In this document: one piece after another, positions 1 through 39,010 of the stretch | Layout of the letters: each line of letters begins with the position of its first letter | How positions within the stretch are numbered: the first letter of the stretch is position 1 | IMG/VR virus record: IMGVR_UViG_3300018476_000022 | Coordinates: 1 to 39,010 of that record | Origin: a virus | DNA: 39,010 nucleotides | Direction: 5' to 3' (one strand) | Notes under the pieces: generated by a model | Told to the model about the DNA's origin: nothing | What the model saw: only the letters and a program-made list of their open reading frames with translations | The model's database searches: none | Made by a program: the position numbers and the translations under genes

Positions 1-123
1 AACTGGCCGGTACCGTCGTAGATGCCTAGCGCCAAGGCGCGTGCCTTCAGCACCACATCATTGAGGACGACGCCGTACTTCCGGATCGGCTCGTACTCAT
101 TTCGCATAGCAGCCGCGATGGCA
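1..123. repeat. terminal overlap, left copy
   Basis: Identical to 38888-39010. It lies within the tape measure gene and joins an uninterrupted reading frame, so it reflects circular assembly of the genome rather than a true terminal repeat. Confidence 0.95.
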
Positions 124-599
124 GTGACAGCATCCTCAACGCGGGTGTTCTTCACCGAGGCCATGTCACCGGCGAGCTGCGTCAAGCCGGTGGAGAAGTC
201 GGCCAAGTCCTGACCGCTCAGATCAATGCGCTTACCGAAGATGCCCAGGCTGGCAGCAGCATCGAGAGCAGCACGCTGGGACAAGCCCATCGCCTTGTCG
301 GTTGTCTCCGACCACTCCATCACGGCGTCGGAAGCATCACCGAAGATCTGCTGTGAGAAGTTGATCGTCTCGTTCAAGTTCGATGCGGCATCGGCCATCT
401 TCTTCAAGCCGACAGCAGCAACACCGGCAACGGCTACAGCCTTGGCACCGAAGGACAGCATGGCATCGGCGTTGCCCCACCGCTTCTCGACACCATCGAG
501 GCTCTTGTCAGAAGCCTTCGCGACCTTGTTGAACTCGCTGACGGCCTGAGAAGCGTTGGCCGTGATCAGGAACTCGAGGCGTTCCGATACGAGCGCCAT
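1..599 (-). CDS. tape measure protein, N-terminal part (continues at 38887)
   Basis: Reading leftwards from the ATG at 599-597, the frame stays open to base 1 and continues, through the repeated ends, into the ORF that stops at 37138. The joined protein is about 782 residues, of which about 164 precede the Met at 107-105. It begins MALVSERLEFLITANASQ, then alternates Ala-rich amphipathic segments, as tape measures do. Tape measures set tail length and help DNA ejection; at about 0.15 nm per residue this would predict a tail of roughly 115 nm (inference). The upstream gene ends TAATG, so the start overlaps its stop by one base. The window break, not a mutation, interrupts it. Confidence 0.85.
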   Translation of the reverse strand, partial: MALVSERLEFLITANASQAVSEFNKVAKASDKSLDGVEKRWGNADAMLSFGAKAVAVAGVAAVGLKKMADAASNLNETINFSQQIFGDASDAVMEWSETTDKAMGLSQRAALDAAASLGIFGKRIDLSGQDLADFSTGLTQLAGDMASVKNTRVEDAVTAIAAAMRNEYEPIRKYGVVLNDVVLKARALALGIYDGTGQ

Positions 600-862
600 T
601 ACTCAACCTTCAGCATGGCGAGCACGTCGCCGAATGGCATCTTGAACACGATCTCGGTGCAGTCCATGATGGAGCCACCGGTCCGCTGCGCCATCAGCAT
701 CACGATCCAGGCGCTCAGTACCGCCGGCCCACGGGTCGGTTCACCAGCCTCCCACGAATCACGTTGGATGATTTGACACACCGTGACGACTTCCGCGGTC
801 GTGACATCTTCTTCACGCTTCCACTCGGTGCCTTGTTCGTCAACGATCCTCCAGGGCATCAT
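599..862 (-). CDS. tail assembly chaperone-like small protein
   Basis: An 87-residue protein directly upstream of the tape measure and overlapping it by one base (TAATG); its own ATG overlaps the stop of the preceding gene (ATGA). Genes in this slot of siphoviruses are normally tail assembly chaperones (gpG or gpG/GT type). I see no convincing slippery heptamer for the usual programmed frameshift, so only one product is supported. The protein has a charged N-terminus (residues about 8-20) and a hydrophobic middle (about 45-60). Function is inferred from position only. Confidence 0.7.
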   Translation of the reverse strand: MMPWRIVDEQGTEWKREEDVTTAEVVTVCQIIQRDSWEAGEPTRGPAVLSAWIVMLMAQRTGGSIMDCTEIVFKMPFGDVLAMLKVE

Positions 863-1383
863 CCAACCTTTCGTGATTTGAACGGGGAGCCGAAAGCACT
901 GGCTACGGCGTCAACGTTATCATTCCCGACGATCTTGAGTACAAGCGGCTTGAACTGGTCAACGCCTCGCTGCCAGAACGGTGCACGAGCGGAACCCGGA
1001 TGATGCACCATCTTCGGGTTCACAAGCCGGCCATCCCGCGTCTTGAAGATCAGCCGTGGTGCGTTCTTCGCGTGAATCTCGTGCGCGGCGGTGTTGCCGC
1101 CTACGTACGAGTTATCACGAATACCCCACGGACCAGTAGCCTTCAGCCGCGCGGTGGCTTGACCCATCGCGCCACGCACGATCCAGTCTGACGAGAGGAT
1201 GCCACGCTTCGGGGCGCGACTCAGCCGACGATCAGGACCAGCAGCGGCAGACGCCTGAGAGCGCATGATCGGTGTGACCACCGGCCTGCAGGACTCGAGC
1301 GCCTGACGGTTCGCCTTGGCCAACTCACGCGCAGCAGCCCTCATCTGCGCGGTTAACTTCTCCGGCGAAACCTGACCAGCCAA
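859..1383 (-). CDS. HK97 gp10-like / tail completion-type protein
   Basis: A 174-residue basic protein starting at TTG (1383-1381), preceded by GGGAG at 5-nt spacing. The C-terminal half has the pattern AHEIHAKN..RLIF followed by VHHPGSARAPFW, resembling the conserved HPG-x(n)-F/W motif of the HK97 gp10-like family of head-tail joining and tail-completion proteins. It lies after the tail tube gene rather than before it. Its 5' flank is an unusual non-coding segment (1388-1493) that recurs at 23335-23441. The family call is moderate; that this is a structural tail or neck gene is more secure. Confidence 0.6.
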   Translation of the reverse strand: MAGQVSPEKLTAQMRAAARELAKANRQALESCRPVVTPIMRSQASAAAGPDRRLSRAPKRGILSSDWIVRGAMGQATARLKATGPWGIRDNSYVGGNTAAHEIHAKNAPRLIFKTRDGRLVNPKMVHHPGSARAPFWQRGVDQFKPLVLKIVGNDNVDAVASAFGSPFKSRKVG

Positions 1384-1387
1384 GACT

Positions 1388-1493
1388 GCTCCCTCGTAGC
1401 ACCAAGAACCCGGGGGACTTTCCCTCGGCCCTAGCGACTGGCCCCTCGGGTACTAGTACCCCCGGCCTCTTTCGTTCTCCCTTGGAAACTCAT
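1388..1493 (-). ncRNA. intergenic structured element, copy A
   Basis: A 106-nt non-coding stretch between the tail tube gene and the gp10-like gene, transcribed with the late operon. Read on the minus strand it shares ordered blocks with 23335-23441 (+): an identical 18-nt block (1493-1476), a CGA, a GGGTAC palindromic core (1448-1461 is a perfect 14-bp palindrome), AGTCGCT, an AGGG and a final CTTGGTGCNACG...GGAGC block. CCAAG near the 5' end can pair with CTTGG near the 3' end, enclosing a hairpin built on GGCC...GGCC. Its 3' end contains the ribosome binding site of the next gene. An RNA function (cis-regulator or small RNA) is inference. Confidence 0.45.
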
Positions 1494-1534
1494 GAGGGGA
1501 CGTGCACCAATCCCGACCACGCCCCCTCATGAGA
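1490..1534 (-). terminator. hairpin after the tail tube gene
   Basis: Perfect 11-bp inverted repeat CTCATGAGGGG/CCCCTCATGAG (arms 1490-1500 and 1524-1534) with a loop of about 23 nt, located 22 bases past the major tail protein stop. On the minus strand the second arm is followed by TTT. It may be a partial terminator or attenuator that lowers expression of tail genes relative to the abundant tube protein. It abuts element A and shares its first bases. Confidence 0.45.
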
Positions 1535-1555
1535 CTTCCGGCCAGCCCGCACGGA

Positions 1556-2077
1556 CTACGCGACTGCTTCGACCTTCTGCTTCCTGCCGGAAGCCGTCTC
1601 GGCCTCGGGCGCCTCAGCGGCCATCATGCCGGTACCAGGCTCCACGCCGATGGTCGGCTTGCCGATGATGGGCCAGGTGGCCGTTGCGGTGAGCGGTGTA
1701 CCGGCTGCGCCACCGTAGGCGCCGGCCGTCACACGGAGTTGGCCTGAGGCAACAGGCACGTCGGTGGCGATCAGACCGGTGGGATCGTTCAGGTACAGTT
1801 CGAAGTACATCTCGAGGGTGTCGTTGTCGAACGCCCACTTGGACAGTCCGCCTCCGGGCGCCGTCCAGTCCTGCAGCCAGGTGAGCGCGAGTTCGTAGCC
1901 GGTGGAAGCCGGCGCCTGCGACTCTGGCGAGCAGAAAGTGGCAGGAACGGTCTGCAGGTTCGGGTTGGCGTTGATGGACGCCTCCGTGACCTGGCACTTG
2001 TAGTCGACCGCGGAGATTGCGTCAGCACCGAACTTGACGGTTGCATCCGTGACCGTGATGACGACGGGATTGGGCAT
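1556..2077 (-). CDS. major tail (tube) protein
   Basis: A 173-residue protein starting MPNPVVITVTDATVKFGAD, between the tail terminator-like gene and the tape measure module. Size, beta-rich composition with few charges and a flexible Ala/Glu/Lys tail (about residues 150-173) fit a siphovirus tube subunit, which polymerises around the tape measure. It is followed by a strong hairpin (1490-1534), as is common after highly expressed virion genes. The call rests on synteny and general character, not on a catalytic motif. Confidence 0.75.
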   Translation of the reverse strand: MPNPVVITVTDATVKFGADAISAVDYKCQVTEASINANPNLQTVPATFCSPESQAPASTGYELALTWLQDWTAPGGGLSKWAFDNDTLEMYFELYLNDPTGLIATDVPVASGQLRVTAGAYGGAAGTPLTATATWPIIGKPTIGVEPGTGMMAAEAPEAETASGRKQKVEAVA

Positions 2078-2087
2078 GTTGATCCTT

Positions 2088-2477
2088 TCAGCAGACGGCT
2101 ACTTGTGCCGTCACGGATACGAAGTAGGTCGGCAGACCGTACCCCGACTGAGTATACGTCCGGAACTCTGCCGAGTCCACCGTGAATCTTGCCGTTCTTA
2201 GCGCTGCCAGCACAGCCATGACCCACTCGTCAAAGATGTTCGACATGGCCTCGGGAGCCACGCGCTGACCGAGCAACCGTACCGTCCAGTTGGCATTCCA
2301 CACATGCGCTGCCGCACCAATCATCGGGAGCAGGGAAGGATTCTCCACAACGATACAAGCCGGTACCGGATCGTCAACCGGCATCGGGTACACCTTGTAC
2401 GGGAACTCAAGCGTGAGCCCTTCGAGCGCAGTAACGAGTGCTGCTCTCTGATCTGCGAGCGTGGGAGCAATCGTCAC
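2088..2477 (-). CDS. tail terminator-like protein
   Basis: A 129-residue protein with GTG start overlapping the previous stop (GTGA). It opens with a helix (LADQRAALVTALEGL) followed by VYPMPVDDPVPACIVVENPS, the pattern usual for phage tail terminators, which cap the tail tube and join it to the head connector. It sits between the head-tail adaptor and tail tube genes, the expected slot. Confidence 0.65.
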   Translation of the reverse strand: MTIAPTLADQRAALVTALEGLTLEFPYKVYPMPVDDPVPACIVVENPSLLPMIGAAAHVWNANWTVRLLGQRVAPEAMSNIFDEWVMAVLAALRTARFTVDSAEFRTYTQSGYGLPTYFVSVTAQVAVC

Positions 2478-3139
2478 GCGATAGCCACCGGACGGTTCAC
2501 CAGCAGAATCTTGCGATACCGCTGCATCGGCGTCGATCCCTCGTTCGGCGAGGTGTAGTAGTCAGCCTGCCCGGTCCGCTGCGTGTAGAGGCTGCCGGCA
2601 TATTCCACGCAAGCGAAGAACACGCTCTCGGACGGCTGCGGCAGATCAGTCACGCCGAGGACGATCTTGGCGTAGTTGATGGCTGAGTCCAGCGACCACT
2701 GCATCACGGGATCATCAGCAGCCGAGACGCGGACGAACGCTTCCAGGTCCGTGATCGTCGGCCAGTTCAGCGGTGGTACCGCGTCCTCATCCTGATGGAA
2801 GAAGTCGATAGGCACGACCGTGTACGGGATGGGAGCCACCCAGTCGCTGGCCGTCGGCACGACCGACACCTGCATCCACGTATTGTCCAGGCCGAGCATC
2901 GAACCTACAACCTGCAGCTCGAGCCATTCCGTGATGTCGGAACCAGGCCGAAGTACGATGCGATCCTGCGGCAGAAGCAGGAGCAGCATCGCCCAGGTGT
3001 CCTGGTCGTTCTTGTCGATCGCTGAGATAGCCATCGACGTCGGGATCAGCGGATGGTCCATGCGGAAGAAGCCAGGACCGGGATCGGAGATGACGCCCAG
3101 GTTGTCATACGCCCAGGCGCCGGCCAGAATGATGCTCAT
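2474..3139 (-). CDS. head-tail connector/adaptor protein
   Basis: The open frame extends to 3199, but the ATG at 3139-3137 is preceded by AAGGAG at about 6-nt spacing, so the protein is 221 residues starting MSIILAGAWAYDNLG. The upstream 20 codons overlap a hairpin and are unlikely to be translated. Position directly after the major capsid gene and before the tail terminator suggests a neck or adaptor protein. No recognisable motif decides between stopper and adaptor roles. Confidence 0.6.
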   Translation of the reverse strand: MSIILAGAWAYDNLGVISDPGPGFFRMDHPLIPTSMAISAIDKNDQDTWAMLLLLLPQDRIVLRPGSDITEWLELQVVGSMLGLDNTWMQVSVVPTASDWVAPIPYTVVPIDFFHQDEDAVPPLNWPTITDLEAFVRVSAADDPVMQWSLDSAINYAKIVLGVTDLPQPSESVFFACVEYAGSLYTQRTGQADYYTSPNEGSTPMQRYRKILLVNRPVAIA

Positions 3140-3155
3140 CAACGCTCCTTCGGGT

Positions 3156-3197
3156 GCCGGGACAGGGCCGCATGAGAGGCTGCAGCCCTGCCCTGGC
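3156..3197 (-). terminator. hairpin between capsid and connector genes
   Basis: Arms 3156-3168 and 3185-3197 (GCCAGGGCAGGGC against GCCCTGTCCCGGC on the minus strand) form a 13-bp stem with one mismatch and one G-U pair, just after the capsid stop at 3206. There is no clear U tract, so it is more likely an attenuator or mRNA-stabilising hairpin than a full terminator. Confidence 0.4.
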
Positions 3198-3205
3198 ACG
3201 CCATG

Positions 3206-4456
3206 CTACGGGATGATGGGCGGCGGAGCGACGTTGACGAACGCTTCCGGGATGGTGGCGATGGAGGCGAAGTAGCCGTAGTACGCGATCTCCCAGCCGA
3301 GCAACTTCGGCTCGACAACGCGGAGAGCACCACGACGATCCTCGTACACCTCGGCGAACTGCGAGGCCGCAACGATGAGGGTCTGCGTCGTGAACTGCGG
3401 GCTGACCACCAACTTCGCGTTCAGCGGAGCACCGCCGAAGGCCGTGATGCCGCTGTAGGTACCTGGCGAGTTGCTGGGCGACAGGTTGCCGAACAGCGGA
3501 CGACCCGTGGTGTCGACCATGCCGCCGAGCAGAGCCCACACGTCCACCGAGGCGTACACGGTGTCTGGCAAACGACCGCAGCCGGCGTAGACCGCAGCGG
3601 CAGCCTCGTACAGATCAGCGATGAACGTCTCCTGACTGGACGTGATGTCGGTCGTCACGTCGCCGGCTGCTTCGATCACGGCACAGGCGAGTGCTTCCGT
3701 CTGCAGGGCGTACTGGTCGGCCAGGTCGTCGGTGATGGCGTTGAGCGCCGACGGGTTGGTCCAGTCGATGACCTGGAAGGCCACGTCGATGGCGCCGCCC
3801 AGCGTCTGCTTCGTCACGTTCAGCGGGTTGACGAGGAACTTGCGCGAGGGCAGTTCCGTCTTTTGCGCTGACTGAGGACCGACCTGGGTGTGCTGGGTGA
3901 CCTTCGGCCGCGTGAAGGACGAACCGTACTGCGGCATGGGGTACGAGCGCAGGCTGGCAACGACGGGCCGGCTGGCATCGATGATGTTGATGAGGGCGCC
4001 GACGATGGGCTCTGGCACGAGGCCAGGCACGTCGCCGATCACCTCGTTCTGCAGGGCTCGCTGGATGCGCTCACGAGCGTTCGTGTCGCCCTGGTGACCC
4101 TGGATGATGTCGTGCATGTAGTCGCCCGGCGTGGGCCAGGTCGAACGCACGATCTCATCAGCGTTCTCCGCCCTGCCCGTGGTGCGGACGAGGTGGTTGC
4201 CGGGACGAGGCTGGTCGGCAGGACCGCCAGCGGGGATGGTGGCCAGTGCCGCCTGGGTGGCAGCGATGCCGCGCTCGAGGCCGGCTTGCGACTCGATGCG
4301 GCTGGCGAGGGCTTCGACTTCCGAACGGATGACGTCGGCGTTCTGCTTCTCGCCGTCGTTCAGATCACGGTTCTCGGATGCAGCCGTCTGCTGCATGGTG
4401 GTCAGTTGATCGACTCGCTCCTGCCACTGCGTGCGGAGCACGTCCAGGACGCCCAT
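3206..4456 (-). CDS. major capsid protein, HK97 fold
   Basis: A 416-residue protein. Residues about 1-75 are a charged coiled coil (MGVLDVLRTQWQERVDQLTTM and on), the delta/scaffolding domain that the prohead protease removes in HK97-like phages; a Gly/Pro-rich linker (IPAGGPADQPRPGN) follows. The rest is the HK97-type shell domain. The gene lies directly downstream of the protease, has its own candidate promoter at 4539-4558 and a ribosome site GGGAG 6 nt before the ATG, fitting high late expression. Confidence 0.9.
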   Translation of the reverse strand: MGVLDVLRTQWQERVDQLTTMQQTAASENRDLNDGEKQNADVIRSEVEALASRIESQAGLERGIAATQAALATIPAGGPADQPRPGNHLVRTTGRAENADEIVRSTWPTPGDYMHDIIQGHQGDTNARERIQRALQNEVIGDVPGLVPEPIVGALINIIDASRPVVASLRSYPMPQYGSSFTRPKVTQHTQVGPQSAQKTELPSRKFLVNPLNVTKQTLGGAIDVAFQVIDWTNPSALNAITDDLADQYALQTEALACAVIEAAGDVTTDITSSQETFIADLYEAAAAVYAGCGRLPDTVYASVDVWALLGGMVDTTGRPLFGNLSPSNSPGTYSGITAFGGAPLNAKLVVSPQFTTQTLIVAASQFAEVYEDRRGALRVVEPKLLGWEIAYYGYFASIATIPEAFVNVAPPPIIP

Positions 4457-4538
4457 AGCGTCTCCCTTTCTTCGACTTCGGACAAGTGCTCGCAGCGGCG
4501 GACGCTACGCCATCAAGGTCGGAACCTCGTCGAAAGCG

Positions 4539-4558
4539 ACTCTACCAGACCGGAACGC
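4539..4558 (-). promoter_or_regulatory. candidate late promoter for capsid gene
   Basis: On the minus strand GGTCTGG-TAGAGT: an extended -10 (TGG plus TAGAGT, hexamer at 4544-4539) matching the promoter family seen through this genome. It directly abuts the protease stop and gives a leader of about 75 nt before the capsid ATG. It closely resembles the element at 9162-9180. Confidence 0.5.
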
Positions 4559-5517
4559 TAGGGTCCAGGCGCTTGTAGGGTCTGCAGGTACGCCTCGAGT
4601 TCTGCTCGAGCCGCAAACGATGCCGCCTCATCGATGACCTCAGAACGTAAGGTCATGATGTCGGCACCCACCAGAGCCGGCCACGGCGTCAGGGCAATCT
4701 CGCGCATCGCGACTTCATTGCGCTCGATCGTTCCCTTCGCCGTCCGGGTGGATCGGATCGGCTTGCAACCCACGCTGACGCCGGGAAGGGCGCCATCACG
4801 GATCAGTTCCAGCACCTCATCGCCGGCGTTGGTCCGGCTGATCTTGCCGGTGAAGTACGGACCGTCCTCGCGCTCATGCACCGAGGTGGTCACGCCAACC
4901 GGCATCGTCCTCTCGTTGTGAAGCACCGTCAGGGGCCAGCCACGCTTCAGCGACTCAGCCCGCTTGATGGTGTCGGCGAACGACCCACGGCGCCAGACCT
5001 CGTCATACCAGTCACGGCCGTTGTCCGTGACATGGTTGATCGCGTCCCACTGCAGCATCCGGGCGATGAGCGTTCGCCCCTGTGCTCCCGACAACTCGAT
5101 CGACTCGAGTGCAACTTCGCGGCGGATAAACCCATCTTCCATGATGTCCTCCCGACGCTGCGGTGGCCCCTCTCGTGGCTTCTGCAACGAAAGTAGTGAT
5201 GGTACGACTTGCTTACGTAACACGCTGTTGGCCCACGTCCGGCAGGGATCACCGCCCAGCAACGCCCACCGGACGCGGCCGTTCGAAGGATAGCCTGCCT
5301 CGCCTGGCATCCACCCGTCCATCCTGCGGTCCACCTCATGACCGGCGAAATACTTCAGCATCGCTAGCAGTGCCTTCTCGGTCTGCGACTGACGGGTGGA
5401 TAGCGCGCGACCCTGAGCCATGAAACCAGCCGGCTGTGGGCGTTTGGCAGCCATCTGCAATCCCTTGCGCGCCTCGAGTACGACGCGCGGCGGCGGAATG
5501 TAGAGTGACTGCTTCAT
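4558..5517 (-). CDS. prohead protease with N-terminal extension
   Basis: A 319-residue protein overlapping the portal stop (ATGA). Residues about 126-319 match caudoviral prohead proteases (family U35): His200 in LTVLHNERTMPVG and Ser248 in LPGVSVG are the likely catalytic pair. Residues 1-125 are an extra domain with GYPSNGRVRWALLGGD and RTWA motifs, known to me as a separate small protein or fused segment in actinophages. A strong GGGAGG 5 nt before an in-frame ATG (5142-5140, Met126) could start a second, shorter product consisting of the protease domain alone. The enzyme trims capsid delta domains during maturation. Confidence 0.88.
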   Translation of the reverse strand: MKQSLYIPPPRVVLEARKGLQMAAKRPQPAGFMAQGRALSTRQSQTEKALLAMLKYFAGHEVDRRMDGWMPGEAGYPSNGRVRWALLGGDPCRTWANSVLRKQVVPSLLSLQKPREGPPQRREDIMEDGFIRREVALESIELSGAQGRTLIARMLQWDAINHVTDNGRDWYDEVWRRGSFADTIKRAESLKRGWPLTVLHNERTMPVGVTTSVHEREDGPYFTGKISRTNAGDEVLELIRDGALPGVSVGCKPIRSTRTAKGTIERNEVAMREIALTPWPALVGADIMTLRSEVIDEAASFAARAELEAYLQTLQAPGP

Positions 5518-6824
5518 ACCACGAAGTCATCTCCTTGCGGCGCCGAGCCCAGGGCACCATCTGTGCCATCCTGCGCCATCTGCAGTTCGGCTTCCTGCGG
5601 AATGTTCGACAACTGCTCCATCGCACCCTCCGGTGCTGGCGGTGTACCGAATGGCTCGTCGGCCCAGGACTCGTACAGTGGCATCCCTTCCCACCGACGA
5701 ATCTCGTTCAGCGTGTAGATGCCGGCCTCGAGCCCGTCGGAGTACATCTTGATGCGAGTGGGAGCGTCCGACCGGAGTACGGTGGACGTGTCGAATCGAG
5801 TGTACTGCGAACCCGGCAACAGGTCCGTGCAGGCTTGTTCGACGCGGCTCATCCACGGCTGAAGGCAGTAGAGCAGCCGCTCACGAACCTTCGACTCCAC
5901 GTTGGCGTAGGTCAGACCAGGACCACCCATTGACGTGGACAAATCCTCGGGAGACAGATTGAACATGAAAGCGATTTCCGCCACGGAGAACTTCCGCGAC
6001 TCCAGGTACTCAGCGTCTGCCATGCTGAGCCCGATCGGCTGCACCTCCACGATCTTCGGCACGACGGCCGGCATGCGGTTGCCAGAGTGATGCCGCATCA
6101 TCCACCGCTGCTGCAGGTACTCGACCTCAGCCTCGGTGATTTCTGACTTGTTGACCGTGATGACCACCGGTGGCACGGCACCAGACGTGTAGGCGTTCGC
6201 GCCGAAGTCCTGCAGCGCCTTCGTGTCCCTGATGTTCTTGCGATGGGCTTCCACCACACCGATGCCGGTGAGCGAGCCTGGCAGCATGAAACCGCGGACG
6301 TGGAACATCGTCTCGTACGTGAACGTCTTGTTCAGCGGCAGGACATCGTAGATCGGCAGGCCCTTGAAGACGTCAACCTCAACGTCGCCTGGGTGGATCG
6401 GAATGAGCTGGCGTGGCCGTCCCGTCGCTTCATCGTAGTCCGCCTTGATGGCGAACATGTCACCGTGCAGGACCATGCTGATGATCGAGCAGAACATCCA
6501 GTCGAAGTACGTGAGGATGGGCCACGGCCGCGTGATGATCTGCGGCTGATCCACCAGTGGCTCGTTGATGGGTTCCTTCGAGAAGCCGGTCAGCGGCATC
6601 TGCGAGATGAGGCCACCGATCATGTTCATGCATCGCCAGGCGGCGGGAATGGCCATGACCAGATCGTCAGCAGATGGATACGACTGCACGCTGACGCCTG
6701 AACCCGTCTGCGGTGACGGAATGAGGAAACCTTGGTTCTGCCAGTCAGGACGGCTTACCGGTGATGGTACAGGTTCACGGGTTCCCCTCGGCATCGAACG
6801 TACCAGGCTGCGTAGGATCGCCAT
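5514..6824 (-). CDS. portal protein, HK97 family
   Basis: The frame could begin at 6830, but the ATG at 6824-6822 is spaced 6 nt from GAGG, giving 436 residues starting MAILRSLVRSMP. Typical phage portal features: PAAWRCMNMIGGLISQMPL near the N-terminus, FGANAYTSGAVPPVVI in the middle, and LEAGIYTLNEIRRWEGMPL near the C-terminus. It forms the dodecameric DNA entry pore and is overlapped at its 5' end by a small membrane gene. Confidence 0.9.
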   Translation of the reverse strand: MAILRSLVRSMPRGTREPVPSPVSRPDWQNQGFLIPSPQTGSGVSVQSYPSADDLVMAIPAAWRCMNMIGGLISQMPLTGFSKEPINEPLVDQPQIITRPWPILTYFDWMFCSIISMVLHGDMFAIKADYDEATGRPRQLIPIHPGDVEVDVFKGLPIYDVLPLNKTFTYETMFHVRGFMLPGSLTGIGVVEAHRKNIRDTKALQDFGANAYTSGAVPPVVITVNKSEITEAEVEYLQQRWMMRHHSGNRMPAVVPKIVEVQPIGLSMADAEYLESRKFSVAEIAFMFNLSPEDLSTSMGGPGLTYANVESKVRERLLYCLQPWMSRVEQACTDLLPGSQYTRFDTSTVLRSDAPTRIKMYSDGLEAGIYTLNEIRRWEGMPLYESWADEPFGTPPAPEGAMEQLSNIPQEAELQMAQDGTDGALGSAPQGDDFVV

Positions 6825-6987
6825 ACTCATCCTCGTCTCGGAACAGGTAGCCGTACTCGAGCAGCAGACCGATGCCCAACAGAATCACGCCGGCAGCCGC
6901 TATCCCTAACCGATAGTCAACCAGACCGAGGGCTATCACGACCAGTACCAGTCCAATGCCCTCAACGGCTGTCGCTAGTACATCCAC
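6775..6987 (-). CDS. small membrane protein between terminase and portal
   Basis: A 70-residue protein with two hydrophobic segments (about residues 8-26 and 28-47) followed by an acidic tail (RDEDEYGDPTQPGTFDAEGNP). It overlaps the terminase stop by 13 bp and the portal start by about 50 bp, so it is read in another frame in a tightly packed stretch. Function unknown; the hydrophobic pattern makes a spurious ORF unlikely but not impossible. Confidence 0.6.
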   Translation of the reverse strand: MDVLATAVEGIGLVLVVIALGLVDYRLGIAAAGVILLGIGLLLEYGYLFRDEDEYGDPTQPGTFDAEGNP

Positions 6988-8378
6988 AGTTGCGGCTCCG
7001 CGTTGATCTTCGTCACCATGTCGTACCCGAAGATGGCTGCTACGGCGGAGTCGATCTTACCGTGAGGGTTCGACCGGTTGGCCGTTACGCGGATGCCCTT
7101 GGGGTCGTACTTGGGTACGCAGTTCGCCAGATGCCGTCTCATCGTCTTGTTGCGGTCATGCCGGATGCGATGTTCCATCACGCCATCGATGAACCGCTTG
7201 CAAGCATCCACCGCTCGCGGCACAGAGTTCGTCGGTACCTCGACCACCGGCAGTCCGTCTTCGAACCACGTCTGCAGAAGCTGCCCCAGGAAGAACGGGT
7301 CAGCGCCGATCTCGCGCACCTTGTAAAGCGAAGCAAGTTCACGAACAAGGTGGTCAATCTCGGCATACGGAACACGCCAGGCATCGTCGCCTACCGGCTT
7401 CTCCCACACCTTGAGCGTGTAGATTTGCGGTACCTCTTCGATGGTGATGCCAACGACGGCCACCGAGTCGTGCTTCCAGGCACCGTCCACGAAAAGGATC
7501 ATCGGCGTAGCCGGCTGCAGCGGATCGACGTCATCGAGCAAGTCCCACATGTGCATGTTCATCCAGCCGGCGGACTGCTGCAGCCAGGCACCGAGGTGCA
7601 GACGAGCGAACTCGACCCGGCTCAGAGCATGCGCCTGACTCTGCAGGAACGAGTCCTGAATCCACCCGTACCGGTAGCCGATGTTGTACTCCTTCCACAC
7701 CTCACGATCGAAGGGGTCGAACTCGTGCGAGACAGACTTCCCGGGCCAGTACGTGTAGAGCGAGTCATCACCACGCTCGGCCCGTTCAACGAGGGCGCCC
7801 AGCGGCGAGTCCATGATGATCCCTGGCGTCGTGATGTAGATCGTCATGGACTCGGGCCGGGCCGCAGCACCAGAGGCTAGCGCTTCCGGAAGGTCAGCAT
7901 TGCGGAAGGCCCAGAACTCGTCACAGACGCTGAGCATCGGGTTGTAGCCGTGCGCCTGGTGAGCATCAGCACCGAGCACCATCAAGTGCGAATGGTTCGG
8001 CGTTTCGATCTTGTTCTTGAATACCCACACCCGCTTACGCAATGGCTTCGAGGCCAGGGCAAAGGCATCGACGTTCTTCTTCAGAATGCCAGCCTGCATG
8101 CGGCTATTGGCGGTAAAGTACACCTCCGTACCCATCTCACGGGTGGTGAGCACGCCCAGGCCGATGCCAGACACCGTGAGCGTCTTGGCCCACTTACGAT
8201 GGACCATGATGAGCGCTTCGCGATGCTTCCAGTAGCCCTCGTCGTTGAGCGCGAACATGCCGTCAAGCACGTCCTTCTGCTCATCCATGAGGCTGATAGC
8301 CTGCCCCGCCAATGGTCCTCGCGGGTGGCGGCAGAACTTTTCGATGAACGAACTGAAGAACGGTCCGTCACTCTGCAC
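6975..8378 (-). CDS. terL: terminase large subunit
   Basis: A 467-residue packaging motor protein with GTG start, overlapping the small subunit by 11 bp. The ATPase part has HRKWAKTLT in the Walker A position (around residue 60), a variant that keeps Lys-Thr but lacks the usual Gly, and Walker B LSVCDEFW with the catalytic Glu. The nuclease part has MILFVDGAWKHDSVAVVG and the late KIDSAVAAIFGYDM, giving the metal-binding acidic residues expected of the RNase H-like domain. It cuts and pumps the genome into proheads. Confidence 0.92.
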   Translation of the reverse strand: MQSDGPFFSSFIEKFCRHPRGPLAGQAISLMDEQKDVLDGMFALNDEGYWKHREALIMVHRKWAKTLTVSGIGLGVLTTREMGTEVYFTANSRMQAGILKKNVDAFALASKPLRKRVWVFKNKIETPNHSHLMVLGADAHQAHGYNPMLSVCDEFWAFRNADLPEALASGAAARPESMTIYITTPGIIMDSPLGALVERAERGDDSLYTYWPGKSVSHEFDPFDREVWKEYNIGYRYGWIQDSFLQSQAHALSRVEFARLHLGAWLQQSAGWMNMHMWDLLDDVDPLQPATPMILFVDGAWKHDSVAVVGITIEEVPQIYTLKVWEKPVGDDAWRVPYAEIDHLVRELASLYKVREIGADPFFLGQLLQTWFEDGLPVVEVPTNSVPRAVDACKRFIDGVMEHRIRHDRNKTMRRHLANCVPKYDPKGIRVTANRSNPHGKIDSAVAAIFGYDMVTKINAEPQLWMY

Positions 8379-8703
8379 GGTGGCGGCTCCGGTGCGGCCG
8401 GTTCGTACGGTTCAGTTCGTGCAAGAAGGCGTCAAACTCGTCCTCGTCATCGCCCTCGAGCAGTGCCACAATCCGCCGGATTTCACGCGTCAAGCCGGCC
8501 AGCAGACGCTCTGCCTGAAGGCAAGCAACGATCAGCGGGTGCGACTGCACGGAGCCACCGGCCATGGCGAACATCAGCCCGTCCTGACTGATCTGCTCGT
8601 GCCACATGTCGACGTCTCGTTCGACGCGACAGTATTGCTCGATGAGCGCATCGCTAGCGGTATCCAGCCCGCGATAGCGCTCGTGAAGTGCGGTCCCGAT
8701 CAT
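8368..8703 (-). CDS. terminase small subunit-like protein
   Basis: A 111-residue protein immediately upstream of the large terminase and overlapping it. Features typical of the P27-like small terminase family: an N-terminal helix (HERYRGLDTASDALIEQYCRVERDVDMW), a Gly-rich turn (FAMAGGSVQSHPL), then a long amphipathic helix (LIVACLQAERLLAGLTREIRRIVALL). It is the first gene of the late operon and would recognise viral DNA for packaging. Confidence 0.75.
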   Translation of the reverse strand: MIGTALHERYRGLDTASDALIEQYCRVERDVDMWHEQISQDGLMFAMAGGSVQSHPLIVACLQAERLLAGLTREIRRIVALLEGDDEDEFDAFLHELNRTNRPHRSRHRAE

Positions 8704-8743
8704 GTGAGCAGGATAGCGCTTTCAGCCCGAGTAGGCCAGGGGA

Positions 8744-8761
8744 CGATCCCGGTGCTAGGAT
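8744..8761 (+). promoter_or_regulatory. extended -10 promoter for 8792 gene
   Basis: GGTGCTAGGAT contains TGC followed by TAGGAT (8756-8761), an extended -10 like others in the genome. It points at the plus-strand gene 8792-9055, whose TTG start follows with AAAGGA upstream. Confidence 0.45.
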
Positions 8762-8791
8762 CGAGTTGTCACGTGACGAAAGGATAGTGCA

Positions 8792-9055
8792 TTGGCAAAC
8801 ACGAAGGAACGGCAAAAGTCCAAGACGCTTCGTGATCGTGAACGCGACACGGAGTGGATCAAGGATGCAGTGAAGACGACGGACGACGACACCGTCGTGG
8901 TCGACTACTGCTCGATGGACGGGCCCGAGGCCCTGCCCGACGCGTACGCCGGCGGCTCGGACAAGGTCGTGTCGTCCGAAGAGGTTCGACGCAAGGCGTT
9001 CCAGTCGGACACCAAGCCCGCAGCGACGAAGCCGGCTGAGCCGCCCAAGTCCTGA
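8792..9055 (+). CDS. small hydrophilic protein, plus strand
   Basis: An 87-residue protein with TTG start, AAAGGA upstream, an extended -10 promoter and a strong terminator right after the stop, so it is a self-contained unit. The N-terminal third is very charged (ANTKERQKSKTLRDRERDTEW), the middle acidic and the tail rich in Lys/Pro/Ala. It is divergent from the terminase operon. I do not recognise the family. Reading from the candidate promoter at 9162-9180 would run antisense to it. Confidence 0.7.
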   Translation: MANTKERQKSKTLRDRERDTEWIKDAVKTTDDDTVVVDYCSMDGPEALPDAYAGGSDKVVSSEEVRRKAFQSDTKPAATKPAEPPKS

Positions 9056-9067
9056 ACCCGAGTACGG

Positions 9068-9098
9068 AAAGGCCCCGACCGTTGTGGCCGGGGCCTTT
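9068..9098 (+). terminator. intrinsic terminator
   Basis: AAAGGCCCCG/CGGGGCCTTT stem of 10 bp (arms 9068-9077 and 9089-9098) with a short loop and flanking A/T runs, 12 bases after the stop of the 8792 gene. It could also act weakly leftwards. Confidence 0.85.
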
Positions 9099-9161
9099 CT
9101 CGTTGAGGGGCCAGGGAATCAACGTGGACGGGCTGGCCTCCGCCTGACGCTGACAAGCATC

Positions 9162-9180
9162 ATGCTACCAGACCTCGTCC
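9162..9180 (-). promoter_or_regulatory. candidate late promoter, leftward
   Basis: On the minus strand GGTCTGG-TAGCAT (hexamer 9167-9162), nearly identical to the element ahead of the capsid gene. Transcription would pass the 9068-9098 hairpin, run antisense to gene 8792 and enter the terminase gene at 8703. It is the best candidate I see for the main late promoter, but the intervening hairpin makes this uncertain. Confidence 0.35.
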
Positions 9181-9196
9181 TGCCCTGTCCAGTGAT

Positions 9197-9406
9197 TTAT
9201 TCCTGCGGGATGTCGTACACCTCCTTCAACGACTCCGGGTGCATGGCTCCGATGACCAAGGCGATGCAATCCTCGGCGCCGAGATGGATGGTATCCACCG
9301 CGTCGAGGTCGTAGTACACCGTCTGATCACCGTGCACGCCTTCAACGGCGATGCGAACCTTGCCGTTGTAGTCGCGCAGCGCTTCAGCGAGTTCAGCCAC
9401 CGTCAC
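9197..9406 (-). CDS. small acidic hypothetical protein, tandem relative of 9403 gene
   Basis: A 69-residue protein, GTG start overlapping the stop of the preceding short gene (GTGA). It begins MTVAELAEALRDYNGKVRIAVEG, then DAVDTIHLGAEDCIALVIGAMHPESLKEV. The opening resembles its upstream neighbour (NVRDLINALDEFGDHLPVVVEVG), suggesting that the two arose by duplication. Such short helix-plus-beta proteins are common in actinophages; function unknown. Confidence 0.75.
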   Translation of the reverse strand: MTVAELAEALRDYNGKVRIAVEGVHGDQTVYYDLDAVDTIHLGAEDCIALVIGAMHPESLKEVYDIPQE

Positions 9407-9558
9407 GGCAGGTTCACTGAGATGACGACGGCGAGCGTTCCCTCGCTGTCCTCACCGCTGGTGACGTCGAAGTCGAACTCATCATCTCCGACTTCCACGA
9501 CCACCGGTAGGTGATCCCCGAACTCATCGAGCGCGTTGATCAAGTCTCTGACGTTCAT
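9403..9558 (-). CDS. 51-residue hypothetical protein
   Basis: A short gene with an excellent AGGAGG ribosome site 5 nt before ATG at 9558-9556. It encodes MNVRDLINALDEFGDHLPVV and on to ISVNLP, ending with TGA overlapped by the GTG of the next gene. Its start is coupled to the stop of the zinc-ribbon gene upstream. The helix followed by VVVEVGDDEFDFDV parallels the downstream gene, so it is probably a diverged tandem copy. Function unknown. Confidence 0.75.
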   Translation of the reverse strand: MNVRDLINALDEFGDHLPVVVEVGDDEFDFDVTSGEDSEGTLAVVISVNLP

Positions 9559-9767
9559 TACGTCCTCCTGTTTATGCACGAGCCGCAGGTAGCTGCGATC
9601 CCGCTGATTGTTTCATCGCCCCACACCCAGCCGTCTTTCACTTCACGACCGCACAGGGTACGCAGGGAAGGCGTCGTCAGCGAGTAGCGACGTGAAGCCA
9701 CTACTCGCTGATCGACGAGATGGACCACACCCGAAACGGGATGGGTCACGTACTCATAAACCCTCAA
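9558..9767 (-). CDS. small zinc-ribbon-type protein
   Basis: The frame is longer, but TTG at 9767-9765 follows GGAGG by 6 nt, giving 69 residues. The product has HPVSGVVHLVD, TLCGREVKDG and a final CGSC, the pattern of a common small actinophage protein with Cys ligands for zinc. It overlaps the previous gene by 14 bp. Likely a structural zinc site; partner unknown. Confidence 0.7.
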   Translation of the reverse strand: MRVYEYVTHPVSGVVHLVDQRVVASRRYSLTTPSLRTLCGREVKDGWVWGDETISGIAATCGSCINRRT

Positions 9768-9972
9768 CAGCCGCCTCCACGTCGGCGAAGAAGAACACCT
9801 CGACGACCGGCGAAGCAGGATCACGCATACCATCGAGCACTTGCGCGAGATGCTGCTTGCAGGACGTCTTGACGTTCGTGTTCTCCTTCAAGACGTATAC
9901 GGATGGTGCGGGGCAGAGATACGCTTCGCCGTACCGGTGGATACGGCCATCGCATGCTCGCCTGAGGTTCAT
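9754..9972 (-). CDS. small Cys-containing hypothetical protein
   Basis: A 72-residue protein whose ATG overlaps the stop of the HTH gene (ATGA). It contains RACDGRIHRYGEAYLCPAPS and KTSCKQHLAQVLDGM, three cysteines and two histidines spaced like a small zinc-binding fold. It belongs to the operon started by the 10763 HTH gene. Function unknown. Confidence 0.75.
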   Translation of the reverse strand: MNLRRACDGRIHRYGEAYLCPAPSVYVLKENTNVKTSCKQHLAQVLDGMRDPASPVVEVFFFADVEAAVEGL

Positions 9973-10763
9973 GCGGACTCAGGCACCGCCGAGAGAGCCA
10001 CCGGCTCGCGCTCAACCTCATCAGGTGTCTGAAGACGCTGAACGATTCGCATGATCTGCTCCACGAGCTGATTGCAGACGATCAGCGCTTCCTGGCGCTC
10101 ATCGTCGCTGAAGGCTCCTTCGACGGAACGCCCTTCGGCGTCCTGCAGGTTGGTGGCCGCTCGGCGAAGCATCAGCGGTATGGAATCCACCGCTCTGCCG
10201 TTCTCGATGAGCATCCCCATGCGATGCTCGTGCTCGAGTTGCTCTGCGGACTTCTCGACAGGCCGAGGACCACCGCCTGGCTTCCCGTCGTTCCACAGTG
10301 GACTGGCAGGGGCCTTCGGCTCCGTCTCCTTGTACGCCTTCGCCATCTGCCTCATCTCGGCATCCGTTGGCGTGCGCAGGTCTTTGCCCTCGACCTTTTT
10401 CGGGCGGAAGGAACGCCAGTCATGTTCCTCCAGCGAGTCGAGCCACTCTCGGTGTGAGTGGAACCCTTCGGGCACGTAGTCCTCGCCAGGAGCAAGGTCA
10501 GCGGCGACGGGAACGATCCCAGCATCCGCTGCTCGCATCCATTGTGCGAACCACCTGCCGACGGTCGGCTGACTCAACTTCGCCAGCGCGGCGAAGTCAC
10601 GTAGGCTGACCTTGCCGATTTCACCTGGTGTCGGTGCTCGTCCTTCCCGCTTCTCGCAGTTGCGCGCGATCAGGAAGGCGATGGCCCAATCACCTCCGTG
10701 TGCCACTCGGCCGACGATGTGCGCATCCTCGCGCACACTATCGGCGACGATAACTTCCGTCAT
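9969..10763 (-). CDS. HTH DNA-binding protein
   Basis: A 264-residue protein. Residues about 15-90 include WAIAFLIARNCE and a helix-turn-helix, VSLRDFAALAKLSQPTVGRWFAQW (residues 52-75), followed by RAADAGIVP and LAPGEDYVPE, a pattern seen in actinobacterial phage and mobile-element HTH proteins. The long charged C-terminal half (about 150-250) is helical and may oligomerise. It has its own promoter (10807-10829) and GGAGG ribosome site and heads an operon to 9197. It lies about 0.5 kb from the dyad array and is a candidate binder of it (repressor, origin- or centromere-binding); that is inference. Confidence 0.75.
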   Translation of the reverse strand: MTEVIVADSVREDAHIVGRVAHGGDWAIAFLIARNCEKREGRAPTPGEIGKVSLRDFAALAKLSQPTVGRWFAQWMRAADAGIVPVAADLAPGEDYVPEGFHSHREWLDSLEEHDWRSFRPKKVEGKDLRTPTDAEMRQMAKAYKETEPKAPASPLWNDGKPGGGPRPVEKSAEQLEHEHRMGMLIENGRAVDSIPLMLRRAATNLQDAEGRSVEGAFSDDERQEALIVCNQLVEQIMRIVQRLQTPDEVEREPVALSAVPESA

Positions 10764-10806
10764 GTCTAGTTACCTCCGTTTATCGATGGCCACCTTGGCC
10801 TACGCC

Positions 10807-10829
10807 ATACTACCACAGACGTTGTAAGC
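10807..10829 (-). promoter_or_regulatory. extended -10 promoter for HTH operon
   Basis: On the minus strand TTACAACGTCTGTGG then TAGTAT (10812-10807): TGG plus -10 hexamer with the conserved upstream ACGTC block. It leaves a leader of about 40 nt before the HTH gene ATG. Confidence 0.6.
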
Positions 10830-10845
10830 GGTGCTAGTCAACGGC

Positions 10846-11082
10846 CTACAAAAGTTCTTCACGATAGACGGCGACGATATCGTCGGAGAACTCGTCCTTG
10901 AACACGAGCGAGAGGTTGAAGCGGACCGTTGATGGCATCTTAATCGGTTCATTCGGATCATATTCGTCGACAAGATTCAAACGAATCGGCTTCACCATCT
11001 CGAGTACGTGTACCAGTTCGGGCACGGCCCAAACGCCTACGGTTACGCCTTCATTCGAGATGAGTCTCGCTTGAACAGGCAC
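10846..11082 (-). CDS. 78-residue hypothetical protein, leaderless
   Basis: GTG start at 11082-11080, only 6 nt downstream of the TAGACT -10 hexamer (11094-11089), so the transcript probably begins at or next to the start codon (leaderless, a common actinobacterial mode). The product starts MPVQARLISNEGVTVGVWAV and ends in an acidic beta-rich segment (FKDEFSDDIVAVYREELL). No recognised family. It is divergently placed next to the 11.25-11.63 kb repeat array. Confidence 0.7.
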   Translation of the reverse strand: MPVQARLISNEGVTVGVWAVPELVHVLEMVKPIRLNLVDEYDPNEPIKMPSTVRFNLSLVFKDEFSDDIVAVYREELL

Positions 11083-11251
11083 GTATCTAGTCTAGCACGC
11101 GTTCAAACTGCGCTCAATCTGCGGCCAGAATGCTCGGCGTGCGAATCATCAATGCAGACGTCCCGAATACAGAAGCCCGGGGGTAGCGATTGCGGTATAT
11201 CAGTCCGCAACGCCGGTGGGGTCGTTATGAGCTGGTTACGTTAAAAAACTT
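11083..11251. other. non-coding flank of the repeat array
   Basis: No supported gene. It holds the leaderless promoter at 11089-11110 and then AT-richer sequence running into the array. GTTACGTTAA at 11235-11244 may be a degenerate outlying half-site. Confidence 0.5.
11089..11110 (-). promoter_or_regulatory. extended -10 promoter, leaderless
   Basis: Minus strand TTGAACGCGTGC then TAGACT (11094-11089): TGC plus -10 with upstream AACGCG block. The gap to the GTG start is 6 nt, the same as at 22803/22810. Confidence 0.6.
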
Positions 11252-11634
11252 TGTTAAGCAAACCTAACATTCGATGGAAACATGCCTTAAGTCCGTTTGT
11301 TAACCATGCTTATCATGGTGCGTTAGGTTGACCTTACATACGTATGTTAAGCTGCCTTAACAAGCTGATGTAAGCTGGCTTCATGAGCTGTGTAAGGCAA
11401 GCCTAACAAGCTGTGTTAATGAGCTCTTACAGCTGTTGTTAAGTTGACTTAACAATGAGAGTACAGCTAGCTGTACTTCGAACATTCAAGTTACCTACAG
11501 CTACATCAATGTCCCCTAACAGCTGCTGTAAAGCTGCCTTAACACCCGGCATTAGGGTTACCTTACAACAGCTGTTACTGTTACCTACAGCTACACCAAT
11601 CCTTCCCCACAGCTTTTGTGGGAAAGCCCATTAA
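11252..11634. repeat. 23-bp-pitch array of 18-bp dyads (iteron-like)
   Basis: About 16 interrupted palindromes of form TGTTAAG-N4-CTTAACA. Perfect or near-perfect units lie at 11252-11269, 11298-11315, 11321-11338, 11345-11362, 11391-11408, 11414-11431, 11437-11454, 11460-11477 (variant AGTACAG-CTAG-CTGTACT), 11527-11544, 11550-11567 and 11573-11590; weaker ones at 11275, 11368, 11483, 11504, 11594 and 11617. Centres step by 23 bp almost throughout (a few 21, 22 or 24), with 5-bp linkers often AGCTG. The region is non-coding and AT-rich. Such arrays are bound cooperatively in replication origins, plasmid centromeres or operator clusters; which applies here is unknown. Confidence 0.85.
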
Positions 11635-11660
11635 TGTGCCCTAGGGTAACACGAAGAAAC

Positions 11661-11678
11661 TTCTGATTTTTTTCAGAA
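11661..11678. terminator. small A/T-flanked hairpin
   Basis: TTCTGA (11661-11666) and TCAGAA (11673-11678) enclose a T run, just before the promoter of the 11750 gene. It may insulate that promoter from the array or terminate leftward transcripts; the stem is only 6 bp. Confidence 0.3.
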
Positions 11679-11683
11679 ATGCC

Positions 11684-11711
11684 TGGACTTTCTGCTAGGA
11701 CACTGTATAAT
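11684..11711 (+). promoter_or_regulatory. sigma70-like promoter for 11750 gene
   Basis: TGGACT (11684-11689), a 16-bp spacer, then a perfect TATAAT (11706-11711). It differs from the extended -10 family used elsewhere, so this gene may be expressed by host polymerase at once. AGGAGG lies 8 nt before the ATG. Confidence 0.65.
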
Positions 11712-11749
11712 GAGGGTACAAGCAAGCGAGAGCCTAGGAGGCTGACGAA

Positions 11750-12049
11750 ATGATCCCTAACTACAACGATGTGACGCTGCCCGAGTTTGGCAGGGTCATC
11801 TACAAGGTCCAACGACAGGATGGGCCGACAGCTGTCGCAAACGACGGCCGTGGTCGCAAGTTTGTCGCAAGTGGGCCCAAGGCCGACGCCGTCGCGAAAA
11901 TCCTCGTCATGGCGATGATCAGTGGCGGCAGCGTCACTCGCAAAGGAATCGTCGCACTGACAGGCGCCTCTGCGTCGCGCGTCAGCGAGGTCGTTTGGGT
12001 CATGTCAACGAACCTCGACCACAACTTCAACGCCTATTTCGTTAGGTAA
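11750..12049 (+). CDS. small HTH protein, paralogue 1
   Basis: A 99-residue protein with a consensus promoter and AGGAGG site. Residues 36-85 (GRKFVASGPKADAVAKILVM, then VTRKGIVALTGASASRVSEV) carry a winged or simple HTH shared with 12864-13274 and 15941-16288. It is one of the few plus-strand genes, lies just downstream of the dyad array, and its stop codon falls inside a further perfect dyad (12040-12057). A regulator or array-binding protein acting on its own promoter region is a reasonable inference. A UUCG-loop terminator follows. Confidence 0.8.
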   Translation: MIPNYNDVTLPEFGRVIYKVQRQDGPTAVANDGRGRKFVASGPKADAVAKILVMAMISGGSVTRKGIVALTGASASRVSEVVWVMSTNLDHNFNAYFVR

Positions 12050-12057
12050 CCCTAACG
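12040..12057. repeat. outlying copy of the 18-bp dyad
   Basis: CGTTAGG-TAAC-CCTAACG, a perfect 7-4-7 dyad of the same class as the 11252-11634 array, overlapping the last codons and stop of the 11750 gene. It flanks that gene on the side opposite the array. Confidence 0.75.
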
Positions 12058-12064
12058 AAATGCG

Positions 12065-12095
12065 AAAGGGCGCCCTTCGGGGCGCCTTTTTTTTT
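12065..12095 (+). terminator. strong intrinsic terminator with TTCG loop
   Basis: GGCGCCC-TTCG-GGGCGCC stem (12069-12086) followed by nine T (12087-12095) and preceded by AAA. Terminates the 11750 gene. Confidence 0.95.
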
Positions 12096-12110
12096 CGCCC
12101 TTTCCCACTT

Positions 12111-12170
12111 TTTCTGTGGAAAAGCTGGGGAATGCCTTTCCCAGCTTTCCTGTGGAAAAGCTGTGGAATG
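12111..12170. repeat. direct repeat with DnaA-box-like sites
   Basis: Two 24-bp copies (12111-12134, 12147-12170; two mismatches), each containing TGTGGAAAA (12115-12123 and 12151-12159), i.e. TTTTCCACA on the minus strand, which fits the relaxed DnaA-box pattern TTWTNCACA. Actinobacterial boxes more often read TTGTCCACA, so binding is uncertain. Confidence 0.5.
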
Positions 12171-12299
12171 GGCGTTGCGAGCGGGCGCAGCGTGTGGGGC
12201 GCACCGCGAGGCCGCAAAGCACGAACGCGAAATGTGCCCGCGGCGCGGCGGCGTGCGCGTGGGCGCGTGAGCGCATGCCGCGCATGTACGGCGAAATGC

Positions 12300-12345
12300 C
12301 CCCGGGGGTCTTCGGGACGCTGCCTGGGGGCTACGTTGGACGGGC
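12300..12345. repeat. GC-rich tandem repeat cluster A (2 units)
   Basis: Two adjoining 23-bp units (12300-12322, 12323-12345) of the family CCGGGGGTCTGTTNAACGGG that also occurs at 12617-12687 and 14442-14535. These copies are the most diverged. Confidence 0.5.
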
Positions 12346-12367
12346 GTTGCGCCCTATCTGAACGACG

Positions 12368-12394
12368 AAAGAGGCCGGCTCGAAAGCCGGCCTC
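12368..12394 (-). terminator. intrinsic terminator with TTCG loop
   Basis: Perfect 10-bp stem GAGGCCGGCT/AGCCGGCCTC (12371-12380, 12385-12394) with a TTCG loop on the minus strand and TTTC after it, just past the stop of the lipoprotein-like gene. Confidence 0.9.
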
Positions 12395-12401
12395 AAACGC
12401 T

Positions 12402-12797
12402 CTAGTAGTCGACGTCTCGACAGAACAACGTCCTGCCTCGTTCCCAGGACGGTTTGCCTCCCATGTCGAGACATTCGTTGTCCAGGCGCTCAAGTTCGGC
12501 GTCTCCGCCCTGCGTTGCCTTGAACACCACGACCAGGATTTGCGGCGGGGTCAAGTCGCACTCGACTTTCTGGCCGACCTTGACGATAACTGTCTGCCGT
12601 TGACACGGCGCACGACCCCCCTCCGGTCTGCTGGAAACCGCCCCGGGGGTCTGTTGGACGGGCCCCGAGGGGTACGTTGAACGGGCTGCGTGGCAGCCTC
12701 CAACGAGCACGATAAGGCCACCGACGACGGCTGCCTTCGTTCTCCACGACTTTCTCGGTTGAGGCACCATGTCGTCTGCCTCGATCTGACTGAACAA
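12402..12797 (-). CDS. putative phage lipoprotein
   Basis: A 131-residue protein from TTG at 12797 (AAGGA 7 nt upstream) or 122 residues from ATG at 12770. The segment MVPQPRKSWRTKAAVVGG then LIVLVGGC is a basic n-region, a hydrophobic stretch and a lipobox-like end, so lipoprotein export is likely. The mature part has Cys pairs (APCQRQTV, VECDLTP, NECLDMGG, TLFCRDVDY). Three units of the 24-bp GC repeat lie inside the gene and encode the Pro/Thr/Ser linker after the lipobox. A role at the envelope such as superinfection exclusion is possible but unproven. Confidence 0.6.
   Translation of the reverse strand: MFSQIEADDMVPQPRKSWRTKAAVVGGLIVLVGGCHAARSTYPSGPVQQTPGAVSSRPEGGRAPCQRQTVIVKVGQKVECDLTPPQILVVVFKATQGGDAELERLDNECLDMGGKPSWERGRTLFCRDVDY
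12617..12687. repeat. GC-rich tandem repeat cluster B (3 units)
   Basis: Contiguous units at 12617-12640, 12641-12663 and 12664-12687, inside the lipoprotein-like gene. The central unit is almost identical to the first canonical unit of cluster C at 14465. Confidence 0.7.
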
Positions 12798-12820
12798 CGT
12801 TCGTTCCTTTCTCGGTGCAA

Positions 12821-12851
12821 AGAAAGGGCCGGCCCGAAGGCCGACCCTCTC
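12821..12851 (-). terminator. intrinsic terminator with TTCG loop
   Basis: AGGGTCGGCC-TTCG-GGCCGGCCCT on the minus strand followed by TTCTTT, directly after the stop of the HTH paralogue 2 gene. Confidence 0.9.
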
Positions 12852-12863
12852 TCGTTGCCCTGC

Positions 12864-13274
12864 CTAGGCGGCGGGGGTTGCGGTGTTCTCGACGGTGGCC
12901 GGAACGAGCACAGGCTTCGCCTTGCGCTTCATCGCCTTGGTCTTGTCGAAACCAGGGTAGTTCGCCTCGAGAACCCAGACGACCTCGCTCACTCGGCTGG
13001 CTGAGCAACCGGTGGCGGCGACGATCTCGTCCCTCGTGAAGGGCTCACCGGTCTGCTGCCCGAACACGAGCATCTTCGCGATGGCCTCGGCCTTCGGCCC
13101 GGAAGCGATGAACTTCCTGCCGAGGCCCTCGTTCTGGTCCTTGGTCGGACCGTCCGGACGCTGCACGCGGAACACGTGGGTCGTGTACCCGGCCAGCGTC
13201 ACCTCCTGCCACGTTGTGGGCAGGTCGGTCTTGGCCTCTTCGGCCTCGACCTTCTGCGTTGCCTTGGTCGGCAT
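12864..13274 (-). CDS. small HTH protein, paralogue 2
   Basis: The open frame begins at 13319, but AAAGGA precedes the ATG at 13274-13272, giving 136 residues (MPTKATQKVEAEEAKTDLPT...). Residues 53-101 (GRKFIASGPKAEAIAKMLVF, FTRDEIVAATGCSASRVSEV) are clearly homologous to the 11750 protein; the segment FRVQRPDGPTKDQ also matches its QRQDGPTAV. A basic, Ala/Pro-rich C-terminal tail is extra. Own promoter and terminator make it an independent unit. Probably DNA-binding; role unknown. Confidence 0.8.
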   Translation of the reverse strand: MPTKATQKVEAEEAKTDLPTTWQEVTLAGYTTHVFRVQRPDGPTKDQNEGLGRKFIASGPKAEAIAKMLVFGQQTGEPFTRDEIVAATGCSASRVSEVVWVLEANYPGFDKTKAMKRKAKPVLVPATVENTATPAA

Positions 13275-13328
13275 TTCGGCATTTCCTTTCTCGATGGGGC
13301 TCCCGAGTGGAACCCTCAATCTACGACC

Positions 13329-13352
13329 ATTCTAGCAGGCGTTTTACAACGA
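13329..13352 (-). promoter_or_regulatory. extended -10 promoter for HTH paralogue 2
   Basis: Minus strand GTTGTAAAACGCCTGC then TAGAAT (13334-13329). Just upstream, CTACA-N5-TGTAG (13355-13369) is a small dyad that could be an operator. Confidence 0.65.
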
Positions 13353-13414
13353 AGCTACAGACGGTGTAGGTCATTTGGACTATTTCTGAGCGTTGCGAGA
13401 ATGAAGGGCGTTGA

Positions 13415-13440
13415 GAAAAGCCGGCCCGAAGGCCGGCCTC
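13415..13440 (-). terminator. intrinsic terminator with TTCG loop
   Basis: GAGGCCGGCC-TTCG-GGCCGGC followed by TTTTC on the minus strand, right after the zinc protein gene stop (13444). Confidence 0.9.
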
Positions 13441-13443
13441 GTC

Positions 13444-13623
13444 TCATTCCTTCTCGGTAGCCGTCTGGCCGGAATCCTCGACAGCGGCGAGGAACTCCGG
13501 CGTGCACTTGCGGCACACCTTGACCTCGGCGGTACCGGCTGTCTCGCTGGACAGCACCCACGTCTTGACGATCGACTTGTGCTTGCGTTCAAAGCACATT
13601 TCGCACCTTGCGGCGGTCGCCAT
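13444..13623 (-). CDS. small zinc-ribbon protein
   Basis: Starts at ATG 13623-13621, overlapping the previous stop (TGATG); 59 residues. MATAARCEMCFERKHKSI and VKVCRKCTPEFL give two CxxC pairs, a treble-clef or zinc-ribbon arrangement. Such proteins are common among actinophage accessory genes. Function unknown; likely translated by coupling to the gene upstream and ended by the UUCG terminator. Confidence 0.75.
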   Translation of the reverse strand: MATAARCEMCFERKHKSIVKTWVLSSETAGTAEVKVCRKCTPEFLAAVEDSGQTATEKE

Positions 13624-13826
13624 CAGAGCCAACCCTTGCGGCCGGCGAAGCCCATCGAGCAGATGCGCTCTCCGTTGAGGTAAGCGCCTCGGCTGCCGTC
13701 CTGGTTAGTCGTGTCGAACCAGCCCTGATCGTCCGGCGTGCCAATCGTGCACACCTTCATGTCGTAGTAGTTGAAGACGGTGTCGCCAGGCTGAACCATA
13801 ACGCCGTCCTCCGTTCTGATCTGCAT
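13623..13826 (-). CDS. 67-residue hypothetical protein
   Basis: Begins MQIRTEDGVMVQPGDTVFNYYDMKVCTIG and continues FDTTNQDGSRGAYLNGERICSMGF. The DGxMxxPGDxVFNYYD pattern suggests a small beta-barrel. Own promoter (13865-13888) and GAAAGGAAA-like ribosome site. Co-transcribed with the following zinc protein. Function unknown. Confidence 0.75.
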   Translation of the reverse strand: MQIRTEDGVMVQPGDTVFNYYDMKVCTIGTPDDQGWFDTTNQDGSRGAYLNGERICSMGFAGRKGWL

Positions 13827-13864
13827 CGTTTCCTTCCTGCCGCGCTCCCTGCACGGTCAAGATC

Positions 13865-13888
13865 ATTGTACAGGGCGTTTTACAACGA
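13865..13888 (-). promoter_or_regulatory. extended -10-type promoter
   Basis: Minus strand GTTGTAAAACGCCCTG then TACAAT (13870-13865). The upstream 14 bases are identical to those of the promoter at 13329-13352, showing that the conserved block extends well beyond the -10. Confidence 0.6.
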
Positions 13889-13937
13889 AGACACCTGTCG
13901 AGGAATCATTTGCAAATCATTTCTCGGCCGGCCGGCT

Positions 13938-14095
13938 CAGCCTGGGCGTTGCGAGGTCAAGCCTGGGCGTTGCGCAGCAACAGACCGTCGTCACGGAGCG
14001 AATCGTTACGCAGGCAGAGCGCGACGGCGCAACGCGAGTCGCAAAATGCGGTCGCAAAATGTGCCCGGCCCGCGGCGCGGCGGGCGCGACCGCGA
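13938..14095. repeat. GC-rich non-coding segment related to 12172-12290
   Basis: Contains a tandem AGCCTGGGCGTTGCG (13938 onward, two copies), then a stretch with AAAATGTGCCCG and GCGGCGCGGCGGG that mirrors 12228-12260. No supported gene. GCGTTGCG also recurs near 12172, 12346 and 13390. Confidence 0.5.
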
Positions 14096-14099
14096 AGCG

Positions 14100-14357
14100 C
14101 TACGCGTGCTGAGCGCGATGGCACGTCTTGCACAGCACGATGAGCGCTGAGTGCGCAGAGCGTGGCAGCATGTGATGCACCTCTTCGGCAGGTCCACCGC
14201 AGAGTTGACAGCGCGGAATCTTCTTGCGCAGCGTCCGCGATTTCTTCTGCCATTCGGCGTTATACCATTCGCGCTTGCCGCCGTGGTTTGCACAACGGTT
14301 GCTTCCAGCGACCGACGGCCGCGAGCAAATCATGCAAGCTTTCGGTACAATACTCAC
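14100..14357 (-). CDS. HNH endonuclease-like protein
   Basis: The annotated frame could start at 14375, but that ATG lies inside the promoter; GTG at 14357-14355 is 8 nt after the TATACT hexamer, implying a leaderless message and 85 residues. Zinc ligands CMIC, CANH, CQLC and CKTCH frame the HNH core EEVHHMLPRSAHSALIVLCKTCH. The usual central Asn of HNH is not evident, so activity is uncertain. Free-standing HNH genes in phages are homing nucleases or packaging cofactors; being far from the terminase, the former is more likely. Confidence 0.7.
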   Translation of the reverse strand: MSIVPKACMICSRPSVAGSNRCANHGGKREWYNAEWQKKSRTLRKKIPRCQLCGGPAEEVHHMLPRSAHSALIVLCKTCHRAQHA

Positions 14358-14365
14358 GAGAGCAA

Positions 14366-14382
14366 AGTATAGCACGAGTGCT
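14366..14382 (-). promoter_or_regulatory. extended -10 promoter for HNH gene
   Basis: Minus strand ACTCGTGC then TATACT (14371-14366): TGC plus a near-consensus -10. Leaderless start at 14357. Confidence 0.55.
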
Positions 14383-14441
14383 CGACGGCGGAAGTGATCG
14401 GGCCACCGTCGAACACTCGGAAACGACGCTACCAGAAAACG

Positions 14442-14535
14442 CCCCTCCCGTCTACCAGAAACACCCCCGGGGGTCTGTTAAACGGGTGCCCCCGGGTATG
14501 TTTAAACGGGTGCCGGGGCGTGCTTTAGACGGGTC
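14442..14535. repeat. GC-rich tandem repeat cluster C (4 units)
   Basis: Units at 14442-14464, 14465-14488, 14489-14512 and 14513-14535 (23-24 bp), consensus CCGGGGGTCTGTTNAACGGG. The third contains GTTTAAAC. It lies in the 331-bp gap between the HNH gene and the methyltransferase; the rest of the gap (14536-14688) holds an inverted repeat CATGATGC/GCATCATG (14555-14562, 14578-14585) and no gene that I can support. Confidence 0.75.
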
Positions 14536-14688
14536 TAGTCGCCTAACACTCGACCATGATGCCGACATTGACACTCAGCATCATGACACAAGTCATGCGC
14601 TCCCTGTCGACAAGCATCAGATGCACGTCGACCAATCGTCCCACCCAGTTCGACAACGGGAAACACTCCACTCAGATCATCGGGCACG

Positions 14689-15846
14689 CTAGACATCTTC
14701 GAACAACGAGTCCTGGACGCCGAGCCGGTTCGCTCGCCATGCCTCGGTCACGTCGATCATGTACTCTCGAGTTCCGCCGACGACCTCTTGCGGGATGATC
14801 TCGCAGTCCTCATTGCGGAGGAAGCCCATGATTCCTCGGGCCACCCAGTGGGCAGGCTCAACGGAGGTGGCCTTCCCGTAATACGAGCGTCCCCGGGTCT
14901 TCGCAGCAACGATCCCACTCAGGTCGTATTCATCGGGCAGGCCCATCAAACGAGCAGCCTCAGCGTGTGTGAACCCTCGAGGACGAATGGGGTGGACGTG
15001 ATCATCCATGAAGCCACCGGTTACCACACCGGGCGGCGCATCCCATTTCCACCGCCAAGCCGTAAACGGACAGCGGATCGCGTCAGACCTGCCGATGTGC
15101 CCTTCGAAGCCCATCTCTCTCGCCACCGGCAATGCCTCATCGGCGGCTCGGCCCTGCGGCCAGTACACCTCAGCGAGTGCGGCTAACCGCTGCATGCGAG
15201 GCGAGTTCGACCAGGAGTACGGTCCGCTTGACTCAACGCGATCAACCAGGTCGCCGATGATGTCCTTCAGCGGGCGGGCGTACCCTTTCGCGGGCGGCAT
15301 AGCCACCGGTCCCGCCTTTGTTGCCACGAAGAAGTACCGCGGCCGATTCTGAGCACCGCCGACGCTGAGCGCGTTCAAGAACACGTGCGTCAAGTGCCAG
15401 TCGACCCCCGTGCCCTGCTCAAGCCGATCCCTCAGCATGAGCATCAGCTTTCGACCCTCACCGCTGCGGCCTGCTCGCTGAACGGACTCGAACATGACCA
15501 CATCAGGGTTCAACCGCACGCCCATGTCGATCAAGTCCCACATGCAATGGTTCTGACGAGCCTCGGCGCCAGACGATCCACCTTCGCGGAACTTCGGATC
15601 TTGCGTCAAGAGGCTGAACGCTGAGCAAGGCGGGTTACCGAACAGAACGTTGATGTCGCTCGCATGAGGCCAGTCGTCGGCGTGGCCAGCGGACGTCTTG
15701 GGTCCACCGAACAGCGCCAAGTTCATGCGGTAAGCGTCCAGGCCGAACTTGTCTGGCTGTTCGACCTTGTGTGTAATCTCGAAGCCGGCCCGCCTCATAG
15801 CCACCGAGAAGCCGCCGGCGTAGTCTTGACACGCGTATGCCTTCAT
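14689..15846 (-). CDS. C5-cytosine DNA methyltransferase-like protein
   Basis: A 385-residue protein. MKAYACQDYAGGFSVAM at the N-terminus is the SAM-binding motif I region; GNPPCSAFS (Cys74) is motif IV with the catalytic Cys; VVMFESV (Glu120) is motif VI, usually ENV; AQNRPRYFFVA (166-174) is motif VIII; HAEAARLMGLPDEY is the late motif X area. It would methylate C5 of cytosine in DNA, possibly masking phage DNA from restriction. A short target-recognition region (about 225-290) suggests relaxed or unknown specificity. No restriction gene is adjacent. Confidence 0.85.
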   Translation of the reverse strand: MKAYACQDYAGGFSVAMRRAGFEITHKVEQPDKFGLDAYRMNLALFGGPKTSAGHADDWPHASDINVLFGNPPCSAFSLLTQDPKFREGGSSGAEARQNHCMWDLIDMGVRLNPDVVMFESVQRAGRSGEGRKLMLMLRDRLEQGTGVDWHLTHVFLNALSVGGAQNRPRYFFVATKAGPVAMPPAKGYARPLKDIIGDLVDRVESSGPYSWSNSPRMQRLAALAEVYWPQGRAADEALPVAREMGFEGHIGRSDAIRCPFTAWRWKWDAPPGVVTGGFMDDHVHPIRPRGFTHAEAARLMGLPDEYDLSGIVAAKTRGRSYYGKATSVEPAHWVARGIMGFLRNEDCEIIPQEVVGGTREYMIDVTEAWRANRLGVQDSLFEDV

Positions 15847-15869
15847 CTGACTCCCTCGTTAGATACAGC

Positions 15870-15933
15870 TCGAGCCGGAGCCGGCTCCTTTGTCAAACGG
15901 GCGAACGGACGAGGGAACGAGGCTCCGGCTCGA
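15870..15933 (-). promoter_or_regulatory. long inverted repeat upstream of methyltransferase
   Basis: Perfect 13-bp arms (15870-15882, 15921-15933; TCGAGCCGGAGCC) with a 38-nt loop between the HTH paralogue 3 stop and the methyltransferase ATG. It may terminate the upstream gene or attenuate the methyltransferase. The loop carries a perfect TTGACA on the minus strand, without an obvious -10 at normal spacing. Confidence 0.5.
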
Positions 15934-15940
15934 AGTTGGG

Positions 15941-16288
15941 CTACTCGGTAGTGGCTTCGCCGTTCTCCGACGGCGCTGCAACCTTGGCGCGAGTGGTGCC
16001 CATGCCGAGCACCTTCGCCACCTCAGCCACACGGCTGGGCGAGCAACCAACGACTGCTGCGATCTCCTTCCGAGACATTTCGCCCTTCCTCAGAAGGTCG
16101 GCGATGGCATCTCCCTTCGCGCCACCAGCCGTGAACACCCGGCCCTTGACGGCGAGCGCCTTCGACCCGTTGCGGGTGTCGAACGGTCCGTCCTCACGCG
16201 GCGGAGCCTTCGGCTTCGGCTCCTTCGCTGTCTCTTCAGCAGCCACCGCTTCCATCGCGGCTTCGCTGCCACGTGCCTTTGTCGCCAT
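15941..16288 (-). CDS. small HTH protein, paralogue 3
   Basis: ATG at 16288-16286 follows AAAGGA by 6 nt, so the second Met of the open frame is chosen; 115 residues. After an Ala/Glu/Lys/Pro-rich N-terminus comes GRVFTAGGAKGDAIADLLRK then MSRKEIAAVVGCSPSRVAEV, homologous to paralogues 1 and 2 but lacking their QRxDGPT segment in the same form (PFDTRNGSK instead). Own promoter; sits between the methyltransferase and replication genes. Confidence 0.78.
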   Translation of the reverse strand: MATKARGSEAAMEAVAAEETAKEPKPKAPPREDGPFDTRNGSKALAVKGRVFTAGGAKGDAIADLLRKGEMSRKEIAAVVGCSPSRVAEVAKVLGMGTTRAKVAAPSENGEATTE

Positions 16289-16328
16289 CTGCATTCCTTT
16301 CGTCTAGAGCCACCGTTGTGGCCTTCTC

Positions 16329-16346
16329 ATTCTACTACAAGCGTTA
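16329..16346 (-). promoter_or_regulatory. -10 promoter for HTH paralogue 3
   Basis: Minus strand TAACGCTTGTAG then TAGAAT (16334-16329), same family as other promoters though the TG of the extended -10 is less well placed. Confidence 0.55.
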
Positions 16347-16443
16347 CCAGGATGCCAAAGAACGAGAGTGCTTTGTTTCTGCTTTTCAGAATCAATGTTT
16401 CTAAACTTTCGATGAGTCAGTGGACTTCAAGCCTCCGCGCTTG

Positions 16444-16489
16444 CTAGGGTGAATCCGAGGCCTCACGGCCCCTAGGATTCATCCCCTAG
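16444..16489 (-). terminator. hairpin after helicase gene
   Basis: CTAGGGTGAATCC (16444-16456) pairs with GGATTCATCCCCTAG (16475-16489) with small bulges; 49 bases past the helicase stop. No strong U tract. The 16347-16537 interval has no gene that I can support. Confidence 0.5.
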
Positions 16490-16537
16490 ACGCATGCGCC
16501 CCCGTAAGGTTGAGCGAGTGCGGAATGTACCAGGATT

Positions 16538-17695
16538 TCAAGGTAGTTCGTCTTCGCGCCAGTAGTACGCGGTGGTTCGACCTTCCTTGACGACCCGGAT
16601 GAGTCCTCGTGCAAGCAGATCGCGCAGGTGGATCAACCATTGCTCGCGACTCATCTTTGGTGTCACGCCCTGAAGACGTACGGCTGCCAGTACGGTGGTT
16701 TGATTCGCACCCGGGTCATCACGCAGCACTCGCTGAAATGCCTCCTCAACGGTGGTTTCATGCTGCCGGCGTCGTTCGGCATACGCCTCACCCGGCACGA
16801 GGTGTTGTAACATCACCTCGAACTTATCGGCTCGCGCCATGATGTCTATCGAGGGTTCAGCCGTCACAATGAACCTAAATGGCGTATCGCCTCGACGATA
16901 GTGGCCACGCCGGTCTTTCGCCACCGTCATCGTCACAAAGCCTGATCGCCCCTGCGAGAAAGGCTGGTCGTCTTCATGCCCGATCGACCAGACAACACCG
17001 GTGGCCACCGCGCGCTTCCGCTTCGACCCCGATGAGAACAGCGGGTTATCATTCGCCTTCGTCGCATGGTCGATCAAGCATACAGCCGGGCCGGCGTCAG
17101 CCATCTGCCGCGCGACATTCCGCAACCAGGCGGCTACCTCACCATCTCGATTCTCGTCGATGCCATCTAGCGCGACGGCTTCACCAAGGGAATCCAGCAC
17201 GATCAAGGACGGATTCATGCTTTCAATATGCCGAGAGATAAACGGCATACCGGCAGACATTGGATGCCAGCCGGGCGACCAGACGTGCATGTACTGGTTA
17301 AGCAGGTCCGCATCGAACCTCGCCACCTGCGCCTGGAACCGACGGATGATTTCCGTTGCATCCGTATCCTCGTAGTTGATCCAGAATACGTGCTTCTTCT
17401 TGTACACCTCGAGCCACGCTGCATGTAATGCAATCAGGCTCTTACCGGTCCCGTCTTGACCGTGCAGCATATTGACCGAACCGGGATAGAACAGACCGTC
17501 TGAAATCGTTGGTTCGTTGATCACCACGTTACCTCCAAAGTGAACGTGTTCAGATTGCCAATCGAACTCCATCCAGGGCCGCATGAGTATTGCGCTAAGA
17601 GCGTCCAACATCTCATCCGGCAGAAAGCCGCGCCGCTTACGCAGTTCATTACGCAGCTGGGTAACATGATCGTCTAACTCCACGCTGACCCCCAT
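16538..17695 (-). CDS. RepA-like P-loop helicase/ATPase
   Basis: A 385-residue protein with Walker A GQDGTGKS (79-86), VFWINYED (103-110), Walker B LIVLDS (164-169) and CLIDHATKA (206-214), the layout of RecA-fold AAA_25/RepA-type hexameric helicases of plasmids and phages. The C-terminal 80 residues (AFQRVLRDDPGANQTTVLAAV ... LARGLIRVVKEGRTTAYYW) form a winged helix. It follows the primase-polymerase gene and is most likely the replicative helicase. Confidence 0.82.
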   Translation of the reverse strand: MGVSVELDDHVTQLRNELRKRRGFLPDEMLDALSAILMRPWMEFDWQSEHVHFGGNVVINEPTISDGLFYPGSVNMLHGQDGTGKSLIALHAAWLEVYKKKHVFWINYEDTDATEIIRRFQAQVARFDADLLNQYMHVWSPGWHPMSAGMPFISRHIESMNPSLIVLDSLGEAVALDGIDENRDGEVAAWLRNVARQMADAGPAVCLIDHATKANDNPLFSSGSKRKRAVATGVVWSIGHEDDQPFSQGRSGFVTMTVAKDRRGHYRRGDTPFRFIVTAEPSIDIMARADKFEVMLQHLVPGEAYAERRRQHETTVEEAFQRVLRDDPGANQTTVLAAVRLQGVTPKMSREQWLIHLRDLLARGLIRVVKEGRTTAYYWREDELP

Positions 17696-17737
17696 TCTCC
17701 CGCGAGCAGCCAGCCGGCGGGAGGATCAGCCTAGCAC

Positions 17738-18634
17738 CTACAGCCGACCACGGAGAGCGCTGCGGATCGTCTTGTCCACCTCACGCTCCGACAGTCCGAC
17801 GCTGAGCCCGGCACGTCTAAGTTCATGCTCAGCATACGACGTGCCATGATCGTCACCCTCGAGCACGTTGAAAAGCCAGTATGCCACCCGGTTCAGCGTA
17901 GCATTGCGCTCGCCTTGGTGCGCCTGCTCCATCTGCCGAACCATGTGGTCAATGATTTCACGCCGGCCGCCAGCACCTCGAGTCCATGTCTTGCGATCAC
18001 GCTCGAGAGCGTCAAGCAGTCTCATTACATCCGTCGGGGGCCTTACGAACAACTGGACTAGCCACGAGGGCATGATAGCCGGCTCGCGATCGTCTGCTAC
18101 CTCATATGGTGAACGCTCCCAGCGTGGCCGATCCATGTCCATGTACGGTGGCCCCTCCGCTACGCTGGGTGGCGCGATGACATACGAGCCACCGGCTCTC
18201 ACGTCTATGTTCACGCCCAGCATGCTCGTCGAAGGGCCAATCTCCACGCCCTCGGGCTGCACGAAGTACAGGTGCAGGCCGTTGCCGGCTGTCACCACGG
18301 TGTAAGTATCGATCCAGGCACCGTCGTTGAACATGTCGAGCATCTCTTGCCACGAGTTAAGGCCAGGCTTCTCAGCGGTTGTCCGATCACGGTTCAAAAT
18401 CAGACCGCCGAGGTCTAGGTCGATAACGACCAGATCGCTTTGCCCGGTCCATATCCCGATGTTGAAGTCCGGGGTCTGGCCCCACCATCGCCTAATCGTA
18501 GGTACGTCAACGGTGGCAGCATAGACGCCCGAACGCGTGGCGGGCTCCTTGCGCCCTGCCCTGCACGGGAACACGTACCACCCTCGTTGAGCGTACGACT
18601 GGGCTGCGAGGCTCAATCGGCTAGGATTGTTCAC
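17738..18634 (-). CDS. primase-polymerase (PriPol, AEP) domain protein
   Basis: A 298-residue protein, GTG start with GGGAGG 5 nt upstream. The N-terminal 160 residues match the bifunctional DNA primase/polymerase domain: WYVFPCRAGRKEP, AATVDVPTIRRWWGQTPDFNIG, LVVIDLDLGG (Asp72, Asp74), TAGNGLHLYF (His121) and NIDVRAGGSYVIAPPS (Asp144). The C-terminal part (about 205-298) is helical. No family A, B or C polymerase is encoded, so this enzyme with the neighbouring helicase probably founds genome replication, helped by host polymerase. Confidence 0.87.
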   Translation of the reverse strand: MNNPSRLSLAAQSYAQRGWYVFPCRAGRKEPATRSGVYAATVDVPTIRRWWGQTPDFNIGIWTGQSDLVVIDLDLGGLILNRDRTTAEKPGLNSWQEMLDMFNDGAWIDTYTVVTAGNGLHLYFVQPEGVEIGPSTSMLGVNIDVRAGGSYVIAPPSVAEGPPYMDMDRPRWERSPYEVADDREPAIMPSWLVQLFVRPPTDVMRLLDALERDRKTWTRGAGGRREIIDHMVRQMEQAHQGERNATLNRVAYWLFNVLEGDDHGTSYAEHELRRAGLSVGLSEREVDKTIRSALRGRL

Positions 18635-18655
18635 GCTTGCCTCCCTGCAAGTACG

Positions 18656-18693
18656 AGAGAGCCACCGGCGTTTGTCGCCACCGGTGGCTCTCT
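18656..18693 (-). terminator. intrinsic terminator
   Basis: Perfect 13-bp stem AGAGAGCCACCGG/CCGGTGGCTCTCT (18656-18668, 18681-18693), a 12-nt loop, just past the tiny membrane gene. The primase gene downstream therefore depends on read-through or a promoter I cannot identify. Confidence 0.8.
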
Positions 18694-18697
18694 TACG

Positions 18698-18784
18698 TTA
18701 TTCTGTTCGTTTACCGGCCCACCAGACGACGAGCCAGATGACGATGATCCATGCTACGCAGGCGAAGAACACCGTCCAGTTCAT
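18698..18784 (-). CDS. 28-residue membrane peptide
   Basis: ATG at 18784-18782 overlaps the stop of the preceding gene (ATGA). It encodes MNWTVFFACVAWIIVIWLVV then WWAGKRTE: one Trp-rich transmembrane helix with a positive C-terminal end. It ends 5 bases before the terminator. Tiny coupled membrane peptides occur in phage operons; role unknown. Confidence 0.55.
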   Translation of the reverse strand: MNWTVFFACVAWIIVIWLVVWWAGKRTE

Positions 18785-19563
18785 GACTCGATGGGCACCC
18801 ACACGACATCGCAGTCGAGAATCTCCGTGCTCTCGTCAGCGAGATGGTCGAGCCCTTCCGTCGGACCCCGCCACTCGTCGGGGAAGAAGCGCCCGGTGTC
18901 ATCGTCCCCGACCAGGATGTCGAACGTGACCTTCGCCCGCTTGAACACGCGCTTCATCTCCCGCCGAGACTGCAACGGAAAGGTCATGCCTCGCGCCATA
19001 TCCTCCACGATCTGGTCGGCCTCGCTGCACCATTCATACCGCTCGCAGACCCAGGCGATCAACTCACTCGCCCGCTGGGTGTCGTAGATATGGCGCTTCC
19101 GGACGTCCTCAGCCGCGTAGCACTCGCTGCGGCTCCAGTCCCACATCGGAATGGCGAAGGCGTCTGACCAGTCGAGTTCAATCAGCGCCTTCGTGTCCTC
19201 ACCACACTCGGGCCACACGCTCTGCTGGTCATCGCGCCACTTGTGCATGGCTTCGTCGAAGGTCTGCGCCGTGTAGTACCCGCCTGGCGCCTGTAGCCAA
19301 TACTGAAAGCCGTTGAACCTGAAGTTCACATGGCAATAGTGCGAAAGCATCTCGCACCAATCACTCTCGCTGCCGGTGCCCCGCTCGTTGGCTCGAGCCA
19401 TCAACTGGATGACCACCGCCATGTCCGTCACATACCTCTCACGAGCATCCAAGGCTTCGAGGTACTCAGTATGCGTCAGGTCGGTTCGCCAGTCCGACTC
19501 GTACTTTGGCGGAGGTGCGGGCGAGAGCACCTCGATGGATTGCGTTTCCAACGTTACCTCCAT
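18781..19563 (-). CDS. hypothetical protein, about 260 residues
   Basis: The open frame reaches 19632, but ATG at 19563-19561 (MEVTLETQSIEVL) or the in-frame TTG at 19551, which has GGAGG 5 nt upstream, are better starts. The protein is acidic and Trp-rich (DWRTDLTHTEYLEALDARE, YCHVNFRFNGFQYWLQAPG, DAFAIPMWDWSRSECYAAED), with VTFDILVGDDDTGRFFPDEW near the C-terminus. I do not recognise the family. Last large gene of the 20061-18698 operon. Confidence 0.65.
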   Translation of the reverse strand: MEVTLETQSIEVLSPAPPPKYESDWRTDLTHTEYLEALDARERYVTDMAVVIQLMARANERGTGSESDWCEMLSHYCHVNFRFNGFQYWLQAPGGYYTAQTFDEAMHKWRDDQQSVWPECGEDTKALIELDWSDAFAIPMWDWSRSECYAAEDVRKRHIYDTQRASELIAWVCERYEWCSEADQIVEDMARGMTFPLQSRREMKRVFKRAKVTFDILVGDDDTGRFFPDEWRGPTEGLDHLADESTEILDCDVVWVPIES

Positions 19564-19590
19564 AACGTGGTGTCTCCCGTTGAGGCACCC

Positions 19591-19665
19591 GACCCGGCCC
19601 TGATCAGACGTGGAGGGACGTCCCACCCGCACTCGCCCTACGGCGTGGTGACCAGGGCCGGGGTC
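19591..19665 (-). terminator. long hairpin between 19668 and 19563 genes
   Basis: GACCCGGCCCTG (19591-19602) pairs with CAGGGCCGGGGTC (19653-19665; one bulged G) over a 50-nt loop, immediately after the stop at 19668. Attenuator or terminator. Confidence 0.45.
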
Positions 19666-19667
19666 GG

Positions 19668-19829
19668 CTACTTCAACGGGCGCGACCTCACCGGGACTTC
19701 AACGTCGAACTCCCGAATCTCAAACCGTAGGCAGCGGTGCATAGGGCGTTCCTTGTCCTTCTTCGCAGCAGCGAAGTTCAGGGTACGACCACACTCAGAG
19801 CACACGAGGACCGACCACTTAGGTACCAT
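19668..19829 (-). CDS. 53-residue zinc-ribbon-like protein
   Basis: ATG at 19829-19827 overlaps the end of the preceding gene by 11 bp. The product MVPKWSVLVCSECGRTLNFA ... RPMHRCLRFEIREFDVEVPV has CxxC (10, 13) and HxC (31, 33), a small zinc site. No clear ribosome site; translation is probably coupled. Function unknown. Confidence 0.6.
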   Translation of the reverse strand: MVPKWSVLVCSECGRTLNFAAAKKDKERPMHRCLRFEIREFDVEVPVRSRPLK

Positions 19830-20061
19830 CGGCGTAGCGCTCATCGTACACCCCCTGCACTCGATTCAGAAACCCGATGTACTCGATCCAGTCCATGCCG
19901 CCAACGTAATAGCGAGCAGCCTCGTCAAAGGCCACGTTGGCATCACACAGATCATGCAAGTCCCTCACCGGCATCGTCTGCCAGCCGTCAGGCAACTCCC
20001 ACGACTCCAGGATCGCTCTAGTACGATCTACCACTCTCGTTACCGCCCGTCTGCGTCTCAT
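19819..20061 (-). CDS. 80-residue hypothetical protein
   Basis: Starts MRRRRAVTRVVDRTRAILESWELPDGWQTM; ribosome site AAGGAGAG 5 nt upstream and a promoter 18 nt upstream give a very short leader. Predicted helical (RDLHDLCDANVAFDEAARYY). Head of the 20061-18698 operon. No known family. Confidence 0.7.
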   Translation of the reverse strand: MRRRRAVTRVVDRTRAILESWELPDGWQTMPVRDLHDLCDANVAFDEAARYYVGGMDWIEYIGFLNRVQGVYDERYADGT

Positions 20062-20079
20062 GTCTCTCCTTCCTCCGCC

Positions 20080-20103
20080 ATTCTACCACAGGCGGTGTAG
20101 GGC
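20080..20103 (-). promoter_or_regulatory. extended -10 promoter
   Basis: Minus strand CTACACCGCCTGTGG then TAGAAT (20085-20080): one of the best matches to the promoter family. Confidence 0.7.
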
Positions 20104-20138
20104 GGAGGTTTCAGCAACCCCCGCCCCGACACCACTTG

Positions 20139-20873
20139 TTATCGCACCGCCCAGGGGCCGAGGCCCGAACGACGGTATGCCGCAGCCGTGCAGGCGACGT
20201 CCACGCTTACCGATGCACCCGGTGCCCGGTAGTCGCTGACCCCACACAGCTGTCGCCAGTAGGCCGGCATGTTGCCCTTGAAGTTGAGGCCGAACCGGCT
20301 GGTGGACAGATCGTCCCTGTCATTGACGTGGACACCACCAGGCGCACAACCTGACTCCCTGGCGCTGATCGCCATGAACGTGCTCACCGGTAGCCCGGCT
20401 GCCGCCAGGTGCGGTGCAAGCCAGTCACACCGGCCTGCCGCCAGAACGGCTCGAGGCCCACTGCCCACCGACACACTCCCCGTACCTCGGGGTGCCGACT
20501 GGGTGGTCCCTCGCGGCGTGGTCCGCTTCGTTGGAGCCACCGGTCGTCGCACCGGAATGGCCTGGTTGTTCAGCGCTTCTACGGCAAGGAACGTCCAGGG
20601 ATCGAAGACGGCATCCCTGAACACGTCGGCTCGAGCCTCTGCGCACTTGAGGCCGGCCGCCGTCATGGGCCCGAACTTCCCATCGAGAGGACCGACTTCG
20701 CAGCCCTTCCACTCGATGAGCGTCTGCATCTGCTGGACCCGATAGCCCGACTCACCTTGAACCAGCGTGAAGTCGCCGTCCTCGGGCCGGTACTCGGTGG
20801 CTGATGCCGTGGTCGCTGCTCCACCGACGACAGCGGTGGTTACCGCGGCGCCGGCTAGTAACTTTCGTATCAT
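20139..20873 (-). CDS. secreted peptidoglycan-binding, lysozyme-like protein
   Basis: A 244-residue protein with a classic Sec signal peptide (MIRKLLAGAAVTTAVVGGAA ... ending ASA at 23-25). Residues about 33-80 are a peptidoglycan-binding_1 domain (LVQGESGYRVQQMQTLIEW, GPLDGKFGPMTAAGLKC). After a Thr/Pro/Arg-rich linker (105-145) comes a lysozyme/transglycosylase-like domain, CDWLAPHLAAAGLPVSTFMA then ISARESGC with likely catalytic Glu173. It lies in the early-type operon, away from holin and endolysin, so it may remodel the host wall from outside (superinfection exclusion, lysis help) or be carried with the virion. Confidence 0.8.
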   Translation of the reverse strand: MIRKLLAGAAVTTAVVGGAATTASATEYRPEDGDFTLVQGESGYRVQQMQTLIEWKGCEVGPLDGKFGPMTAAGLKCAEARADVFRDAVFDPWTFLAVEALNNQAIPVRRPVAPTKRTTPRGTTQSAPRGTGSVSVGSGPRAVLAAGRCDWLAPHLAAAGLPVSTFMAISARESGCAPGGVHVNDRDDLSTSRFGLNFKGNMPAYWRQLCGVSDYRAPGASVSVDVACTAAAYRRSGLGPWAVR

Positions 20874-21133
20874 TCCGTTATCTCCATTTCGTGTGGGTCG
20901 TATTCGATCCCAACAATCTCACGCTGGTGAACGTATACGACGATGCCGTCGCGCAGGACTTGTGCCTGGCGACCTCTGTAACGCCGCTTCCCCTTTCCTC
21001 CGGCGGACGGCGGGATAGACCAGAACGCTAACCGGCCTACCCTACCATCTCGCAGGAATACCAGGCGCCTTTCGGCTGCGGCGTAAACCATGTCGAGGTC
21101 CGTCTTGCCTTCGACGGACTCCCATTCGCTCAC
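20870..21133 (-). CDS. 87-residue hypothetical protein
   Basis: Overlaps both neighbours by 4 bp (ATGA). Contains ERRLVFLRDGRVGRLAFWSIP, GRQAQVLRDGIVVYVHQREI and VGIEYDPHEMEITE, a mostly beta pattern resembling small phage proteins with a KOW- or SH3-like barrel. Part of the 22724-20139 operon. Function unknown. Confidence 0.75.
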   Translation of the reverse strand: MSEWESVEGKTDLDMVYAAAERRLVFLRDGRVGRLAFWSIPPSAGGKGKRRYRGRQAQVLRDGIVVYVHQREIVGIEYDPHEMEITE

Positions 21134-21339
21134 TTGCTCGTCGGGTGCAGTCCGAATGTATACTCGAACGACCCGGCCACATCGTATTCGACGTTGATCC
21201 TGGCACGGCCACCGAGGTTGCTGTCCGGCTGGACTTCGAACATCATGAACTCGAGGTTCTTGATGTCCTCCGGCTTGACGTGATGGCGCTTGGCCAGGAT
21301 GAGCCGCACCATCTCACGAACCTTCTCGTCAACCGTCAT
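21130..21339 (-). CDS. 69-residue hypothetical protein
   Basis: Met at 21339-21337 (MTVDEKVREMVRLILAKRHH) is chosen over the longer frame because the upstream part is a shadow of the preceding gene, and GAGG lies 9 nt before. Ends INVEYDVAGSFEYTFGLHPT. A helix followed by a beta sheet; no family recognised. Confidence 0.7.
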   Translation of the reverse strand: MTVDEKVREMVRLILAKRHHVKPEDIKNLEFMMFEVQPDSNLGGRARINVEYDVAGSFEYTFGLHPTSK

Positions 21340-21895
21340 GTTCAGGCACCTCGAACTTGTGCCAATGAGACGTATCAAGCAAGGCTCGAAGAGCCTCGTA
21401 CATGTCGCCCTCCGGCTTTTCAACCTCTGTGACGAACATGTCCACCGGGCCATCTCGCCAAGTGATGCCCTGCGGATCAGCCCTGTAGATCATGTTGATG
21501 ATGGCCATCTCGTCCAGCGTACAGATGACCAAGACGATGGACTCCTGAACCCTCGGATCACCAGCTGCTCGCGCTTCGGCCAGTGACCCTCGATGGCTCA
21601 ACTTCTCGACAACCTCTTCGGGCAGCACTTCCTCTGCCAGGAACGAGTCAGCCACGCTGATCGCCCAGATCGGCCGCTCGTGGTCGAGGGCCGCCATACC
21701 GGTAGCAAGAACCCAGATGGCATCGGTCGGATGATCAACGATGGCCTTCAGGTTGACGTGAGTCGGTGGCTCTTCGCCTGGCCAACCCATGAATAACGCT
21801 GGCTCGAAGTCATCATCCTCGGCGTAGGCTTCCTCCTTGATTCGTCGCGCATCTTCTGCGACGAGCAGGGCGAAGCCCGTAATGAACTCATTCAC
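21329..21895 (-). CDS. 188-residue acidic hypothetical protein
   Basis: Starts MNEFITGFALLVAEDARRIK and contains ALDHERPIWAISVADSFLAE and SIVLVICTLDEMAIINMIYR. Acidic, alpha/beta. Overlaps neighbours on both sides. No catalytic motif seen; function unknown. Confidence 0.75.
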   Translation of the reverse strand: MNEFITGFALLVAEDARRIKEEAYAEDDDFEPALFMGWPGEEPPTHVNLKAIVDHPTDAIWVLATGMAALDHERPIWAISVADSFLAEEVLPEEVVEKLSHRGSLAEARAAGDPRVQESIVLVICTLDEMAIINMIYRADPQGITWRDGPVDMFVTEVEKPEGDMYEALRALLDTSHWHKFEVPEHDG

Positions 21896-22251
21896 GCTTT
21901 CTCCCTTTCGTGTTTGATGTGCCAGGCGCCCAACCGGTCGGTGAGCACCATGTTGCTTCTCGAGACGTTGGCTGGGTCACCATCGATGAAGGCGACAATC
22001 TCCGACGTCTCGAGCATTCTGCCGAGTTCTCGTGTGAACACCAGGCGATGATACAATGCCCAAATGCCGTCCACGCGTGCTTCCACGTAGCCGTCAAGAG
22101 GACGCACCCTGCGTTCTTCTATCTCGACGCCGTTGAGGTAGCACCAGAACGGCCACTGGTAGTAATGCAGGCGGCACAGTCCTAACTGTACCGCCCACGC
22201 ATCACAGTCTGGCATCTTGCAGACTCGTCTGCGCTTTGTGGTATCAGCCAT
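21892..22251 (-). CDS. degenerate HNH-fold protein
   Basis: Starts at ATG 22251-22249 (GGAGG just upstream), 119 residues. KMPDCDAWAVQLGLCRLHYY is a zinc-knuckle N-terminus; YHRLVFTRELGRMLETSEIV then AFIDGDPANVSRSNMVLTDR follows the HNH_3 pattern, but the usual His pair before IDGDPxNN is Ala-Phe and the first Asn is Val. It therefore looks like an HNH fold that has lost catalytic residues and may act as a DNA-binding protein. Confidence 0.65.
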   Translation of the reverse strand: MADTTKRRRVCKMPDCDAWAVQLGLCRLHYYQWPFWCYLNGVEIEERRVRPLDGYVEARVDGIWALYHRLVFTRELGRMLETSEIVAFIDGDPANVSRSNMVLTDRLGAWHIKHEREKA

Positions 22252-22387
22252 CGTCCTCCAGCGCCCAGTCGTACGGCGGCTCTTCATTCTGCGGCCGAAG
22301 GAGGCGAAGATACACTTGCGGTTCCTCGCCGATGACGCAGCCATTCTGCCACAGCCGCTCGAGGCGGCGATCCCAGTCCCTACTCAC
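22244..22387 (-). CDS. 47-residue hypothetical protein
   Basis: GTG at 22387-22385 overlaps the end of the preceding gene; stop overlaps the next ATG. Product MSRDWDRRLERLWQNGCVIG ... RPQNEEPPYDWALEDDG. Correct spacing within a tight operon supports it despite its length. Function unknown. Confidence 0.6.
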   Translation of the reverse strand: MSRDWDRRLERLWQNGCVIGEEPQVYLRLLRPQNEEPPYDWALEDDG

Positions 22388-22724
22388 CGTTGCTCACCTT
22401 GCGGATAGCCACCACGTTGGTGGCCTTCTTCCGTGCTCGAGCCTGCCGCTCCCGCTTGGCCTTCAATGCCAACCGGAAGTCTGCTCGCGATGGCCTCTGA
22501 CCACCGTGGTAGGAGTAGTCGTCTGGATGCCAGTACGACCGCTGGATGACTTGACCCAGGCTCCCGATCACATCACGGCGCTCTGTCGTGCACCGCATGC
22601 AGACGGCTACCAGGCCCCAGCCGAACTCAGGTTTCCACGATGAGGGCGCACCCTCATCATCCCAGGCGTGCCCGAACACACCACATTCGGCGTACTTCTC
22701 AGCGGGATCGATTCTTCTCGTCAA
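22380..22724 (-). CDS. zinc-binding hypothetical protein
   Basis: A 114-residue protein from TTG (AGGAGG 9 nt upstream). It shows CGVFGHAWDDEGAPSSWKPE, VAVCMRCTTERRDVIGSLGQ and RSYWHPDDYSYHG, a recurrent actinophage family with Cys/His zinc ligands, then a basic tail (KAKRERQARARKKATNV). First gene of the 22724-20139 operon. It may bind nucleic acid. Confidence 0.75.
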   Translation of the reverse strand: MTRRIDPAEKYAECGVFGHAWDDEGAPSSWKPEFGWGLVAVCMRCTTERRDVIGSLGQVIQRSYWHPDDYSYHGGQRPSRADFRLALKAKRERQARARKKATNVVAIRKVSNGE

Positions 22725-22745
22725 TGGTCTTTACCTCCTACGTAT

Positions 22746-22766
22746 ATTCTACCACAGACGTTCCCA
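22746..22766 (-). promoter_or_regulatory. extended -10 promoter, leftward
   Basis: Minus strand GAACGTCTGTGG then TAGAAT (22751-22746). Back to back with a rightward promoter at 22781-22803, so this 60-bp gap is a divergent promoter pair. Confidence 0.7.
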
Positions 22767-22780
22767 AGGGAAGGAACTGC

Positions 22781-22803
22781 GTGTTCACACCGTCTGCTAG
22801 AAT
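22781..22803 (+). promoter_or_regulatory. extended -10 promoter, rightward, leaderless
   Basis: CACACCGTCTGC then TAGAAT (22798-22803); the ATG of the next gene is at 22810, 6 nt after the hexamer, so the message should begin at or next to the A of ATG. It shows that the motif follows gene orientation and is not just a strand-biased repeat. Confidence 0.7.
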
Positions 22804-22809
22804 GTTCAC

Positions 22810-23067
22810 ATGAATATCACCATACCCCTTACCATCGACCTGAACGAGATACTCGTCAACTCGCTCGATGACGTTGATCTGTCTGGTCTTGGAGCCGACA
22901 GTGACTCGGAGTACGAAGTCACCGATGTCGAAGTCATCGGCGACTGCATGATCACGGTAGAACTCTCGGTCGGCATCGAGAGGCAGTCCGGTAAGTTCGC
23001 CGGCAAGGATGAGATCGAAGAAGTCATTACAATGCATCTGGCCGAGAATGTCCCTGGAATGCAATGA
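22810..23067 (+). CDS. 85-residue acidic hypothetical protein, leaderless
   Basis: Starts MNITIPLTIDLNEILVNSLD and continues EYEVTDVEVIGDCMITVELS. Strongly acidic. Expressed from a leaderless promoter at the head of the plus-strand cluster. No family recognised. Confidence 0.72.
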   Translation: MNITIPLTIDLNEILVNSLDDVDLSGLGADSDSEYEVTDVEVIGDCMITVELSVGIERQSGKFAGKDEIEEVITMHLAENVPGMQ

Positions 23068-23338
23068 GTGCAAGGTGTTGTTCGAGTTCGGACGCGCCAA
23101 GACCAGTGACCCGATCCATTGTATCGAGTGCCATCTTACGTGGACAGGGAACGAAGCCCAGCACTGCGTAGGGTGCCACCGGACATTCACGAACATCGGC
23201 GTGGCTGATATGCACCGGCGTCCGACGTGGGACGATCACATCGATCCTGCGACCACTCCGGGCTGGCGAGAGCTCCGCCGTAACGTTTGGACCAACGCCA
23301 AGCCGCTATCGAAGGAAGCATTAGAACGCTTCCAATGA
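23048..23338 (+). CDS. FDxHR-type putative zinc-binding protein
   Basis: Start at ATG 23048, overlapping the previous gene by 20 bp; 96 residues. CNEC, CIEC, HCVGCHRTFTN and VADMHRRPTWDDH follow the FDxHR family of small actinobacterial and phage zinc proteins. The sequence before this Met is a frame shadow. It ends with TGA inside the 18-nt block that opens the repeated structured element. Confidence 0.75.
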   Translation: MSLECNECKVLFEFGRAKTSDPIHCIECHLTWTGNEAQHCVGCHRTFTNIGVADMHRRPTWDDHIDPATTPGWRELRRNVWTNAKPLSKEALERFQ

Positions 23339-23441
23339 GTTTCCAAGGGAGAGCGATTGGGCCCGGGTACCTTCACCTTCGGGTACCCAGTCGCTCTCCC
23401 CTAGGGAAGATGGTCCGGTCTCTTGGTGCAACGGCTGGAGC
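23335..23441 (+). ncRNA. intergenic structured element, copy B
   Basis: A 107-nt element beginning at the stop of the FDxHR gene and related to 1388-1493. It forms a 15-bp stem (23347-23361 with 23386-23400, one G-U pair), extended by CCCG/CGGG around a short loop. The conserved 3' block CTTGGTGCNACG...GGAGC follows at 23422-23441. The 5' CCAAG can alternatively pair with CTTGG. Stem-preserving differences from copy A suggest selection on structure. It may act as terminator, attenuator or separate RNA. Confidence 0.5.
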
Positions 23442-23453
23442 GGGTACCCAAGG

Positions 23454-23473
23454 CTTCGAAGGCGTGCTACTCT
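23454..23473 (+). promoter_or_regulatory. weak extended -10 promoter
   Basis: AAGGCGTGC then TACTCT (23468-23473), a weaker match to the promoter family, 30 nt before the ATG of the 23503 gene, which has AAGGAG upstream. Confidence 0.4.
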
Positions 23474-23502
23474 GAAGGCAGCAATCGTCCTAAGGAGCAT
23501 TC

Positions 23503-23682
23503 ATGTTTGCAGACATCGCCAATGGCAATACCGACGCGGCGGACGTGTTCTTCCTCGTCTCCACGATCCTGGGCGTGGTCGCAGCGGTGGCCTACCTGGC
23601 ACGGCCGGCCATGGCTCACCTCGGTGCGGCTCTGCTATCCGTCGCGGTGGCCTGCATTGCCTTCGGCTTCATGCTGCTCTGA
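23503..23682 (+). CDS. 59-residue membrane protein
   Basis: Starts MFADIANGNTDAADVFFLVS with two hydrophobic segments (about residues 16-34 and 39-58) split by a short loop containing ARPAMAH. AAGGAG 6 nt before the ATG. Stop overlaps the next start (TGATG). The shape resembles small holins, but a separate holin lies by the endolysin. Function unknown. Confidence 0.7.
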   Translation: MFADIANGNTDAADVFFLVSTILGVVAAVAYLARPAMAHLGAALLSVAVACIAFGFMLL

Positions 23683-23840
23683 TGCCGTACACCGCTCGAA
23701 AGCGCGGAAGCAAGTACGCCATTGTCAACAAGCGGACTGGCAAGACGGTGGGCAAGTCCTCGTCGAAGAAGAAGGCGCAGGCGTCTGCTCGCGTTCGGAA
23801 TGCCGTTCATCACGGCTGGAAGCCCACTCGGAAACGGTGA
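23682..23840 (+). CDS. 52-residue basic protein
   Basis: ATG overlaps the previous stop. MPYTARKRGSKYAIVNKRTG then KTVGKSSSKKKAQASARVRN and AVHHGWKPTRKR. This is the common small basic phage protein with a KYxIVNKxTGK core, about 20 Lys/Arg. Probably binds nucleic acid; role unknown. A strong terminator follows at once. Confidence 0.75.
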   Translation: MPYTARKRGSKYAIVNKRTGKTVGKSSSKKKAQASARVRNAVHHGWKPTRKR

Positions 23841-23872
23841 AGCCCCGGCCCATGACGGTAGACCGGGGCTTC
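23839..23872. terminator. bidirectional intrinsic terminator
   Basis: Perfect 10-bp stem GAAGCCCCGG/CCGGGGCTTC (23839-23848, 23863-23872) between the convergent plus cluster and the minus-strand SSB-like gene. Confidence 0.8.
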
Positions 23873-23898
23873 GCCTAGGAGGTAACGCTCCGAGGGTA

Positions 23899-24333
23899 CT
23901 ATGCCAGAGCGTCCACGTCCACTCCCGTTGCTCCGGCCTTGTATTCGGCCTCGAACAACTTCGGTCCGTGGAAGCCCTTCTTGGGCGGTTCGCCATCCTT
24001 GACGTACTTGACGCTCAGCGCGCCACCCGTCTCCAGCCGGCCACCGGCAGCCTTCACGGCCTGGCGGACAGCGGTCAGGGCATTGTTCCGTAGGTAGATA
24101 CGACGCAGGCCATCATCGCCGCTGATGTTCTCATCGAACAGCGTGGTCTGCAGGTCCACGATCAGTTGCATCTTCGGGGTGCCGTCATCCCACGTGACCA
24201 ACTGGCCCGTCTCGAAGTCCGTCTGCTGACGAACCTCAGCCCTCGTCACGATGCCGTCGACGCTGTCTCCGATCTTCTCGAACTTGAAAGACGGCACGCC
24301 GGAACCGGCGAGGAACTCGTTGACATCAGTCAT
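23899..24333 (-). CDS. ssDNA-binding-like protein
   Basis: A 144-residue protein with FKFEKIGDSVDGIVTRAEVR, QQTDFETGQLVTWDDGTPKM, LIVDLQTT and DDGLRRIYLRNNALTAVRQA, matching the actinophage OB-fold ssDNA-binding family (FxxxGDxVxGxI...RQQTDFxTG). It would coat single strands during replication and recombination. Own promoter, ribosome site AAGGA 7 nt before ATG, and a terminator downstream: a single-gene unit. Confidence 0.72.
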   Translation of the reverse strand: MTDVNEFLAGSGVPSFKFEKIGDSVDGIVTRAEVRQQTDFETGQLVTWDDGTPKMQLIVDLQTTLFDENISGDDGLRRIYLRNNALTAVRQAVKAAGGRLETGGALSVKYVKDGEPPKKGFHGPKLFEAEYKAGATGVDVDALA

Positions 24334-24424
24334 GCTTGTATCCTTTCATGCTTGTATGCTTGTTGCCAGCGAAGCCGCCCAGGGTTTGTGTATGCTGCAC
24401 ATCGCCCTGAGCGGCTCCGCATTC

Positions 24425-24450
24425 ATTCTACTACAGACGACTCCGTCTGT
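24425..24450 (-). promoter_or_regulatory. promoter with overlapping dyad operator
   Basis: Minus strand GTCGTCTGTAG then TAGAAT (24430-24425). Overlapping it is a perfect 7-4-7 dyad, ACAGACG-ACTC-CGTCTGT (24433-24450), the same geometry as the 11.3 kb array but different half-sites. Likely regulates the SSB-like gene. Confidence 0.6.
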
Positions 24451-24460
24451 GCCAATGGCG

Positions 24461-25834
24461 TCAAGATGACAAATCCTCCTCAACCACGTGAAGCGGCTTC
24501 GGTGGATTGTCGAACGTGTAGTGGTTGGCGATCCTGCTCGCTTCCTCCTGCGTCCAGGCTCCCAGCCGGCTCAGGTCCGGGCACTGCTCAGCCATCGTGT
24601 CCGTGTAGCCATCACAATGAGCAGCCAGGACGATCAGCGCCCGAAGAATCTCGAACCGCCGAACAGTCCGATTCCACACCCGACCCATCCGCACCGACGG
24701 CGTGGCCTTGTCGTAGTAGTAGGACACGGCCTGCTTCAAGCCATCATCGAGTTGGTTGAACCGGTTGACGATGGCCTCGTACGTCTGCTGGTCGAGCGTG
24801 GCTCCCTCGTCCGGCAGTGCGTTTGGCCGCTCGGGAAAGGGCTCTTCATACCGAGTCTCAATCCGCTCGATGAGTCCTTCGATGGTGATCAGATCGGCCG
24901 GTGACGGCTCCTGCTTCAACGTAGGAAGCGTCTGCGGCCAGGTCGCGGCCAGTGCTTTCTTCGCCTCCGGCTGCATGCTGTTGATCCGCTTGCGCAGAGA
25001 ATCGATGAGCACCTCGGACGAGACGCGAGCCGACTGGATTGGCATCACGCCCTTGTAGAAGTTGCCCTCGTTCTTCGCCTTCCAGAAGTGCACGAGTGTC
25101 GTCCACAGTTCACCGGCTCGTGCTAGGTTCACCTGATGGACCCGATACCCGTCCGGGGTGATGACGCAGATGGCTACGAAGTCAAGTTGTGGCATCCACT
25201 GTCTGATCGGTTTGTTGTCACCCTCGACGATGACATACTCGGCGAGAGCATATGCCGCCGCCTGCGCGGCTTCCTCATCATACGAGTTCGCCTTGGCCCG
25301 CGTCTTGAAGTCGAGGAGCCCACGCCCCATGACAGTCTGCCCGATGAAGTCGAAGGTGCCACCGTAGCCGAGCGCGTGGTTGAAGACGACGCCCTCAACG
25401 ATCTCGGGTTCCAACTTCATATCGAGTACGAAGTTGTTCAGATGCGGGAAGTACGGCCGTACGTTGTCCGCTATGAGGGTCACATCGATTGGCCGCCGCT
25501 GGCAGAGTGACTCGACGATCTGGTGGACGTCCGTACCACGCTGAGCCGCCCGGTCACGCTGACGAATATGAGCGCCCGATAGCAGCGTGATGGCTTCGTC
25601 CTTCTGCAGGTCACGCCAGTTCTCACGAGTGTCGTAGGCGTACTCAGCCACCGTGGATGCGACCCAGTTGTTGAGGAACTTCGGGAACGCCTGCTTGATC
25701 ACGCTGACGGAAGGCAGCGGGTTGGACTCAGGCTCGGCGATGTCGTCTTCAGGCAGGTTGTCCACATAGAAGCGATCACCGTAACGCCCGACCTGCTGGC
25801 GGAAGTTCTCGGCGTGAGCTGGACCGTGAAGCAT
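24461..25834 (-). CDS. RecB/Cas4-like nuclease
   Basis: A 457-residue protein whose PD-(D/E)xK core is clear: RGTDVHQIVESL (His104), YGGTFDFIGQ (Asp162), GLLDFKT (Asp175, Lys177) and QAAAYALAEY (Gln191, Tyr195). The C-terminal 200 residues are helical. RecB-type exonucleases pair with SSB/recombination functions in phages. Start overlaps the upstream gene by one base (TAATG). Last gene of the nucleotide-metabolism operon. Confidence 0.82.
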   Translation of the reverse strand: MLHGPAHAENFRQQVGRYGDRFYVDNLPEDDIAEPESNPLPSVSVIKQAFPKFLNNWVASTVAEYAYDTRENWRDLQKDEAITLLSGAHIRQRDRAAQRGTDVHQIVESLCQRRPIDVTLIADNVRPYFPHLNNFVLDMKLEPEIVEGVVFNHALGYGGTFDFIGQTVMGRGLLDFKTRAKANSYDEEAAQAAAYALAEYVIVEGDNKPIRQWMPQLDFVAICVITPDGYRVHQVNLARAGELWTTLVHFWKAKNEGNFYKGVMPIQSARVSSEVLIDSLRKRINSMQPEAKKALAATWPQTLPTLKQEPSPADLITIEGLIERIETRYEEPFPERPNALPDEGATLDQQTYEAIVNRFNQLDDGLKQAVSYYYDKATPSVRMGRVWNRTVRRFEILRALIVLAAHCDGYTDTMAEQCPDLSRLGAWTQEEASRIANHYTFDNPPKPLHVVEEDLSS

Positions 25835-26640
25835 TAGCCCTCCCTGATTGCGGTTAGCAGAAACATCTCGAACGGTGTGGCCACCAGCGTCGGCTCCGGG
25901 TGCTGCGCCTGCTGGCAGAAGATCGTGATGTACTCTTCGTCGTCGAAGGAGAACAGCTGGACGTACTCGCCCATCTGCTTAACCGGTGGCATACGGTTGA
26001 CGGCTGGAATGTCCGTCTCATACAGGTGGAACGAACCTACCCGGTGGTAGTACGGACCAGGCTGCAGACCGAGCACCTGAGCGGTGGCACACTGCAGGGC
26101 GCCGAACTGCATGAGATCGTAAGGCAGACCCCGGTACACATCGTTCGAGCGCATGGTCGTGATCATGCTCAGCCTGTCGTTCCTGATGAGGAACTGGAAC
26201 GAGAGCGTGCAGGGAATGTCCTTGACGTCACGTCCCAGGTCTTGCCGCCCATCGTAGATGGTCATGACTGCTCGCCGGCTGTCGTGATCCTTGCGCAGTT
26301 CGTCGATCACCATTGACCATTGGCCTCTGACCCTCGTGCCGTAGGCGCCGAACATCACACCCCGGTCAGTGAACGAGTACAGGCTGGCACACTTCTTCAT
26401 GATGACTGCGTCCAGCGCTGTCTGTCCCAGCAGCCCGATGATTTCTGCCGCTGAGATGAACTCGCGTAACTGCCGTTCAGGCAGGTTCATCGGCATGAGC
26501 CAAGGCCGCTCGACGGTTAGCGTGACCACGGGAATCTCGAAGCAGGTCAGACCGCGCGGAGCGACCTTGTTCCCCATCGACCTCGTGAGTTTGGCTGCCA
26601 GCCCTACGGCTTCAGCGGGACTGACTGCGGCAATCTCCAT
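25834..26640 (-). CDS. ThyA-fold enzyme, possibly dCMP-specific
   Basis: A 268-residue thymidylate-synthase-fold protein. Relative to E. coli ThyA the key residues keep a constant offset of two: catalytic Cys144 (C146), Arg164-Ser165 (R166-S167), Asp167 (D169), His205 (H207) and Tyr207 (Y209). At the position of Asn177, which selects dUMP, it has Asp175 (GLPYDLMQFG). Asp here is typical of dCMP hydroxymethylases such as T4 gp42 and shifts ThyA mutants towards dCMP. The product may thus be 5-hydroxymethyl- or 5-methyl-dCMP rather than dTMP; the neighbouring dCMP deaminase and dUTPase-like genes leave plain dTMP synthesis possible. Confidence 0.8.
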   Translation of the reverse strand: MEIAAVSPAEAVGLAAKLTRSMGNKVAPRGLTCFEIPVVTLTVERPWLMPMNLPERQLREFISAAEIIGLLGQTALDAVIMKKCASLYSFTDRGVMFGAYGTRVRGQWSMVIDELRKDHDSRRAVMTIYDGRQDLGRDVKDIPCTLSFQFLIRNDRLSMITTMRSNDVYRGLPYDLMQFGALQCATAQVLGLQPGPYYHRVGSFHLYETDIPAVNRMPPVKQMGEYVQLFSFDDEEYITIFCQQAQHPEPTLVATPFEMFLLTAIREG

Positions 26641-27116
26641 TGCGTTACCTCCTCGATAACGGTGTTTCGGGTACAGGTGATATGATGCAACGTGCTCTGA
26701 TTGATCACGTTGGTAAAAGCCGCCATCGCCTGGACGGTCTGCGTCAGGTTCTCCTCGTCATGTCGGTACTTGCTGATGGTTTCGAGCCAGCCCACGTCCG
26801 CCACCACATGGACGAGCAGGATCGATGTCTTCAGCATCATGAGCGCATCCTCGATCTCATGCATCTGAGCCAGGTTCATGATCGGTGGTCGCTTGAACAC
26901 GACCGGCCAGACCAGTTCGCCAATGTGCCACCGGTCACAGACAACGTCGTATCCAAGATCGCACAGCCAGACAAGTGGATGCAGATACTCTCGATACGGA
27001 TCATCGGTAACAGGTGGACCCGGATGCAGTAAGGCTACGTGATCGCCCCTTGATGCGAGCTGCTGAGCAGCGGTGGTCTTGCCGACACCATCGGTGCCCT
27101 CGAGGATGACGATCAC
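26604..27116 (-). CDS. deoxynucleoside monophosphate kinase
   Basis: A 170-residue P-loop kinase of the thymidylate-kinase fold: GTDGVGKTT (7-15), LHPGPPVTDDPYREYL, and the DRW-type motif VVCDRWHIGELVW (Asp61, Arg62). GTG start overlaps the preceding stop; the 3' end overlaps the ThyA-fold gene by 37 bp. It would phosphorylate dTMP or a modified dCMP made by its neighbour. Substrate cannot be read from sequence. Confidence 0.8.
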   Translation of the reverse strand: MIVILEGTDGVGKTTAAQQLASRGDHVALLHPGPPVTDDPYREYLHPLVWLCDLGYDVVCDRWHIGELVWPVVFKRPPIMNLAQMHEIEDALMMLKTSILLVHVVADVGWLETISKYRHDEENLTQTVQAMAAFTNVINQSTLHHITCTRNTVIEEVTQWRLPQSVPLKP

Positions 27117-27289
27117 GGACCATCACCCGCCCAAGGATCGTCAACCAGTCCCAACTCTGCACGAATCTTGGCGAGTCCGTCGCACAAGCCGCAGCGCTTA
27201 TCACGCGTATGCAGACACAAGGCATGTCCACAATCATCACAAGGTTCTTCGATACGTCGTCCGTCGAACGCTCCCACGCATGGCTCCAT
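27113..27289 (-). CDS. 58-residue zinc-binding protein
   Basis: ATG at 27289-27287 overlaps the preceding stop; TGA overlaps the GTG of the kinase. MEPCVGAFDGRRIEEPCDDC then GHALCLHTRDKRCGLCDG carries CxxC, CxH and CxxC ligands for one or two zinc ions; ends LGLVDDPWAGDGP. Function unknown. Confidence 0.7.
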   Translation of the reverse strand: MEPCVGAFDGRRIEEPCDDCGHALCLHTRDKRCGLCDGLAKIRAELGLVDDPWAGDGP

Positions 27290-27702
27290 CAACAGTCATG
27301 CCCTCCCTGCCGGTACGGCTCGTCAAGCGCCCGGCCGTATGCATCCTTGTTCGACTCATCGTACCCATCCCGCTGACGCTTAGCATTGACGTCAGCCTTA
27401 CCGTTGTACATGGCATGGATGAGTTCGGCATCGTCGGTGCAGGTGAGCACGAGGTTCAGCCAGAAGTGCATAGCGTCGATCATCTCGCCGAGGAACGCGA
27501 TGTCATCACGCTCGGTCTTGGTCGACCACGGCTTCCACGGCTGCTCCTGCAATGCCTCCGCCAGTTCGCAGACCAGAGCGGTCATGTTCCAACGGATGTA
27601 ATCCTTACGCGCATCGCCGTCAAGGGAACGCGGATCGATGCTGAAGGAGTCAATCTGCAACTTCAACTGCCGTTGCAGCATCTCATCGAGTCTGTCAGTC
27701 AT
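27289..27702 (-). CDS. all-alpha dUTPase/MazG-like pyrophosphohydrolase
   Basis: ATG at 27702 is preferred (AAGGA 9 nt upstream) over the TTG at 27711; 137 residues. MTALVCELAEALQEQPWKPW has the ExxE motif of all-alpha NTP pyrophosphatases; EMIDAMHFWLNLVLTCTDDA supplies the second acidic pair; KADVNAKRQRDGYD matches dimeric dUTPase-like proteins. It would convert dUTP (or another dNTP) to dNMP and pyrophosphate, feeding the ThyA-fold enzyme or clearing unwanted nucleotides. Confidence 0.75.
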   Translation of the reverse strand: MTDRLDEMLQRQLKLQIDSFSIDPRSLDGDARKDYIRWNMTALVCELAEALQEQPWKPWSTKTERDDIAFLGEMIDAMHFWLNLVLTCTDDAELIHAMYNGKADVNAKRQRDGYDESNKDAYGRALDEPYRQGGHDC

Positions 27703-28117
27703 TGGTGTCAATCCTTAGCATGGTGATGTTCGCCTTCTCTGCGACGGCGAGGATGGTCGGGACATCGTAGAAATCACTCAGCAGCATGTCGTACCAGATC
27801 GTCTTGATCCCGTACGACGCCAGGACGATGACACAAGCCGGGCAGGAGATGTGCGTGCAGGCGAAGAAGCCGTCCTTCATCTCGTGCTTGGTCGTGTAGC
27901 GGAGAGCATTGATTTCCGCATGGATGACAAACGGTCGACGCTTCTCGCGATCCTCCCACGGCAAAGCCACGCCGGTAGGAGCTCCGTTGTATCCAACCCC
28001 AGCCACCGAGTAATCGGGCCGTAGAGCCACAGCGCCGACCTTGACGTAGGGGTCCTCAGAGCGAGTAGCCACCGCGTGGGCGAGGCGGATCGCCCACAAG
28101 TCCCACGTCGGCCTCAC
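27695..28117 (-). CDS. deoxycytidylate (dCMP) deaminase
   Basis: A 140-residue cytidine-deaminase-fold protein: VKVGAVALRPDYSVAGVGYN, HAEINAL (His66, Glu68) and SCPACVIVLASYGI (Cys92, Cys95), the zinc site and proton shuttle of ComE/dCMP deaminases. It turns dCMP into dUMP. It overlaps the resolvase gene by 4 bp. Confidence 0.88.
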   Translation of the reverse strand: MRPTWDLWAIRLAHAVATRSEDPYVKVGAVALRPDYSVAGVGYNGAPTGVALPWEDREKRRPFVIHAEINALRYTTKHEMKDGFFACTHISCPACVIVLASYGIKTIWYDMLLSDFYDVPTILAVAEKANITMLRIDTND

Positions 28118-28476
28118 GGGATCGGACGACGCATGGTCGCCTCGATGTCCTCGCGCATCACACCATAGTGCTCGTACGCTTCCTCAACCACGTACCAGCG
28201 CCCAGGTGGCATACCGGGCCGGGCGATGATGCCCAGCCACTTCTGATCGCCTTCCACCAGATGCCGCTGCGCGCAGAACAGTGTCGCCTGGCTGATCGCG
28301 GTAAGCATGTTCGCCTGATTCTTGACCTGGAGACGCTCGCCGAGATGCGGCACCCAAATGTCGCCCCGGTCGTTGACGCCGGCTAGGCGGAGCCGCTCGT
28401 TCTCATGGCCGTGAACCTTCAGCCATGTCGAGAAGCGGTTCTCCGCCGCGTTACCCTTCGTGTGAGCGTTAACCAT
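28114..28476 (-). CDS. Holliday junction resolvase-like nuclease
   Basis: A 120-residue protein: KGNAAENRFSTWLKVHGHEN, ERLRLAGVNDRGDIWVP and GERLQVKNQANM give E, D and QVK of a PD-(D/E)xK nuclease of the phage resolvase type. First gene of the nucleotide/recombination operon. Its ribosome site GGGAGG lies in the loop of a hairpin (28473-28504) whose stem includes the start codon. Confidence 0.72.
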   Translation of the reverse strand: MVNAHTKGNAAENRFSTWLKVHGHENERLRLAGVNDRGDIWVPHLGERLQVKNQANMLTAISQATLFCAQRHLVEGDQKWLGIIARPGMPPGRWYVVEEAYEHYGVMREDIEATMRRPIP

Positions 28477-28504
28477 TCCGTGCCTCCCAATGCTTTCGGA
28501 ATGG
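28473..28504 (-). promoter_or_regulatory. translation-initiation hairpin
   Basis: CCATTCCG and CGGAATGG (arms 28473-28480, 28497-28504) form an 8-bp stem. On the minus strand the ATG is in the second arm and GGGAGG is in the loop, so folding could limit translation of the operon's first gene. Confidence 0.4.
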
Positions 28505-28506
28505 CT

Positions 28507-28527
28507 AGTCTACCACGTCTGTATTCA
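28507..28527 (-). promoter_or_regulatory. promoter for the nucleotide/recombination operon
   Basis: Minus strand ATACAGACGTGG then TAGACT (28512-28507): TGG plus -10. It lies between the late-operon hairpins and the resolvase gene. Confidence 0.6.
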
Positions 28528-28534
28528 GGCTCTA

Positions 28535-28578
28535 GCGTGTGTGAAAGCACACGCAGGATCGGACGTACTTGTACGTCC
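28535..28578 (-). terminator. double hairpin ending the late operon
   Basis: GGACGTAC-AA-GTACGTCC (28561-28578, right against the sortase-like stop) followed by GCGTGTG/CACACGC (28535-28541, 28548-28554). No U tract, but two hairpins in tandem before the next promoter suggest the late operon's end. Confidence 0.5.
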
Positions 28579-28962
28579 TCACGCCTGCTGACAGAACACA
28601 AGCAGCCGACCACCTGGCATCGATGTCTGCAGGACCAACGGCCAGCCGGCCAGTTGAGCAGCGCTGTTCGATGCGGTGATGACCTTCTTCACAACGACCC
28701 ACTTGATGAGCGGCCGGCCCTGGAACCCCGTCGTGAAGAACGTCTCCCCAACGTACATAGCGGGTAGGTTTCGAAACACGCTGCCATGAGTCGTGCGATG
28801 GCCAGCCAGTAGGTTCCCGAACATGTACGTGACATTGCCGTTATCGACTGTGGCTTGTCCCCCGCTCACGATCGACCGATGGATGCCAAGCCGATCAATG
28901 TGCAGTAGCGGAGTGCAGGCAGAAAGCAGTACCGCCAAGGGGACAAGCCACAGACGCCTCAC
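28579..28962 (-). CDS. sortase-like lipoprotein lacking the catalytic Cys
   Basis: GTG at 28962-28960 overlaps the surface protein stop (GTGA); 127 residues. MRRLWLVPLAVLLSAC is a lipoprotein signal with lipobox LSAC (Cys16). The rest follows class D/E sortases: IVSGGQATVDNGNVTYMFGN, LLAGHRTTHGSVFRNLPAMY (His55), GWPLVLQTSMPGGRLLVF (Arg119). The residue expected to be the nucleophile Cys (TC before the Arg) is Ser114; another Cys occurs only at 124. It may be inactive, use Ser, or work as a substrate-binding or immunity-type factor. Shorter than host sortases (about 200 residues). Confidence 0.68.
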   Translation of the reverse strand: MRRLWLVPLAVLLSACTPLLHIDRLGIHRSIVSGGQATVDNGNVTYMFGNLLAGHRTTHGSVFRNLPAMYVGETFFTTGFQGRPLIKWVVVKKVITASNSAAQLAGWPLVLQTSMPGGRLLVFCQQA

Positions 28963-30119
28963 GCCGTCCGCCTCTTGATGCCGAAGCCAACACCGATGGC
29001 ACCGAGGCCGACGCCGATGAGGATCGGCACCCAAGGTCCACCGGCGGGCGGAAGCGTGTCTCGAGGACTGTTCAGCGTATCAAGCGCATTGCCGGGCCCG
29101 AACGGTCCGTTGGGGTTGGCGCAGGCTGCCGTCTCCGGTGGATACGTGACGAAGGCTGTCGCCGTCGGGTTCACGGTGTAGGTCAGGTTGATGCCTTCAC
29201 GCAGGAACTCGTCACTGGGATCACGCACCCAGAATCCGGCTGCGTTCAGGTTCCACCCAGGCACATCGGCGATGGTCCCATCCGGGTTCACAGCTGTACC
29301 GGGGTAGAGCAGATCAACCGTAACACCCGGCTGGTACACGAGTTCTTGCGTGCTCACCACATTGCCGTTGACGTCTGCCATCGTGAGGACACCCGTACGC
29401 CCAGCCAGTTCGGGGAACGTGTTCTGGAACTCGATACGGATGGTGGGCACTTCGGCATCACAGACGGTTGCGGCCGCGCCGAAGGTGAACGGTGCGCCAG
29501 GCCCAGGCGTTGGTCCTATCGGTTGCGTGGTCAATGGCGTAGTGGTGGACGCGCCCACGGTAGAAGATGTTGATGACGGTACCGTCGATGTCGTGGTAGA
29601 ACTCGAAGGCGATGCTGTCGTGGTTACGCCTGGCGGTAGCGTCGTCGTAGTACCCGGCGGGATCGAGAACTGGCTCGTCGGAATGCTCGACGTTGTCGGG
29701 GCCACGAAGCATATACCACCTGCCGGTACCGGATAGATGTCGCCGTGCGCCAGGTGAGCAGCCAGCGCTGGGAAGCCGATTTCAATGATCTGGAAGTTCG
29801 CCGGGTTGCCAGGCGGCAGGTGGCAGATCGTCACCTTCTGCTCGACGCTAGTCGGCGGAGCCATCACCGTTGTCGTGGTAGCCGGCAGCGTGGTAAGCGT
29901 GGGCGGAGGTGGAGCCGGCGTGGTCGTCGTCTCAGCATGGGTCGTCGTGGGATACGTCCCATGGGTCGTCGTGGGGTAGCCGTGAGTCGTGGTCGGATGA
30001 TCGTAGTCGCCCGAAGCCACCACAACGACGTCTGGCTCCTGGCCGGTAGGCGCCATCAGCACGAGGGCAGCCGCACCCGTGATGACGGTGGCATAGAACG
30101 CGCTACGCAACAACGGCAT
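28959..30119 (-). CDS. LPPAG-anchored, Thr-rich surface protein
   Basis: A 386-residue protein with an N-terminal signal segment (MPLLRSAFYATVITGAAALV), a repeat region of YPTTTHG-like units (about 40-75), a VTICHLPPGNPANFQ ... AHLAHGD motif known from secreted bacterial proteins (about 93-130), a second Thr/Ser/Pro linker (140-200), and a beta-rich domain (205-340). The C-terminus is a cell-wall sorting signal: LPPAG at 356-360, hydrophobic 361-380, then KRR. It should be exported and linked to the host wall by a sortase. It sits between endolysin and a sortase-like gene, so it is expressed late. Role could be superinfection exclusion or surface change. Confidence 0.75.
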   Translation of the reverse strand: MPLLRSAFYATVITGAAALVLMAPTGQEPDVVVVASGDYDHPTTTHGYPTTTHGTYPTTTHAETTTTPAPPPPTLTTLPATTTTVMAPPTSVEQKVTICHLPPGNPANFQIIEIGFPALAAHLAHGDIYPVPAGGICFVAPTTSSIPTSQFSIPPGTTTTLPPGVTTTASPSSSTTTSTVPSSTSSTVGASTTTPLTTQPIGPTPGPGAPFTFGAAATVCDAEVPTIRIEFQNTFPELAGRTGVLTMADVNGNVVSTQELVYQPGVTVDLLYPGTAVNPDGTIADVPGWNLNAAGFWVRDPSDEFLREGINLTYTVNPTATAFVTYPPETAACANPNGPFGPGNALDTLNSPRDTLPPAGGPWVPILIGVGLGAIGVGFGIKRRTA

Positions 30120-31005
30120 CGAACTCTGCTCCCGTCCATGAGCGCAGACCGTCGCCCTGAGGCAGCGGGCCGAGGAGGATCAGACCGGCCAAGTCCTCGA
30201 CGTTGAGCGTGCGCAGCGGAGCCTTCAGCGTCTCGTACTGCTTGTACTCCGCCTCACTGCGAACCCAGGACACCGTGTGTCCCAGGCCGTTGGCATCGAT
30301 CATGCCGACGAACTTGGCGTTGGCGCCCTTAACGGCGATCCGGTAAAGCATGTCATCTCCTGATGTCGGGGGAGGCAGCGGCGAAGAGCCGGCTACCTCG
30401 GTGCGGAACTTGTTCATGTCCCACGGCTTGTCGTTGTTGGTTGACCACCGTGACGGGCCTCGAGGATCGATCTTACGTGGAGGACTCCACTCAGCATGGC
30501 TGCGAATGTCGCTGACGACTACCAGGCCGTAAGCACTGCAGAGCGCCTGGTTCATCCTGATGTACGCGTCCTGCTGAGCCTGCGGCCATGACTCACCGAC
30601 GCCGTTGTTCGCCGCCTCAATGCCGAAGCAACGGCTGTTCCCGCTGTCAGCCGGCACCGTGCCCTTCGAGCAGTGCCAGGTGGTTCCACCGCCTTCGGCC
30701 GAGCCGCCGCCCTTGCCAGCATGGTTCGAGGCGCCTGCGGCGATCGCCGTAAAGTGGCCAGTCCGATCCAGCAGACCGTTGCTGATCGGATTGTCTGGCC
30801 CGTTGACCATGTAGTTCAGGTCATTCTGCGGGGACGTCTGGCTGGCAGTGTGGTGGTCCACGATACCCAGCAGCGCTTCGAAGCCACCGCTGCTACGGCT
30901 GTTGTGCTCCCAACCGGGGTAGCCCGAACACGACATGACTTCACCTAGGACGTCTAACAGATTCGGGTAGCCTGGCGTTCTACCGTCAAGCCAGATGCTT
31001 CCCAT
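30103..31005 (-). CDS. endolysin, N-acetylmuramoyl-L-alanine amidase
   Basis: A 300-residue amidase_2-type enzyme: GIVDHHTAS (His51/52), SNHAGKG (93-99), CFGIEAANNG and SHAEWSPPRKIDPRG (His170, Asp180) form the zinc site and active centre. A Pro linker (SSPLPPPTSGDD, about 208-219) leads to a C-terminal segment that probably binds the wall (YRIAVKGANAKFVGMIDANG). GGAGG 4-5 nt before ATG. It cleaves stem peptides from muramic acid at lysis. Confidence 0.9.
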   Translation of the reverse strand: MGSIWLDGRTPGYPNLLDVLGEVMSCSGYPGWEHNSRSSGGFEALLGIVDHHTASQTSPQNDLNYMVNGPDNPISNGLLDRTGHFTAIAAGASNHAGKGGGSAEGGGTTWHCSKGTVPADSGNSRCFGIEAANNGVGESWPQAQQDAYIRMNQALCSAYGLVVVSDIRSHAEWSPPRKIDPRGPSRWSTNNDKPWDMNKFRTEVAGSSPLPPPTSGDDMLYRIAVKGANAKFVGMIDANGLGHTVSWVRSEAEYKQYETLKAPLRTLNVEDLAGLILLGPLPQGDGLRSWTGAEFDAVVA

Positions 31006-31108
31006 GCTTCCTCCGCTTCTTACGTTTCTTCACTTTGGGGTCGAGGCCAACACGATGCTCGTACTTCTTACGGAACTTACGCTTCTTCCGAGCGCGTCGA
31101 TCGAACAT
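30986..31108 (-). CDS. 40-residue polybasic peptide between holin and endolysin
   Basis: ATG at 31108-31106, within the end of the holin gene; it overlaps the endolysin start by 20 bp. MFDRRARKKRKFRKKYEHRV then GLDPKVKKRKKRRKHGKHLA has more than half Lys/Arg/His. No clear ribosome site was identified; its end contains the endolysin ribosome site, so translation may couple to it. It resembles a ribosomal-tail-like or nucleic-acid-binding peptide; a membrane-active role in lysis is possible. Confidence 0.55.
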   Translation of the reverse strand: MFDRRARKKRKFRKKYEHRVGLDPKVKKRKKRRKHGKHLA

Positions 31109-31325
31109 CGCCATGCTGCGGCCAGGAGAACGTGATCACGCCACCGATCAGGAGCAGGGCGCCGATGACAACAATCAGGACTTGTCGGAAACCATTGAAG
31201 TTGACGTGCTCCAGCGTAATGGCGAGAACGAGCACGTCGACAAGGATGATGATGCCAAGCAGTCCGAGGATAGCTGCAACGATACGCTTAGTTACGTCAT
31301 CCGTCGAACTCAAGACGGCCGCCAC
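31077..31325 (-). CDS. holin-like membrane protein
   Basis: An 82-residue protein with two transmembrane segments (about residues 15-37 and 46-66; ILGLLGIIILVDVLVLAI and VLIVVIGALLLIGGVITF) and a charged C-terminus. Size, topology and position just ahead of the endolysin identify a holin, which opens the membrane at lysis. Confidence 0.75.
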   Translation of the reverse strand: MAAVLSSTDDVTKRIVAAILGLLGIIILVDVLVLAITLEHVNFNGFRQVLIVVIGALLLIGGVITFSWPQHGDVRSTRSEEA

Positions 31326-31528
31326 TCACGTGCGATCTTGTCGATGATGGCGGCGAAGACGAAGACGTGGAGTGCCTTCTCGTAATCGTGCATCTCATCG
31401 AAGTCAGGGTAGTAATCATCGTCGGCTATGCGGCGACGTTCACGAGCGAACAGCCGAGCCAATGCTTCCGGATCGGGTGGCGCAGAGTCCACCACGTCAT
31501 CCGGAGTGATGTCGCCAAAGTCACTCAC
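31310..31528 (-). CDS. 72-residue acidic hypothetical protein
   Basis: MSDFGDITPDDVVDSAPPDP then EALARLFARERRRIADDDYY and EKALHVFVFAAIIDKIAREW. Overlaps the fibre stop (ATGA) and the holin start. Helical with an acidic N-terminus. Position suggests a role in lysis or late assembly; no family recognised. Confidence 0.7.
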   Translation of the reverse strand: MSDFGDITPDDVVDSAPPDPEALARLFARERRRIADDDYYPDFDEMHDYEKALHVFVFAAIIDKIAREWRPS

Positions 31529-32712
31529 GTTGCCCTCAGTTCTGCGATCTCAGCTCGCATGTCCTTGACCGCTTGCCATAGTACCGCGACCATGCCGCTG
31601 AGGTCTAGCCCGAGAGAACTGCCCTCGCCTAACGTCAGACGTGGTGCAGCCGCTTGCACGTCCTCGGCTACGAAGCCATACCGGTAGAGCGGCGGCGGCA
31701 TATCCATGCGAACGATATACGGATTGTCCTCGATGTCGATGTGGGTTACCTCGACGGCGGCAGCCAACTCCGGCTGCAGGTCGTGGTATTCGACCGGCTG
31801 GATCATGTCGAGGGCATCCACCGCTGTAGCAGCCTCGAGCGGTGCGATCTCATCTTTGTACTGCTGCGCTGAGATGACCTGGAATGCCGAGGCGAGCAAC
31901 TTGACGTATCCGCTGTTGTCTCCATTCAACGCGCCGAGGTAGATGTTGCCGTCGGAGAATAACTGCAATGATGCCGTCCAGCCGGTGATGTGATCGGCAA
32001 ACCCGAGAGCACATTGGCCGCCGCCACCGACTCTGCCAATAGTGAGCGGCCGCTCGTTGTACCGGTTGCCAACCGGCATACCAACAATATTCGACACGCC
32101 CTGGCCAGCCGTACCCCACTGCGCGCCCATAAGTAACTGCGCCTGAGGCGAACCGATAGCACCGAACGCCTGCATATACGATTGCCCAGTTGAGCGTACA
32201 ATGATGTTACCGGTGCTCTGTACAACCGGTGTCTGCACGAGGCTGTTAGCGTAAACGGCTGCACCATAAACGCCGGCTGTTCCTACGATATTACCAGCCG
32301 TGTCGAAATAAGTATTGCTGCCGAGGATGCGAAGTGCGCTGGGTTCAGCACGGATGCTCCAGCCGCCGATGTCGACAACCTTCCCGTTAGCATTGCTCCA
32401 GAACTGCGCGACCATCTCACCACGTCCCGCATTCACTACGCGCAAAGCGTTATCATATAGGTCGAGGCTGAACGCTTCCGATGAAGGCACACCTTGCGTA
32501 CCATCCCCGGCTGCAAACTGAACCTGTGGATACGAGTTGCCAACCGGATCATTGATGATGACCGGTGACGTGAACGCTTGAATCGTACCCGGCGGCCCCT
32601 GCGGTCCTTGCGCACCGGTGGAACCAGTCGGCCCAACGGGACCAATCTCGCCCTGCGGACCCTGGATGCCCTCGGGTCCACGTATGTTCGTGCTCAAGTC
32701 CCAGGTCGGCAT
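31525..32712 (-). CDS. collagen-like tail fibre with S74 chaperone domain, copy 2
   Basis: A 395-residue protein. Residues about 9-42 are Gly-x-y repeats (RGPEGIQGPQGEIGPVGPTG ...). A beta-rich body follows, then a C-terminal intramolecular chaperone (peptidase S74) from about 295: ASAFQVISAQQYKDEIAPL with the Ser/Lys pair spaced five residues apart, FVAEDVQAAAPRL, LDLSGMVAVLWQAVKDMRAE. The domain trimerises fibres and then cuts itself off. Paralogue of 33032-34528. Confidence 0.82.
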   Translation of the reverse strand: MPTWDLSTNIRGPEGIQGPQGEIGPVGPTGSTGAQGPQGPPGTIQAFTSPVIINDPVGNSYPQVQFAAGDGTQGVPSSEAFSLDLYDNALRVVNAGRGEMVAQFWSNANGKVVDIGGWSIRAEPSALRILGSNTYFDTAGNIVGTAGVYGAAVYANSLVQTPVVQSTGNIIVRSTGQSYMQAFGAIGSPQAQLLMGAQWGTAGQGVSNIVGMPVGNRYNERPLTIGRVGGGGQCALGFADHITGWTASLQLFSDGNIYLGALNGDNSGYVKLLASAFQVISAQQYKDEIAPLEAATAVDALDMIQPVEYHDLQPELAAAVEVTHIDIEDNPYIVRMDMPPPLYRYGFVAEDVQAAAPRLTLGEGSSLGLDLSGMVAVLWQAVKDMRAEIAELRAT

Positions 32713-33035
32713 TACGCCTCCGGCTCAGTCTCCGGCTCGGGATCGTACGGCCAGTGAGCACCGATAGCGGCGGTGAGAGCACCGTCAGTGATGATGTCAG
32801 CATCGTGACCAGGAGCACCACGACCGGCTTGCAGCGCTGCTTCGTACGCAGCCTCGGTATCGACAGCCACCGGGTACATCAGCGGCTCAACGCCAATCTG
32901 ACCGGCGGCGAGCGTCTTACCGTAAGTGCTGTCCGCCTTCAACTCGTCGAACAGCAACTCCTTGTGCGCCATCGCCAGAACTCGAGCACGTAGCGCTGGG
33001 TCAGTTGCGGCTTGGGCGATGGATGATGCACTCAT
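32712..33035 (-). CDS. 107-residue protein between fibre genes
   Basis: MSASSIAQAATDPALRARVLAM then AHKELLFDELKADSTYG and an acidic end (HWPYDPEPETEPEA). It overlaps both fibre genes. Similar small helical proteins occur between actinophage minor tail genes; they may be fibre chaperones. Function inferred from position only. Confidence 0.65.
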   Translation of the reverse strand: MSASSIAQAATDPALRARVLAMAHKELLFDELKADSTYGKTLAAGQIGVEPLMYPVAVDTEAAYEAALQAGRGAPGHDADIITDGALTAAIGAHWPYDPEPETEPEA

Positions 33036-34528
33036 GATGCTCCTTCGAGTTCAATGACCCGGTTGTTGAGTTCCTTTACTGCTTGCCAGAGTACCGCGAT
33101 CAGGCCGCTGAGGTCGAGGCCCAGCGTTTCCTCGTTGCCCATCGTGAGCCGGGGAGCCACCGCTTGCACGTCCTCAGCCACGAAGCCATAACGGTACAGC
33201 GGTTCAGGACGTTCAGGCTGCAGCATCCGTCCTTTACGATCTGGCTTCCCGTCCTTACCCATTGCGGGAATGGCCTTTGCCGCCAGTTCGGGTTGCAGAT
33301 CATGATACTCCACAGGCTGAACCGCCGCAACGGTGGCTAGAGCAGTTGGAGCCAACGGTGTGATCTCATCCTTGAACCGTCGACCGCTGACAACCTGGAA
33401 CGCTGAGGCCAGCGCTTTGATGTAGCCGGTGTTGCCACCGTTGAGAATGCCGAGATAGTAGTTGCCGTCGCTCGACAGTTGTAGACCCATCGTATAGCCG
33501 AGGATATGATCGACCAAGCCGATGCCGCAGTGACCCGCAGCGCCGGGGTGACGACCAATGATGAGCGAACGTTGGGACCAGTCACCCCCGGTGGGCTGAG
33601 TGGCAATGTAAACGCCTGGGTTGCCAGTACCCCAGCCCGCCCCGACCAGCATGTTGCACGCTGGCGAGCCGATTGCGCCTCGACCCTGAATGTCGATCTG
33701 GTAGATCGATCGTAAATAAAGCGCGTTGGTCGAGTTCTGCACGTAGGGACATTCCATATACCACGGGAAGGTCACGGCACCGTTCGCTGTCAAGTTTCCG
33801 GGAATGGTGACATTACCCTTCGGCAGCAGGTTTCCAACGCTGTCGATAGCCAACTCGGCCGACGTGCGATCGGCACCGTAGAAGAAGCGAAGATAGTTGT
33901 CGACGGTGCTGGACTGCAGCACCCACGCTGCGCCCTCAAGGCCAAACTCAGATACACCTGCCGACGGCTTGTAAAACGTGGCAACGGGAACCGTTAGGGC
34001 ACGACTGGAGAACAAACGAAGCTGATCGTTGTACAGGCTAAACTCATACGAGTACGGGTTTGGCCCAACACCATTCTGACCATCACCGCTGGCGAACCGT
34101 AGCGTTGGAAAGTCGATGCCAACAGCATCGGGAATGACCAGCGGGCTCGTGATGGTTGATGAACCCGGCAAGCCTTGCGGACCGGATGGACCCTGCGGAC
34201 CCTGAATGCCTTGCGGCCCTTTCAGGTTCCCACGCGACGCCCAACTGGTGGCGCTAATCTTCTCGTAGTACGTACCAGTTGCGCTGTCGAGATACCAGTC
34301 ATTCTGAACGGCACCAGCCGGCACGGTATCGTTGGGGATGCCCGTGCCGCTGAACCATTTCTCGCCAGCCGTACCCGGTGGTCCTGTCGAACCAGTCGGA
34401 CCCGGCACGCCTTGAGGACCAGACGCACCAGTAGAGCCGGCTGGACCCGTGCTGCCAGTCGGACCAATCGGACCTTGCACGCCCTGCGGCCCTCTGATGT
34501 TCGTTTCGAGAGTCCACAGCTCGCTCAT
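33032..34528 (-). CDS. collagen-like tail fibre with S74 chaperone domain, copy 1
   Basis: A 498-residue protein with two blocks of Gly-x-y repeats (about 11-52 and 98-122) separated by EKWFSGTGIPNDTVPAGAVQ, a beta-rich body with IYQIDIQGRGAIGSP, and a C-terminal S74 domain: ASAFQVVSGRRFKDEITPL (Ser/Lys pair), YRYGFVAEDVQAVAPRLTMG, LDLSGLIAVLWQAVKEL. Compared with copy 2 it has an inserted KDGKPDRKGRMLQPE loop in the chaperone. Likely receptor-binding fibre. Confidence 0.85.
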   Translation of the reverse strand: MSELWTLETNIRGPQGVQGPIGPTGSTGPAGSTGASGPQGVPGPTGSTGPPGTAGEKWFSGTGIPNDTVPAGAVQNDWYLDSATGTYYEKISATSWASRGNLKGPQGIQGPQGPSGPQGLPGSSTITSPLVIPDAVGIDFPTLRFASGDGQNGVGPNPYSYEFSLYNDQLRLFSSRALTVPVATFYKPSAGVSEFGLEGAAWVLQSSTVDNYLRFFYGADRTSAELAIDSVGNLLPKGNVTIPGNLTANGAVTFPWYMECPYVQNSTNALYLRSIYQIDIQGRGAIGSPACNMLVGAGWGTGNPGVYIATQPTGGDWSQRSLIIGRHPGAAGHCGIGLVDHILGYTMGLQLSSDGNYYLGILNGGNTGYIKALASAFQVVSGRRFKDEITPLAPTALATVAAVQPVEYHDLQPELAAKAIPAMGKDGKPDRKGRMLQPERPEPLYRYGFVAEDVQAVAPRLTMGNEETLGLDLSGLIAVLWQAVKELNNRVIELEGAS

Positions 34529-35133
34529 GGCATCAACCTGTAGACGTTGGCGGTTGTCTCGTCAATGTAGAAGTCACCCGGCTGCGCTTCCGGTCCCAAC
34601 AACGTGTAATCCGCCGGCGGAAGGCCGACACCATTCCACCAGCGGTGACCAGGCAGCGCAGGAAGTTCGCCAACGCGTCGCCATACGTCTCCGTTGTCCT
34701 TGTCAAGATACGTGTCCTGAGGATACGCCAACGCTGCTTCCTCCTGGCCCGGTGCGCCAAAGCCAGTGTGCCATGTCAATGTATCCACCGCAGGCGGACC
34801 AGGCTCGCCGACGGGTCCGGCAGGACCAGCAGGGCCAGACGGACCGGCCAATCCAGGCGGCCCCGGCGGTCCGGGTGAACCCGGCGGGCCAGGCTGCTCG
34901 CCCGGCCGTGCGATCAATGGATACCAACCAGTAGGCAGACCGATCCATGTCCATAACGTCCAACTGTCCGTGAGGATGGACATGCAGCCGAGCCAGGGCG
35001 TCGGCAGGTCTTGCGCCCGAGCCGGTGCATTGGGATAGGCGAAGACGACACGCCGCTGGACGCGCTGAAGCGTTGCATCCATGGCCGTCCCATCGACGAC
35101 CGAGTGCAGCGTGCCCTGGGTGCTCTCGGCCAT
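34525..35133 (-). CDS. minor tail protein with collagen-like repeat
   Basis: A 202-residue protein: a globular N-terminal part (about 1-76; [20 protein letters not shown]), a Gly-Pro-rich triplet stretch (about 77-113, [20 protein letters not shown]), and a C-terminal domain ([20 protein letters not shown]) ending in NVYRLMP. Probably links the baseplate to the fibres. Overlaps neighbours by 1-4 bp. Confidence 0.72.
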
Positions 35134-35807
35134 CAGGCCGGTCCGAGGTCAACAACCTGCAGTTCACGCTGGGAGACGTTGATGACTGAACCAGCCGGCG
35201 CACCCAACATGACGTGCTGGAACTGGATGACGAGTTCCTGACCGGGCGTACCCGCTGTACGAAACAGACCCATGGTTGCCGACCGGTAAGCAGTACCCAC
35301 ACCACCGAACGGCCAGCCGAACACGCAGGCTTCCTGCCCGCCGGCGAAGGTAGCATTGTTGGCGTGGTACACCAGCGGTATGTCGGCGCCAGTTCCTCGC
35401 ACGTTGATGACGGCGCCGAAGGCGGTGGACGTACCGGACTTCAACTCGTAGCGTGCCGAGAAGATGACTTCCACGACTCGGTTCGTGTAGAGGTTGCTCG
35501 GTGCAAACGTGCCGGCCCAGTCCTCGATGCCAGGCACGCCGGGTAGTGAACGATCGACAGCCGCATCGTTGTGAGCGTCGTAGTACAAGCCGAGCGGGAG
35601 CGTCAGCGGTGGGAGCCACCGTCCTCCGCGTCGAATCCAGAGCCGGTAGTTGTCCAGCGTCAGCGCCTCGGAACCGTCAGGCGCGTTCGGCCACTCCGCA
35701 TCGAGGTTCGACTTGGAGGCGAACGTCTGCAGCGACTTGTCCCGAATCTCGTTGCCCCAGGTTGACGCGACCGGCTGGCCGGGAAGCACGTTTGGTGTTA
35801 GCGGCAT
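35133..35807 (-). CDS. minor tail protein
   Basis: A 224-residue protein starting MPLTPNVLPGQPVASTWGNE, an opening common to actinophage minor tail proteins, and continuing as a beta-sandwich-like region (VVEVIFSARYELKSGTSTAF, LVIQFQHVMLGAPAGSVINV). AAGGAG precedes the ATG. Located between the Tal-like gene and the fibres. Confidence 0.7.
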   Translation of the reverse strand: MPLTPNVLPGQPVASTWGNEIRDKSLQTFASKSNLDAEWPNAPDGSEALTLDNYRLWIRRGGRWLPPLTLPLGLYYDAHNDAAVDRSLPGVPGIEDWAGTFAPSNLYTNRVVEVIFSARYELKSGTSTAFGAVINVRGTGADIPLVYHANNATFAGGQEACVFGWPFGGVGTAYRSATMGLFRTAGTPGQELVIQFQHVMLGAPAGSVINVSQRELQVVDLGPA

Positions 35808-35815
35808 GATGCTCC

Positions 35816-37141
35816 TTAGTACGTCCAGTCGCTAATGTCCCAGCCACCTTGCGCATCGCCCCACTTCGAGAACGGGTTGATACTGATCGCCTGGGAGAGA
35901 GAGTACCGGAACTGCCAGAGGCCGTCCGGTTGCTTATCGATGGTAAAGCCTTCAACGATCAGGTCGAAGTCAAGGCGAAACCCGGTTGGCAACGTACGGA
36001 TAACTCGCATCTTGTCGCCTACACGCAGGTCCATACAGATCGGGTACAACACTGGTGGATCACGATCGGGCCACAGCGTCAGCTCTTCGATCCGGAAGTA
36101 CGCATCCTTGCGATTGGCGATGATCCACTCGGCGAGTGCCTCTGCTTCGTACGCGCTGGACCAGAGCATGCCATTGATCGACATGGTATGTACGCCACCG
36201 AGCAAGTTGATGCTGTCTTGATCCCGCCTGGTCACGACAATCTCATCCACGTTCTCGAACGAGATGGCGTTGACAATCTCCGTATCGTCCGTAGTCAGAT
36301 CGCCATCATGCAGCGGGATCACCTCAGGGCTGCAGATGTCACCGAAGATGTACGAGGCCGGCTGATCCTGCCGCCCAAGATACCGGTAACGATCTAGGTA
36401 CATAAAGGCGCCATCGGTGTCGATGAATACCACACCGCCATCACTCTGAGCGTTGTGATGCATCTCCTCGAGCACGGTGTTGACGGAGGACAGCGCCCGA
36501 AGTCTGACTTCACCCTGAGCCATGTGAGACGAGTACGGGAAAGAGAACAGCGACAGCATGAACGAAAGACGCTCAGCTACGTACTGACCTTGTGAACCCA
36601 TGAACCAACCGGTGGCATCGAGTTCGGTGTTGAAGCGGACGAAGTAATCAACGCACTCGACTCGGACCGTAGCCGTTGAGCCGTCTGCTCCCGTGAGATT
36701 CTCCTCCCATACGTCGACCACACCAACGAAGCGAGGATAGATGACGTCATTGTACTCAACGTAGAAGAACACCCGTCTGCCTGGCATGAACGACCGAAGC
36801 CGGCCGAACTCGTCGATCTGACTGTAGACGCCGAGCATGTTCGCCAACTCAAACGTGAACACGGCTGCTTCCATGTTCGTGTCCTGATCCGTGCGGCCGG
36901 CCTTCATCTGAATGCCGCTGCAATCACCAGTCACGTCATAGAAGATGTTCGAATCCTGCGCCCAGGCGTCGTCAGTTGTAACGCCGTCCCATTCGGCGGA
37001 ATCCCATATGGCGATGTTCGGATCAGCAACGTCGGGGAAGTATCCCTCGACAACAATATGCACGCCCTGCTTGTCGCAGGCTGGATGAATGTCGATACCC
37101 ACCGGTGGCCGGTAATCCAGCGGCCGTGCCAGCGTGCTCAA
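35816..37141 (-). CDS. minor tail/baseplate protein
   Basis: A 441-residue protein from TTG at 37141-37139, overlapping the tape measure stop (TTGA), with GGAG 7 nt upstream. Beta-rich; features FMPGRRVFFYVEYNDVIYPR, FVGVVDVWEENLTGADGSTA and VGDKMRVIRTLPTGFRLDFD. Size and position right after the tape measure fit a Dit- or Tal-like tail tip protein. Confidence 0.7.
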   Translation of the reverse strand: MSTLARPLDYRPPVGIDIHPACDKQGVHIVVEGYFPDVADPNIAIWDSAEWDGVTTDDAWAQDSNIFYDVTGDCSGIQMKAGRTDQDTNMEAAVFTFELANMLGVYSQIDEFGRLRSFMPGRRVFFYVEYNDVIYPRFVGVVDVWEENLTGADGSTATVRVECVDYFVRFNTELDATGWFMGSQGQYVAERLSFMLSLFSFPYSSHMAQGEVRLRALSSVNTVLEEMHHNAQSDGGVVFIDTDGAFMYLDRYRYLGRQDQPASYIFGDICSPEVIPLHDGDLTTDDTEIVNAISFENVDEIVVTRRDQDSINLLGGVHTMSINGMLWSSAYEAEALAEWIIANRKDAYFRIEELTLWPDRDPPVLYPICMDLRVGDKMRVIRTLPTGFRLDFDLIVEGFTIDKQPDGLWQFRYSLSQAISINPFSKWGDAQGGWDISDWTY

Positions 37142-39010
37142 CGGGTACTCCGGTAGCCACCGTTGCGGCGAGTATGACGACGTGTCGTCTTTTCGATGGT
37201 GGACGGATTTACGCCTGGCGGGAAGTTGTAGGTGATGGTCGTATTACCGGCTGCCCTTGGCGCCATGCGCACGGTAGGTCCAGCGTACGTTCCACCAGCC
37301 AGAGCGATGGCGCTCTGCACCTGCGCCTTGATGTTCCCCTCGTTGATGTCAACGCTAGCGTACACGGTGGCATGTCGATCACGCGCCAGAGCATCCATGC
37401 GAGCGGCCGCCTTAGCGTATTCGCCTTCAGCGATGTACGCAGCAATCTCCGACTTCACGTCCGGCGGAATGTCGTCAAGCAGATCGTTGTACAGCTGAAT
37501 CTTCAACTTCGCTTCGGCATCACCGGCGATCTTCAAGTACGTCTCGACTTGCTCAGGCGTCAAACCGAGCGTGTACAGATAGCCCTGGATTTCCTCGTCC
37601 GTCGCACCGGCAGCATGACCCGTCATATAGAACGACTCACGGAGTGCATTGACATGACCGACGACTTCATCCGTGCTCTTGCCTGAATCGATGAGCGTCT
37701 GAATGTAGTCCTGGTACGAGCCGCCGAGATTCAGCAACGCCTCGGTCGATGTCATCTGCTCAGCAGTGATCTGACCCGTGATGATCTTCTGCGCATCAAG
37801 GACGGGCTTGCCTTCCTTCATGGCTTCGACCCACTCGAGCTGTGCCTCGCGAATACCCAGCGCCGACTTGGCGTAATCATCCAGCGGCTGCGCTTCCATA
37901 GCATCGCCGAATGCCGTGGCCCGCTCGGTCATGCCCTGCTGCGCAACAGACAGATCATCAAGCGTATCGATCAAACTGTCGAACGCCTTCTCTGCTTCCT
38001 TGACGGCTTCGCCCTCGGCCTCGACGTGCTCAGCGCCCAGGTCGGTGGCTTCCGTCAGAACCTTCTGCGAGCCGGTGGCTAGATCAATGCGCTGCTGATA
38101 ATCAGCCACCATCTTGGTCGTGTCGTCGAAGCCTTCCGCTGTCGGCCCCAACTGCGCAAGCATATCCTTCATTGCATCGACAAGCGCTTGCGCCTGCTCG
38201 GGCGACGTCTTTAGCAGTTTGTCGAAGGCACGGTTGACGTCCTCAATATCGTTCGTGCCTTCAGTACCGACGATGTGGAGTTCGTCGCCGAAGTCCTCCC
38301 ACAAATGCGAGAGCCGGCCCGTATCATCTTCGGCTTCCGACATCTTGGCGAACGCCTGTACGATATCCTCGGGCCCCTTCTCCGACGCGATGACAAACGA
38401 CTGCAGGGCCCGCTCAGCCGTGCCGGCAGCATCCGTGATCTCGTTGAAGACGCCAATGCCAATCTCCACGCCGGCGAAACCGGCAATGGCGGCGGTCGAC
38501 AACTTGGCTGCCATGCCGAACTTGTTGAGGCCACCGGCTGCGTTGGTGAAGTTCGATCTGATCTTGCCGACAGCACCGGCAAGCATTGACAGAGCACCGA
38601 CTACACCGAGAGCAATCGTGCTGAAGCCGGCGAACTGACCTACAGCGTCCTGGATCGCGGGGTCGAGGTTGTTGAATGCGCTGACAGCACTCTCGGCACC
38701 GCCGACCAGCGTCTTGAACATCGGCAGCAGAGCCCGGCCGAGGTTCGCTTGCAGGTTCTCGAACGATGCACTCAAGATGCGCTGCTGGTTCGCCAACTGT
38801 CCCGACGTACGCGCGAAGTCTCCCTGGGCGAATGACAGCTGATCGTACAGTTCGGCGTGAGCAGCCACGATCTTCTGTTGCTGCGTCAACTGGCCGGTAC
38901 CGTCGTAGATGCCTAGCGCCAAGGCGCGTGCCTTCAGCACCACATCATTGAGGACGACGCCGTACTTCCGGATCGGCTCGTACTCATTTCGCATAGCAGC
39001 CGCGATGGCA
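37138..39010 (-). CDS. tape measure protein, main part (N-terminus at 1-599)
   Basis: Continues the frame begun at 599. From MRNEYEPIRKYGVVLNDVVL (repeated in the 1-123 overlap) it has a coiled-coil stretch, a hydrophobic Gly/Ala zone (FAGFSTIALGVVGALSMLAG and FGMAAKLSTAAIAGFAGVEI) typical of tape measures that insert in the host membrane, then acidic helices (EAEGEAVKEAEKAFDSLIDT), and a Gly/Arg-rich C-terminal end (RRHTRRNGGYRSTR). Bases 38888-39010 duplicate 1-123. Confidence 0.9.
   Translation of the reverse strand, partial: AIAAAMRNEYEPIRKYGVVLNDVVLKARALALGIYDGTGQLTQQQKIVAAHAELYDQLSFAQGDFARTSGQLANQQRILSASFENLQANLGRALLPMFKTLVGGAESAVSAFNNLDPAIQDAVGQFAGFSTIALGVVGALSMLAGAVGKIRSNFTNAAGGLNKFGMAAKLSTAAIAGFAGVEIGIGVFNEITDAAGTAERALQSFVIASEKGPEDIVQAFAKMSEAEDDTGRLSHLWEDFGDELHIVGTEGTNDIEDVNRAFDKLLKTSPEQAQALVDAMKDMLAQLGPTAEGFDDTTKMVADYQQRIDLATGSQKVLTEATDLGAEHVEAEGEAVKEAEKAFDSLIDTLDDLSVAQQGMTERATAFGDAMEAQPLDDYAKSALGIREAQLEWVEAMKEGKPVLDAQKIITGQITAEQMTSTEALLNLGGSYQDYIQTLIDSGKSTDEVVGHVNALRESFYMTGHAAGATDEEIQGYLYTLGLTPEQVETYLKIAGDAEAKLKIQLYNDLLDDIPPDVKSEIAAYIAEGEYAKAAARMDALARDRHATVYASVDINEGNIKAQVQSAIALAGGTYAGPTVRMAPRAAGNTTITYNFPPGVNPSTIEKTTRRHTRRNGGYRSTR
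38888..39010. repeat. terminal overlap, right copy
   Basis: Exact 123-bp copy of the window start; unique genome length is 38,887 bp. Packaging type (headful or cohesive ends) cannot be told from this. Confidence 0.95.

What the first reader, a model, noticed from the sequence alone, without database searches (positions are those of the whole stretch)
11252..11634. Regular 23-bp-pitch array of interrupted palindromes (origin, centromere or operator cluster)
Seen: about 16 copies of a 7-4-7 dyad TGTTAAG-N4-CTTAACA, centres stepping 23 bp for nearly 380 bp, linkers often AGCTG, in an AT-rich gene-free zone of an otherwise GC-rich genome. A further perfect dyad sits at 12040-12057 across the stop of the adjoining HTH gene. 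Knowledge: iterons, parS-like centromeres and repressor stoperators have such regular arrays. Inference: with a PriPol, a RepA-like helicase and no integrase, this could be the replication origin or a partition site of a phage-plasmid. The flanking HTH proteins (9969-10763 and 11750-12049) are candidate binders.
Basis: partly seen in the sequence, partly recalled or inferred. Interest (0 to 1): 0.88.

Follow-up and report, generated by a model that had tools for sequence, protein, structure and literature searches.

The report
Phage array of host-type iron boxes
A virus that probably infects an actinobacterium carries a tight row of copies of the DNA switch its hosts use to turn off iron uptake, and many unrelated viruses carry the same row at the same 23-base spacing, which suggests they capture or exploit the host's iron regulator during infection.

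Summary
The array is real. In 11252-11612 an 18-bp dyad (TGTTARG-N4-CYTAACA) recurs in register every 23 bp: 7 strong, 3 weaker and about 6 decayed copies, plus a strong copy at 12040-12057. In Actinobacteria the same dyad is the operator of iron genes: it precedes Fe3+-binding proteins, FTR1 permeases, FeoA, siderophore genes, HtaA proteins and the DtxR-family repressor gene. An unsupervised search upstream of 13 FTR1 genes returned TTAGG-N4-CCTAA as the top dyad. A matrix built only from those host sites ranks the array and 12040 as the nine best hits in the 39-kb genome. The same boxes at the same pitch occur in about 15 other phage contigs, including L331, a relative of this phage, at the same genome position; 55 of 61 box intervals are 23n +/- 1. 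The phage encodes no DtxR, ParA or ParB. Best reading: a platform of host iron-repressor operators, probably titrating the repressor so that host iron uptake is derepressed. Iron-gated control of phage promoters is the main rival. Origin and centromere readings are not supported as the general function. Identity about 0.85; function about 0.45.

The parts
11252..11612 (.). array of 18-bp dyads (iron boxes) in 23-bp register
11252..11269 (.). strong box TGTTAAG-CAAA-CCTAACA (23.3 bits with the host FTR1 matrix; shuffle maximum 14.0)
11298..11315 (.). weaker box TGTTAACCATGCTTATCA (12.5 bits)
11321..11338 (.). strong box CGTTAGGTTGACCTTACA (18.5 bits)
11345..11362 (.). strong box, perfect dyad TGTTAAG-CTGC-CTTAACA (20.2 bits)
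11391..11408 (.). strong box TGTAAGGCAAGCCTAACA (22.6 bits)
11414..11431 (.). weaker box TGTTAATGAGCTCTTACA (10.3 bits)
11437..11454 (.). strong box, perfect dyad TGTTAAG-TTGA-CTTAACA (19.8 bits)
11460..11477 (.). in-register variant palindrome AGTACAG-CTAG-CTGTACT; does not fit the iron-box matrix
11504..11521 (.). weaker box CATCAATGTCCCCTAACA (9.4 bits)
11527..11544 (.). strong box TGTAAAGCTGCCTTAACA (16.9 bits)
11550..11567 (.). strong box CATTAGGGTTACCTTACA (18.5 bits)
12040..12057 (.). isolated strong box CGTTAGG-TAAC-CCTAACG (21.0 bits) at the 3' end of the HTH gene, not at a recognisable promoter
11684..11711 (+). sigma-70-like promoter of the HTH gene (TGGACT-N16-TATAAT), downstream of and not overlapping the boxes
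11750..12049 (+). 99-aa HTH protein, the only plus-strand gene identified; paralogues at 12864-13319(-) and 15941-16294(-)
10846..11082 (-). first leftward ORF left of the array, upstream of the packaging genes (TerS 8368-8703, TerL 6975-8378)
9969..10763 (-).
12069..12095 (+). probable terminator after the HTH gene (GGCGCCCTTCGGGGCGCC then T9); read from the sequence, not listed by the terminator scan on this strand
12115..12159 (-). two DnaA-box-like 9-mers (12115, 12151), the only ones in the window, in a 36-bp tandem repeat (12099-12134, 12135-12170; diverged copy 11601-11636)

Best explanation
The array is a row of operators of the iron-repressor (DtxR/IdeR-family) type used by actinobacterial hosts, carried by a phage that has no such repressor. 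Dimers of the host's Fe2+-loaded repressor should bind the 18-bp dyads side by side at 23-bp pitch. The most likely use is titration: each phage genome brings about 8 strong boxes, while sampled host genomes usually hold only a few, so replicating phage DNA would draw the repressor off the host chromosome and derepress host iron uptake, a natural version of the Fur titration assay. Shown here: the array; its match to a host iron box defined without phage data; the fixed pitch in unrelated phages; conservation at the same place in a relative; no DtxR gene in the phage. Inferred: that the host repressor binds, that adjacent dimers cooperate, and that the outcome is titration rather than control of phage promoters. 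The host is unknown. Identity as iron boxes about 0.85; titration given identity about 0.55.
For: (1) Motif = iron box in Actinobacteria. Exact TGTTARGYNNRCYTAACA occurs 6 times in 397 genomes, beside two SBP_bac_6 binding proteins (read as Fe3+-type), FTR1, FeoA/FeoB, the DtxR-family gene itself, and one unclear gene (Pfam 91). With one mismatch, 31 sites in 59 genomes of one order against 4 for the reversed pattern; many neighbours are iron genes. Solirubrobacter HtaA genes carry a variant. (2) Defined without phage data: among all 5-mer dyads with gaps 0-10 upstream of 13 FTR1 genes, TTAGG-N4-CCTAA is top (10 of 13; next best 6). A matrix from those sites gives the array and 12040 as the nine best hits in the window (12.5-23.3 bits; shuffle maximum 14.0); Jasmine and DS1, without arrays, have none above the shuffle maximum. 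(3) Breadth: same boxes and pitch in about 15 other contigs; 55 of 61 intervals are 23n +/- 1. None of the 12 reversed-pattern control contigs holds an array. (4) Relative L331 (TerL E 8e-224) has 8 strong boxes over 368 bp at the same locus, without detectable nucleotide similarity in the non-coding stretch. (5) A 257-Gb genome scan found no array, only pairs, so arrays look viral. (6) No phage tested encodes PF01325. (7) 12040 lies at a gene's 3' end; the 128-kb G005 spreads box pairs over ORF-poor DNA that also holds LexA-like sites. (8) Multicopy operators derepress a regulon in FURTA (PMC3145626) and synthetic decoys (PMC7826281).
Against: No binding or expression data; host unknown, so binding by its repressor is inferred from other Actinobacteria. 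In most phages whose context is visible the array sits at the early/late junction or head of the packaging operon, as expected of a transcription-control hub. A fixed 23-bp pitch and shared phase are not needed for simple titration and suggest an ordered nucleoprotein structure. Many window copies are degenerate. Repressor copy number is unknown, so capacity is untested. Host sites were partly collected with a phage-derived pattern; the FTR1 test avoids that but rests on 13 genes. Sites lack the second-dimer half of the classical 19-bp DtxR box, except a poor match at 12042.
Confidence: 0.47

Rival explanations
1. The boxes are host iron-repressor operators, but they gate the phage's own transcription: in iron-replete cells the bound array silences the early/late promoter hub, in iron-poor cells it is released, as host DtxR controls the phage-borne tox gene of corynephage.
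For: Arrays repeatedly lie at the early/late divergent gap or the head of the packaging operon (window, L331, L262, G003, G007, G008). Strict pitch implies cooperative assembly. tox is a known phage gene with a DtxR site (PMC524172).
Against: In the window and L262 the boxes do not overlap the recognisable promoters (about 70-120 bp away in the window, about 100 bp in L262). Box 12040 is at a gene's 3' end. G005 spreads boxes over ORF-poor DNA. Sixteen slots are far more than an operator needs.
Confidence: 0.3
2. Replication origin: the dyads are iterons, lambda-O style (18-bp dyads about 23 bp apart), bound by a phage initiator such as the 99-aa HTH protein, with PriPol and the helicase acting next to it.
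For: AT-rich intergenic array; PriPol (17738-18634) and helicase (16538-17695) present. The window's only two DnaA-like boxes are at 12115 and 12151, and L331 has two beside its array. Lambda-ori geometry is from memory.
Against: Sequence and pitch are shared by phages with no common protein near the array; DnaA boxes are not associated with arrays elsewhere; the same dyad is a chromosomal iron-gene operator; no relative of the HTH family was found in IMG/VR.
Confidence: 0.1
3. Operator or stoperator cluster of a phage-encoded repressor (one of the three paralogous HTH proteins or the 264-aa protein), similar to an iron box by convergence.
For: Divergent HTH gene with its own promoter beside the array; 7-4-7 TTAAG-N4-CTTAA dyads also serve as CI/Cro-type operators, as in the proteobacterial phage contig L122.
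Against: Would need independent convergence on the same 14 fixed bases and 23-bp pitch in about 15 contigs from several unrelated phage groups, matching a host iron box to 23 bits. Apart from 12040 and weak hits, no such boxes lie elsewhere in the genome, for example at the other HTH genes.
Confidence: 0.1
4. Partition centromere of a phage-plasmid.
For: Regular palindrome array in a gene-free zone; circular genome.
Against: No ParB_N (PF02195) or ParA-type AAA_31 (PF13614) in the window; other Par types were not searched. G005 scatters many separate box clusters over about 14 kb.
Confidence: 0.03

Closest known systems
DtxR/IdeR iron box (classical 19 bp, TTAGGTTAGSCTAACCTAA; C. diphtheriae sites in PMC524172)
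   Same: TTAGG-N4-CCTAA is contained in the 19-mer (TTAGG-TTAG-CCTAA), as if one dimer site; same adjoining gene classes; DtxR genes carry the box themselves.
   Different: Single 18-bp dyad TGTTARG-N4-CYTAACA instead of the 19-mer; in phages multiplied into arrays at 23-bp pitch, in host chromosomes mostly single.
DtxR operator of corynephage tox
   Same: Phage DNA with an operator for the host's iron repressor.
   Different: One operator on a cargo gene; here up to 16 slots in an intergenic hub, no cargo gene.
Fur titration assay and synthetic transcription-factor decoys (PMC3145626, PMC7826281)
   Same: Multicopy operator DNA draws a repressor off the chromosome.
   Different: Laboratory constructs; no natural phage-borne iron-box array was found in the papers searched.
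Lambda ori iterons
   Same: 18-bp dyads, pitch about 23 bp (from memory).
   Different: Four copies inside the initiator gene, bound by phage O; here host-type operators shared by unrelated phages.
P22/434-type CI-Cro operators (as in contig L122)
   Same: 7-4-7 dyad with TTAAG/CTTAA half-sites.
   Different: Three or four sites between cI and cro, overlapping promoters; different host group.

Membership tests
DtxR-family iron box | Core dyad TTAGG-N4-CCTAA | tested here: met
   9 best matrix hits in the window are array copies and 12040; TTAAG variants are frequent in this phage
DtxR-family iron box | Same sequence is an operator of iron genes in bacteria of the likely host phylum | tested here: met
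DtxR-family iron box | Full 19-bp two-dimer sequence | tested here: not met
   only 12042 within 4 mismatches; the claim is limited to the one-dimer 18-bp form that sampled hosts also use
DtxR-family iron box | Metal-dependent binding by the repressor | not testable with these tools
   needs EMSA or footprinting
Decoy (titration) array | More strong sites than the chromosome, multiplied by phage copy number | tested here: inconclusive
   8 strong sites in the window; 0-2 per host genome at one mismatch in the sampled order, 6-10 in Solirubrobacter with a looser pattern; host and repressor numbers unknown
Decoy (titration) array | Sites dispensable for local transcription | tested here: inconclusive
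   boxes lie away from recognisable promoters but at the early/late junction
Decoy (titration) array | Derepression of the host iron regulon | not testable with these tools
   needs infection RNA-seq or a reporter
Iteron origin | Initiator encoded by the replicon binds the repeats | not testable with these tools
   candidate HTH protein only; low-confidence model, no PDB fold match at E<=0.001
Iteron origin | DnaA boxes next to the repeats | tested here: inconclusive
   L331 yes; window about 0.5 kb away; not in the other phages except one in G005
parS centromere | ParA/ParB partners in the replicon | tested here: not met
   no PF02195 or PF13614

The most novel reading that the evidence does not exclude
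Unrelated actinophages have repeatedly built 'iron sponges': fixed-pitch arrays of the host iron repressor's operator that titrate or sequester the repressor during infection and so reprogramme host iron uptake with DNA alone, no protein needed. The large phage G005 may extend this to LexA and other host regulators.
Probability: 0.42. Interest if true: 0.92.

Novelty: new variant of a known kind. Interest (0 to 1): 0.78.

Why it matters
Phages are known to alter host metabolism with genes. This would be alteration by operator DNA alone, aimed at iron, a frequent limiting nutrient for plankton. Whatever the function, it gives a sequence signature (dyad plus 23-bp pitch) that can point uncultured phages towards actinobacterial hosts, and it predicts a host binder that one gel shift can test. 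If promoter gating proves right instead, it would show phage gene expression tied to host iron status across many unrelated phages.

Tried and rejected
HTH-protein homology as a route to relatives: no hits in IMG/VR or phage genomes. Helicase 8-mers: none. TerL alignment: 80 loci, mostly 30-33% identical; the close relative L011 (about 87% nucleotide identity) ends about 140 bp short of the array, and the other loci of that set showed no comparable array. AlphaFold model of the HTH protein: pLDDT 63, no informative PDB match. BLAST of an array against named phages: only chance hits. Rfam: nothing in window, L238, L230. Named relatives of one array phage (G007), Jasmine (Arthrobacter) and DS1 (Cellulosimicrobium), lack the array; MW202795 from spring water has three boxes. 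Looser dyad pattern gave mostly unrelated palindromes, including CI/Cro-like operators (L122), a warning that 7-4-7 TTAAG dyads alone are not diagnostic. Flavobacterial hits of the genome scan were set aside as unrelated AT-rich matches. GC skew shows no switch at the array.

Full report
OBSERVATION. The window is a whole virus record (G000); its ends share an exact 123-bp direct repeat, so it is circular or circularly permuted, about 38.9 kb, 60% GC. Genes identified by homology are siphophage-like: TerL, portal, protease, capsid, tape measure, tail fibre-like proteins, endolysin, dTMP-pathway genes, an exonuclease, PriPol and a DnaB/RepA-like helicase. They all run on the minus strand; the only identified plus-strand gene is the 99-aa HTH gene 11750-12049. 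The array occupies the gap left of it. Its statistics are far outside chance: lag 23 and 46 autocorrelation z about 5.7 (shuffle maximum 3.8), in-phase palindrome chain 7 against at most 4 in 500 shuffles.

THE SAME ARRAY ELSEWHERE. A DNA pattern for two adjacent dyads with 4-6 bp between them found 19 IMG/VR contigs or stretches. Those with 5 bp between them (pitch 23) are all array-bearing: L117, L215, L217, L219/L228, L222, L225, L227. Contigs matching with 4 bp carry no comparable array of iron-type boxes; L224 has a pitch-22 group in a 33% GC contig. Whole-record mapping gave up to 34 sites in one 128-kb phage, G005. The complementary pattern added L318, L319, L320, L331, L332, L334, L339 and others. 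None of the 12 contigs matching the reversed control pattern holds an array. WhiB-like proteins in G004, G005 and G007 and a WhiB annotation in MW202795 point to actinobacterial hosts. The phages fall into several unrelated groups sharing no protein near the array. L331 matters most: it is a relative of the window phage (TerL, portal, protease) with 8 strong boxes at 6494-6861 in the same place, upstream of the packaging genes and before a plus-strand gene, although blastn finds no similarity in the non-coding stretch.

WHAT THE DYAD IS. A genome scan for the tandem dyad over 84,980 species returned 12 stretches: three Solirubrobacter genomes, one MAG with a pair beside an FTR1-like gene (my reading of the sequence), and others that look unrelated. 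In Solirubrobacter the sites form a small regulon that includes HtaA-domain genes. Sampling 397 genomes of that phylum with TGTTARGYNNRCYTAACA gave six hits: two SBP_bac_6 binding proteins of the Fe3+-transport type, FTR1, FeoA/FeoB, a DtxR-family repressor gene, one unclear. In one order, 59 genomes gave 31 sites with at most one mismatch against 4 for the control; neighbours include further Fe3+-binding proteins, FTR1, FeoA, DtxR-family genes, a siderophore monooxygenase, siderophore-interacting proteins and a recurring unnamed family (gene names beyond those are my reading of the sequences). Because that collection used a phage-derived pattern, I repeated it without one: 23 FTR1 loci were fetched by Pfam family, and in the 13 whose start could be placed by a simple motif, every 5-mer dyad with gap 0-10 was counted. 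TTAGG-N4-CCTAA won with 10 of 13; the next best dyad reached 6. For the matrix I took the best-aligned site of ten of those thirteen promoters (three poor ones left out; the alignment step used the phage consensus). It scored the window: its nine best hits are eight array copies and 12040, 12.5-23.3 bits, with a shuffle maximum of 14.0. The classical DtxR 19-mer contains the same TTAGG-N4-CCTAA unit (sites in PMC524172). I therefore call the dyads iron boxes of the DtxR-family type.

PITCH. With the host matrix, which knows nothing of spacing, strong boxes in the array-bearing phages lie at multiples of 23 bp (within 1 bp) in 55 of 61 short intervals (50 of 56). By chance about 13% would. Most of these contigs were found with a pattern that preset one interval per contig to 22-24 bp, so those intervals are not independent evidence; the window, most of G005's intervals, and the multiples 46 and 69 are. 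Chromosomal boxes are mostly single.

WHO BINDS. No record among eight tested, the window included, encodes PF01325; most are fragments, the window is complete. The host repressor is the natural binder, because chromosomal copies of the box sit before iron genes and before the repressor gene itself. This is inference: the window's host is unknown.

HOW IT WORKS. Two uses fit. Titration: about 8 strong boxes per phage genome, multiplied by replication, against few chromosomal boxes; box 12040 at a gene's 3' end; boxes not overlapping recognisable promoters; G005 with box pairs across about 14 kb of ORF-poor DNA that also holds 9 of its 10 GAAC-N4-GTTC sites (actinobacterial LexA type, from memory) and three TGTGA-N6-TCACA sites. 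Gating: position at the early/late junction, strict pitch, the corynephage tox precedent. I favour titration, about 0.55 to 0.35 given the identity. Origin and centromere are weak: no ParA/ParB, no consistent DnaA-box association, though L331 has a DnaA-box pair at the array's edge and the window two such boxes near by, so an origin in the same gap is not excluded.

LIMITS. No experiment; the host sample is one phylum and one order; names of neighbouring genes rest on Pfam for seven proteins and on sequence reading for the rest; array contigs other than the window are mostly incomplete; the pattern scans preset the pitch to 22-24 bp, so arrays with other pitches could be missed. Nothing in the papers searched describes phage iron-box arrays, but the library holds open-licence papers only.

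Noticed in passing
G005 (L238, record 40,000-60,000 of IMGVR_UViG_3300030376_007544): ORF-poor stretch with 9 GAAC-N4-GTTC sites (LexA type; four spaced 15-17 bp at 44687-44735), three TGTGA-N6-TCACA (CRP-like), six TCCCG...CGGGA dyads and more than 20 iron boxes: possibly operators or decoys for several host regulators.
   Followed up: partly
L265, L274, L278, L289, L291, L294: A recurring, unnamed protein family (about 190-300 aa, '...TALVHTLPGG...HPSADFNPC') lies next to host iron boxes in several genomes; perhaps an unrecognised iron-related family.
   Followed up: no
L262:35416-35428, G007:36921-36933, G005:44643-44655: Fur-like GAGAA-N3-TTCTC palindromes next to the iron-box arrays of three phages.
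   Followed up: partly
G005:68620-69895: An iron box lies close to a WhiB-like gene and a HesB/IscA-like Fe-S protein gene (sequence reading).
   Followed up: no
11750-12049(+), 12864-13319(-), 15941-16294(-): Three paralogous small HTH proteins (51% and 37% identical to the first) with no relative found in IMG/VR or phage genomes.
   Followed up: yes
12099-12134, 12135-12170, 11601-11636: 36-bp tandem repeat with inverted DnaA-like arms, third diverged copy at the array's right edge; L331 has TTATGCACA...TGTGGATAA at the matching place.
   Followed up: partly
1-123 and 38888-39010: Exact 123-bp terminal direct repeat, so the record is circular or permuted although labelled linear.
   Followed up: yes
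13328-13350, 13864-13885, 16328-16345, 20079-20100, 24424-24445 (minus strand): Leftward gene starts share a -10-like TAGAAT/TACAAT element, often preceded by TG; two also share GTTGTAAAACGCC.
   Followed up: no
L122:1345-1431: Proteobacterial temperate phage with CI/Cro-type operators of the same 7-4-7 TTAAG-N4-CTTAA shape at 22-24 bp spacing: the dyad shape alone is not diagnostic.
   Followed up: yes

Follow-up and report, generated by a model that had tools for sequence, protein, structure and literature searches.

A sortase-like phage lipoprotein with serine at the nucleophile position, encoded beside a surface protein with a sorting-type tail

The defining feature of a sortase is its catalytic cysteine, essential in every textbook example. 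The Llp lipoprotein of phage T5 is a phage envelope protein that blocks re-adsorption. The described systems closest to the locus analysed here are the class E sortases of Actinobacteria (PF04203; SrtE1, PDB 5cuw), the LPXTG/LAXTG substrates sorted to the cell wall, and the phage protein family phrog_17228 (TP1604 gp43, Samy SAMYPH_76, Zuko gp45), whose members are exported proteins in 20 phage records, annotated as peptidase, cysteine protease or hypothetical; the database record for Samy notes similarity to sortase 4D70. In SrtE1, the beta3/beta4 and beta6/beta7 loops contact the sorting signal (PMC5148588). In the literature searched, neither phage-encoded sortases nor phage LPXTG proteins are described, and the sole candidates for ordinary sortases in isolated phages were unannotated contigs, faecal and Listeria records, which are probably bacterial DNA.

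The window analysed here is an entire IMG/VR virus record (IMGVR_UViG_3300018476_000022; 39,010 bases) and contains terminase, portal, capsid, tape-measure and endolysin genes. Its terminase is best matched by those of Streptomyces phages, TG1 and phiC31 among them (about 32% identity), so that an actinobacterial host is likely; the habitat is soil or freshwater. The preliminary description of this DNA had pointed to two late genes that overlap in a GTGA, one for a surface protein and one for a sortase-like lipoprotein. Both were confirmed on the minus strand as described, and their late placement agrees with a position in the lysis cassette of the window:

28579-28962, minus strand: sortase-like lipoprotein, 127 aa, with His55, Ser114 and Arg119 (sequence, Pfam, fold and profile alignment)
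28959-30119, minus strand: surface protein, 386 aa, with signal peptide, Thr-rich stalk, ICHLPPGNP..HGD module, beta-sandwich core and LPPAGG sorting-type tail
28962-28979, minus strand: AGAGG, Shine-Dalgarno-like, preceding the GTG with which the lipoprotein gene starts (sequence)
29085-29504, minus strand: conserved core domain in the surface protein, modelled with confidence (pLDDT 87, AlphaFold2)
30103-31005, minus strand: endolysin, N-acetylmuramoyl-L-alanine amidase (family searches)
31077-31325, minus strand: small membrane protein preceding the endolysin, holin-like by position only

The endolysin gene lies directly upstream of the surface gene, the end of the former sharing 17 bases with the start of the latter, and the GTG start of the lipoprotein gene at 28962 overlaps the TGA stop of the surface gene; Shine-Dalgarno-like sequences precede both genes of the pair. 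Family searches gave no significant match for the small membrane protein. Elsewhere in the window, we observed two paralogous collagen-like tail fibres (31525-32712 and 33032-34528, minus strand) whose C-terminal ends resemble each other and have the look of intramolecular-chaperone domains, three small paralogues (11750-12049, plus; 12864-13319 and 15941-16294, minus) that share a pattern like ASGPKADAIAKxL...GCSASRVSEVxxVL and are possibly DNA-binding, and a weak peptidoglycan-binding domain in an exported protein (20139-20873, minus) whose gene is distant from the lysis cassette.

The 127-aa protein has a lipobox (LSAC) and the motifs AGHRTTHG, LVLQTS and GRLLVF. It matched the Pfam Sortase model (PF04203) at 18.9 bits (E 1.3e-3), below the curated cut-off of 26.6, which one viral relative, L052, exceeds (46.6 bits). 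An AlphaFold2 model built from a ten-row viral alignment (pLDDT 73, pTM 0.68) retrieved sortases for all of the best 50 matches listed both in Foldseek (best E 6e-4) and in VIA-align (Z 8.3 for SrtC1 and 8.0 for a class E sortase), and the profile of the viral family matched SrtE1 in the PDB (E 2.8e-9). Aligned by hhalign with 15 cellular class E sortases collected for the analysis (98.6%, E 6.4e-16), the lipoprotein family places LVLQTSMP....GGRLLVF on the class E sequence LLTLTTCNPRWASTQRLIVF; the catalytic Cys, His and Arg correspond to Ser114, His55 and Arg119, respectively. The fold matches, the hhalign comparison and the PDB profile match rule out a chance resemblance and confirm the sortase relationship claimed for the small protein, with its AGHRTTHG motif and Arg strand, as class E-like; the predicted structure, proposed as a check on that claim, is likewise sortase-like.

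The lipoprotein and the class E enzymes have in common the fold, the GHRTTHG histidine motif, the beta7-beta8 layout and, in the window protein, the Arg position, which is variable across the viral family. The viral protein differs in having Ser for Cys, a lipoprotein anchor and reduced substrate loops, and its sortase domain comprises about 105 residues compared to 140. The long class E beta3/beta4 loop, with its substrate-binding Tyr, and the long beta6/beta7 loop fall in gaps of the lipoprotein alignment, the former loop being missing and the latter, like beta7/beta8, shortened; the reduction or loss of substrate-contacting loops argues against ordinary sorting. These sequence and model comparisons show the 127-aa lipoprotein to be a true sortase homologue, class E-like but reduced.

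As a single query, the window lipoprotein retrieved no homologues from viral contigs or isolated phages, so that alignments were needed to find its viral relatives, and iterative searches added nine distinct viral proteins that share 29-71% identity with it. Ten residues are invariant in all ten aligned proteins: Asp40, Gly42, Val44, His55, His59, Gly60, Phe63, Gly72, Gln112 and Ser114. Arg119 is present in the window protein and in that of contig L046 and absent from most of the other homologues. Comparison with the nearest relative (dN 0.25, dS 1.42) indicates purifying selection on the lipoprotein. A register with Thr113 on the Cys was ruled out: Cys113, adjoining the invariant Ser, occurs only in L052, and both hhalign and the QSC/QTC motifs of Streptomyces-phage proteins support position 114. 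With Ser in ten of ten divergent viral proteins, neither a sequencing error for Cys nor drift accounts for Ser114, and the earlier placement of a Ser where the nucleophile Cys belongs is borne out by the hhalign register. The accompanying claim of a dead pseudo-sortase finds no support as it was put, since Ser114 and His55 are kept in the ten viral proteins and the Arg varies.

In several hundred Actinomycetota genomes, the Cys is present in nearly all of the sortase loci read. Two bacterial homologues depart from it: a chromosomal one in which Ser occupies the Cys position (LLILQTSHP) and an Arg is kept on the last strand (L102/L133; G275:C10:189052-189576), and a class E-like one in which Glu replaces the catalytic Cys (LTLTSEHP; L149; G395:C137:25660-26073). 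A structure match in the viral library identified a protein of Streptomyces phage TP1604 and, through it, the family phrog_17228, in which six of six aligned members carry Cys at the nucleophile position (LVLQSC, LVLQTC or VALQTC):

L164, 14396-14992: Streptomyces-phage member with Cys
L165, 3195-3821: Streptomyces-phage member with Cys
L166, 3210-3836: Streptomyces-phage member with Cys
L167, 3132-3836: Streptomyces-phage member with Cys
L168, 3216-3830: Streptomyces-phage member with Cys
L169, 2168-2836: Streptomyces-phage member with Cys

These proteins look like phage relatives of sortases. They resemble the window lipoprotein as small, exported, sortase-like phage proteins and in the Q..ID.G, histidine and LQxC/LQxS motifs, but differ from it in the Cys and in lacking a lipobox and, in the regions read, an adjoining LPxTG gene. 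The phrog_17228 HMM did not match the window lipoprotein at E 1, hhalign of the viral Ser family with phrog_17228 gave E 3e-4 at a probability of 39%, and in a tree the Cys clade branches apart from the Ser-bearing viral proteins, which cluster, except for L052, with weak support (79/79). Kinship of the Cys clade to the window lipoprotein is only suggestive. The phage relatives read have either Ser (n=10) or Cys (n=6) at the nucleophile position and nothing else, and the presence of Cys at the Ser114 position makes a changed nucleophile as possible as a lost one.

The N-terminus of the 386-aa protein is hydrophobic, its Thr content is 17% and its C-terminal tail is LPPAGGPWVPILIGVGLGAIGVGFGIKRRTA. 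By sequence and hydropathy the protein shares several features with LPXTG/LAXTG wall-sorting substrates (signal peptide, stalk, LPxxG, hydrophobic stretch and positive end), and some homologues have canonical LPxTG tails, all of which supports its earlier description as an exported surface protein of the LPxxG type. It differs from those substrates in being phage-encoded and in having Ala, not Thr, ahead of the Gly, at the cleavage position of LPPAG, and the curated anchor models of Pfam and NCBIfam did not match it. Relatives of its core occur in 27 other viral contigs, with 67-84% identity over the core domain to 25 aligned homologues and 46% to that of L046; none was found in the isolated phages searched, and one anchor-tailed Cellulomonas protein gave a weak core match (28% identity over the domain). 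The core has dN 0.12 compared to dS 2.2, again a sign of purifying selection. No Pfam family matched it above its cut-off, and fold searches returned only generic beta-sandwiches (best Z 7.4), with no distinctive match.

Members of the surface-core family end in one of two ways. Nine, from the window and eight other contigs and including that of L046, have full anchor tails with LPxTG- or LPPAG-type ends. All 17 distinct unanchored tails, which come from 19 contigs (L017, L021-L024, L026, L027, L029-L034 and L036-L041), have no membrane segment and stop exactly at L-[PV]-x-T-X, the final residue being R, A, L, V, E or G; shuffled tails would be expected to give 0.05 such endings, compared to the 17 observed. 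The last five residues of these tails are 75% identical and the preceding 25 only 22%. A frameshift restoring an anchor behind the stop was seen in none of six unanchored homologues inspected. We know of no sortase substrate in which an exported protein carries a terminal sorting motif without a membrane retention segment.

The search for the pair in other phage genomes that had been proposed found it again as an overlapping unit in L046, where a 578-aa Thr-rich protein with an LPPAGG-hydrophobic-RR end overlaps, by ATGA, a 128-aa lipoprotein 71% identical to that of the window, in the same gene order. Both families occur in five contigs (the window, G012, G023, G028 and G033), in all of which the surface protein is anchor-tailed; the two genes are non-adjacent in G012, G023 and G033. 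In most surface-core contigs, which may be incomplete, the Ser-protein was not detected. The Ser-protein gene of L051 lies near those for an amidase, a small membrane protein and a transglycosylase-like lipoprotein with no adjoining LPxTG protein, and in L057 (5372-5884) the Ser-protein gene overlaps an upstream gene for an exported collagen-like protein, in place of a Thr-rich one, and has an amidase downstream but no LPxTG protein beside it. A functional link between the two proteins is consequently likely in the window and L046, but not universal.

The reading we favour, tentatively, is that the pair forms a late module by which a phage protein is displayed on the envelope of the host, the lipoprotein acting on the tail of its partner. 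The 386-aa protein would be exported and then held in the membrane or wall by its sorting-type tail, and the Thr-rich stalk would carry the conserved beta-sandwich domain outward from the host envelope. The membrane-tethered lipoprotein most likely engages the LPPAG tail at the membrane, and we infer that the two proteins are physical partners; Ser114 could act as a working nucleophile with slow chemistry, as a stable-ester trap or as a binding-site residue. The most likely benefit would be reduced phage adsorption to the infected cell or to its debris; exclusion of rivals would be an alternative. The surface protein may, by analogy, resemble T5 Llp in its role, as an envelope protein made during infection.

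The display module is favoured by the recurrence of the overlapping pair in L046, by purifying selection on both genes, by the anchor tails in all five contigs that bear both families and by the endolysin gene next to the pair in the window; the terminase-side location of the pair in L046, the surface-core contigs in which no Ser-protein was detected and the Ser-proteins of L051 and L057, which have no LPxTG neighbour, weigh against it. The invariance of Ser114 and His55 argues for a role of the lipoprotein, and the loss of the Arg and of the substrate loops against ordinary transpeptidation. A catalytically dead sortase that binds sorting signals, serving its partner as chaperone or membrane anchor or acting as a decoy for the host sortase or its substrates, is a possible if somewhat doubtful alternative: the Cys is lost, the Arg variable and the loops missing, and the lipobox would keep the protein at the membrane, the site of sorting, but a strictly invariant Ser together with a retained His55 is not obviously needed for mere binding. 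An active serine sortase, with Ser114 and His55 forming an ester with the partner tail for transfer to the wall or release, would be in keeping with the restriction of the nucleophile position to Cys or Ser among the phage relatives read, the invariance of His55 and Gln112 and the unusual LPPAGG tail common to both contigs with adjacent genes. We nevertheless consider it unlikely, given the unconserved Arg, the deleted loops and the fact that Cys-to-Ser changes usually cripple sortases; that such a serine-nucleophile enzyme covalently processes or anchors the phage's own LPPAG surface protein on the infected cell appears distinctly unlikely. A direct role of the sortase-like protein in lysis or at the cell wall (wall remodelling, lysis timing), with the adjacent surface gene incidental, would suit the lysis-gene neighbourhoods in the window, L051 and L057 but is improbable, the overlapping pair being kept in L046 next to the terminase, away from lysis genes, from which other Ser-protein members are also distant.

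A viral lineage in which Ser is kept at the sortase nucleophile position, alongside a surface protein of the sortase-substrate type, would represent new chemistry in a sorting enzyme or, alternatively, a natural binder of sorting signals. A phage serine sortase, if true, would be a sorting enzyme of the sortase fold working without cysteine. Either outcome for the Ser-bearing lineage would be useful to know and easy to test, and the pair suggests an overlooked phage strategy, in which the sorting logic of the host itself would serve to dress its wall with proteins of the phage.
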